A stretch of DNA of 31,559 nt from a virus, in the IMG/VR virus record IMGVR_UViG_3300024356_000027, positions 1-31,559 of that record. One strand, given 5' to 3'. Each line of letters begins with the position of its first letter. Within the stretch, counting starts at the first letter, position 1. The notes beneath the pieces were generated by a model. The model searched no databases. It was not told the DNA's origin and saw only the letters and a list, made by a program, of their open reading frames with translations. Position numbers and translations under genes: made by a program. This document shows positions 1 through 31,559 of the stretch, in pieces.

Positions 1-92
1 AGTACGGCCCTGGCGGCATTTACACTGGCACCTTGACGATTGAGGGTGGTAGTACAATAATCCGACTGCGTTCTTTCACGGAAAGACACTAA
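1..92 (+). CDS. 3' end of a truncated upstream gene
   Basis: An open frame enters from the left edge in frame 3 and stops at TAA 90-92, one base before the next start codon. It gives 29 residues beginning YGPGGIYTGTLTIEGG and ending LRSFTERH. The Gly/Thr/Ile-rich beta-like stretch and tight spacing to the next gene suit the C-terminus of a virion protein, but I do not recognise it. The other two plus frames stop within about 45 bases. In a P22-like order a portal or portal-proximal gene would lie just upstream. Confidence 0.4.
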   Translation, partial: YGPGGIYTGTLTIEGGSTIIRLRSFTERH

Positions 93-93
93 A

Positions 94-399
94 ATGGCTC
101 TTACGCTTAAAGCAATCACTACGCGGCTGGGCTACCAGCAGATCACCAGTCTGAGTAGCTCGACTGGCCTGACTGTGCCTCAGACCGACCTAAACGGTTT
201 GGCGTGCAAGCCTACGCTTGCCATCATCACCTGCGAAACGCAAGCCGTTCGCTGGCGCGATGACGATGTGGCCCCGACCGCCTCGGTGGGTATGCCGCTG
301 GCCGCTGGTGTGACGCTGCAGTATGACGGTGACCTGAGCAAAATCAGGTTCATTGAGCAGACCGCCAGCGCCAAACTCAACGTCTCTTATTACGCTTGA
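94..399 (+). CDS. small hypothetical virion protein
   Basis: A 101-residue protein with no signal peptide or membrane segment. It is rich in beta-forming residues and ends KLNVSYYA. The C-terminal pattern (IRFIEQTASAKLNVSYY) resembles small phage structural proteins coded next to head genes, but no named family is recognised. The start is ATG preceded by a purine-rich GGAAAGA. It sits one base after the previous stop and seven bases before the next gene, so it is probably co-transcribed with the head genes. A head or decoration role is inferred only from position. Confidence 0.72.
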   Translation: MALTLKAITTRLGYQQITSLSSSTGLTVPQTDLNGLACKPTLAIITCETQAVRWRDDDVAPTASVGMPLAAGVTLQYDGDLSKIRFIEQTASAKLNVSYYA

Positions 400-406
400 G
401 GTTGCC

Positions 407-904
407 ATGCAAGTGTTCAGCGACGCCGGGGTTATCGACTCGGCCAAGTTTCTTGACTACATCACCACGCAACTGTCTAGCGACGTTGCTACGCTGGTCA
501 AGACCCGTGATGAACTTGCCAAGCGGCAAGGGGCACTGACCGCTGTCAATGAAGCGGTCGCGGATCGTCAGGCTGCAGCCAAAGAACTGGCTGATGCTAA
601 AGAGCAAGCCAAAGCGCTGCTTGATGACGCTAAGACCAAACATTCCCGATCCGCTGCCAAAGTTGCCGATCTTGTTGCGCGTGAGGAAAAACTTGCCGCG
701 CTTGAAAAGTCTACGACTGACGCTTTGAATGCTCGGGAAAAAGACATTCAAAACCGCGAACAAATTTTGGCAACCCGTGAATCGCAGGCGGTTGCACAAG
801 CTAACCGCAACAATGAGCGTGCTGCTCAATTGGACGCCGCTGAAGCTGCTCTGGCCGCTCGCGTTAAAGCGTTCCAAGATAAAGTTGCAGCATTGAGTGC
901 TTGA
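407..904 (+). CDS. coiled-coil protein of head module
   Basis: A 165-residue protein whose region from about residue 30 to the end is almost entirely charged/alanine heptad sequence (repeated AKELADAKEQAKALLDDAK-type segments), so a long coiled coil is expected. The ATG at 407 is chosen because GAGG lies 5 bases upstream and the frame upstream of it overlaps the previous gene. It lies directly before the scaffold-like gene. An assembly chaperone or auxiliary scaffold is the natural guess, but low-complexity coiled coils are poor guides to function. I do not recognise a family. Confidence 0.8.
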   Translation: MQVFSDAGVIDSAKFLDYITTQLSSDVATLVKTRDELAKRQGALTAVNEAVADRQAAAKELADAKEQAKALLDDAKTKHSRSAAKVADLVAREEKLAALEKSTTDALNAREKDIQNREQILATRESQAVAQANRNNERAAQLDAAEAALAARVKAFQDKVAALSA

Positions 905-963
905 TGACAGAATAAGCAGCAAACGTACTGGCCCGTTAGACCAGGCGCTCAACGTGAGCAATC

Positions 964-1758
964 ATGACTGAACAAGTCCAACAAGCCTTAGCGGAAGTTG
1001 ACTCCGCGCCAGCGCCCGAAGTGACGGCCATTTCGGAGCCAGCGCAAAATTTGCCGGCAGATGTCGAAGGTCAGGCTCAGGAACAGGTTGTTGAGGAACG
1101 AAAGTTTACTCAAGCCGAACTTGACGCGATTATCGACAAGCGCTTTGCAAAAGCGCGTAGACAGTGGGAACGCGAGCAGCAAGCCAAACTTGCACAAGTG
1201 CAAGTGCCGCCCAAAGACATCGCGCTGGATCAGTTTGAAAGCCCGGAAGCCTACGCGGAAGCGCTGGCGATCAGAAAGGCTGAAGAACTGCTCGATCAGC
1301 GCGAGCGTCAGAAGCAGCAGTCAGTGATGCTCGATGCCTATCACGAACGGGAAGAAGAAGCCCGTGGCAAGTACGACGACTTTGAACAGGTCGCATACAA
1401 CCCGCGAGTTCCGATTACCGATGTGATGGCCGAAACGATTCGTGCTTCAGATATTGGCCCGGATGTAGCCTACTACCTTGGGTCTAACGTCAAAGAAGCC
1501 GAGCGGATCGCCCGCCTGTCGCCTTTTTTGCAGGCAAAAGAGATTGGCAAGATTGAAGTTAAGTTGTCCGACAATCCGCCGGTCAAAAAGTCTACTTCTG
1601 CACCTGCACCGATCACACCTGTCACTGCACGAACCAGCAGCAACAACCCGTCTTACGATACGACTGACCCCCGGTCCATCAAGACCATGAGTACGTCGGA
1701 GTGGATTGAAGCTGAACGGCAGCGCCAGATCCGAAAGATGCAAGCGCAAAACCGCTAA
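964..1758 (+). CDS. putative capsid scaffolding protein
   Basis: A 264-residue acidic, Gln/Glu/Ala-rich protein with an N-terminal low-complexity region (Pro/Ala/Glu, residues 1-45), a central helical part (about 46-140) with many QEREQQAK-like segments, and a basic C-terminal tail (about 235-264) of the type WIEAERQRQIRKMQ. That build, together with its position immediately before the coat gene, matches phage scaffolding proteins such as P22 gp8. Those coat-assembly chaperones bind coat protein through a basic helical C-terminus and leave before DNA packaging. The assignment rests on architecture and position, since scaffold proteins diverge quickly in sequence. Confidence 0.75.
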   Translation: MTEQVQQALAEVDSAPAPEVTAISEPAQNLPADVEGQAQEQVVEERKFTQAELDAIIDKRFAKARRQWEREQQAKLAQVQVPPKDIALDQFESPEAYAEALAIRKAEELLDQRERQKQQSVMLDAYHEREEEARGKYDDFEQVAYNPRVPITDVMAETIRASDIGPDVAYYLGSNVKEAERIARLSPFLQAKEIGKIEVKLSDNPPVKKSTSAPAPITPVTARTSSNNPSYDTTDPRSIKTMSTSEWIEAERQRQIRKMQAQNR

Positions 1759-1775
1759 CTTGAAAGGAAATTGCT

Positions 1776-2984
1776 GTGTCTAACAGTATTCTTACCATTG
1801 ACATGATCACCAGGAAAGCCCTGGAGATCCTTGAGAACAACCTCGTTCTTACCCGTAACGTGAACCGTCAGTACGACGACAGCTTTGCTGTTGAAGGTGC
1901 CAAGATCGGTTCTACCCTGCGTATCCGCCTGCCGGACCGCGCTCTGGTGACCGACGGTGCCGCCCTGCAAACCCAGGATGACAACGAGCAGTACACCACC
2001 CTGACCGTTTCGACTCAGAAGCACATCGGCGTGAACTTCACTTCTGCCGAACTGACGATGCAGTTGGACGACTTTGCTGATCGTGTTCTCAAGCCTCGTA
2101 TCTCGCAGCTTGCGTCCTCGATTGATGCTGACGTTGCCAACGCATACAAGACCATCGGTAACAGCGTCGGCACCCCCGGCACCACCCCGGCCACCTCGCT
2201 CGTGCTGCTGCAAGCCCAGCAGAAACTGAACGAGAACGCCGCTGTGATGAACCCGCGCTACGCGACGGTTAACCCCGCCGCCAACGCTGCGCTGGTCGAG
2301 GGCATGAAAGGCCTGTTCAACCCCACCGACACCGTTTCCAAGCAGTTCAAGAACGGCATGATGGGCACGGGCGTTCTGGGTCTGGACGAGATCAACATGT
2401 CTCAGTCCATCAAGCAGTTCACCACCGGCTCGCGCACCGCCACCGGCGGCACCACTTCGGCGGCTGTGTCGTCTGAAGGCGCGACCACCATCGCCATCAC
2501 CGGCGCTGGCGCTGCGGCCACTGTTAAAGCTGGCGATGTGTTCACCGTGGCTGATTGCTACGCCGTGAACCCGCAGACCCGTGAGTCCACTGGCTCGCTG
2601 TTCCAGTTTGTGGTGCTGGCTGATGTGACCCTGAACGGCTCGGGCGCAGGTAGCCTGACTGTGGCCCCGGTTTATTCGGCTTCTCACGCTCTGGCGACCG
2701 TTGACGCGCTGCCTGGTAACTCCAAGGCTGTCGTGTTCCTCGGTGCGGCCTCCAGCCAGTACGCCCAGAACCTCGTGTACCACAAGGACGCCATCACCTT
2801 CGCCACTGCCGACCTTCTGCTCCCGCAGGGCGTCGATATGGCCTCGCGTGCTGTGCATAACGGCATCAGCCTGCGGGTTGTGCGCCAGTACGACATCAAC
2901 AACGACCGGATGCCCTGCCGTATTGATGTCCTGTATGGCTACAGCACCATCCGTCCGCAGATGGCCTGCCGTCTCTGGGGCTAA
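1776..2984 (+). CDS. major capsid protein, P22 coat (gp5) family
   Basis: A 402-residue protein recognisable as the P22 coat family (Pfam P22_CoatProtein). It opens with the typical ITRKALEILENNL segment, has a DGAALQTQ region, and closes with the family hallmark MPCRIDVLYGYSTIRPQMAC. The HK97-fold shell subunit forms the procapsid with the scaffold. A Thr/Ala/Gly-rich stretch around residues 210-255 is probably the inserted domain seen in this family. The start is GTG with AAAGGA seven bases upstream. Codon use is strongly biased and GC-rich, as expected for the most highly expressed virion gene. A TTCG hairpin follows the stop. Confidence 0.95.
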   Translation: MSNSILTIDMITRKALEILENNLVLTRNVNRQYDDSFAVEGAKIGSTLRIRLPDRALVTDGAALQTQDDNEQYTTLTVSTQKHIGVNFTSAELTMQLDDFADRVLKPRISQLASSIDADVANAYKTIGNSVGTPGTTPATSLVLLQAQQKLNENAAVMNPRYATVNPAANAALVEGMKGLFNPTDTVSKQFKNGMMGTGVLGLDEINMSQSIKQFTTGSRTATGGTTSAAVSSEGATTIAITGAGAAATVKAGDVFTVADCYAVNPQTRESTGSLFQFVVLADVTLNGSGAGSLTVAPVYSASHALATVDALPGNSKAVVFLGAASSQYAQNLVYHKDAITFATADLLLPQGVDMASRAVHNGISLRVVRQYDINNDRMPCRIDVLYGYSTIRPQMACRLWG

Positions 2985-2990
2985 TCAGAT

Positions 2991-3006
2991 GGGGGCTTCG
3001 GCCCCC
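2991..3006 (+). terminator. TTCG hairpin after coat gene
   Basis: GGGGGCTTCGGCCCCC forms a perfect 6-bp stem closed by the very stable C(UUCG)G tetraloop, 6 bases after the coat stop. The U-tract is poor (GTTCGCTT), so it may be a weak terminator or a 3'-end stabiliser rather than a full stop. An identical 16-mer follows the next gene. Confidence 0.6.
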
Positions 3007-3033
3007 GTTCGCTTACATTGAAAGGATTTGATC

Positions 3034-3441
3034 ATGGCTCTTCCTAATGGTGCTGGTGGCTACCAAGTCGGCGCTGGCAATCGCAACGAAACCACTATGG
3101 GTTACAGCGCTGCTCCGCAGACTGCAACCTCGACCGCAACCCTGAGCGCTGCTCAAGTCGTGGGCGGTATGCTGTACGCCAACCCCTCAACCTCGGCTGC
3201 AACCTACACGCTGCCGACCGCTGCTCTGATCGACGCCGCGCTTCCCAACGCTACTGTTGGCAGCACGTTCGACCTGAGCGTCATCAACATCGGCACTTCG
3301 TCCGGCACTGTTACCCTAGCTACCGCCACGGGTATCACTGACGGCGGTAACGCCTTTGTTGCTGTTGCGGTCACCTCTAGCGCCCTTTTCCGGTTCCGCA
3401 AGACCGCTGAAGGCGCTTACACGGTCTACAAGATCGCCTGA
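3034..3441 (+). CDS. putative capsid decoration/structural protein
   Basis: A 135-residue, Ala/Thr/Ser/Val-rich protein with a predicted all-beta character. It ends FRFRKTAEGAYTVYKIA, a C-terminal pattern (RVRKT..GAWTVY) recurring in small phage head proteins coded after the coat gene. The ATG at 3034 is preferred over a TTG two codons earlier because AAAGGA lies 7 bases before it. It is flanked on both sides by identical TTCG hairpins, suggesting a separately stabilised, abundant message. A decoration role is inferred from position, size and composition. Confidence 0.78.
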   Translation: MALPNGAGGYQVGAGNRNETTMGYSAAPQTATSTATLSAAQVVGGMLYANPSTSAATYTLPTAALIDAALPNATVGSTFDLSVINIGTSSGTVTLATATGITDGGNAFVAVAVTSSALFRFRKTAEGAYTVYKIA

Positions 3442-3446
3442 TAACC

Positions 3447-3462
3447 GGGGGCTTCGGCCCCC
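3447..3462 (+). terminator. second copy of the TTCG hairpin
   Basis: This repeats exactly the 16 bases at 2991-3006, six bases after the stop of the decoration-like gene. It is followed by ATTTGAAAGG, which is also the next gene's ribosome binding site, so full termination here is unlikely. It may be an attenuator or an RNA-stability element. Confidence 0.55.
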
Positions 3463-3479
3463 ATTTGAAAGGATAGATC

Positions 3480-3806
3480 ATGCCTAATACCAAGGCTGTA
3501 GGCGTCGCGTACAGCGACCCCGAGTTTGAGAGCGTGTCGGTTACCGGTGCTGTTGCTGCGGCTTCTGTTGCGGCCACGGGCAACGTCACTGCTGACAGTG
3601 GTGTGGCTGTTGTTGCTGGCGGCGCTTCGGCGTTTCTGGCGACTAGCACCGCAGGTCTGGGCATTTATGTTGGATCGGGTGCCCCCACGGTGTCGGCTGC
3701 TCAAGGCTCGCTGTACATCCGTACCGATGGTTCTTCGACCTCGACTCGTCTGTATGTGAATACGAACGGTTCGACGACTTGGACCAACGTTACGACCGCT
3801 GCTTGA
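3480..3806 (+). CDS. small structural protein, beta-rich
   Basis: A 108-residue Ala/Val/Thr/Ser-rich protein. The N-terminal half is alternating small and hydrophobic residues (VTGAVAAASVAATGNVTADS). The C-terminal half, GSLYIRTDGSSTSTRLYVN, is a motif found at the ends of many phage structural and tail-fibre proteins. The start follows GAAAGGATAGATC. It lacks charged residues, signal peptide and membrane helix, and like its neighbour it is probably a virion surface protein. No specific family is assigned. Confidence 0.75.
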   Translation: MPNTKAVGVAYSDPEFESVSVTGAVAAASVAATGNVTADSGVAVVAGGASAFLATSTAGLGIYVGSGAPTVSAAQGSLYIRTDGSSTSTRLYVNTNGSTTWTNVTTAA

Positions 3807-3818
3807 TTGATACCCACC

Positions 3819-4001
3819 ATGCCGCTCATCTACCTTCGTCATCCCCGTCACGGGGTCAAAATTGCGTCTTTGGACATGGAGGCGGATTATGATGAGCAGC
3901 ATGGCTGGGAGCGGTATACTCCGGGTGAAGAACCTGTGAACGAGTTGCGTAAGCGCAGCCGTCCTCGAAAGGAACCCGAACATGCCGACAACGGCGGGTG
4001 A
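3819..4001 (+). CDS. small hypothetical protein
   Basis: A 60-residue protein with a hydrophobic N-terminus (MPLIYLRHPRHGVKIA), an acidic centre with HGWERY, and a highly basic C-terminus (RKRSRPRKEP). The ATG at 3819 is taken. A TTG at 3807 is the alternative, and neither has a clear ribosome binding site. It overlaps the next gene by 20 bases, and that gene's ribosome binding site lies inside it, which suggests translational coupling. Function unknown; the setting is the head-tail connector. Confidence 0.6.
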   Translation: MPLIYLRHPRHGVKIASLDMEADYDEQHGWERYTPGEEPVNELRKRSRPRKEPEHADNGG

Positions 4002-4695
4002 TCAGATCAATCGTGCCCTGCGCTTGCTGGGCGTTTTGGCCGAGGGCGAAACCCCCTCTGCTGCGGTGTCGCAGGATTCGCTCACCGCGCTGAATCAGAT
4101 GGTGGAATCGTGGAACATCGAGCGTCTCTCGGTGTTCTCAACGCAGGACCAAGTGTTCACTTGGCCTACCAGCACCATCAGCCGCACGTTGGGTCCGACG
4201 GGTGATTTTGTCGGCAATCGACCTGTTTTGCTTGATGACGCGACGTACTTCCGCGATCCAAGCACCAATGTCAGTTTTGGCGTCAAGATCATCAACCAGC
4301 AGCAGTACAACGGGATCGCGGTCAAGACCGTGACCTCAACGTACCCGCAGGTGCTGTGGGTCAACATGACCTACCCCGACATTGAGATGTACATCTACCC
4401 GGTGCCCACGCGGTTGCTGGAGTGGCATTTCGTGTCAATCGAAGAACTGACCAACCCGGCAACGCTGGCGACCACGCTGGCCTTCCCGCCGGGCTATCTG
4501 CGAGCGTTTGCGTACAACCTGGCGATGGAAATTGCACCGGAGTTCGGTGTTGAGCCGTCGCCGCAGGTGCAGCGTATCGCCATGACCAGCAAGCGCAACC
4601 TGAAGCGCATCAACAACCCTGACGATGTGATGAGCCTGCCGTACTCGATCGTAGCGACGAGACAGCGCTACTCAATCTACGCGGGCAATTATTAA
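3982..4695 (+). CDS. tail accessory factor, P22 gp4-like
   Basis: A 237-residue protein starting with the typical TAGDQINRALRLLGVLAEGE segment and ALNQMVESWNIERLSVF. These are characteristic of the P22 gp4 tail accessory / packaged-DNA stabilisation family. In P22, gp4 binds below the portal ring after DNA packaging and is the platform for gp10. The start ATG has AAAGGA 8 bases upstream. Its TAA stop is shared, through the palindrome TTAA at 4692-4695, with the stop of the minus-strand HNH gene. In canonical P22-like order gp10 follows directly; here an HNH gene, a tailspike and a small gene intervene. Confidence 0.88.
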   Translation: MPTTAGDQINRALRLLGVLAEGETPSAAVSQDSLTALNQMVESWNIERLSVFSTQDQVFTWPTSTISRTLGPTGDFVGNRPVLLDDATYFRDPSTNVSFGVKIINQQQYNGIAVKTVTSTYPQVLWVNMTYPDIEMYIYPVPTRLLEWHFVSIEELTNPATLATTLAFPPGYLRAFAYNLAMEIAPEFGVEPSPQVQRIAMTSKRNLKRINNPDDVMSLPYSIVATRQRYSIYAGNY

Positions 4696-5177
4696 TGTTG
4701 GCTAAAAGGGTGCAAGCCGTGTTTAGCTTTCAAGTACGCTGCGTGCGCTTCTTCTGGGGTGTCAAAAAGCCCCAGCCGAATTGTCTTGTAGTTGACTTTA
4801 ATCTCGGCTTTCCAACGGTTGTTCTCTTTGTTGACGCCTGTAAAACCGGTTTTGTTGTCGCGGCGCTTTCGATTTTGCGCGTTTTGCGCGTTAGTCGCTT
4901 CTCGCAAATTGGCTATCCGGTTGTCTCCTCGGTCGCCGTTGATGTGATCAAGCTGTTCTTTCGGCCATTCTCCAGTAACATACAGCCACGCCAGTCGATG
5001 CGCGGTGTACAGTACGTCGTCCAATCTGATGGCTATGTACCCATGCCTCATGCGGCAGCCAGTTACATCTCCAGGGCGACAGCGCCTGCGCGCCATGTTC
5101 CACCGAAAGATGCCGGTTTCAGGGTCGTAGGATACAAGCGCCTTAAGGCGGTCCTGCGTGATAGTTTTGGTGTCCAT
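4692..5177 (-). CDS. HNH homing endonuclease with AP2 domain
   Basis: A 161-residue protein with an HNH core around AHRLAWLYVTGEWP (His60), LDHINGD (Asp77, His78, Asn80) and NRIANLREAT, then an AP2-type DNA-binding domain (about 109-152, TGFTGV...RLGLFDTPEEAHAAY). HNH plus AP2 is a standard free-standing phage homing endonuclease architecture. It is the only minus-strand gene in the 17-kb late block, placed between the gp4-like and tailspike genes, as expected for an intergenic mobile gene. ATG at 5177 is preferred over TTG at 5213 because a complete promoter lies between them. The catalytic residues appear intact. Confidence 0.92.
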   Translation of the reverse strand: MDTKTITQDRLKALVSYDPETGIFRWNMARRRCRPGDVTGCRMRHGYIAIRLDDVLYTAHRLAWLYVTGEWPKEQLDHINGDRGDNRIANLREATNAQNAQNRKRRDNKTGFTGVNKENNRWKAEIKVNYKTIRLGLFDTPEEAHAAYLKAKHGLHPFSQH

Positions 5178-5184
5178 GCCTTGT

Positions 5185-5213
5185 ATAATATTAAACAAGG
5201 CTGGAAACGTCAA
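5185..5213 (-). promoter_or_regulatory. sigma70-like promoter of the HNH gene
   Basis: Read on the minus strand: TTGACG (5213-5208), a 17-base spacer, then TATTAT (5190-5185), i.e. five of six matches in each hexamer at ideal spacing. Only 7 bases separate the -10 box from the HNH ATG, so transcription should start at or next to the start codon, implying a leaderless message. Confidence 0.75.
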
Positions 5214-5236
5214 CTACAATTTTCGGGTAGTGTGTG

Positions 5237-6733
5237 ATGGCTAACGTCAAGATCTCCAACCTGCCAGCGGCAACATCCCCGGTTGCATCGACTGATGTCA
5301 TTCCGGTGGTGCAGGGCGGCGTTACGAAGAAGGCTGCAATCAACCAGCTTGGTTTCCTCCAAGCCGGCACCGGCGCAGTCACGCGCACCGCCCAAGCCAA
5401 GATGCGCGATGCCGTGAGCGTCAAGGATTTTGGCGCTGTTGGTGATGGCGCAAACGAAACGAGTAAGGTGCAACTTGCTCTAAACTCTTTACCTGCTGAT
5501 GGTGGCGACATCTTCATTCCACCAGGCGTCAAATTCAACATAAAAAGCCTGACGTTCCCGGCCAAATCGAACTTGATCTATCGGGCTGATGACGACTTAT
5601 CTACCCCTGGGCCGGGGTCAGACATTGGCTCTGGGGAGTGGGTTAACTTTTCTGCAAATTCTAGTTACCCGGCAGACCCTACTGGCGGCGCTGTCAATGA
5701 ATGGCGCTTCACCGCTCCATTTCACCCCGGCGTAGTGGCTGATGTCCGAAAGGATGTCACTGGCGCAAATTCTGGATTAGGGCCTAGTCAAAGTTTGACT
5801 GAGCCAGCCCGTGCCAGCTTTAACATCATGGACGAGCAAACAGATTCTGGTCGCTTGGTCTATGAGTATTACCTTAGCGGGTCTAATTTTTCATCATTGC
5901 AATTACACGCATGGCGTCGTGTAGTCACGCTAAATGGTATTGGCACTGCTCAATGGGTTAGCGTACCAACAGAAGGAACGCTGATTACTGGAACAACCAG
6001 CGGAGCAAAAGGCTTTGTACTGTCGGTGGCTGCTGGATCAACTACATTGCTTTGGTTCTCTGGCAAGTTTGTAGCCGGGGAAACCGTTAGCGATAACAAC
6101 GAAACGACAAGCGCAACGATTACAAGCGCAACATTCGCCATCACGGCGTTCTCGCCAATAGCGCAAGGACTAAAGCGCGGAAATTGGGCTGTTGGATTGC
6201 CTGCTGATGCTGTGCGCGATATGTTTGTCGTGGGCGGAAAAATCAGTTCGCAACGCACGCGCGGCACATTCTATGAGGATGAAAGTGTCTTAAATCCGGG
6301 GTTTGTTTGGGTTGACTCGTATGAGAACGTACCGCCTAACGGGTTTGAGATTATTTACGACACAAGCGTCGCTGCTGCTTCTCGGCGTCTGTTGTTGACC
6401 AAGTACAACAGCACGACACCAATATCACAAATAGGTGGTCTTGCAGCTCACGCAACTTGTACAGATGGGTCTGGCACTCCGGCGGTTCGTGCTGGATCGT
6501 TCAACATTGCTAGCATCGTCAGAGGTGGATCGACTGGGCGGTATGACTTTACGTTTAGCAATGCTTTGCCGACCGCAAACTTTCGGATTTTGACTAGCGC
6601 ACAGTTCAACGGATTCATTACTTGGGACGCAAAAGCGACCACTGGGTTTTCTGTTTTTGTCACCAACGCCTCTGGGGTGGCGCAATGGGCACCTTTTGAT
6701 TTTGAGGTGGTCATTGTCGGCGGCGATATCTAA
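5237..6733 (+). CDS. tailspike/tail fibre protein 1
   Basis: A 498-residue protein. Residues 1-45 form a short N-terminal adaptor (VKISNLPAA...ASTDVIPVVQGG) common at the start of phage tail fibres. Residues 60-71 (VSVKDFGAVGDG) are the first strand of a pectate-lyase-like beta-helix, also present in the second spike. The region after about residue 75 is more AT-rich than its neighbours and has no recognisable enzyme motif. The C-terminal half (PTANFRILTSAQF...) looks like a beta-rich receptor-binding part. ATG at 5237 is chosen over the adjacent GTG. It probably binds host surface polysaccharide. The composition change suggests an exchanged receptor-binding domain. Confidence 0.82.
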   Translation: MANVKISNLPAATSPVASTDVIPVVQGGVTKKAAINQLGFLQAGTGAVTRTAQAKMRDAVSVKDFGAVGDGANETSKVQLALNSLPADGGDIFIPPGVKFNIKSLTFPAKSNLIYRADDDLSTPGPGSDIGSGEWVNFSANSSYPADPTGGAVNEWRFTAPFHPGVVADVRKDVTGANSGLGPSQSLTEPARASFNIMDEQTDSGRLVYEYYLSGSNFSSLQLHAWRRVVTLNGIGTAQWVSVPTEGTLITGTTSGAKGFVLSVAAGSTTLLWFSGKFVAGETVSDNNETTSATITSATFAITAFSPIAQGLKRGNWAVGLPADAVRDMFVVGGKISSQRTRGTFYEDESVLNPGFVWVDSYENVPPNGFEIIYDTSVAAASRRLLLTKYNSTTPISQIGGLAAHATCTDGSGTPAVRAGSFNIASIVRGGSTGRYDFTFSNALPTANFRILTSAQFNGFITWDAKATTGFSVFVTNASGVAQWAPFDFEVVIVGGDI

Positions 6734-6744
6734 CGCAATAACCC

Positions 6745-6960
6745 ATGACCGACTTCCTCTACAAACTTCGCGGCTCCCTGTACTCCAAGACCAGCAACGC
6801 GGCCATCGTCGTCGCGGTGATTGGAGTGCTTGAGCAGTTGGCTCCTGGCCTGCTGGCAAGTGTCGTGCCTGCTGACTACAGCGGCTTGGCGCTGTCGGGC
6901 ATCGGCGTGGCGTTCTGGCTCCTGCGCTGGGTCACCAGCAAACCTCTGGACGAGAAGTGA
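6745..6960 (+). CDS. small membrane protein, holin-like
   Basis: A 71-residue protein with a short N-terminal amphipathic part (MTDFLYKLRGSLYSK), a hydrophobic segment (about 17-40) and a second one (about 47-64, LALSGIGVAFWLLRWV), ending in charged TSKPLDEK. Small two-helix membrane proteins of this kind recur in phage genomes beside tail genes and are sometimes labelled holin-like, but no lysis gene is adjacent here. The stop overlaps the GTG start of the gp10-like gene (GTGA). A truncated relic of the same N-terminus follows the second tailspike at 11007. Confidence 0.75.
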   Translation: MTDFLYKLRGSLYSKTSNAAIVVAVIGVLEQLAPGLLASVVPADYSGLALSGIGVAFWLLRWVTSKPLDEK

Positions 6961-8468
6961 AAACACCCATCCTGGGCAGTTCTTATGTAGCTCGCAGCGT
7001 CAATGCTGCGGACAACAGAATGATCAACCTGTTCCCGGAAATTGTCCCGGAAGCAGGTAAAGAGCCTGCGTTCCTGCAGCGCTGCCCTGGCCTGCAGTTT
7101 GTCCGTGAGGTCGGCACCGGGCCGATCCGAGGGCTGTGGACGTTCAAGGGCTACGCCTACGTCGTCAGCGGCACGGAACTGTACAAGCTTGACTCGTCCT
7201 ACAACATCACCTATCTGGGCGATGTCAGCGGTACAGGCCCGGTCAGCATGGCCGACAACGGCACCCAGTTGTTCATCGCCTGCCACGGGCCGAGCTACAT
7301 CTACAACGCCGCCACCAACGCCTTCGCCCAGATCACCGACCCGGACTTCCCCGGCGCGGATGTAGTCGGTTTCCTAGACTCCTACTTTGTGTTCATCGAG
7401 CCGAACAGCCAGAAGGTCTGGGTCACGCAGTTGCTCGACGGTCTTTCCATCGACCCGCTGGACTTCGCCAGCGCCGAAGGTGCGCCGGACAATCTGACCA
7501 GCATGATCGTTGACCACCGCGAGGTATGGCTCTTTGGGTCTAACTCGGTCGAGGTATGGGTCAACGCTGGCCTGTCGGACTTTCCGCTGCAGCGAGTGCA
7601 GGGCGCGTTCAACGAGATTGGATGCCTCGCCACGCGCAGCGTCGCCAAACTGGACAACGGCATCTTCTGGCTTGGGTCGGACGCTCGCGGTAACGGCATC
7701 GTCTACCGCGCCGAGGGCTACACCGGCAAGCGCATCAGCACTCACGCCATTGAGTGGCAGATCCAGTCCTACGGCAACATTACCGACGCGATTGCCTACA
7801 CCTACCAGCAGGACGGCCACAGCTTCTACGTCCTGTCGTTCCCGACCGCTGATAAGACATGGGTCTACGATGTCTCTACGGGCGCGTGGCATGAGCGTGC
7901 CGGGTTCACCGATGGGCAGTTCACCAGGCACCGCAGCAACTGCCAGATGAACTTCAACAACGAAATCTTCGTTGGTGACTACGAGAACAGCAATCTGTAC
8001 ACCTTCGACCCGACGGTGTACTCGGACAACGGTCAGATCCAGAAGTGGTTGCGCTCGTGGCGGGCGCTGCCCACCGGCCAGAACAACCTCAAGCGCACCG
8101 CGCACCACACGCTGCAACTCGACTGTGAGACGGGCGTGGGCTTGGCAGGCGTCTTTGGTGTGCTGCTCGCTGAGAGCGGCGACATTCTGACCACTGAGTC
8201 CGGCGAGGCGATTGATCTGGAAAGCTCCACTGACGCCGGCGTTGACCCTCGTGTGATGCTGCGCTGGAGTGACGATGGCGGTCACACCTGGAGCAACGAA
8301 CACTGGGCACCGCTTGGAAAGGTGGGTGAGTACAGTCAGCGGGTGTTCTGGCGGCGTCTGGGCATGACGCTCAAGCTGCGCGACCGGGTGTACGAGGTCA
8401 GCGGTACGGACCCGGTGAAGATCGCCATCATGGGCGCAGAACTTATCCTGAGTCCGACCCGTGCCTAA
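6957..8468 (+). CDS. packaged-DNA stabilisation protein, P22 gp10-like
   Basis: A 503-residue protein beginning TPILGSSYVARSVNAADNR with NLFPEIVPE, RCPGLQFVREVGTGPIRGLW and later REVWLFGSNSVEVWVNAG. These are recognisable signatures of the P22 gp10 tail-hub family, which folds as a beta-propeller-like ring below gp4 and closes the portal channel. GTG is the start, in a 4-base overlap with the previous stop. Length is close to P22 gp10. It is followed by the needle candidate with an 8-base overlap, the order expected for gp10-gp26. The C-terminal part contains a PRVMLRWSDDGGHTWS segment seen in such hub proteins. Confidence 0.88.
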   Translation: MKTPILGSSYVARSVNAADNRMINLFPEIVPEAGKEPAFLQRCPGLQFVREVGTGPIRGLWTFKGYAYVVSGTELYKLDSSYNITYLGDVSGTGPVSMADNGTQLFIACHGPSYIYNAATNAFAQITDPDFPGADVVGFLDSYFVFIEPNSQKVWVTQLLDGLSIDPLDFASAEGAPDNLTSMIVDHREVWLFGSNSVEVWVNAGLSDFPLQRVQGAFNEIGCLATRSVAKLDNGIFWLGSDARGNGIVYRAEGYTGKRISTHAIEWQIQSYGNITDAIAYTYQQDGHSFYVLSFPTADKTWVYDVSTGAWHERAGFTDGQFTRHRSNCQMNFNNEIFVGDYENSNLYTFDPTVYSDNGQIQKWLRSWRALPTGQNNLKRTAHHTLQLDCETGVGLAGVFGVLLAESGDILTTESGEAIDLESSTDAGVDPRVMLRWSDDGGHTWSNEHWAPLGKVGEYSQRVFWRRLGMTLKLRDRVYEVSGTDPVKIAIMGAELILSPTRA

Positions 8469-9219
8469 CATCCTTGAGATCATCCCGCAGCGGGTGTCGC
8501 TGATCGACTCGCGCACCGGGTTGATGTCGCGTGAGTGGTATCGGTTCTTCTACGAGTTGTTCACCAAGGTCGGCACGACTGACTTCTCCATCGAGGATCT
8601 TCAGTTAGGCCCGACTACCTCAGACTCTGCTGCCGATATTGCCGCCTCTGCACAGCAGGCTCAACTGCTGAGCCTGACGCAATCGCAGTTGGACGAACTG
8701 AGCAAGCAGGTTGAGGCGCTGGCACTAACCCCGCCCGTCACGCCGCATCTACGCAACCGCGCCTACGGTACGTTCTACGACACCACCACGCAAACGGCAG
8801 CGGCCATCAACACCGCTTACGGCTTGACGTTCAACTCGACAAACCTGTCGAACGGCGTCTATATCGGATCGCCCGCGTCTCGGATCTATGTAGAGCAAAG
8901 AGGCGTGTACGACCTGCAGTTCAGCGCTCAGTTGGACAACACCAGCGGCGGCAATCACCTGATCTTCATCTGGCTGCGTATCAACGGTGTCGATGTCGCC
9001 AACTCAGCCGGTCAAGTGCGGTTGAAGGGTACAGACGGCGAATTGGTAACGTCGTGGAACTACGTTGAACAGCTTAACGCTGGCGATTATTTTGAGTTGA
9101 TGTGGTCTGTAAGCGATACTTCCGTGCAGATCCTGTCTCAAGCCGCAGCCGCCCCGGTTCCGGCGATTCCGTCTATTATTCTGACCGTGACTGACAACAT
9201 CAGCGCATATCAGGACTGA
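8461..9219 (+). CDS. putative tail needle with TNF/C1q-like knob
   Basis: A 252-residue protein in three parts: an N-terminal adaptor (1-45, RVSLIDSRTGLMSREWYRFF), a Gln/Leu/Ala heptad coiled coil (about 53-90), and a beta-rich C-terminal domain (about 100-250). The last has a jelly-roll pattern such as RIYVEQRGVYDLQFSAQ and LNAGDYFELMWS. The last domain resembles C1q/TNF-fold trimeric knobs. Coil plus knob, directly after gp10, matches tail needles of the P22 gp26 type; the Sf6 needle is known to carry a TNF-like knob. The start is GTG. The alternative is a short tail fibre. The fold call is by eye. Confidence 0.68.
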   Translation: MPNILEIIPQRVSLIDSRTGLMSREWYRFFYELFTKVGTTDFSIEDLQLGPTTSDSAADIAASAQQAQLLSLTQSQLDELSKQVEALALTPPVTPHLRNRAYGTFYDTTTQTAAAINTAYGLTFNSTNLSNGVYIGSPASRIYVEQRGVYDLQFSAQLDNTSGGNHLIFIWLRINGVDVANSAGQVRLKGTDGELVTSWNYVEQLNAGDYFELMWSVSDTSVQILSQAAAAPVPAIPSIILTVTDNISAYQD

Positions 9220-9221
9220 TC

Positions 9222-10994
9222 ATGGCCGCTCTTACTCCCGTTCCCAAAATCCAATTCTTTACCGCCAACGGTGAGCCGCTGGTGGGCGGGAAGCTGTACA
9301 GCTACGCAGCGGGCACGACGACGCCGCTGGTGACGTACACCGACCAGGCTGGCACTTCGGCCAACACCAACCCGGTGATCCTCGACTCCCGAGGCGAGGC
9401 GTCGGTGTGGCTGGGCACTGGCCCGTACAAGCTGCGCCTGACCTCCGCGACCGATGTGGACATCTGGACGGTGGACGACATCTACAGCGAGGGATCGCAG
9501 TCGATGCAGGAGTTGCTGTCCTCGTCCGGCTCGTCTCTGGTGGGCTTTATTGCTGACGGTACAGGCGCTGCGTACCGCACGGTGCAGTCAAAGTTGCGGG
9601 ATGTGGTGTCGGTGAAGGACTTCGGCGCTGTCGGTGACGGGGTGACGGATGATACGGCTGCGATTCAGGCAGCGATTAACGCCAGCGCCGGGTTCCGTAG
9701 CGTCTATTTCCCCTCTGGTACATACAAGGTCACGTCGCAAATCACGATTGCGAATGATCGCGTGATGCTGCACGGCGACGGCTCTGCGTCGAAAATACTA
9801 TTCGTCCCCACCGCAAATGCAGTGTGCTTTTTGTTTGACAAAGGGTCAACGTCAAGCGTTCAAAACACAATCCGCGATCTTACGTTTTACTCAACGGACA
9901 CAACCTACACGAAGACAGCAATCAAATTGGTGGATGTAAGTCAGTGCATTGTGGAAAACGTTAGGACTATTTCCCCGCACTGGTATGGAAATGGGTCTAT
10001 TTTTCTGCATGTTCTTGGCCGTGATAGCACCACAGTAACAAGCGTTTCAGCATTCGCTGACAAGCCCATCCGCATCAGTCCCATCCCAGCACCGCATGTC
10101 GCAGCCGGTATCGGAATTGATCACTTTCACTTCAGTGATTGCTATCTGGGCAATACAGTTTCAGCAAACCCACTTATCACCATTGATGATGGTGTTTCCC
10201 TGACTCATACAACCTTTGACGGCTATCAAGCATGGGTCGGTGGGAATTATGGGTTGTATTGGAACGATACAACCTCAGCCGGCGTATCTATAGGGCTGCA
10301 CATAGAAAACGCACGGTGGGAGCAGCCCTTTGCCACTGGCGGGTACATGCTCTACATCAACCGCACTGCAGCGTACTTAGAGCAGTTGAATTTCAGCAAT
10401 TGCTATATCGGAGCGGCTAGCGTAAATGGGGCTTATTTACGCACTGTTCGGTATTTTGACGTTAACAATTTCGTGTACGGGGCGGCGCTTAGTGCCTTTG
10501 ATGCGGACAGCACTTGCAGCTTTGGGCAAGTGTTTGTAACTGCTACTAATCCTATCGCAACCGTATCTATTTCTGCCCTAAGAACGTCGGGTAAATATCT
10601 GATTGGCGGAAATGTAACAGATTTGTTATCAAGCGTTCCAGCAGGTTCAAACCTAACTCAGTTGTGGAACCCGAGCAAGACCTTAGGCTTCAGCCAGTTG
10701 GAGCCAAAGGCTTTCACTGTGTCTGCTGGAGCAACAATCACGTTTGCTACAAACGCTTTGAGGAGTCTGGTGTTTATCTACGCAGACTCAGCGACAGTAT
10801 CTGGGGTTTTGGCTTGTAACGGAACAGGAAATTCAACAAAAATTCTTGTGCAGAGTGATGCAGGATGGTTCGGCACATCGGCTGGCGCGGCGAACTACAA
10901 CCTGTATCACAGCGGCGGGAACTACGTTTTGCAAAACAATACTGCGTCTAGCGCTACCTTCCACGCTGTGACCATGGGCACCGGCGAGCGCTGA
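9222..10994 (+). CDS. tailspike protein 2, beta-helix
   Basis: A 590-residue protein. Residues 1-88 form a head-binding domain of the P22 tailspike type (PKIQFFTANGEPLVGGKLYSY...DSRGEASVWLGTGPYKLRL...IWTVDDIY). A linker follows, then at 129-140 VSVKDFGAVGDG plus TDDTAAIQAAINA, the pectate-lyase-3 / right-handed beta-helix entry motif. The helix runs to about residue 440, followed by a C-terminal beta-rich part. P22-type tailspikes trimerise and cleave or bind O-antigen. From about 9780 onward the DNA is more AT-rich than the head-binding part, consistent with domain swapping. AGGA sits 6 bases before the ATG. Confidence 0.9.
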   Translation: MAALTPVPKIQFFTANGEPLVGGKLYSYAAGTTTPLVTYTDQAGTSANTNPVILDSRGEASVWLGTGPYKLRLTSATDVDIWTVDDIYSEGSQSMQELLSSSGSSLVGFIADGTGAAYRTVQSKLRDVVSVKDFGAVGDGVTDDTAAIQAAINASAGFRSVYFPSGTYKVTSQITIANDRVMLHGDGSASKILFVPTANAVCFLFDKGSTSSVQNTIRDLTFYSTDTTYTKTAIKLVDVSQCIVENVRTISPHWYGNGSIFLHVLGRDSTTVTSVSAFADKPIRISPIPAPHVAAGIGIDHFHFSDCYLGNTVSANPLITIDDGVSLTHTTFDGYQAWVGGNYGLYWNDTTSAGVSIGLHIENARWEQPFATGGYMLYINRTAAYLEQLNFSNCYIGAASVNGAYLRTVRYFDVNNFVYGAALSAFDADSTCSFGQVFVTATNPIATVSISALRTSGKYLIGGNVTDLLSSVPAGSNLTQLWNPSKTLGFSQLEPKAFTVSAGATITFATNALRSLVFIYADSATVSGVLACNGTGNSTKILVQSDAGWFGTSAGAANYNLYHSGGNYVLQNNTASSATFHAVTMGTGER

Positions 10995-11006
10995 TTCCCA
11001 CACCTT

Positions 11007-11042
11007 ATGACCATGCTCAATAAACTCAAAGGCTCCCTGTAA
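11007..11042 (+). pseudogene. relic of the small membrane-protein gene
   Basis: An 11-codon frame, MTMLNKLKGSL followed by TAA, lies between tailspike 2 and the next gene. It mirrors the start of the 6745 gene (MTDFLYKLRGSL): ATGACC, then ten conserved bases GGCTCCCTGT just before the stop, with one codon fewer. The same relative position, directly after a tailspike, suggests a duplicated cassette whose second small gene decayed. It could instead be a real micro-ORF. Confidence 0.45.
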
Positions 11043-11076
11043 CCGCCCGCCTGCCTTCTAACACCAAGGATCTAAT

Positions 11077-11412
11077 ATGGCTGTTTCGGTAAAAGTACTC
11101 ATTCCAGCAAAAACAGCGGAAGCGGTTCAAACAACTCAATACACGGCTGCGGGGGTCACTGCGATCATCGACAAGTTCACCGCGACGAACTACAGCGCTT
11201 CGGCGGCGACGATCAGCGTGAACCTGGTGACCGCTGCTGGCTCGGCAAGCAACGACAACTTGATCGTCAAGACCAAGACGCTGCAGGCCGGCGAGACCTA
11301 CACCTTCCCGGAACTTGTCGGACAGGTGCTGTCACCAAGCGGATTCATCAGTACAATTGCAGGCACGGCGTCAGCGATCAACATCCGCGCCAGTGGACGC
11401 GAGGTTACCTGA
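11077..11412 (+). CDS. small hypothetical structural protein
   Basis: A 111-residue protein with a beta-rich pattern (TAVITVNLV-type strands, LQAGETYTFPELVGQVL, ISTIAGTASAINIRASG). The last segment is typical of small phage proteins with an immunoglobulin-like or jelly-roll fold, encoded between tail and ejection genes. AAGGA lies 6 bases before the ATG. The stop overlaps the next start (TGATG). It has no membrane segment. The name is positional; no family is assigned. Confidence 0.75.
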   Translation: MAVSVKVLIPAKTAEAVQTTQYTAAGVTAIIDKFTATNYSASAATISVNLVTAAGSASNDNLIVKTKTLQAGETYTFPELVGQVLSPSGFISTIAGTASAINIRASGREVT

Positions 11413-11840
11413 TGGATTTGCAGCTTGAGTCACTGATGCGGCAGAAGGTTGAAACTCTCCAGCAAGAGTTGGCCCAGATGCCGCAGTACGAACCAGTCAC
11501 GCGCCATTACTTTCACGGTGGGATGTACTGCCGTGAGGTATTTCGGGACGCAGGCGTCTTGATCGTCGGCGCGGTCCACAAGAAAGAGCATTTTTATCTT
11601 ATCGCCTCGGGCACTGTGATGATCACAGACGGCGACGGCCCCGCGCAGGAATTCACCGGGCCGCATCTGTTTCAAAGCAAACCGGGCACCAAGCGTGCGG
11701 TATACGCCCTGACCGACGCGGTGTGTATGACATTTCACGCGCTTGAGGCGACAACGGTCGAGCAGGCTGAAGCTGAACTGGTTGAACCTGAGCCTAATTC
11801 GATGTTTAATCCCGGCAATAAATTGAAGGCGTTATCATGA
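11412..11840 (+). CDS. cupin-like protein
   Basis: A 142-residue protein. The centre (about 30-105) has a cupin-like beta-barrel pattern: REVFRDAGVLIVGAVHKKEHFYLIASGTVMITDGD, followed by GPHLFQSKPGTKRAVYALTDAVCMTFHA. The His residues in VHKKEH and the late FHA fit the metal-binding or ligand face of cupins, though a full metal site (two His, one Glu, later His) is not certain. The last 35 residues are acidic and end in PGNKLKALS. Cupin-like genes are common in phage morphogenesis blocks; the function there is unknown. It is coupled on both sides by overlaps (TGATG upstream, ATGA downstream). Confidence 0.7.
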   Translation: MDLQLESLMRQKVETLQQELAQMPQYEPVTRHYFHGGMYCREVFRDAGVLIVGAVHKKEHFYLIASGTVMITDGDGPAQEFTGPHLFQSKPGTKRAVYALTDAVCMTFHALEATTVEQAEAELVEPEPNSMFNPGNKLKALS

Positions 11841-12565
11841 CTTTCCTTGCTGCTGCGGCAATTGCCGGTGGTGCAACTTTAGTATCCGGGCTGATGGGGT
11901 CTAGTGCGTCGCGTAGCGCCGCAAGGACACAAGCCGCGTCTGCTGATCGAGCGACCGAACTGCAGCGGGAGATGTTTGAGCGCCAGACTGAACTGCAGGA
12001 GCCGTGGCGCAAGGCGGGCGAAACCGCGCTGAATAAACTGATCCCGATGGCGACTCAGTACACGCCGTTCGGTATGCAACAGTTCCAGCAAGACCCAGGC
12101 TACGCCTTTCGCTTGGGCGAAGGGATGAAGGCGCTGGAGCGCAGCGCTGCCGCTCGTGGTGGTCTGCTGAGTGGCGCGACGATGAAAGGTATTCAGCGAT
12201 ACGGTCAGGAACTCGGTTCGCAGGAGTACACGAACGCATTCAACCGCTATCTTGCAGAGCGTCAGGCTGCGCTGAACCCGCTGCAGTCGCTCGCAGGGGT
12301 AGGGCAGACCACAGCCCAGCAAATGGGCCAAGCGGGCATGACGGCGGGGCAGAATATCGGCCAGACGATGATGGGCGCAGGCGCTGCTCGCGCCTCGGGC
12401 TACGTCGGTCAGGCTAACGCACTGAACCAAGCGCTCGGCACCGGGCTGAACTATTATCAAGGCCAGCAGTTCTTGAATCGGTTGGGTCCGGTTGGTGGTG
12501 GCGGCACCGCTGCGCCGATCTCGGCAGCTGTGCCGATGGAAATGCCTTATTACGGGGTGTACTGA
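11837..12565 (+). CDS. DNA ejection protein, P22 gp7-like
   Basis: A 242-residue protein with an N-terminal hydrophobic Ala/Gly stretch (MTFLAAAAIAGGATLVSGLMG), then a Gln/Arg-rich helical part with LQREMFERQTELQEPWRKAGE, and RLGEGMKALERSAAARGGLLSGATMKGIQRYGQELGS. The latter is a very recurrent segment in phage DNA transfer proteins. The C-terminal Gly/Ala/Gln-rich repeats (GQAGMTAGQNIGQTMM) are also typical. In P22 such proteins (gp7, gp20, gp16) are packaged in the head and ejected with DNA to form a channel through the envelope. It is first of three adjacent genes with that profile. Confidence 0.8.
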   Translation: MTFLAAAAIAGGATLVSGLMGSSASRSAARTQAASADRATELQREMFERQTELQEPWRKAGETALNKLIPMATQYTPFGMQQFQQDPGYAFRLGEGMKALERSAAARGGLLSGATMKGIQRYGQELGSQEYTNAFNRYLAERQAALNPLQSLAGVGQTTAQQMGQAGMTAGQNIGQTMMGAGAARASGYVGQANALNQALGTGLNYYQGQQFLNRLGPVGGGGTAAPISAAVPMEMPYYGVY

Positions 12566-13941
12566 TGCCTATCAATCCCGCTATCGCAATGGGTGTCCGG
12601 GGTATCGAACTCCAAGACCCGTTGGCGCAGTATGGCCGCGTCGCCGCGATCCAGAACGCCCAGCAGCAGAACATGCTCGCGCAGCAGCAACTGGCGCAGG
12701 CTCGTCGAGCGGAGGAGCAGCAGAACGCGTTGAGCGCAGCGTATCAAGCGGCGTACAACCCTGAGACGGGTGACATTGACGCCAACCGTCTGCGTAGCAC
12801 TCTGGCGAGCAGCGGGTTTGGGGCGCAGATTCCCACCGTAGAAAAAGCGCTGGGTGAGTTGAGAACCCAGCGGCTGACACAGACAAAAACAGAAACCGAT
12901 ATCGCCAAAGGACAAACCGATCTGCTTGATGCAAGACTTAAGCAGGCCAGGAGTTTCCTTGACACGATCAACCCTAACGATCCAAACGCGCCTGCTCAGT
13001 ACATGGCGTGGCATCAGGCTAACCATGCTGACCCCGTGATCGGCCCAGCGTTGGCACGGCGAGGTGTCACCGCAGAACAGTCTATGGCGTCGATTCAGCA
13101 AGCAGTTCAGGCCGGTCCGCAGGCGTTTGCCGAGTTGTTGGAAAGGTCTAAACTTGGCAATGAAGAATTTATGCGGTTGAATAAACCCATAGTGTCCACT
13201 CGCAACTTGGGTAAAACGACCGAAACAAGCCTGATTTCGCCGCTGACGGGTGACGTTCGCAAAGTCGCTACGGAAACCAACACGATTGCTCCCGCTGACG
13301 CAGAGCGAATCAAACTGGAAGGCCAGCGCGTCGGTCTGGAAGGCCGGCGGGTGGCGATAGCGCAAGAAAACCAACGCCGCGAGGCAGACCCGGCGTTTCA
13401 GCAGGCTATGGAAGCGGCGCGTACGATTGGGCGCAAGGCTGCAGAGGGTGATGTGGCCGCTGCACAAGCGCTGCCAAAGGCTATTTCTCGCGCAGAGGAA
13501 GGTGTTCGTTTGATCGACGAACTGATCGGCAAGCGCGACGCGAATGGCAACCTTGTCAAAGGCGCTAAACCGCACCCTGGCTTTCAAAATGCTGTCGGTG
13601 CGACCTGGCTTCCCGGCCTTCGCTTTGTGCCGGGCACAGACGCCGCTAGCTTCATGTCCCGCTTTGATCAGATCAAAGGCGCGTCGTTTCTTGAGGCGTT
13701 TGAATTTCTTAAGGGCGGCGGCGCTATTACGGAAAAAGAAGGTACAAAAGGCACGGACGCTATCAACCGCATGTCGATTGCCACGGATGAAAAAGAATTT
13801 ATCCGCGCTGCAATGGACCTTCAGGAAGTCATGCGTAAAGGCGTAGAGAACATCCAGCGACGCGTAGCCCAGCCTGCCGCCGCTCGCCCAGCGGCAGCAC
13901 CGGCTGCTGGAGACGGATGGTCTGTAGTGAGACCGCGATGA
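12565..13941 (+). CDS. DNA ejection protein 2 (gp20-like position)
   Basis: A 458-residue, mostly helical, Gln/Ala-rich protein. The N-terminus has repeated AQQQNMLAQQQLAQARRAEEQQ; the middle has KLEGQRVGLEGRRVAIAQE; and the C-terminus has FEFLKGGGAITEKEGTKGTDAINRM, a segment I associate with phage injection proteins. It ends in Ala/Pro-rich low complexity and WSVVRPR. Start and stop overlap both neighbours (TGATG, ATGA). Placement between gp7-like and the largest ejection protein suggests the gp20 role. Sequence identity with gp20 itself is not claimed. Confidence 0.75.
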   Translation: MPINPAIAMGVRGIELQDPLAQYGRVAAIQNAQQQNMLAQQQLAQARRAEEQQNALSAAYQAAYNPETGDIDANRLRSTLASSGFGAQIPTVEKALGELRTQRLTQTKTETDIAKGQTDLLDARLKQARSFLDTINPNDPNAPAQYMAWHQANHADPVIGPALARRGVTAEQSMASIQQAVQAGPQAFAELLERSKLGNEEFMRLNKPIVSTRNLGKTTETSLISPLTGDVRKVATETNTIAPADAERIKLEGQRVGLEGRRVAIAQENQRREADPAFQQAMEAARTIGRKAAEGDVAAAQALPKAISRAEEGVRLIDELIGKRDANGNLVKGAKPHPGFQNAVGATWLPGLRFVPGTDAASFMSRFDQIKGASFLEAFEFLKGGGAITEKEGTKGTDAINRMSIATDEKEFIRAAMDLQEVMRKGVENIQRRVAQPAAARPAAAPAAGDGWSVVRPR

Positions 13942-16043
13942 CAGACCAAATCTACAAAGTACGCGATCCGCAAGGCAACATCCGGGAAATTAAAGGTCCG
14001 GCTGGCGCAAGCGACGAAGAAGTTATCGCTCAAGCGCAACGACTTTTTGGTGCGCCTCAACCGACATTGCCGGAATCATTGCGTCGCCCTGAGCCTGCTG
14101 CCGCTGCTGCACCCTCCGAGGTGCCAATCGGTCGTCGAGTCATTCAGTTTGTGCGGCCAACGGTTGAAGCTCTCGGTGGTGCTGGTGGTGCGCTGCTAGG
14201 CGGCGCTGCGGGTACGTTCGGCGCAGGGCCAATCGGCACCATCGCCGGCGGCATGACCGGCGCTGGCCTTGGGTACGGTATTGCCAAAGGTGGCCTTGAC
14301 GTACTTGAGCAGCAATTAGGCTATACCAAACCACCCGCGTCGGTCAGCGAAGCAGTCATCGGCGGCGTCAAGGATGTCGCCACGGGCGCAGCCGAGCAGG
14401 GCGTTGGCGCGGCGCTGGGACCGATCATCGCCAAGGGCGCTCAAAAAGTTGTTGGTCTTGGTACGTTCTCCAAAGACAAAGCGGCCAACATCGCCCGAAA
14501 CGCTCTTGGCCCGGATCTTCCCGAGGTATTGAACGCACTCAAGGCCGCACAAGGTCAAGGCGTCAGCGCAGCGCAGGCGACTGCGAACATCAACAGCCCA
14601 ACCTGGCAGGCGCTCATTGATCGAGCGACGGCACGCGATCCTCGATTCTTGCAGGCGCTTGAGAAGTCTCAGGGTGAAGTGTCGCTTAACGCGCTGTCCA
14701 AACTCGCCAGCGGCGCGACTGCGACCGAAGTCCGTGCGTACACCGAAGGTATGAAGCGCGGTCTAAACACGGTGCTGGAGCCGGTCAAGGAAGAAGCACT
14801 CAAGCGCGGCAATCTGGGCCGCAACGTCGCTCAATACGAGGCGCAGGCCGAAGCCCTTCGCGCTGGCGCTACCGGCAAGGTTGAAGATGTCCGCCGTCTG
14901 GTTCGGGCTGGCGAAGTAGCCGGTGAAGCGGCCCAGAAGGGCTTCCCGAAAACGCCAAGCGGCGAACTGATCGGATTGCCCCGCATCGCCGGGAAATACA
15001 CCTATCCGGGCGAACTTGCCGAAGCTGCAGACCGGTGGGCGTCTGACGCGGCAAAGGCGTCGCTTGATCTTGGTCAAGGCGCAAGATTTTCTCAAAGCGC
15101 TGCCGACGCCCTTCGCAACTCAGGCATCAAACCGCTTGAGAGCGCCCCCTTGATCGCCAAGGTACAAGGGCTTACTGCAAACCCCGAGTTCGCGGGCAAC
15201 GATGTCATGCAGGCTGCGGTAACTAACCTGTCCCGTGACATTGCCGAATGGACTGGCAAGGGTGGAATCATCGACGCTCGCGCTTTGGACGCCATCCGCA
15301 AGAACTCGGTCAACGCGGCGGTGCGGGATCTGCTGAAGGGTCAAGACCCGTCGATCCAGCGCGAGGCGGCGGCGTCCGTCATGACGCGCATTAAACCCGC
15401 CCTCATCAACGCGATTGAGGACGCCGGCGGTGTCGGTTATCGGCAGTACCTTGAGGACTACGCCAAAGGTATGCGCCAGATTTCTGAGAAGAAACTGACC
15501 GGCGAAGCGCTGAAGCTGTGGAAAACGAACAAAGACGAGTTTGTTCGTCTGGTGCAGGGCGAAGCGCCGGAAGCAGTTGAGAAGATCCTCGGGCGCGGCA
15601 ACTACAACATCGCGCAGGAACTAACCGACGACACGCTGTCGGTGCTGCAGCAGCAGGCGCAGAAACGCCTTACTGAACTGTCAGTCAAGGGCCAAGTGAC
15701 TGCAGGTCAAGAAGCGCTGAAGGAACTACTGCTCGACAATATGTCGAAGTTCAGACTGCCGTCCTACCTGAGCGCCCTTTCCTCAACAACGAATCGAGCG
15801 CTTGCGATTCTTGAAAATAAGATCGGCAGGAATACAATGACTGCGCTGACCGAATCGCTCAAGACACCGGGCGGGGCGGCGCAGTTGTTGGAGACTCTAC
15901 CCGCTGCTGAACGCAATCGGGTTCTGAAGTTGTTGAACAACCCGAATCAGTGGAAACCTACAACCCGCGCAGCAGTTGGTGGTGCGGTGTCGGGTGCAAC
16001 AAACGCGCTTGCTCCTGAATCCGAAAACGCTCTCGCTCAATAA
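13938..16043 (+). CDS. large DNA ejection protein (gp16-like position)
   Basis: A 701-residue protein. Residues 1-40 (YKVRDPQGNIREIKGPAGASDEEVIAQAQ) match a small repeat-like domain common at the N-terminus of large phage internal proteins. Residues about 60-135 are Gly/Ala-rich (GGAGGALLGGAAGTFGAGPIG) and could insert in membranes. The remainder is helical with coiled segments. No lytic transglycosylase motif was found. ATG at 13938 in an ATGA overlap is preferred over the upstream codon at 13917, which would overlap the preceding gene further. It is probably the third ejected protein that helps DNA cross the inner membrane. Confidence 0.75.
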   Translation: MTDQIYKVRDPQGNIREIKGPAGASDEEVIAQAQRLFGAPQPTLPESLRRPEPAAAAAPSEVPIGRRVIQFVRPTVEALGGAGGALLGGAAGTFGAGPIGTIAGGMTGAGLGYGIAKGGLDVLEQQLGYTKPPASVSEAVIGGVKDVATGAAEQGVGAALGPIIAKGAQKVVGLGTFSKDKAANIARNALGPDLPEVLNALKAAQGQGVSAAQATANINSPTWQALIDRATARDPRFLQALEKSQGEVSLNALSKLASGATATEVRAYTEGMKRGLNTVLEPVKEEALKRGNLGRNVAQYEAQAEALRAGATGKVEDVRRLVRAGEVAGEAAQKGFPKTPSGELIGLPRIAGKYTYPGELAEAADRWASDAAKASLDLGQGARFSQSAADALRNSGIKPLESAPLIAKVQGLTANPEFAGNDVMQAAVTNLSRDIAEWTGKGGIIDARALDAIRKNSVNAAVRDLLKGQDPSIQREAAASVMTRIKPALINAIEDAGGVGYRQYLEDYAKGMRQISEKKLTGEALKLWKTNKDEFVRLVQGEAPEAVEKILGRGNYNIAQELTDDTLSVLQQQAQKRLTELSVKGQVTAGQEALKELLLDNMSKFRLPSYLSALSSTTNRALAILENKIGRNTMTALTESLKTPGGAAQLLETLPAAERNRVLKLLNNPNQWKPTTRAAVGGAVSGATNALAPESENALAQ

Positions 16044-16045
16044 TC

Positions 16046-16204
16046 ATGTCCGACGTTGAAAACAGATTGTCTACCCACGAAGCGGTCTGCGCCGAACGCT
16101 ATACGGGCATCAACGCTCGATTGAAACGCCTTGAGCAGATCCTGCTTGCGGCGACTGGCGCAATCATCATGCTGCTGCTCAGTGTGGTCATCAACATCCA
16201 ATGA
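16046..16204 (+). CDS. 52-aa single-TM protein of the lysis cassette
   Basis: Translation from ATG 16046 gives a soluble N-terminal helix (SDVENRLSTHEAVCAERY, then NARLKRLEQILL) followed by one hydrophobic segment (about 32-50, LLAATGAIIMLLLSVVINI). The layout resembles XhlA-type small lysis-accessory membrane proteins, which have a cytoplasmic coiled helix and a C-terminal membrane anchor. It starts 2 bases after the preceding stop. Its TGA overlaps the endolysin ATG (ATGA), so it is coupled to lysis genes. It may be a holin partner, antiholin or pinholin; the sequence alone does not decide. Confidence 0.75.
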   Translation: MSDVENRLSTHEAVCAERYTGINARLKRLEQILLAATGAIIMLLLSVVINIQ

Positions 16205-16680
16205 ACTTCGACCAGGCAGTCGAGAAAGTCCTCGCGCACGAGGGCGGGTACGTTGACCACCCGGACGATCCCGGCGGTGCCACCCGTTGGGGCATCACCG
16301 AGCGCGTCGCTCGCCGGGTAGGCTACAAGGGCGATATGCGTGACCTGCCGGTTGACCTAGCGAAGCGGATCTATCGAGAGGACTACTGGAACGCTGTACG
16401 CGCTGACGAGTTGCCCGCTGAGGTTCGCTACGTCGTGTTCGACGCAGCAGTCAACTCAGGCCCGAAGCAGTCGATCTGCTGGCTGCAGCAGGCGCTCGGC
16501 GTCTACGTCGATGGCGTGATCGGGCCGCAGACGATGGGCAAGGCACACCAGGCTGACCCTGAGCAACTCCGACGCGCTGTCCTTGCGAGCCGCCTGCGCT
16601 TCATGACCAACCTGACCACCTGGCCCACGTTCGGTCGAGGCTGGGCACGACGCATCTGTGACCTGATGGAGCAAGCATGA
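16201..16680 (+). CDS. endolysin, GH108 N-acetylmuramidase
   Basis: A 159-residue protein with the GH108 signature AHEGGYVDHPDDPGGATRWGIT at residues 12-33; Glu14 in HEGGY is the catalytic acid of the family. The C-terminal part (about 95-159, LGVYVDGVIGPQTM) matches the peptidoglycan-binding domain usually attached to GH108 enzymes. It hydrolyses the beta-1,4 bond between MurNAc and GlcNAc in the host wall. No signal peptide is visible, so export would depend on a holin. It lies between the 1-TM protein and the 3-TM holin, with 4-base overlaps on both sides. Confidence 0.93.
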   Translation: MNFDQAVEKVLAHEGGYVDHPDDPGGATRWGITERVARRVGYKGDMRDLPVDLAKRIYREDYWNAVRADELPAEVRYVVFDAAVNSGPKQSICWLQQALGVYVDGVIGPQTMGKAHQADPEQLRRAVLASRLRFMTNLTTWPTFGRGWARRICDLMEQA

Positions 16681-17078
16681 ATCCGTTGCTGCTTGGCCCT
16701 ATTTTTGAGATTGGCAAGACCCTGCTGGATCGGTTCGTGCCTGACCCCGAGAAGAAGCAAGCCGCTGAGTTGGAACTGGTTCGCATGGCCGCTGACGGCG
16801 AACTCAAGCAGATCATCGCGCAACTTGAGATCAACGCCCGTGAGGCGCAGCACGCATCGGTCTGGGTCAGTGGGTGGAGGCCAGCATTCGGTTGGTGCGG
16901 CGCAGCAGGGTTCGTATACGCCACGATTGGTCAGCCGGTATTGGCGTGGGTCAGCGCAACGAAGGGCTGGCCCACACCGCCTGAACTCAACCTCGACCTG
17001 CTCTGGGTGGTTGTCACCGGCCTGCTGGGCATCGGTGGACTGCGCTCGGTTGAAAAGATCAAGGGCGTGTCGAAGTAG
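16677..17078 (+). CDS. holin, 3-TM family
   Basis: A 133-residue protein starting MNPLLLGPIFEIGKTLLDR, with an acidic/basic helical part PDPEKKQAAELELVR and the segment SVWVSGWRPAFGWCGAAGF. It then has hydrophobic spans at about 68-90 and 107-125 and ends VEKIKGVSK. The GWRP motif and layout are those of the Pfam 'holin of 3TMs' family found in proteobacterial phages. It forms the membrane lesion that frees the endolysin. It is the last gene of the plus-strand late block. Its stop is one base from the stop of a convergent minus-strand gene, with no terminator between. Confidence 0.88.
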   Translation: MNPLLLGPIFEIGKTLLDRFVPDPEKKQAAELELVRMAADGELKQIIAQLEINAREAQHASVWVSGWRPAFGWCGAAGFVYATIGQPVLAWVSATKGWPTPPELNLDLLWVVVTGLLGIGGLRSVEKIKGVSK

Positions 17079-17079
17079 G

Positions 17080-17268
17080 CTACAGCGCCCGCGCCTCGCG
17101 CAGCAACTCCTGACGCTCCCTGAGCGAGCGCAGCGCCGTATAGCGCTGGTGCAGCCGCTCCAGTACGGACAGGCGCTTCTCGCCCTGCCGCTCCTGTGTC
17201 AGCAGGTCAAGCACCTGCTGCTCGGTCATGAGCGCCAGTTCTTTGTTGAGTGATCTCCAGGTGTGCAA
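17080..17268 (-). CDS. small conserved hypothetical, TTG start
   Basis: A 62-residue helical, Arg/Leu/Glu-rich protein (TWRSLNKELALMTEQQVLDLL...RLHQRYTALRSLRERQELLRE). Similar short proteins with a W..LNKEL start and RLHQRY..LR..RER core are familiar in phage early regions; their function is not known. I choose TTG at 17268 because GGAG lies 7 bases upstream and the WRSLNKEL part then remains coding. ATG at 17229 is the alternative. It overlaps the preceding gene by about 60 bases. It is the last gene of the minus-strand operon. Confidence 0.65.
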   Translation of the reverse strand: MHTWRSLNKELALMTEQQVLDLLTQERQGEKRLSVLERLHQRYTALRSLRERQELLREARAL

Positions 17269-17398
17269 TTTTGTTCTCCAAGGTTGTGATGCGCGTGTCC
17301 AGTTTGGCTAGCGCACGGTCGGCGCGGTTGCGGGCCAGCGTCCACTGACGCCGTTCCTTCTTCGCTGCCTTCAGTTTCGCAAGGTAAAGTTTTACCAT
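17207..17398 (-). CDS. small basic coiled-coil protein
   Basis: A 63-residue protein, very basic at the N-terminus (VKLYLAKLKAAKKERRQW) with a heptad region (ALAKLDTRITTLENKIAHLE). ATG at 17398 is chosen because GGAGG sits 6 bases upstream and the frame before it overlaps the helicase. It starts inside the last codons of the helicase, so it is translationally coupled. A DNA- or helicase-associated role is possible, but there is no recognised family. Confidence 0.65.
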   Translation of the reverse strand: MVKLYLAKLKAAKKERRQWTLARNRADRALAKLDTRITTLENKIAHLEITQQRTGAHDRAAGA

Positions 17399-18723
17399 TT
17401 TAGTTCCTCCAGCGCAATGTCGCTGATCGCCCGCTTGTCGTTGAGCGCCGCCCAGATGCGCTCGTCGATGGTCTTGTTGGTCATCAGGAGGTAGCACCAG
17501 ACGGGATGGCGCTGACCGCTGCGGTGCAGACGTCCGACGGTCTGCTCGTAAAGCTCAAGGCTCCAAGGCAGGGACAGAAAGACCATGTGGCAGCCTCCGT
17601 GCTGCAGGTTAAGGCCGTGACCAGCGGATTTCGGGTGCACTGCCAGTAGTCGAACCTTGCCAGCGTTCCATCGTCCAATGGCGTCAGGGTCGTCCAGTAC
17701 GGTGAGGTGGGCGTAGCGTCGCTTGAGTTCTTCAAGTTCTTCCTTGTAGTTGTAGACCAGCAGTGTGTTGGCCTGCTGGTTTTCGTTGAGCAGTTCATCG
17801 AGCCGGTCGAACTTGTGACTGCTGAACCACACTGCGTTCTGTGTGGATGTGAACTTGCCAGGCCGCGCCGGATCAGGCGCGGCTGTCGTGCTGTAGACGA
17901 ACCCGGACGACATCTGCTGCAGCTTGCTCGTCACGACCGCCGCGTTAGCGGCGATGGCGGTGAGGCTGTCGAACTCCACCACGAAGTCCTTCTTCATCTT
18001 GTCGTACTGCGTGCGGTCCATGTCGCAGCGCAGTTCAACAGTGTTCAACGGCGGCAGCATGTTGGTGTACAGACCGCCCTGCAGCAGATAGGTGGCGGGC
18101 CTGATTTTTGCCATCACCTGCTCAAGTGCGCCCTTGCGCGGTGTCCAGTCGCCAAACTCCTTGTTCAGACAGACGAAATACTGCTGCAGGAACGCGCCCT
18201 TGCTGCGGCCCAGCAGGGTCTGGTCGATGATCTTGCACTGGCCGAAGCAGTCCTCCAGTCCGTTGCTGGTGAACGAACCGGTCAGACCCCAGCGGATAGG
18301 GCACTCAAGAATCTTATGCAGCGCCTTGAATCTCTTACCGGAAGGATTCTTGAGCCGTGTCAGTTCATCAAACACCACCGCGTCGAAGTTCAGATCCTGC
18401 TCGGCCAGCCACTGCAGATTGTCGTAGTTGGTCACCACCACCTGCGCCTGGCCCGTCAGCGCCGCTTTGCGGACGGCGGGCGAACCGACGGCGACGGCTA
18501 GCGTCAGCGCCGGCGCCCACTTGGGCTGCTCGACAGGCCAGACATCCGTACAGACACGCTTGGGGGCCAACACGAGGAACCTGTGGGCAACGCCTTCCCG
18601 GATGGCGTCTTGCATGGCTGTGAGCGTGATGGCGGTCTTGCCTGCGCCCACTGGCGCTAGGATCATGGCGCGGTCATGCTCAAACAGGAAGTCAGCCGCT
18701 TCTTCTTGGTACGGTCTTAGCAT
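17392..18723 (-). CDS. SNF2-like DEAD/DEAH superfamily 2 helicase
   Basis: A 443-residue protein with superfamily 2 motifs: a Q-like start (RPYQEEAADFL), Walker A APVGAGKT at 23-30, motif II VFDELTRLKN at 117-126 (DELT in place of DEAH, as in SNF2-like phage helicases), motif III LTGSF near 153, a second RecA domain, HPKSAGHGLNLQ as motif V, and motif VI QTVGRLHRSGQ near 394-404. It is an ATP-dependent translocase on double-stranded DNA. Similar stand-alone phage proteins are proposed to act in replication or recombination. It follows the winged-helix gene after an 86-base gap that holds a plus-strand terminator. Confidence 0.92.
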   Translation of the reverse strand: MLRPYQEEAADFLFEHDRAMILAPVGAGKTAITLTAMQDAIREGVAHRFLVLAPKRVCTDVWPVEQPKWAPALTLAVAVGSPAVRKAALTGQAQVVVTNYDNLQWLAEQDLNFDAVVFDELTRLKNPSGKRFKALHKILECPIRWGLTGSFTSNGLEDCFGQCKIIDQTLLGRSKGAFLQQYFVCLNKEFGDWTPRKGALEQVMAKIRPATYLLQGGLYTNMLPPLNTVELRCDMDRTQYDKMKKDFVVEFDSLTAIAANAAVVTSKLQQMSSGFVYSTTAAPDPARPGKFTSTQNAVWFSSHKFDRLDELLNENQQANTLLVYNYKEELEELKRRYAHLTVLDDPDAIGRWNAGKVRLLAVHPKSAGHGLNLQHGGCHMVFLSLPWSLELYEQTVGRLHRSGQRHPVWCYLLMTNKTIDERIWAALNDKRAISDIALEELKW

Positions 18724-18773
18724 ATACTTAGTTGTCCGCTCTCTCCCGGACGCTCCTTAGTGGTTGCATGGCT

Positions 18774-18807
18774 GGCCCCGCTGGTGCGAATCAGCGGGGT
18801 CTTTTTT
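18774..18807 (+). terminator. intrinsic terminator facing the plus strand
   Basis: CCCCGCTG (18776-18783) pairs with CAGCGGGG (18792-18799). Two more pairs outside and one G-U pair inside give about 11 bp around a 6-base loop, followed by six T (18802-18807). In this orientation it ends plus-strand transcripts. On the minus strand no T-run follows the stem, so the surrounding early operon should read through it better. Confidence 0.8.
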
Positions 18808-18809
18808 CG

Positions 18810-19385
18810 TCAGAACCAAGCCGCAGCCGGGTCACGCCGGGGCTTGATAGTGGTCGGCCTTTTCTCGGCCATGGCACGCTTGTTCTGGATCGTCTTTTTG
18901 CACAGCACGGGCACGACCTGGATGGCGTCAGGCTCGCCGTTGGCTAGACCATAGAGTCGCATCGTCGTCCCCTTGGCGGGACGCCAGCCTGCGATCCTGA
19001 TCTTGTCGAGCGCGTGCAACTCGTGCAACGACCTGCGGGTAAAGGCCAGTGAGTAGCCGCTCTCGACGGACAGTTCGCTCACGCTCATCATCGGCTCACG
19101 TTCAAGGGCAGCGAGGATACGTTTAGTGCAGAGAACTTCCCCGGTAATGACTGTGGGAAACGCATTGAGACTCTTGCCAGTCCAAGCGTAAACACCGGCC
19201 TTGTTGCCGCCAAGTGGTGGGTGGGGCAAGTAGCGAATAACCCGCACGTAGCCCCCTCGCTTGAGTTCGGCAAGTGCAGACTTAACCGTGCCGTTGCCTT
19301 GCTTAAACAACTTGACCATCTCGGCAACGGTCATCTGTTTGCCCATCATCAAATTCTTCAGGATTCGCTCTTTACAGTACGCCAT
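18810..19385 (-). CDS. winged-helix DNA-binding protein
   Basis: A 191-residue protein with two helix-turn-helix-like repeats: residues about 5-60 (ILKNLMMGKQMTVAEMVKLFKQGNGTVKSALAELKRGGYVRVI) and about 88-140 (RILAALEREPMMSVSELSVESGYSLAFTRRSLHEL). Each is followed by a wing-like strand, and the tail is basic (KRPTTIKPRRDPA). The layout suggests a tandem winged-helix regulator or replication accessory protein. ATG at 19385 has GAGG four bases upstream. A longer frame reaching 19613 overlaps the upstream gene and is out of character. It overlaps the previous gene by 14 bases. Confidence 0.75.
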   Translation of the reverse strand: MAYCKERILKNLMMGKQMTVAEMVKLFKQGNGTVKSALAELKRGGYVRVIRYLPHPPLGGNKAGVYAWTGKSLNAFPTVITGEVLCTKRILAALEREPMMSVSELSVESGYSLAFTRRSLHELHALDKIRIAGWRPAKGTTMRLYGLANGEPDAIQVVPVLCKKTIQNKRAMAEKRPTTIKPRRDPAAAWF

Positions 19386-19662
19386 GTTTCCTCGCAGGGC
19401 AGGTTCGGCCTTGGTTGCAGTTGTTGTTGCAGGGTGGACATGAGCGTTCGCGGACAACCCGGATGCAGTCCTCGATGGTCGCCCGCTGAATACCTTTGGT
19501 GCCGCCGTACACGTGCATATCGGCAAGGTCTTTGCAGATGGCCTCACGTTCGGCAGCGGCGACAAGGGCTGCGAAGCGTTCAAGGTATTCCGGCAGCGGC
19601 TCTTGGTCGTCATCGAACAACCCGGCCTGATGCGCCATGCGGGTGATGTCGTCGCGGTTCAT
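19372..19662 (-). CDS. small conserved phage hypothetical
   Basis: A 96-residue protein of a pattern I recognise from many environmental phages: NRDDITRMAHQAGL at the start, then EYLERFAALVAAAEREAICKDLADM, and RATIEDCIRVVRER. The C-terminus has four Cys (SCPPCNNNCNQGRTC). No enzymatic function is known. The ATG lies in an ATGA overlap with the preceding gene. It is probably coupled to the small Cys-rich proteins around it. Confidence 0.75.
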   Translation of the reverse strand: MNRDDITRMAHQAGLFDDDQEPLPEYLERFAALVAAAEREAICKDLADMHVYGGTKGIQRATIEDCIRVVRERSCPPCNNNCNQGRTCPARKHGVL

Positions 19663-20015
19663 GCGTTTCGCTCCTTCAGCGCGGCTTGCAGAGAGGAGAT
19701 GGCTTTCTCAATGGTTGCGTGCCCATGCCAATGCTGCGCGTTTGCGAACCACAACGCTTCAAGCGCCTGCTGGGCGGCGGTTCTTAGGATCGACACCGGC
19801 TCCTGCTCCGGTTGCGAGCAGTGGTGCCCGCACCTCGGGCAGTCAAACTCTTTGAGCGCCTCTTGGTAGTTGTCCCAGGCTTGTTTTAGACCTGCTTTCA
19901 TGCATTCCTCGCACCCACGCTTGCCACATACCCGGCACTCGTCGTACCAGCGGCCACACTGGCTGCACTTGATGCCGGCCCAGAGCGGGTGGCTGCAGTG
20001 TTCGCATCCCATCAT
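19659..20015 (-). CDS. Cys-rich zinc-ribbon protein
   Basis: A 118-residue protein with eleven Cys in the first 66 residues, mostly as CxxC pairs (C4/C7, C17/C20, C27/C30, C35/C38, C59/C62), so at least two zinc sites are likely. The C-terminal half (ILRTAAQQALEALWFANAQHWHGHATIEKAISSLQAAL) is the helical domain that recurs in many phage hypotheticals. The ATG lies in an overlap with the stop of the preceding 56-residue gene. It has no signal peptide. The function is unknown, and nucleic acid or protein binding by the ribbons is an inference. Confidence 0.78.
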   Translation of the reverse strand: MMGCEHCSHPLWAGIKCSQCGRWYDECRVCGKRGCEECMKAGLKQAWDNYQEALKEFDCPRCGHHCSQPEQEPVSILRTAAQQALEALWFANAQHWHGHATIEKAISSLQAALKERNA

Positions 20016-20182
20016 TGCTCCCTCGCACGGACGATCTTCTCGGCCTCACGCTGGCGGTCGAGGTCGCTCTTGTTCTCAACGTCAATTTGGTCGATCAACG
20101 CCTCAAATTCTCTGCACTGTCTGCATTTGTGGCATTGCTTATCACAGCGCCGGTAGATTTTTGTTGACCACTTCTCGTTCAT
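20012..20182 (-). CDS. 56-aa Cys-cluster protein
   Basis: A short frame between the methyltransferase and the zinc-ribbon gene: MNEKWSTKIYRRCDKQCHKC, then RQCREFEALIDQIDVENKSD and a charged helix. Cys at 13, 17, 20 and 23 could bind one metal. It starts in an ATGA overlap with the methyltransferase stop and ends in an ATGA overlap with the next start, exactly the operon's spacing rule, which supports it as a real gene. Function unknown. Confidence 0.72.
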   Translation of the reverse strand: MNEKWSTKIYRRCDKQCHKCRQCREFEALIDQIDVENKSDLDRQREAEKIVRAREQ

Positions 20183-21339
20183 TTTAGATACGCCTCTATG
20201 AATGCTTGCGCGACTTGCGGGACGATGGCGTTACCGTAGGCGCGCAGTCGTCCCACTCGATTGGCAACCCCATGAGCCAGCGGGAATGTGCCGGGTTCAA
20301 CTGGCCTCCACTTCCCGTCGCGGCAGTAGAGCCAATCTGCATCTCGCCAGTGGCCGTTAGTCGGGCCGGGCCGTCGAGGTCCGTCAAGAACATCACCGCC
20401 TGCTTGGACACAGGCGACTTGCTGCCGCCCTTTCTCGCCCACTCGGTTTTCATGCTTTCGTAGGACCGACGACTGTGGTTGTCGTCCGCCACCGATGGCG
20501 TCCCCCAGCCCGTCAAGTTCGCCTGGCGAGGCAACTGATCCAAGCGTAGCGATCCGTCCGATCTCGGCTTGATGTCCGCACCCGAGTCCTTCCAGTCTCT
20601 TGTTGTTGTTGTTGTCCACCCCGCCAACGTCGATGCCATCCCCAGCGTCATCCCGAACCCGTTGTGGCCGTGTCCATACCTCGCTTTTACTTCCGCTCGC
20701 CGTTGCTCCCAACGAGAGTCCGTGTCGTTCTGCGGCCCCGCATTTGGCGTCGGCCAGCCCGTTAGCCAGGTTGATTTCGGCAGTGAACTCTGCTTTCGTC
20801 CAGGCGCTTGCGATTGCCCCGCTCTCGCGTCCTCGGCGTTCGGAGTCGGCCACCCAGTAGAGTCGCTGTCGGATGTGCGGCGCACCGACGCCCGCAGCGC
20901 ACAGATCGGATGCTGCGCTGGCGTAACCCGATCCTTCCAAGTCAGTCTGTACAAGGTCGAGCCAAGCGAGACCGTCCTTGCTTGCAACTTGTTCGCCAAA
21001 GACGACTGGAGGGCGGCACTGGCTGATGAGCCAGTGGAACGCGGGCCATAAGTGCCGCTCGTCATCAAACCCAACACCTTTGCCTGCCGCGCTGAAAGGT
21101 TGGCATGGGCATGATCCAGTCCAGACTGGTCTGTCGTCAGGCCATCCGGCAAGTCGCAACGCCCGGCTCCAGACTCCGATGCCTGCAAAGAAGTGACACT
21201 GGGTATACCCGGCAAGTTCATCTGGTCGAATATCTTCAATTGATCGCTCATCCACTACTCCTGGTGCAATGTGCCCCGCCGCAATAAGGTTTCGCAACCA
21301 CTGCGCGGCGTACGGGTCGATCTCGTTGTAAAAGTTCAC
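20179..21339 (-). CDS. DNA cytosine-5 methyltransferase
   Basis: A 386-residue C5-MTase with motif I HFFAGIG (about 50-56), motif IV GSCPCQPFS (catalytic Cys about 79), and motif VI as GEQV (115-118) where most enzymes have ENV. It also has motif VIII APHIRQRLYWVAD (about 154-165) and motif X AYGNAIVPQVAQAFI near the end. It transfers methyl from SAM to DNA cytosine, probably protecting phage DNA. GTG 21339 is chosen because GGAGG lies 9 bases upstream and it makes a GTGA overlap. The region between motifs VIII and X has ADSERRG / LADAKCG / LGDAIGG repeats and carries another ORF in the +1 frame. Confidence 0.92.
   Translation of the reverse strand: MNFYNEIDPYAAQWLRNLIAAGHIAPGVVDERSIEDIRPDELAGYTQCHFFAGIGVWSRALRLAGWPDDRPVWTGSCPCQPFSAAGKGVGFDDERHLWPAFHWLISQCRPPVVFGEQVASKDGLAWLDLVQTDLEGSGYASAASDLCAAGVGAPHIRQRLYWVADSERRGRESGAIASAWTKAEFTAEINLANGLADAKCGAAERHGLSLGATASGSKSEVWTRPQRVRDDAGDGIDVGGVDNNNNKRLEGLGCGHQAEIGRIATLGSVASPGELDGLGDAIGGGRQPQSSVLRKHENRVGEKGRQQVACVQAGGDVLDGPRRPGPTNGHWRDADWLYCRDGKWRPVEPGTFPLAHGVANRVGRLRAYGNAIVPQVAQAFIEAYLK
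20196..21251 (-). CDS. overlapping ORF nested in methyltransferase gene
   Basis: 351 codons lie fully inside the methyltransferase gene, in the +1 frame of the same strand. ATG 21251 has its own AGGAG 6 bases upstream. The protein has STLYRLTWKDRVTPA, ALRASVRRTSDSDSTGWPTP, four GW-(P/T/G)-T-(P/T) repeats, and a C-terminus GGQLNPAHSRWLMGLPIEW. From memory these resemble a widespread family of phage proteins coded beside or across cytosine methyltransferases, some of them not overlapping (LTWK..., GLWPTP..., LNP..VEWLMGFP). That makes a chance ORF less likely. Function unknown; a partner of methylation is an inference. GC-rich constraint from the main frame could also create it. Confidence 0.65.
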   Translation of the reverse strand: MSDQLKIFDQMNLPGIPSVTSLQASESGAGRCDLPDGLTTDQSGLDHAHANLSARQAKVLGLMTSGTYGPRSTGSSASAALQSSLANKLQARTVSLGSTLYRLTWKDRVTPAQHPICALRASVRRTSDSDSTGWPTPNAEDARAGQSQAPGRKQSSLPKSTWLTGWPTPNAGPQNDTDSRWEQRRAEVKARYGHGHNGFGMTLGMASTLAGWTTTTTRDWKDSGADIKPRSDGSLRLDQLPRQANLTGWGTPSVADDNHSRRSYESMKTEWARKGGSKSPVSKQAVMFLTDLDGPARLTATGEMQIGSTAATGSGGQLNPAHSRWLMGLPIEWDDCAPTVTPSSRKSRKHS

Positions 21340-21575
21340 TCGCCACGACCTCCGCATTCGCTACAGACAGATCCGTCATACGCTCCCTCGCCCGAGCCAT
21401 TGCAGGCAGAGCAGACGCCTTCGTCATCTTCATCATCGCGGCCAAACCAGTCCATCAGCCGCTTCAATCGGATCTCGATCAGCTTCTCATCGACTTCACC
21501 ATAAGGATTGCCCAGCCACGCATTGTGCAGGCTGGTGACCAGCCTGTGCATGTGTTCATACTCTTTGTTCACCAC
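21336..21575 (-). CDS. small protein with DnaJ-like Cys motifs
   Basis: A 79-residue protein: an N-terminal helix (EYEHMHRLVTSLHNAWLG), an amphipathic middle (EKLIEIRLKRLMDWFGRDDEDDEG), and at 54-79 CSACNGSGEGAYDGSVCSECGGRGE. The latter has two CxxCxGxG-type repeats as in the DnaJ zinc-finger domain, with one zinc site expected. The start is GTG (21575 or 21572) with GAGGAGG just upstream. Both ends overlap neighbours. Function unknown. Confidence 0.72.
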   Translation of the reverse strand: MVNKEYEHMHRLVTSLHNAWLGNPYGEVDEKLIEIRLKRLMDWFGRDDEDDEGVCSACNGSGEGAYDGSVCSECGGRGE

Positions 21576-21781
21576 GGTGCCTCCTCAAAGTCATCGTCCT
21601 GCTTAGGTGGCCGCGCCAGTTTTACGTCCTTTTTCGGCATGACCATCGTCACAGGGTACGGCCAGCCGTCAGGCGACGGTGCGCGAAGGCGCAACAGATC
21701 GCCATCGAGGACATCAACGACATACAGCGCTGCCTCAATCTTCGGGTGTCTGACCCAATCGCCTTGCTTTAGCCCACTCAT
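21569..21781 (-). CDS. small hypothetical, SH3-like
   Basis: A 70-residue protein beginning SGLKQGDWVRHPKIEAALYVVDVLDGDLLRL, a strand-turn-strand pattern like small beta-barrel (SH3/KOW-type) domains, then KKDVKLARPPKQDDDFEEAPW. The ATG at 21781 has GGAG 7 bases upstream; the longer frame to 21811 runs further into the nuclease gene. It overlaps VRR-NUC by 47 bases. Function unknown. Confidence 0.68.
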   Translation of the reverse strand: MSGLKQGDWVRHPKIEAALYVVDVLDGDLLRLRAPSPDGWPYPVTMVMPKKDVKLARPPKQDDDFEEAPW

Positions 21782-22031
21782 CGACCATCTCCTTTGACCA
21801 CAGAACCACATACGGCTGCTTGAGCCGTGCCATGTCCGCCGCGAACAACTTCTGCAACTCCGACAACCGCCCTCGAGGCGCTTTCAACTCCACAAACCAC
21901 ACTTGACCGTCGGGCAGACACACCACCCGATCCGCTACCCCACGCAGACCAGGCGACGTCCACTTGTACGCCTTGCCACCTAGCATCTGAACGTGCCACT
22001 TCAGATGCTGTTCGATTTCGGATTCACGCAC
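21735..22031 (-). CDS. VRR-NUC domain nuclease
   Basis: A 98-residue stand-alone VRR-NUC domain, a compact PD-(D/E)xK nuclease. It shows ESEIEQHLKWHVQMLGG at the N-terminus, GLRGVADRVV with Asp34, then FVELKAPRG with Glu48 and Lys50, and the closing SELQKLFAADM helix. Such phage enzymes may cut branched or junction DNA during replication. The start is GTG with GAGGG 5 bases upstream. It is the first gene of the minus-strand block, divergent from the replication block. I see no convincing minus-strand promoter in the 76-base gap. Confidence 0.9.
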   Translation of the reverse strand: MRESEIEQHLKWHVQMLGGKAYKWTSPGLRGVADRVVCLPDGQVWFVELKAPRGRLSELQKLFAADMARLKQPYVVLWSKEMVDEWAKARRLGQTPED

Positions 22032-22051
22032 TGTACCCTCTCAAAAAGTTT

Positions 22052-22079
22052 TTGACAACCGTGAGCAGTATGCTACCAT
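22052..22079 (+). promoter_or_regulatory. sigma70 promoter for the replication block
   Basis: TTGACA (22052-22057) is followed after 16 bases by TACCAT (22074-22079), preceded by TGC, an extended -10. Transcription would start near 22086, giving a leader of about 22 bases ahead of the GTG at 22108. It lies in the only divergent intergenic gap of the window. Confidence 0.78.
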
Positions 22080-22107
22080 CAGTTCTCGTTCAGTACAGGA
22101 GAGTTCA

Positions 22108-23229
22108 GTGCACTCAACAGTCGTCGGCGGTTCGACCGCTAGCCGCGTCATCAACTGCCCAGGCAGCGTCGCCCTCGTGCAACGTATGCCCCCGCAGCCC
22201 TCCAGCAGCTACGCCGACGTTGGCACGCTGCTGCACGGCTGCATGGCCGACCTGCTCAACAACGTCAGCCTCAAGCCCGAGCATCTGCTGGGCCGCACCT
22301 ATAAGGACGTTGCGGTCACGCAGGAGATGATCGACGAGAAGATCATCCCGGCGCTGCAGGCGCTCAACGAGATCGACCCCGACGAGACGATGGATCTTGA
22401 GGTCGAGCAGACCGTTTCGTTCGGCGCTCTGATCCCTGACGCCTTCGGCAGCGCTGACGTTGTGGGGCGTCGTGGCCGCACGGCAGTCGTGCTGGACTGG
22501 AAGTTCGGTGACGGCGTGCCCGTCCACGCTGAGGGCAATCTGCAGTTGCTGTTCTACGCTGCCGCTGCGGCCCGCACGCCCGGTCTGGAGTGGGTGTTCA
22601 AGGGCGTGGAGAAGCTTGAACTCGTGATCGTGCAGCCGCCCTACGTCCGGCGCTGGGTGACGGACATGGACACGCTGGAGAACTTTGAACTCAACCTCGT
22701 GCGTGCCGTGCGCTTGGCCGAGCGTCCTGACGCGCCTCTGGAAGTGGGCAGTCACTGCCGCTGGTGCGCTGCCAAACCGATCTGCCCGAAGATGACCGGC
22801 GAGATCGACCGCGTGGTGCATCAGAAACTGGAAGCCCTCTCACCCGATCAGGTGTCGCAGGCGCTCTTGCTTGCCGATAAACTGGAGGAATTCATCGCCG
22901 CCGCCCGCAAGCTGGCTCTCGACCGGCTTGAGAAAGACATGCCCGTGCCGGGGTATAAATTAGTACCGAAGCAGGCGCGGCGTCAGTGGGTGGACGAGGC
23001 CAAGGCCCGTGCCGTCCTCGGTGAAGATTTCGTAGTGACCAAGACAGAATTACTCAGCCCTGCTCAGGCAGAGAAGGTGCTGAAAAAGCGCAAGCTGGCG
23101 CTGCCCGACGATCTTGTCGTCGCAGTGTCGAGCGGCAACACTGTTGCGCCTGAGAGCGATCCCAGGCCAGCGGTGCTTAACATCGGCAAGCAACTCACCG
23201 CTGCCTTTTCCAAACTTGGAGTCCAATAA
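22108..23229 (+). CDS. Cas4/RecB-like PD-(D/E)xK nuclease (DUF2800-like)
   Basis: A 373-residue protein with the RecB/Cas4 nuclease profile: SRVINCPGSVAL at the start, GTLLHGCMADLL (His43), GSADVVG (Asp117), VLDWKFGDG (Asp130, Lys132), and NLQLLFYAAAAA. A Cys group at GSHCRWCAAKPICP (217, 220, 226) could bind an iron-sulphur cluster with a fourth Cys such as C17. This matches the phage DUF2800 family, thought to act as an exonuclease in recombination or replication. The start is GTG with AGGAG 7 bases upstream. It ends in a one-base overlap with the next gene. Confidence 0.85.
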   Translation: MHSTVVGGSTASRVINCPGSVALVQRMPPQPSSSYADVGTLLHGCMADLLNNVSLKPEHLLGRTYKDVAVTQEMIDEKIIPALQALNEIDPDETMDLEVEQTVSFGALIPDAFGSADVVGRRGRTAVVLDWKFGDGVPVHAEGNLQLLFYAAAAARTPGLEWVFKGVEKLELVIVQPPYVRRWVTDMDTLENFELNLVRAVRLAERPDAPLEVGSHCRWCAAKPICPKMTGEIDRVVHQKLEALSPDQVSQALLLADKLEEFIAAARKLALDRLEKDMPVPGYKLVPKQARRQWVDEAKARAVLGEDFVVTKTELLSPAQAEKVLKKRKLALPDDLVVAVSSGNTVAPESDPRPAVLNIGKQLTAAFSKLGVQ

Positions 23230-23867
23230 TGTCTAATATCGTTTCGTTCAAGGGCGCTAACCTGCCCGCAGTCGCTTCCCTGTCCACTGCCCTTCGCTCG
23301 ATCAGCAACAACGTTGGCGAGGCTGGTGTTGCCATTCTCAAAATGGACAAGACCGGCCATTGGGTGTGCGGCGCAGACCAGACCGAAGTCGAGGACGGCA
23401 GCAAGTGGGCCGTCAATCCTTTCTCGTTCGTCCACGGCTTTATCGCGTGGGGTGACGGTGAGGTGCTCGGTGAGAAGATGGTCAGCGTCACGCAGCCCCT
23501 TCCCGAAATGGAAGCTGCGCCGCCCAACGCCAAGCGCGGCTGGGAAGTGCAGATCGGCTGCAGCCTGAAGTGCATCTCAGGCGACGACGAAGGTCTGGAA
23601 GTCCGCTTTTCGACCACTAGCGTCGGTGGCAAGAAGGCAGTGCAGGCGCTGGCCGTCGAGATCGCTGGCGCGGTCGAGAAGGATCAGACCAAGCCTGTGC
23701 CGGTCGTGGTGCTGAAGAAGGACCACTACGTCCATAAGTCCTACGGACGCATCTACACCCCGATCTTTGAGGTCGTGGAGTGGGTCAGCATGGACGGCAA
23801 CAGCAGCGAAGGCGACCAGGCCGAGTCGCAGACTGAAGAACCCCGTCGCCGTCGGCGTTCGGTCTAA
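23229..23867 (+). CDS. early protein of unknown role, possible ssDNA-binding
   Basis: A 212-residue protein, beta-rich: KMDKTGHWVCGADQTEVEDGSKWAVNPFSFVHGFIAWGD, GWEVQIGCSLKCI, DDEGLEVRFSTTSVGG, HKSYGRIYTPIFEVVEWV. I recall similar phage proteins following DUF2800-type nucleases, where a single-stranded-DNA-binding protein (DUF2815) often sits; the build would suit an OB-like fold. Against this, the tail is basic (PRRRRRSV) rather than the acidic tip of classical SSBs. The name is therefore tentative. It is followed directly by a terminator hairpin. Confidence 0.7.
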   Translation: MSNIVSFKGANLPAVASLSTALRSISNNVGEAGVAILKMDKTGHWVCGADQTEVEDGSKWAVNPFSFVHGFIAWGDGEVLGEKMVSVTQPLPEMEAAPPNAKRGWEVQIGCSLKCISGDDEGLEVRFSTTSVGGKKAVQALAVEIAGAVEKDQTKPVPVVVLKKDHYVHKSYGRIYTPIFEVVEWVSMDGNSSEGDQAESQTEEPRRRRRSV

Positions 23868-23873
23868 GGTCTA

Positions 23874-23907
23874 GCAGGGGCGGCGCAATGCCGCCCTTGC
23901 TCTTTGT
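23874..23907 (+). terminator. intrinsic terminator after early protein
   Basis: GCAGGGGCGGC (23874-23884) pairs with GCCGCCCTTGC (23890-23900) around a GCAAT loop (11 pairs, one G-U). T-rich TCTTTGTT follows. It sits 6 bases after the stop codon, so it should separate the nuclease pair from the HNH-polymerase genes downstream. Confidence 0.75.
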
Positions 23908-23913
23908 TATACT
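23905..23913 (+). promoter_or_regulatory. extended -10 promoter candidate
   Basis: TGTTATACT is TGn plus TATACT, an extended -10 element lying just after the terminator. No good -35 box is present at 16-18 bases. It would restart transcription for the HNH-polymerase operon with a leader of about 115 bases that contains the long hairpin. Confidence 0.5.
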
Positions 23914-23942
23914 TCTTGTGCGCTTGGCGGCGCGGTAAAGGT

Positions 23943-24023
23943 AAGCCCTGTTCTGCATCCTGCTCGACACCTTCGAGTCCGCCAACGCCCTTTCGGGGGT
24001 GAGGATGCAGAACAGGGCTTTTT
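23943..24023 (+). ncRNA. structured leader: 19-bp inverted repeat with T-run
   Basis: AAGCCCTGTTCTGCATCCT (23943-23961) is the exact reverse complement of 24002-24020, and T residues follow (24019-24023). The 40-base loop holds two smaller hairpins: CTCGA/TCGAG around CACCT, and CCC/GGG around TTTC. The transcript would therefore form a three-way junction on a 19-bp stem. It could be an attenuator or terminator of unusual length, a processing site, or a small palindromic mobile element. Only 18 bases separate it from the HNH gene. Confidence 0.6.
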
Positions 24024-24038
24024 GTTCATAGGAACAAC

Positions 24039-24551
24039 ATGCAAGAAGTCTGGAAACCTGTGCCGGGCTACGAAGGCAGGTATGAAGTCAGCGATCAGGG
24101 CCGCGTGCGTTCGCTGGATAGATATAGTGCGCGCAATAGCGCCGACAACCGAAAACCGTATTTGATAGCCGGGAAAATGCTGGCGCAGCACGCAAGCGCC
24201 AGCGGGCATATGACTGTCCACGTAGCTCGCAAATGGTTGTACGTACACCGCTTGGTTTTGCTGGCGTTTGTGTGCCACCCTGAACAATACGCACCTAATG
24301 TTCGTGTTGAAGGTCGGCACTTAGATGGAAATCCATCAAACAACGCGCTTAAAAATTTAGCTTGGGGAACGGTAAAAGAAAACCGCGCCGACAGACGGCG
24401 TTTGGGTGAAAAAGCCAAGCTATCCAAAGACCAGATGCTGCTGCTTCAAGCTGACTTACGTGGTGGCGCGTTGCTAAAAGATGTGGCCGCAAAGTTTGGC
24501 GTGGAACGCCATACCGCCGCACGTTACCGCGATGGGTACATGTATGACTAA
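24039..24551 (+). CDS. HNH homing endonuclease with NUMOD4 domain
   Basis: A 170-residue protein. Residues 1-30 (EVWKPVPGYEGRYEVSDQGRVRSLDR) are a NUMOD4 motif. The HNH core has YVHRLVLLAFV (His70), EGRHLDGNPSNNALKNLAWGT (His94, Asn101/102) and KEN. The C-terminal helix-turn-helix (about 128-165, LSKDQMLLLQ...LKDVAAKFGVERHTAARY) binds DNA. This is a free-standing homing endonuclease of the I-HmuI relatives. It lies directly before the DNA polymerase gene, a common target of such elements, and its stop overlaps the polymerase start by 8 bases. AGGA lies 5 bases before the ATG. Confidence 0.92.
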   Translation: MQEVWKPVPGYEGRYEVSDQGRVRSLDRYSARNSADNRKPYLIAGKMLAQHASASGHMTVHVARKWLYVHRLVLLAFVCHPEQYAPNVRVEGRHLDGNPSNNALKNLAWGTVKENRADRRRLGEKAKLSKDQMLLLQADLRGGALLKDVAAKFGVERHTAARYRDGYMYD

Positions 24552-26475
24552 CATCCTTTGGTGCGATTTTGAGACAAAATCGCGTGTGGACTTAAACAAG
24601 CATGGGGTTTATTCGTATGCCCAAGACGCGACCACAGAAGTCCTGTGCATGTCCTATGCGTTCGATGATGAACCCGTCCAGACATGGACGCCTGACCAAC
24701 CGTTCCCCGAGCGGGTGCGGCAGTATGAGGGACAGATCAGGGCGCACAACGCCGCCTTTGAGCGCCTGATCTTCTGGTACGTCCTGCAGATCAATTTCAA
24801 GCTGGAACAGTTCTACTGCACCGCCGCGCAGGCACGGGCGAACTGTGCGCCAGGCTCGCTGGAGGATGTAGGCCGGTTCGCCAGCGCGTCCATGAAGAAA
24901 GACCATCGTGGGGCGCAACTGATCCGCCTGCTGTGCATCCCGCAGGCTGACGCATCGTTCCGGCAGGACTCCGACCTGATGGCCGAACTGATCGCCTATT
25001 GCGAGCAGGACGTTCGCGCCATGCGGGCGGTCAGCAACGCCATGCGCGATCTGTCGGACGAGGAACTGGCGGATTATCATGTAAACGAACGGATCAACGA
25101 CCGTGGCGTGCTGGTCGATGTTGACCTGTGCCGTGCTGCGATCAAGTACGCCGCCGATGAACTGGTCGAGATTGAGGCCATCGTTGCTGAGGTGACGCAG
25201 GGCGAGATCACCAGCGTGCGGTCGCCCAAGATGCGCGAATGGGTCTGGCAGCGTGTGGGCGAGGAGGCCCGCAAGCTGATGCAGGTCGATGACCGGGTAT
25301 CAATCGACAAGACCGTCCGGGCTAACCTGCTGACCCTAAACCCTGACCAAGTGCCGCCCGATGTGGCCGAGGTGATCCAGTGCGCCGATGACCTGTGGGC
25401 CTCTAGCGTTGCCAAGTTCAAGCGTCTGGCTGATCTGGCCGATGAAGAAGATCGCCGCGTCAGAGGCGCGTTCGTGTTCGCTGGCGGCAGCGCGACGGGT
25501 AGGGCGTCGTCCTACGGCGCTCAGGTGCATAACTTCGCCCGTGCGACTGCGAAGGCTCCGAATGCCGTGCGGCACGCGATGGTGCGCGGTCACAAGATCG
25601 TGCCCGAGTTCGGTCGCCGGGTGACCGATGTGCTGAAGGGAATGCTCAGGCCTGCGCTTGTGCCTGCGCCGGGGCATGTGCTCATCGTAGCAGACTGGTC
25701 GGCCATCGAGGCGCGGATGAACCCGTGGCTGTCTGCCGAGCCGACCAGCGAGGTCAAGCTTGACCTGTTCCGTACCGGCGCGGATGTGTACAGACACAAT
25801 GCGTCTGCGACCTTCCATGTGCCGGTCGATCAGATCGACAAAGAGCAGCGCCAGATCGGCAAGGTGCAGGAGTTGGCCTGCGGTTACGGTGGCGGCATTG
25901 GCGCGTTCGCTGCGATGGGCCGCATCTACGGCGTGCATTTGCCCGAGGCGGACTCGCGCCGCATGGTAGACGCATGGCGGCGGGCGAATCCGTGGGCCGT
26001 GCGCTACTGGCAGGATCTGGAGTCGGCCTACCTGCGTGCGATGAGGAACAAAGGCACAGAATTCAACGCCGGTCGGGTGACGTACTATTTCGACGGTCAG
26101 CACCTCTGGTACGCCCTGCCCAGTGGGCGTATCCTCTGCTACCCGTATGCCCGACTGGAGACTGAAGGCGTGACCTACGCTAAGGCGTCATGGAAGCCTG
26201 CCGCCGATGCGAAGGAATGGCCTCGGGCGCGGCTGTGGAAGGGGCTAGCCTGCGAGAACATCTGCCAAGCAGCGGCCAATGATGTCCTACGGGCGACGCT
26301 GCGCCAGGTGAACGCCGTCCTGCATGTGCATGACGAAGTGGTGCTGGAAGTGCCCGATGCCGATGCGGAGGCCGAGATGACCCGACTGCAGGAAGTGATG
26401 TGCACCCCGCCCGAGTGGGCGCAAGGGTTGCCTTTGGACGCTGAAATTAACGTAATGGAGCGTTACGGAAAATGA
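24544..26475 (+). CDS. family A DNA polymerase with 3'-5' exonuclease
   Basis: A 643-residue protein. The exonuclease domain has DFETKS (Asp8, Glu10), HNAAFE (68-73) and YCEQD (152-156). The polymerase domain has motif A VADWSAIEAR (Asp384), motif B RQIGKVQELACGYGGG (436-451) and motif C LHVHDE (about 593-598). It is the replicative polymerase of the phage. ATG 24544 overlaps the HNH stop; ATG 24532 is an in-frame alternative four codons earlier. Neither has a strong ribosome binding site, so translation may be coupled to the HNH gene. In motif A, the usual DYSQIE is DWSAIE. There is no 5'-3' exonuclease domain. Confidence 0.96.
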   Translation: MTNILWCDFETKSRVDLNKHGVYSYAQDATTEVLCMSYAFDDEPVQTWTPDQPFPERVRQYEGQIRAHNAAFERLIFWYVLQINFKLEQFYCTAAQARANCAPGSLEDVGRFASASMKKDHRGAQLIRLLCIPQADASFRQDSDLMAELIAYCEQDVRAMRAVSNAMRDLSDEELADYHVNERINDRGVLVDVDLCRAAIKYAADELVEIEAIVAEVTQGEITSVRSPKMREWVWQRVGEEARKLMQVDDRVSIDKTVRANLLTLNPDQVPPDVAEVIQCADDLWASSVAKFKRLADLADEEDRRVRGAFVFAGGSATGRASSYGAQVHNFARATAKAPNAVRHAMVRGHKIVPEFGRRVTDVLKGMLRPALVPAPGHVLIVADWSAIEARMNPWLSAEPTSEVKLDLFRTGADVYRHNASATFHVPVDQIDKEQRQIGKVQELACGYGGGIGAFAAMGRIYGVHLPEADSRRMVDAWRRANPWAVRYWQDLESAYLRAMRNKGTEFNAGRVTYYFDGQHLWYALPSGRILCYPYARLETEGVTYAKASWKPAADAKEWPRARLWKGLACENICQAAANDVLRATLRQVNAVLHVHDEVVLEVPDADAEAEMTRLQEVMCTPPEWAQGLPLDAEINVMERYGK

Positions 26476-27173
26476 AGCATGTCATTGGACTGTCTGGTGG
26501 CAAGGATTCGACGGCGCTGGCGCTACGTCTGGCTGAAATCGAACCGAGAGATTACGAATACATCTGCAACGAAACCGGCAACGAACTGCCCGACATGCAG
26601 GCGCATTGGGCGCGGCTAGAGGAGATGCTAGGCAAACCGATCAAGCGCGTGCGGTACTCCAAAGACCTTGAAGGTACGATCAAGCAGATGAACATGCTGC
26701 CCAGCGTGTTTGCGCGTTGGTGTACTCGCGTGCTGAAGATCGAGCCGACCATCGAGTACATGGCCGCGCTGCCTGCTGGATCGGTTCTGTACGTCGGCCT
26801 GCGAGCCGATGAGGAGGAGCGTAAGGGGCTGTTCGGGGAGGATATCGCCATCCGGTTTCCCATGCGCGAATGGGGATGGAAGGAGGCCGACGTATGGGCC
26901 TACCTTGACCGGCGAGGTGTTTGCATCCCCAAGCGTACCGACTGCGCCCTGTGTCCGTATCAGCGCCTTGGGGAGTGGCGCGATCTGCACGATAACTACC
27001 CGGTCATCTGGGCCAAGGGCGTGCAGTTAGAGCGCGAGATCGGCGCAACCTTCCGCAGCCCAAGCCGTGATACATGGCCGGCGGATCTGGAATCGCTGGG
27101 CAAAGAATTCGCCAGTGGCCGCAAGCTGCGGGCGTACAAACGCAACGAGACATGCAGGGTATGCACACTATGA
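26472..27173 (+). CDS. PAPS reductase-like PP-loop protein
   Basis: A 233-residue protein with the PP-loop SGGKDS at 8-13, which binds the pyrophosphate of an adenylated substrate. ARWCTRVLKIEP and YVGLRADEEERKG follow, both typical of the PAPS-reductase/DndC branch, then TDCALCPYQRLGEW and a closing CRVCTL. The Cys groups could hold an iron-sulphur cluster. Relatives reduce phosphoadenylylsulphate, or activate sulphur for DNA phosphorothioation (DndC). Neither role is shown here. It overlaps the polymerase stop (ATGA) and the primase start (ATGA), so it is in a replication operon. Confidence 0.85.
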   Translation: MKHVIGLSGGKDSTALALRLAEIEPRDYEYICNETGNELPDMQAHWARLEEMLGKPIKRVRYSKDLEGTIKQMNMLPSVFARWCTRVLKIEPTIEYMAALPAGSVLYVGLRADEEERKGLFGEDIAIRFPMREWGWKEADVWAYLDRRGVCIPKRTDCALCPYQRLGEWRDLHDNYPVIWAKGVQLEREIGATFRSPSRDTWPADLESLGKEFASGRKLRAYKRNETCRVCTL

Positions 27174-29464
27174 TTTTCCTTGACTGGCTGATAAGCCTCG
27201 CCCCGCAGGGCGAGACGCCGCTGATCGTGCGGCAGAAACCCAAGAACCCCCGCAGCTATCACGCCGATGGGGCGCTGAAGTGCACATGGCCTGCGTTCCT
27301 GCCGGACGCATTAAAGATCAAGCCCGACCAGGCATGGTATGGCAACACCGCATCGTTCATCATTGATCGGTTTGAGAACGGTCAGGTGAGCGCCAGCGCG
27401 GCTAATTGCGAGTACTGCCTCGTCATGGTGCTGGACGACATTGGAACCAAAAGCGCCGGGCCGCCTCTTGAGCCGACTTGGATCATGGAAACCTCGCCGG
27501 GTAACTTCCAGTGGGGCTACGCCTTCTCCGATCAGCCGACCAAGGCCGATTTCGCTGCGGCCATCGTCGCCATTGCCGAGGCAGGCTATACCGACCGTGG
27601 GGCGTGTAACCCGGTGCGGAACTTTCGCCTGCCAGGCAGCGTGAACCTCAAGCCCGACAAGGACAACTTCGCAGCGCGGCTGGTCGAGTTCCACCCTACC
27701 CGTGAGTTCACGCTAGAGGGCATCTGCGCCGCTCTAGGGGTGACGCCTGCCGAGTCCGACGGCGCAGCGTACAAACCGATCAGGCTCACCGATACCGGAT
27801 CTGATGACGTATTCGCATGGCTGGCCGATCAGGGGCTGGTGTTGTCCAAGCCTAACCCGGAAGGGTGGGCGGGCATCATCTGCCCGAATGCTGGCGAGCA
27901 TACCGACGGCAACCCCGAGGGCCGTTACCTGCCTGCCTCAAGGGCGTTCTGTTGCCTGCATTCGCACTGCGTGGATCTGGACTCGGCGTGGTTCCTGAAA
28001 TGGGTAGCCGACCAGGGTGGGCCTGTCCACCGGGCCGGGCTGCGTGATGACCTGATCGCCTCGACTATGAGTGAGGCGCTATCACACCTGAAGCCGACCG
28101 ATTTCTTTTCCGATGACGCCCAGAAGGTGATTGAGGAGGTCAACACCCGTGAGCTTGGCCGGCTCGACAAGGCGCAGTGGTGGGATCGGTTCGCGTACGT
28201 GATCGACGATGATTCCTACTTCGATATGGAGAACCGTACCGAACTGCGCCGTGGGGCGTTTAATGCCCTGTACCGGCATGTCTCGTGTACGTCGATCCAC
28301 AATCAGCGCCGGGTTGAAGCGTCCATATGCTTTGATGAAAACCGCCAGGCGATGGGATCACGCATCCTGACCGGTATCACCTACGCACCAGGCGAGTCCG
28401 TGCTGGTGGCCCGTAATGGTGAGGTATTCGGCAACCGATGGCGTGATGGCCGCCCCAAGGTGTCCGGCGGGGGCGACGTCACGCCATGGCTCAAGCACTG
28501 CGAGAATCTGATCCCAGACCATGATGAGCGTGAGCATGTTTTCAACGTGATGGCCTACAAAGTCCAGCATCCCGAGGTGAAGATCAATCACGCCGTGCTG
28601 CATGGCGGTGACCAGGGGTGCGGTAAAGACTCCCTGTGGGCTCCGTTCCTGTATGCAGTGTGCGGCCCAGGTTTAGTTAACCGTGGCCTGCTGGACAATC
28701 AATCCCTCGAATCGCAGTTCGCATATGCCCTTGAGGCCGAGGTCATCATCCTGAACGAACTGCGCGAGCCGGAGGCCCGTGAGCGCCGCGCACTGGCGAA
28801 CAAGCTCAAGCCCATTATCGCGGCGCCGCCCGAGACGCTCCCAATTAACAGGAAGGGGCTGCACCCCTACCAGATGGTGAATAGGGCACTGGTGCTGGCA
28901 TTCTCAAACGACAGTGTACCGATCAGCCTAGACTCATCCGACCGTAGATGGTTCTGCCTGTGGTCGCATGCGCCTAGGATGAACCCGGACGATGCTGCAC
29001 GGCTCTGGCGTTGGTATAAGGCGGGCGGATTTGATGCGGTGGCGTCTTGGCTGCATGCAAGGGACGTTAGCGCCTTCAACCCAGGCGCAGCCCCTGCATG
29101 GTCGGCGTGGAAGGAAGCCATGATCGAAAACGGCATGAGCATGGCCGAGTCTTACCTAGTGAACCTTATCCGGAACCGTAGCGGTGAGTTTCAACGCGGG
29201 TTCGTCGGCGGGCCTTTCTACGCCGTCTGTGACCGTCTGCTGGGCGCTGCGCCGTCGGGTATTAAGATCCCCCAAGCGGCTTTGCTGCATGCCCTTAAAG
29301 AGGCCGGATGGACGGATCTAGGCCGGGTCGCATCGGCAGAGTATCCGACCAAAAAACATCTGTTCGCTGATCCGGCCATCCTGCGCCAATACAACAAATC
29401 AGACCTTAGACGGATGCTGGAAGAACCCGCGCAGGGGCCATCTAGGATGGCGGTAGTGAAATGA
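27170..29464 (+). CDS. primase-helicase (RepB-like primase + SF3-type ATPase)
   Basis: A 764-residue protein. The N-terminal third is an archaeo-eukaryotic-type primase like RepB: VMVLDDIGTK (about 84-94, acidic pair), ETSPGNFQWGYAF, then NFRLPGSVNLKPD (about 151-163). A Cys-containing region follows (GIICPNAGEH, FCCLHSHCVD). The C-terminal part is an SF3/VirE-like ATPase with Walker A GGDQGCGKDS (479-488), a likely Walker B region EVIILNELREPE, and a sensor-like segment RALVLAFSNDSVPI. It synthesises primers and unwinds the fork for the family A polymerase upstream. ATG 27170 (ATGA overlap) is chosen. It ends at a strong terminator. Confidence 0.9.
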   Translation: MIFLDWLISLAPQGETPLIVRQKPKNPRSYHADGALKCTWPAFLPDALKIKPDQAWYGNTASFIIDRFENGQVSASAANCEYCLVMVLDDIGTKSAGPPLEPTWIMETSPGNFQWGYAFSDQPTKADFAAAIVAIAEAGYTDRGACNPVRNFRLPGSVNLKPDKDNFAARLVEFHPTREFTLEGICAALGVTPAESDGAAYKPIRLTDTGSDDVFAWLADQGLVLSKPNPEGWAGIICPNAGEHTDGNPEGRYLPASRAFCCLHSHCVDLDSAWFLKWVADQGGPVHRAGLRDDLIASTMSEALSHLKPTDFFSDDAQKVIEEVNTRELGRLDKAQWWDRFAYVIDDDSYFDMENRTELRRGAFNALYRHVSCTSIHNQRRVEASICFDENRQAMGSRILTGITYAPGESVLVARNGEVFGNRWRDGRPKVSGGGDVTPWLKHCENLIPDHDEREHVFNVMAYKVQHPEVKINHAVLHGGDQGCGKDSLWAPFLYAVCGPGLVNRGLLDNQSLESQFAYALEAEVIILNELREPEARERRALANKLKPIIAAPPETLPINRKGLHPYQMVNRALVLAFSNDSVPISLDSSDRRWFCLWSHAPRMNPDDAARLWRWYKAGGFDAVASWLHARDVSAFNPGAAPAWSAWKEAMIENGMSMAESYLVNLIRNRSGEFQRGFVGGPFYAVCDRLLGAAPSGIKIPQAALLHALKEAGWTDLGRVASAEYPTKKHLFADPAILRQYNKSDLRRMLEEPAQGPSRMAVVK

Positions 29465-29494
29465 CAAAAGGGGCCGCATGGCCCCTTTTGTTTT
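29465..29494. terminator. strong bidirectional intrinsic terminator
   Basis: CAAAAGGGGCC (29465-29475) pairs perfectly with GGCCCCTTTTG (29480-29490) around a GCAT loop, an 11-bp stem. T4 follows on the plus side. On the minus side the stem's own T-run and TCATTTC follow. It lies immediately after the primase stop and 17 bases beyond the last minus-strand gene, so it ends both convergent operons. Confidence 0.9.
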
Positions 29495-29506
29495 GGGTGG
29501 GTTGGA

Positions 29507-29572
29507 CTAGGATCGATCAGTGAGTGCGAGAATCAGCGCGACTAGTACGCTGATGATGATGGCGACGATCAT
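29507..29572 (-). CDS. 21-aa hydrophobic micro-protein
   Basis: A 21-residue frame, MIVAIIISVLVALILALTDR plus S, consists of one membrane-spanning stretch and a short charged end. It starts in an ATGA overlap with the stop of the preceding small membrane protein. The operon uses this spacing at each upstream junction except the larger gap after the GP88-like gene. It ends just before the terminator. Function unknown; it resembles small membrane-active regulatory peptides only in size and composition. Confidence 0.55.
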   Translation of the reverse strand: MIVAIIISVLVALILALTDRS

Positions 29573-29784
29573 TTGATGATGCCTGCGGCCAGCATGACGA
29601 ACACGGCGACGAACCCGATAGCGCAGATGATGGGCAGGAAACGCCCGATAGGATCGTTCCACTTGTCTACGTCGATCCCGTGCCCGTGGTGCGGCCTATA
29701 CGCTGAATAGGTGCCATTACAGCCCCTGCGCGTGGTGCGCTCAGGCTGGTAGGCTTGGCCGATTTTGATTTTGGGTTGGTTCAT
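29569..29784 (-). CDS. small protein with C-terminal membrane anchor
   Basis: A 71-residue protein: a polar N-terminal part (NQPKIKIGQAYQPERTTRRGC, then SAYRPHHGHGIDVDKWNDP) and a single hydrophobic segment near the end (about 47-70, FLPIICAIGFVAVFVMLAAGII). It is probably a tail-anchored inner-membrane protein. ATG 29784 has GGAG 5 bases upstream and overlaps the preceding stop. The longer frame to 29877 lies over the previous gene and is rejected. No family recognised. Confidence 0.68.
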   Translation of the reverse strand: MNQPKIKIGQAYQPERTTRRGCNGTYSAYRPHHGHGIDVDKWNDPIGRFLPIICAIGFVAVFVMLAAGIIK

Positions 29785-29927
29785 GATTGCTCCAATCCTG
29801 AAATGCGAAAGCACTTGCCATCTGACAGACGTTCGACGTCTACCGTGTACCGGCCATGCACGGCCAAAACCCGACACCTAGTCGGACGTCCGAACAATTC
29901 AATGAATACGATCTGATTGGGTTTCAT
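29781..29927 (-). CDS. 48-aa hypothetical protein
   Basis: A 48-residue protein (KPNQIVFIELFGRPTRC, then RVLAVHGRYTVDVERLSDGK, CFRISGLEQS) with an alternating strand pattern like a small beta-barrel. ATG 29927 has GGAG 7 bases upstream. Its TGA overlaps the next ATG. It follows the GP88-like gene after 19 bases. Function unknown. Confidence 0.62.
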   Translation of the reverse strand: MKPNQIVFIELFGRPTRCRVLAVHGRYTVDVERLSDGKCFRISGLEQS

Positions 29928-29946
29928 GCTTTCTCTCCAAGGTTGA

Positions 29947-30702
29947 TCAATAATGAATGCCAAGACGCTGAACGAACCCGCTAGCGTCATGCTTTGCTTT
30001 GCCTTTGGCGTACAGCGCGACGACGACACGAGCCGGCTCGATGTGGCGCACGTCGGTGTCATCGCCATCCACTACAGGCCATCCACGAAAGTTTGCGGGT
30101 ATCTCATCGCGCTTGTGGAAGACGACAGCTGTGCGCTTGTTGTCCGGGTTCTGCAGGCCTTTGATGCTGATAGGTTTAGGCGTGACGGCAGAGAATGAAT
30201 ACGTTAGGTCATAGTTGCCTGCAGTCTTACCGGACAGATTGCGCGCAGGATGCTTGGTGTAGTCATAAAACTGGACGTCTGGAAACAATTGGAAGATTGT
30301 CTTCCCATCCAATACCGGGATGTTTTCAAAAGGGATGTCAGACGTGCCATTCGGGCGGACTAGCGGTGTCATGCCGAGCCGAGATGCCTTGCGGGTTAAC
30401 GTCCAGACGTCCGCACAGAATGACAACATGAACGCTTCGCGGTTCTGACGAAAGAATGCAGTCTTGGCATCCCTTGCACGTTGGACAGAATCGAACGCGC
30501 CCCGTCCGGCGGATCGCAGGCATCCTGCCATGCATCCGGCCAGTTTTGCGAGCGGACATAGTTCATCGTCGGGAGATAGGTACAGGATGCCGGTAAGAAA
30601 ACCGATCCGCTCACCTTTCACAGTCTTGGCGGAAGACCCACCGAGAATCGGACGGTAGGGCAGATGCTTTGCCTTCAGGATTGCACGGTAGGGGTTTTGC
30701 AT
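29947..30702 (-). CDS. GP88-like conserved phage protein with Cys cluster
   Basis: A 251-residue protein with KTVKGERIGFLTGILYLSP, then a Cys cluster LCPLAKLAGCMAGC (Cys 49, 57, 61) and LRSAGRGAF. Later come MTPLVRPNGTSDIPFENIPVLDG, FPDVQFYDYTKHPARN, WPVVDGDDTDVRH and ARVVVALYAKGKAKHDASGF. I recognise this as a widespread phage/plasmid family (gene product 88 type), still of unknown biochemical function. The spaced Cys and the Arg/Asp-rich core (RPNGTSD, DGDDTD) suggest metal or cluster chemistry on a TIM-barrel-like frame, by inference only. Its ATG has GGAG 8 bases upstream. Confidence 0.82.
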   Translation of the reverse strand: MQNPYRAILKAKHLPYRPILGGSSAKTVKGERIGFLTGILYLSPDDELCPLAKLAGCMAGCLRSAGRGAFDSVQRARDAKTAFFRQNREAFMLSFCADVWTLTRKASRLGMTPLVRPNGTSDIPFENIPVLDGKTIFQLFPDVQFYDYTKHPARNLSGKTAGNYDLTYSFSAVTPKPISIKGLQNPDNKRTAVVFHKRDEIPANFRGWPVVDGDDTDVRHIEPARVVVALYAKGKAKHDASGFVQRLGIHY

Positions 30703-30720
30703 GGCAGGCTCTCCGGTAGG

Positions 30721-31038
30721 TTACATGCGACCGTTCATGTCGCGCAGATCGTTGCGGGTAAACGTCCACGCTTCGCCGTTGATTTTGTACGTCAGGGTTG
30801 CGTAGTGATCTTGCTTGGCAAGGGCGGGCGCAACGATGTCGCAAACGATGGCAGACCATGCGTCATAGGCAACGCTCTCGGTGTCCTCTTCAGTGTAAAG
30901 ATGATCGTACGCATCGTATGCGCCATCGTCGAAGTAGAAACCCGCGTCGCACTGCGTCACAGGCACAGTGCCAAGAACAGCATCAGCACCGAATGGGGTG
31001 TCGAGGGGAAGGCTGTAGTCAATCCAGAAGTTTTGCAT
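30721..31038 (-). CDS. acidic hypothetical protein, first gene of operon
   Basis: A 105-residue protein rich in Asp, Tyr and Ala (DAGFYFDDGAYDAYDHLYTEEDTES), then WSAIVCDIVAPALAKQDHYATL and TYKINGEAWTFTRNDLRDM. The very acidic surface resembles DNA-mimic or anti-host early proteins in a general way, but no family is recognised. ATG 31038 has GGAG 7 bases upstream, matching the downstream genes' leaders. The frame reaching 31257 would cover the promoter and is rejected. Confidence 0.68.
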   Translation of the reverse strand: MQNFWIDYSLPLDTPFGADAVLGTVPVTQCDAGFYFDDGAYDAYDHLYTEEDTESVAYDAWSAIVCDIVAPALAKQDHYATLTYKINGEAWTFTRNDLRDMNGRM

Positions 31039-31083
31039 GTCGGCTCTCCAGTAGACGCGCCGCACAACGCAGCGCATGTGCAC

Positions 31084-31113
31084 ACTGTAAGGCATTCTTT
31101 GGCAGGCTGTCAA
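31084..31113 (-). promoter_or_regulatory. promoter of the right-end minus-strand operon
   Basis: Read on the minus strand: TTGACA (31113-31108), 18 bases, then TACAGT (31089-31084, four of six to TATAAT). Transcription would begin near 31077, giving a leader of about 38 bases before the ATG at 31038. Confidence 0.65.
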
Positions 31114-31136
31114 GCGTTTTCTTGGGTGCGACGGTA

Positions 31137-31188
31137 GGCATGAACATGGGCGGTTCAGGGTAACGGCGCGATCCCCTGTATTCATGCC
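31137..31188. repeat. inverted repeat upstream of the operon promoter
   Basis: GGCATGAA (31137-31144) and TTCATGCC (31181-31188) are exact reverse complements. Between them CAGGG and CCCTG pair again, and a GGGCGGTTCAGG copy of the right-end 12-mer lies at 31148-31159. It may be an operator or structured site just upstream of the -35 box. Confidence 0.5.
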
Positions 31189-31204
31189 GAAAGGCAAGGC
31201 TTTT

Positions 31205-31313
31205 GGGCGGTTTAGGTATAGGTCTGTAGTTTTTTCGGCTAAGTAGGTATTTGACATAATGTATGTATAGCCGTGGAGCCGCGCCGACTTAAATTGGTAT
31301 GCCCAAACCGCCC
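31205..31313. repeat. outlying copies of the 12-mer motif
   Basis: GGGCGGTTTAGG (31205-31216) and CCCAAACCGCCC (31302-31313) are single copies, in opposite orientation, of the 12-mer that makes up the palindromic modules to the right. The stretch between is AT-richer (T6 at 31230-31235, TTGACATAATGTATGTATAG) with no gene on either strand. TTGACA here has no -10 at usable spacing on the plus strand. Confidence 0.6.
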
Positions 31314-31357
31314 AAATGACCTAACTCGACCCATCGCGCCGTCCGGCGCATGTTCTT

Positions 31358-31500
31358 GGGCGCTTTAGGTCATGCCTCATGCCATAGCCTAAAGCGCCCA
31401 TCTGATAGGCGTTCTGGGTCATGCCCCGACCCATAGCCTAAACCGCCCATCTGCCTTTAGGCGTTCTGGGTCATGCACTCAGCCATAGCCCAAAGCGCCC
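31358..31500. repeat. three 42-bp palindromic repeat modules
   Basis: Three modules begin at 31358, 31407 and 31459. Each is a 12-mer (GGGCGCTTTAGG or AGGCGTTCTGGG), then an 18-base spacer of form TCATGC-six variable-CCATAG, then an opposing 12-mer (CCTAAAGCGCCC, CCTAAACCGCCC or CCCAAAGCGCCC). The half-sites start exactly 30 bases apart in all three. The first module's arms are perfect reverse complements. Possible roles are an iteron-type replication origin or operators for a dimeric phage regulator. No ORF is present. Confidence 0.8.
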
Positions 31501-31505
31501 ATACC

Positions 31506-31559
31506 GGTCGGCGGTCGGCGGTCGGCGGTCGGCGGTCGGCGGTCGGCGGTCGGCGGTCG
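31506..31559. repeat. heptamer tandem repeat (GGTCGGC) to window end
   Basis: 54 bases are made of GGTCGGC repeated 7.7 times without a mismatch, running off the right edge. True copy number is unknown; an assembly may have broken here because of the repeat. Confidence 0.9.

Follow-up and report, generated by a model that had tools for sequence, protein, structure and literature searches.

Bacillus phage DNA (cytosine-5) methyltransferases (C5-MTases) carry target-recognition domains (TRDs) of about 40 amino acids each between motifs VIII and IX, and the two reading frames of M.EcoHK31I overlap. M.EcoHK31I and M.AquI are split C5-MTases, in which two chains are required (PMC3404938). In M.EcoHK31I only motif IX is found on the smaller chain, with motifs I-VIII and X on the larger one; in monomeric C5-MTases motif IX lies in the small, DNA-recognising domain (PMC3404938). 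An artificially split M.SssI worked best with the break placed between motif VIII and the recognition domain (PMC3404938), and these natural and artificial split enzymes make a two-chain mechanism plausible. The C5-MTases of the Bacillus phages SPR, SPbeta, phi3T, rho11 and H2 have tandem TRDs and several specificities (PMC8936443).

We analysed a virus record from IMG/VR, 31,559 bases long (the window), in which a long ORF lies wholly within a C5-MTase gene in another frame. We propose, with a probability of roughly 85%, that the two chains of a DNA (cytosine-5) methyltransferase are both encoded by this one gene, in two overlapping frames: a catalytic alpha subunit in the main frame, and a beta subunit in the nested frame that would supply a set of recognition cassettes and motif IX. 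The features of the locus, with predicted roles, are the following (z, conservation beyond a null that preserves the MTase).

20179..21357, minus: predicted alpha subunit, the C5-cytosine methyltransferase ORF, 392 aa
20848..21357, minus: alpha residues 1-170, the catalytic part with motifs I-VIII; the main frame is constrained here
20365..20847, minus: alpha residues 171-331, a linker (LADA/VDNNNN/LGDA repeats) that results from reading the beta cassettes in the main frame; near-neutral, kept open
20182..20361, minus: alpha residues 333-392, the C-terminal part with motif X, RVGRLRAYGNAIVPQ
20196..21251, minus: predicted beta subunit, the nested ORF in the other frame, 351 aa, with the putative target-recognition region and motif IX
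21249..21262, minus: AGGAG site and start codon (ATG) of the nested ORF, at a position that relatives do not conserve
20862..21131, minus: beta residues 41-130, the conserved N-terminal domain (NLSARQAK ... GSTLYRLTWK ... ALRASVRRTS); z 10-26, divergence 0.17-0.46 over most of it
20757..20852, minus: beta cassette 1, residues 134-165, WPTPNAED...; 88% identical to cassette 1 of L006-L008
20619..20756, minus: beta cassette 2, residues 166-211, WPTPNAGPQNDTD...; 80-96% identity to cassettes of L009, L133 and L050 that stand at other positions
20508..20618, minus: beta cassette 3, residues 212-248, WTTTTTRDWKDSG...; identical in 37/37 aa, and in 88% of its DNA, to cassette 4/6 of L052
20301..20507, minus: beta cassette 4 and tail, residues 249-317, WGTPSVADD... 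ARLTATGEM...GGQ; 84% identical to L022, 77% to L195
20250..20300, minus: putative beta motif IX, residues 318-334, LNPAHSRWLMGLPIEWD; z about 45, synonymous divergence 0.068

By its described layout the pair resembles M.EcoHK31I (YGGCCR), with motifs I-VIII and X on one chain and motif IX on the other. Unlike M.EcoHK31I, for which the recognition domain is predicted on the larger chain, the window pair lacks that domain on its larger chain and has the whole predicted region, as a cassette array, on the nested one; M.EcoHK31I is also part of a restriction-modification system, whereas we recognised no restriction gene beside the window's MTase. In M.AquI (CYCGRG) motifs I-VIII stand on the catalytic chain, and the second chain has the distal recognition region with motifs IX and X, which is the layout of four relatives of the window (L222, L250, L254 and L255); in contrast to M.AquI, the window keeps motif X on alpha, and the gene for its second chain lies inside that for the first. 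The multispecific C5-MTases of Bacillus phages are likewise phage orphan enzymes with tandem TRDs, recognition being a prediction in the present case, but they are single chains read in one frame, whereas here the array is made of W.TP-led cassettes and stands on a separate chain in the other frame. Escherichia phage K1G, Paenibacillus phage Jacopo and Xanthomonas phage PhiXhv-28 carry annotations for both frames side by side, and the PHROG families 1008, 31772 and 363 alike label either frame just 'DNA methyltransferase', with neither the split nor the cassettes described. Our search of the open literature, with subscription papers and REBASE outside its scope, found no earlier description of a nested two-frame split MTase with exchangeable cassettes. 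Split C5-MTases and tandem TRDs are already known; their union in a fully nested two-frame gene appears to be undescribed in the literature searched.

A first-pass annotation of this DNA had pointed to the 351-codon, ATG-started ORF at 20196-21251 (minus), lying entirely inside the methyltransferase ORF on the same strand in a different frame, to its AGGAG 6 nt ahead of the ATG (minus-strand upstream sequence CCAGGAGTAGTGGATGAGC), and to the repeats GWPTPNA (twice), GWTTTTT and GWGTPS with their main-frame readings; all of these were confirmed. The nested product matches phrog_31772 (E 3e-37) and phrog_1008 (E 2.2e-29) in HMM searches, and the main product matches phrog_363 (E 2e-91). No Pfam or NCBIfam model scored above cut-off with the nested protein, its weak Pfam matches (NonGDSL and others) being rejected as far under it, and its alignment found no match in the PDB by sequence up to E 1. 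Homologues of the nested protein were detected by tblastn in 201 of 50,697 phage records at E<=0.001, epsilon15 among them, and N15 and K1G also carry them according to a wider tblastn listing; the same two-frame layout is present in hundreds of tailed phages and prophages. A nested protein 100% identical to the window's is also encoded on the 12.5 kb record IMGVR_UViG_3300024506_000242 (L005/L129/L269), which means that assembly yielded this virus, or a near twin of it, more than once.

The nested frame is a real coding frame. Using methyltransferase peptide patterns alone as the query, we obtained 75 distinct full-length methyltransferases and looked in them for the nested-frame stops that the earlier annotation had named as a possible refutation of its proposal; internal stops were found in 0/75. 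Ten of the 75 show a single stop in that frame, which is the nested ORF's own terminus, and the third frame of the same genes has 5-28 stops. Codon shuffles that preserve the MTase give a mean of 3.9 nested-frame stops across the set, and for the window gene, with MTase protein and codon usage fixed, a mean of 4.6 with no stop-free sequence in 300. We also built a nested-frame profile from which the window and its closest relatives were excluded; on this profile the nested frame of the window reaches 399.5 bits, 16 standard deviations over the baseline of 1000 shuffles (mean 129, sd 17, maximum 187). Synonymous divergence, measured as third-base divergence at fourfold degenerate sites whose amino acid is shared by the two sequences compared, is 0.62-0.69 over alpha residues 1-84, mostly 0.17-0.46 (0.58 in one interval) over residues 85-180 and 0.068 at residues 349-360, the motif IX stretch, and returns to 0.55-0.70 past the end of the nested ORF. 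The synonymously constrained blocks coincide with the conserved blocks of the nested protein, and the anticipated reduction of synonymous variation in the methyltransferase frame is present where that protein is conserved (from about 0.65 to 0.07). The first-pass suggestion of over 1 kb of genuine dual coding is borne out by the open frame, the profile score and the synonymous constraint; the overlapping pair shows purifying selection in both frames, and the nested ORF is real and under selection.

To locate this selection along the gene we compared substitution classes with their expectation in 269 close pairs, used in place of distant pairs, for which position-specific rates in the cassette region are unreliable from the alignment. 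Over motifs I-VIII, changes that alter alpha and are silent in beta occur at 0.53 relative to expectation, and those that are silent in alpha and alter beta at 3.64, which is to be read against a both-silent value of 3.44 from few sites; since 3.64 is not below 3.44, the case for constraint on the N-terminal domain of beta depends on the MTase-preserving null and the fourfold divergence. In the cassette region between motifs VIII and X, alpha-changing/beta-silent substitutions stand at 3.23, nearly equal to the both-silent 3.83, and alpha-silent/beta-changing ones at 0.42, whereas both frames are constrained in the motif IX stretch. Selection switches frame along the gene: it acts on alpha for motifs I-VIII and X, on beta for the cassettes and on both for motif IX. 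The VIII-to-X stretch of the main frame is not conserved, and since selection there sits on the nested frame, the main-frame LADA/VDNNNN/LGDA repeats are filler that is obliged to stay open. The earlier idea that the repeats tune both proteins does not fit with beta-silent alpha changes at 3.23 against 3.83. Main-frame stops within the cassettes number 2 in 31,817 codons versus 49 in 614 in relatives of type B/C, a contrast that is partly circular because the types were separated by their ORFs.

The main product matches PF00145 over residues 79-180 (Pfam, E 4.6e-12) and M.HhaI over residues 75-170. It contains motif I (FAGIG), IV (GSCPCQPFS), VI (GEQV, that is EQV and not ENV), VIII (APHIRQR) and X (GNAI), and with the SAM-binding motif I, the PCQ of motif IV and motifs VI and VIII it has the features of a catalytic chain. 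This chain contains neither motif IX nor a recognition domain; reading by eye, we found the motif IX pattern L-x-P-x5-[LI]-[MQ]-G-[FYL]-P to be absent from the main frame. Also by eye, the early motif order of alpha residues 1-95 (within 20848-21357, minus) looks permuted, with a motif II/III-like stretch, YNEIDPYAAQWLRNLI...VVDERSIEDI, standing before motifs I (FAGIG) and IV (PCQPFS); the relative L042 from a Paenibacillus phage has the usual order I-II-III-IV. Three relatives have one in-frame main-frame stop each with the nested frame intact (L072 at 4477-4479, L120 at 4321-4323 and L139 at 3837-3839), those of L072 and L139 falling in the near-neutral linker.

The role of the nested frame is suggested by relatives in which the frames are joined differently. 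In L222, L250, L254 and L255 the catalytic ORF ends after motif VIII, and the nested frame runs past LNPxWVECLMGFxxGWTD into motif X (EPPRV...NRxxRLKALGNAV). L253 and L261 have a single ORF with motifs I-VIII, W.TP cassettes, motif IX and motif X, and L347 and L379 are clean single-chain enzymes with motifs I-VIII, W.TP cassettes, L[NS]PxxVExLMxxPxGWTD and motif X. In L347 no nested-type N-terminal ORF was seen, and its AF2 model aligned with M.HhaI over the whole length (Z 24.3, 226 residues, 3.2 A). The prediction of an independent family coded outside methyltransferases found no support, since every homologue locus that we examined overlaps an MTase or is fused with it in frame; the non-overlapping homologues that had been called for took only the single-chain form of L347/L379, and no standalone two-gene version without overlap occurred in about 270 loci or among phrog_1008 matches from 200 genomes. 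In L031 (2742-3693) and L032 (2880-3843), indels in the overlap seem to swap the frames and give a nested-type N-terminus with an alpha-type C-terminus; either locus may be a pseudogene or reflect a sequencing error.

At the C-terminal end of the nested protein stands a nearly invariant LNPAHSRWLMGLPxEWD, a motif-IX-like LNPxxxxxLMGxPxxW that is the most constrained stretch of the overlap and that shares its spacing (LNPAHSRWLMGLPIEW) with motif IX of the Dcm-like enzyme L348 (LTPRECARLMGFPDTF). Profile-profile comparison of the nested and type B alignments with canonical MTases returned motif X or nothing and did not recover motif IX, so the assignment of this motif rests on its pattern, on how the domains are ordered in the fused relatives and on the constraint. 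The in-frame fusions and the motif IX spacing make the recognition half (beta) the best reading of the nested ORF. The AF2 model of beta alone was of low confidence (pLDDT 61.7, pTM 0.28), and its comparison with solved structures, with no Foldseek match at E<=0.001 and a best VIA-align Z of 2.9, was set aside as uninformative; the model suggests a helix and a beta hairpin in residues 41-130, the domain that we propose docks beta onto alpha.

Between these two ends of beta lies the cassette array, a cassette being defined as the stretch between one W.TP and the next. Across 265 proteins the cassettes have a median length of 37 residues and number 0-6 per protein, with four in the window. The set contains 463 cassette pairs that are at least 85% identical; in 169 of these the N-terminal flanks are less than 60% alike, and 111 of the 169 stand at different array positions. 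Conversely, 92 protein pairs combine near-identical flanks with different cassettes. The window's own array shows the same mobility: its cassette 1 type is found at position 2/4 in L036 and 4/6 in L037, its cassette 2 type also occurs in the single-chain enzyme L347, and L052, which shares cassette 3, has an N-terminal flank only 20% alike to the window's. Types were not counted, single-linkage clustering of the cassettes having collapsed into one large cluster. In arrangement, several tandem modules lie between motifs VIII and IX, as in multispecific MTases, and by these comparisons the W.TP cassettes behave as exchangeable units that we predict to be TRDs; each may read a separate DNA site. 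L347 (3176-3508) and L379 are 88% identical overall and differ in the last cassette, which is a natural cassette replacement.

Translation of the nested frame most likely begins at a start of its own, though not necessarily at the window's exact ATG, which we rejected as a conserved start because it is not kept in relatives. These favour an ATG 6 codons downstream of it (107/137 versus 48 expected), where the window itself has ATA, and 72% of relatives, against 21% of shuffles, have a start with a Shine-Dalgarno-like site close to this position; the preference and the enrichment are what point to a separate start. The first 40 or so nested residues show no constraint.

Among the alternatives to a two-chain enzyme, programmed ribosomal frameshifting would yield one fused chain, read in the main frame for motifs I-VIII, in the nested frame for the cassettes and motif IX, and again in the main frame for motif X. 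Selection does change frame at just those borders, and single-chain relatives exist, but two shifts would be needed, and the model leaves unexplained why, ahead of the switch, the nested frame has stayed open and conserved, why Shine-Dalgarno-like starts are enriched and why the main frame stays open through the cassettes; we regard it as very unlikely. The nested protein could also be a separate regulator or accessory factor, for instance one that controls methylation or counters restriction, and not the recognition half, as its conserved N-terminal domain without an assigned fold might suggest. Its C-terminal half, however, corresponds to the in-frame VIII-to-X segment of the single-chain MTases L347, L379, L253 and L261, the nested frame is fused to motif X in four other relatives, and the alpha frame is without motif IX, all of which makes a mere regulator highly improbable. 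Accordingly, of the 'partner or regulator' of methylation envisaged in the first-pass annotation, the partner stands and the regulator does not, the fusions pointing to the enzyme's own recognition half. That the nested ORF is an untranslated by-product of a conserved, G+C-rich methyltransferase gene is scarcely credible: MTase conservation by itself does yield a baseline similarity in the nested frame (the 129 bits of the shuffles), but the observed score is far above it, the synonymous constraint tracks the nested conserved blocks and ends with the nested ORF, and the cassettes are under selection in the nested frame.

Within the two-chain reading, and with a probability that overlaps that of the reading itself, the W.TP cassettes might jointly form one recognition surface or have some other exchanged function. 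The cassettes have low confidence in the AF2 model of L347, with no confident fold, and their number varies from 0 to 6, both of which would suit such a surface; yet they sit exactly at the place of the C5-MTase recognition domain, have about 37 residues, are exchanged as units and have a precedent in the tandem recognition domains of Bacillus phage enzymes (PMC8936443), and we consider this variant unlikely, though less so than the readings above.

In the two-chain enzyme that we favour, one mRNA would give two chains from two starts. Alpha would bind SAM and provide the catalytic cysteine with motifs I-VIII and X, joined by the filler linker, and beta would dock on it through its N-terminal domain and offer about four W-x-T-P-led cassettes to the DNA major groove. 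Motif IX of beta would then complete the active enzyme, and the complex may methylate several sites, a multispecific methylation that could shield the phage DNA from host restriction enzymes. We further think it fairly probable that such genes constitute a widespread class of phage C5-MTases in which catalysis and recognition are divided between two frames, a horizontally exchanged cassette has to be open in both if it is to be accepted, and methylation specificities would be altered or added by shuffling while the catalytic gene remains intact.

The proposal would turn a long nested overlapping gene of epsilon15 and N15 into a testable enzyme model, and would explain hundreds of phage cytosine methyltransferases that seemingly have no motif IX and recognition domain. 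The cassettes would represent a natural library of exchangeable DNA-recognition modules and a route to predicting phage methylation specificity. The locus is also a clear case of two frames splitting the selective load along one gene, and bears on the origins of overlapping genes; it could have arisen by paired-indel frame switching in a single-chain ancestor or by fusion of a split ancestor.

As for the surroundings of the gene, a small cysteine-rich protein (CEHC..C..CGRW..C..CGKRGC) is encoded directly downstream of it at 19659-20015 (minus), with no convincing family match in Pfam or PHROG. At 13917-16043 (plus), beside the structural gene cluster, there is an ORF of 708 residues that has no PHROG match at E<=1e-5. 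The methyltransferase pair itself is part of a minus-strand run of DNA-metabolism genes (17392-22031), together with a SNF2-like helicase, a winged-helix HTH protein and a VRR-NUC-like nuclease, and this run stands between the plus-strand structural and replication modules.

Follow-up and report, generated by a model that had tools for sequence, protein, structure and literature searches.

A nine-base iteron array upstream of terS, probably a replication origin read by the VapE primase-helicase, in a family of uncultivated phages

The right end of a 31,559-nucleotide viral sequence (IMG/VR record IMGVR_UViG_3300024356_000027, positions 1 to 31,559; hereafter the window) carries an array of about 20 short iterons that is most probably a replication origin, its iterons being bound by the C-terminal winged helix of the VapE-type primase-helicase of the phage. 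The anatomy of the array, its conservation, its occurrence once per genome and a tight coupling between iteron sequence and the wing of VapE were all computed here. VapE, via a small C-terminal loop, is very probably the protein that reads the iterons, because iteron sequence changes together with this loop in more than 100 related phages. An original prediction made from the window had proposed either replication origin iterons or an operator. The first of these is the better guess and is now well supported, as the array consists of 9-bp iterons laid out as a direct pair, an AT-rich core and an inverted cluster, and tracks the VapE winged helix; the operator half is favored by nothing in this comparison.

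Allowing up to one mismatch, the 13-mer TGGGCGSTTTAGG occurs seven times in 355 bp, and all seven copies in the window fall within 31147-31501, against 0.03 expected in shuffled sequence. A mechanical search recovered the three modules that had been described, with periods of 49 and 52 bases (Table 1) and 80-87% identity of the copies to the middle one. In every module the starts of the two opposed 12-mers are separated by exactly 30 bases, and the outlying single copies are present at 31147, 31204, and 31302. The modules had been called evenly built 42-bp palindromes; this holds for module 1, the sole clean palindrome of the three (18-nt arms, 89% complementarity), but not for modules 2 and 3, whose left arms match the consensus at only ~9 of 13 positions. 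The true repeat unit is a 9-bp iteron and not the 12-mer, which covers roughly 1.5 iterons. In each 42-bp "palindrome" one arm holds a tandem pair of iterons and the facing arm an inverted pair; the second iteron in every arm is what had been taken for a conserved spacer frame (TCATGC...CCATAG). The array starts at 31147 rather than at 31358, and the full set of about 20 iterons extends to 31501. Its order is that of the relatives, with a ++ pair, a core and an inverted cluster; the core of the window contains a conserved CCGACTTAAAT at 31284-31294, where many relatives have GCGACTTAAAA instead. The contig ends 58 bp past the last module, within a (CGGTCGG)n repeat that is perfect over 31505-31559 and is represented by variable heptads in relatives. 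Since the contig stops here, what lies to the right of the array was read from relatives.

Table 1. Coordinates in the window of the iteron array and of the proposed initiator gene
Feature	Position	Strand	Remarks
VapE-type primase-helicase, proposed initiator	27176..29464	+	N-terminal primase-polymerase-like domain, SF3/D5-type helicase (DUF5906), C-terminal winged helix
Predicted winged helix (a1-b1-a2-a3-b2-wing-b3), VapE codons 656-731	29141..29368	+	Proposed iteron-reading domain
Wing, VapE codons 719-726	29330-29353	+	Part of predicted winged helix
Outer left iteron pair (TGGGCGGTT / CAGGGTAAC)	31147..31164	+	Conserved in L009 to L012
Inner left iteron pair (TGGGCGGTT / TAGGTATAG), ++ pair bordering core	31204..31221	+	Equivalent ++ in 45/46 arrays of KSR-wing relatives
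AT-richer core, putative strand-opening element	31222..31296	.	Core of relatives 67-72% AT
Inner right cluster, four tandem inverted iterons (GTATGCCCA, AACCGCCCA, AATGACCTA, CTCGACCCA)	31297..31333	-	
Module 1	31357-31401	.	Two + iterons (31357-31374) facing two - iterons (31383-31400)
Module 2	31406-31450	.	Two + iterons (31406-31423) facing two - iterons (31432-31449)
Module 3	31458-31502	.	Two + iterons (31458-31475) facing two - iterons (31484-31501)

Searching with VapE as the query gathered 80 viral contigs. In the four close relatives (L009 to L012; VapE 92-97% identical) the array has been retained in the same position, with module 3 absent or degraded in L012. It is flanked on the left by small leftward genes and on the right by a short, conserved G/C-rich stretch followed by terS, terL, and the portal gene. 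The array is intergenic and non-coding in relatives, and a coding repeat is argued against because its periods vary between 49 and 52. Of the two outcomes named in the original prediction as refuting it, coding modules in relatives and unrelated sequence here in all close relatives, neither was observed. The stretch just ahead of terS, a G-run and C-rich sequence (GGGGGGGAGGGCCGAG...GTTAGCGGTGGGGCCACAAGAA; ~7620-7700 in L009), is strongly conserved and may serve in packaging (cos/pac) or regulation. In the close relatives, searches for Rfam families and tRNAs returned no matches.

Among more distant viral contigs, over 100 have a comparable array a short way upstream of terS, each with a lineage-specific iteron. 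Where VapE is ~60-68% identical, the corresponding site has repeats that differ from those of the window and are equally regular (e.g., TGTGGACAA, TTTGGGTCA, TAGGGTCAA, GTAGTCATG). Per-array EM motif finding on both strands returned degenerate symmetric motifs, and counted 7-mers were used instead. The tandem period of 9 is general, as exact 6-mer self-matches at lag 9 numbered 306 in 35 deduplicated phages versus 41.5 in control stretches, with the signal present in 30 of the 35. Array position is likewise constant, always 0.1-1.1 kb upstream of terS, and in 15 of the 18 genomes that are complete or nearly so the densest short-repeat window genome-wide lies 0.5-1.1 kb upstream of this gene (two of them tied). 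No second array was found in the window or in these 18 genomes, each of which has one. Among 46 arrays of the TGTGGACAA class, which belong to phages with what we term a KSR wing, the innermost sites are ++ to the left of the core in 45 and -- to its right in 39, and the core has a median length of 91 bp and is 67% AT, versus 59% for the arrays. In many lineages the core has a GCGACTTAAAA-like element at its right edge, with AT content of up to 72% around it.

Cumulative GC skew, for which an inflection at the array had been suggested as a check, has none that is consistent over the 18 genomes. Most genomes show a peak of cumulative T-A skew near the array, which a divergent junction would be expected to produce. 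Several near-full-length contigs have the short terminal repeats of a circular assembly, with breaks at many places, and no fixed genome ends were found at the array; neither cos nor pac is shown by these contigs. The sole named record of the group, MW202483 (L089), itself comes from a metagenome and has its array, with a different iteron (TGTTTACAT), ~0.6-1.1 kb upstream of terS; a gene annotated as a homing endonuclease lies between the two. Bacterial matches are all to metagenome bins.

The primase-helicase, named in the original prediction as one possible binder, is the protein whose variation follows that of the iterons. When iteron distance was compared with protein distance over 35 phages, the VapE C-terminus was the best predictor (r = 0.40) and stayed significant with TerS, TerL, or the rest of VapE controlled; TerS added nothing once the VapE C-terminus was controlled (partial r = -0.01). 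Forty-residue windows were also scanned across VapE, TerS, TerL, and PolA in four data sets. VapE 691-730 (r = 0.48) ranked first of 84, 132, and 186 windows in three of them, while in the smallest (set D, 18 phages) a PolA window came slightly above VapE; windows of the TerS N terminus ranked low. The top residues, 691-731, coincide with the recognition helix and wing of the predicted winged helix.

The DUF5906 match of VapE exceeds the curated cut-off, the NrS-1 helicase is the best match of the helicase part in both sequence and structure, and fold matches of the body include the NrS-1, SaPI5, and PriRep1 helicases and D5/E5. The AlphaFold2 model of the C-terminus (pLDDT ~80-90) is a winged helix in which residues 700-709 form helix a3 and residues 719-726 the wing. 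The best structural neighbors of this region are winged-helix domains, with modest scores; Foldseek with the winged helix alone gave nothing below E 0.001, and the P4 domain is absent among the structure matches listed for it. The array lies ~1.7 kb downstream of vapE in the window and several kb (up to 8) downstream in relatives, adjoining terS. Between the polymerase gene and vapE, the window encodes a phosphoadenosine-phosphosulfate-reductase-like protein (26472-27173, +) that is also found in one relative, L015. Its 88% identity there, against only 67% for vapE, suggests a recent exchange.

The other binder that had been put forward, the winged-helix protein at 18810-19385 (-), contains two winged-helix-like stretches (MarR_2/IclR/GntR matches) and is unique to the window among the relatives searched. 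It was rejected, since a protein with no homologue in 81 other loci, all of them relatives, cannot read a family-wide array. Further genes of the window are a DNA cytosine methyltransferase (20179-21357, -), with a long ORF overlapping it in a different frame (20196-21251), and a GP88-family protein (PF17338, phrog_1617; 29947-30702, -) with weak relatives in two loci only (L085, L087).

The coupling can be followed to individual wing residues. Wings with K719/R721 and D723 (type IKSRxxD) pair with TGTGGACAA iterons, xASx..P wings with GGGTCA or TTGTCA iterons, MSRDYP wings with GTAGTCA iterons, and other wings with other iterons. The class of the wing matches that of the iterons in 52 of 55 phages. 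L086 has a KSR wing and no GTGG iterons, and L074 (GC-rich repeats) and L030 disagree by a simple count rule. On a tree built from VapE 1-640, i.e., without the C-terminus, iteron class requires 13 changes and wing class 12, and among 10 independent pairs 8.4 switched in the same way and none in the opposite way (p ~0.008). One natural swap is particularly clean. L023 and L017 are identical in TerS and in an SSB-like protein (100% each), 99% identical in TerL and 97% in VapE 1-640, and only 61% identical over a3 and wing, and their iterons are TGTGGACAA and TGGGTCATT, respectively; TerS as the reader is therefore hard to reconcile with this pair. Similar swaps separate L055 from L053, L063 from L044, L066 from L051, and L029 from L027.

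As vapE and the array are near enough for joint exchange, linkage could explain part of this co-change. The coupling nevertheless persists in 1,262 pairs with less than 15% of the DNA between vapE and the array alignable, in which pairs of KSR-wing phages share iterons (44% above a similarity of 0.3) and mixed pairs do not (0 of 653). A rule fixed in advance, that K719 plus R721 predicts at least six GTGG, was then applied to 79 unseen loci from further contigs and correctly called 36/36 KSR-wing loci and 36/43 others (Fisher p = 8e-16), four of the seven misses being arrays close to the threshold that are rich in GC or repeat only weakly. One locus, L167, has K719 without R721 and carries TGACCC iterons, and R721 and D723 are therefore pointed to.

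The position of the array invites a reading as a packaging site, with tandem TerS sites beside a cos or pac cut, much as the R sites of lambda cosB are repeated protein-binding sites just upstream of terS. Constant placement 0.1-1.1 kb from terS and the conserved G/C-rich stretch between the two would suit such a site. Unlike the expectation from cosB, iteron sequence does not follow TerS: iterons are wholly different between phages with TerS and TerL each 98-100% identical, TerS explains nothing beyond VapE and its N-terminal windows rank low, and an identical protein would have to recognize unrelated iterons. Near-identical TerS with different iterons thus largely refutes TerS as the reader, and we consider the packaging reading quite improbable, although a packaging site may lie in the G/C-rich stretch beside the array. 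An operator, at which VapE or another protein on the iterons would control divergent early and late transcription with no origin role, is somewhat less improbable, if still unlikely. The array is intergenic between leftward small genes and rightward terS, the T-A skew peak lies near it in most genomes, and iteron-bound initiators often repress nearby promoters too. Against this, some 20 iterons around an AT-rich core exceed the needs of an operator, the best-tracking protein is a helicase rather than a repressor, and a single weak promoter-like match was found, away from the modules. The minus-strand operon at 31038 that had been suggested as the regulated target does not help, as its ORF (30721-31038) is absent from the relatives.

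Recruitment of the host initiator, or of a phage protein with a DnaA-type helix-turn-helix, to DnaA boxes has very little probability. TGTGGACAA and TGTGGATAA, found in many relatives, are 0-1 base off a DnaA box, and MW202483 and some others do encode a DnaA-type protein; however, a match to the box TTATNCACA within one or two bases is confined to the TGTGGACAA class, the iterons of the window (TGGGCGNTT, TGGGTCATG) and many others being unlike it, and this box-like class switches along with the VapE wing. Neither the window nor most of the loci have the DnaA-type gene, and its product was rejected as a general binder for its patchy occurrence. Where present, it is a small protein with the DnaA DNA-binding domain (PF08299) encoded between vapE and terS (7083-7379 in L089; also in L070, L071, L048, L041, L068, and L088). 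Least credible of all is a hairpin role for the modules, in RNA or in single strands, such as an attenuator, terminator, or single-strand origin. The complementary arms of module 1 would allow it, but the other two modules of the window pair poorly, tandem copies without a facing partner account for many of the iterons of the window and for most of those in relatives, and no Rfam family is matched in relatives.

For an origin read by VapE, contact of the protein with the DNA, melting, loading of the helicase, and activity as an origin are inferred. The origin would consist of the ++ pair to the left and the inverted -- cluster to the right of an AT-richer core of ~75-90 bp, followed by the three facing modules. 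The VapE C-terminal winged helix would bind the iterons as double-stranded DNA, and oligomers on facing iteron sets would open the core, where the SF3 helicase ring would be loaded; the VapE N-terminal domain would then prime, and the family-A polymerase of the phage would extend the primers. SaPI Rep has been proposed to bind as two hexamers (PMC7581432). Facing site pairs are what a double-ring helicase needs.

Several systems offer close parallels. The alpha protein of P4 combines primase, SF3 helicase, and a C-terminal winged-helix origin-binding domain in one polypeptide, and the P4 origin has short repeated iterons beside an AT-rich stretch, with a second iteron locus, crr, also needed. 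VapE resembles alpha in its primase and SF3 helicase parts and would do so in its predicted C-terminal winged helix, but no crr-like second locus was found here, only one array per genome. For NrS-1, we know of no iteron array. Its primase-polymerase-helicase (PMC7102993; 6k9c, 6k9e, 6lrb) is similar to VapE in the helicase part only. In PICI origins two iteron sets flank an AT-rich region (PMC6092414), as is found here, and the iterons of SaPIs are described as recognized through the C-terminal domain of Rep (Ubeda et al. 2007, as cited in PMC7581432), the counterpart of the C-terminal domain that we propose as iteron reader in VapE. Both systems also encode an SF3/D5-type helicase, SaPI5 and PriRep1 being among the fold matches (structures 7ola, 7pds). 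Unlike in PICIs and SaPIs, where the origin is immediately 3' of the initiator gene, the array lies ~1.7-8 kb off, beside terS; it adds two-facing-two iteron modules for a total of ~20 sites, and it belongs to a tailed phage with its own family-A polymerase rather than to a satellite. Because it is not immediately behind the initiator gene, we do not file it as a PICI/SaPI-type origin, just as one that would work like one.

In PLE satellites the RepA DNA-binding domain and the origin covary and have been swapped several times, and these swaps protect from an origin-directed nuclease (PMC8263062). The habit of joint initiator-origin swapping (PMC7145576, PMC8263062) appears to be present in this phage family also, although PLE RepA has a RepA_N fold, an N-terminal DNA-binding domain, and ~30-bp semi-palindromic iterons and is unrelated to VapE, and in PLEs swap compatibility was shown by experiment. 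That a few wing residues and a whole array, repeatedly switched together, amount to an origin-specificity code under conflict in a widespread, uncultivated, lytic-type family is a proposal to which we give even odds. By analogy with the PLEs, though in full phages with an unrelated initiator, the opposing party might be an origin-directed nuclease, a satellite, or a competing co-infecting phage. This stays a guess because no VapE winged helix fused to another protein, such as a nuclease in the manner of Odn, was found in the loci examined; the lone apparent second copy is a vapE gene cut at a piece boundary.

If these readings are correct, an origin has been located and an initiator named for a phage family with almost no named member despite its abundance in metagenomes. 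Eight wing residues would predict the iteron class, and hence the location of the origin, in new genomes, and the natural swaps between near-identical phages would be ready-made experiments on how initiator specificity changes. Such an origin could also be put on plasmids designed to compete with these phages, or to report them, inside the hosts, and the many swaps would suggest selection pressure on phage origins themselves.
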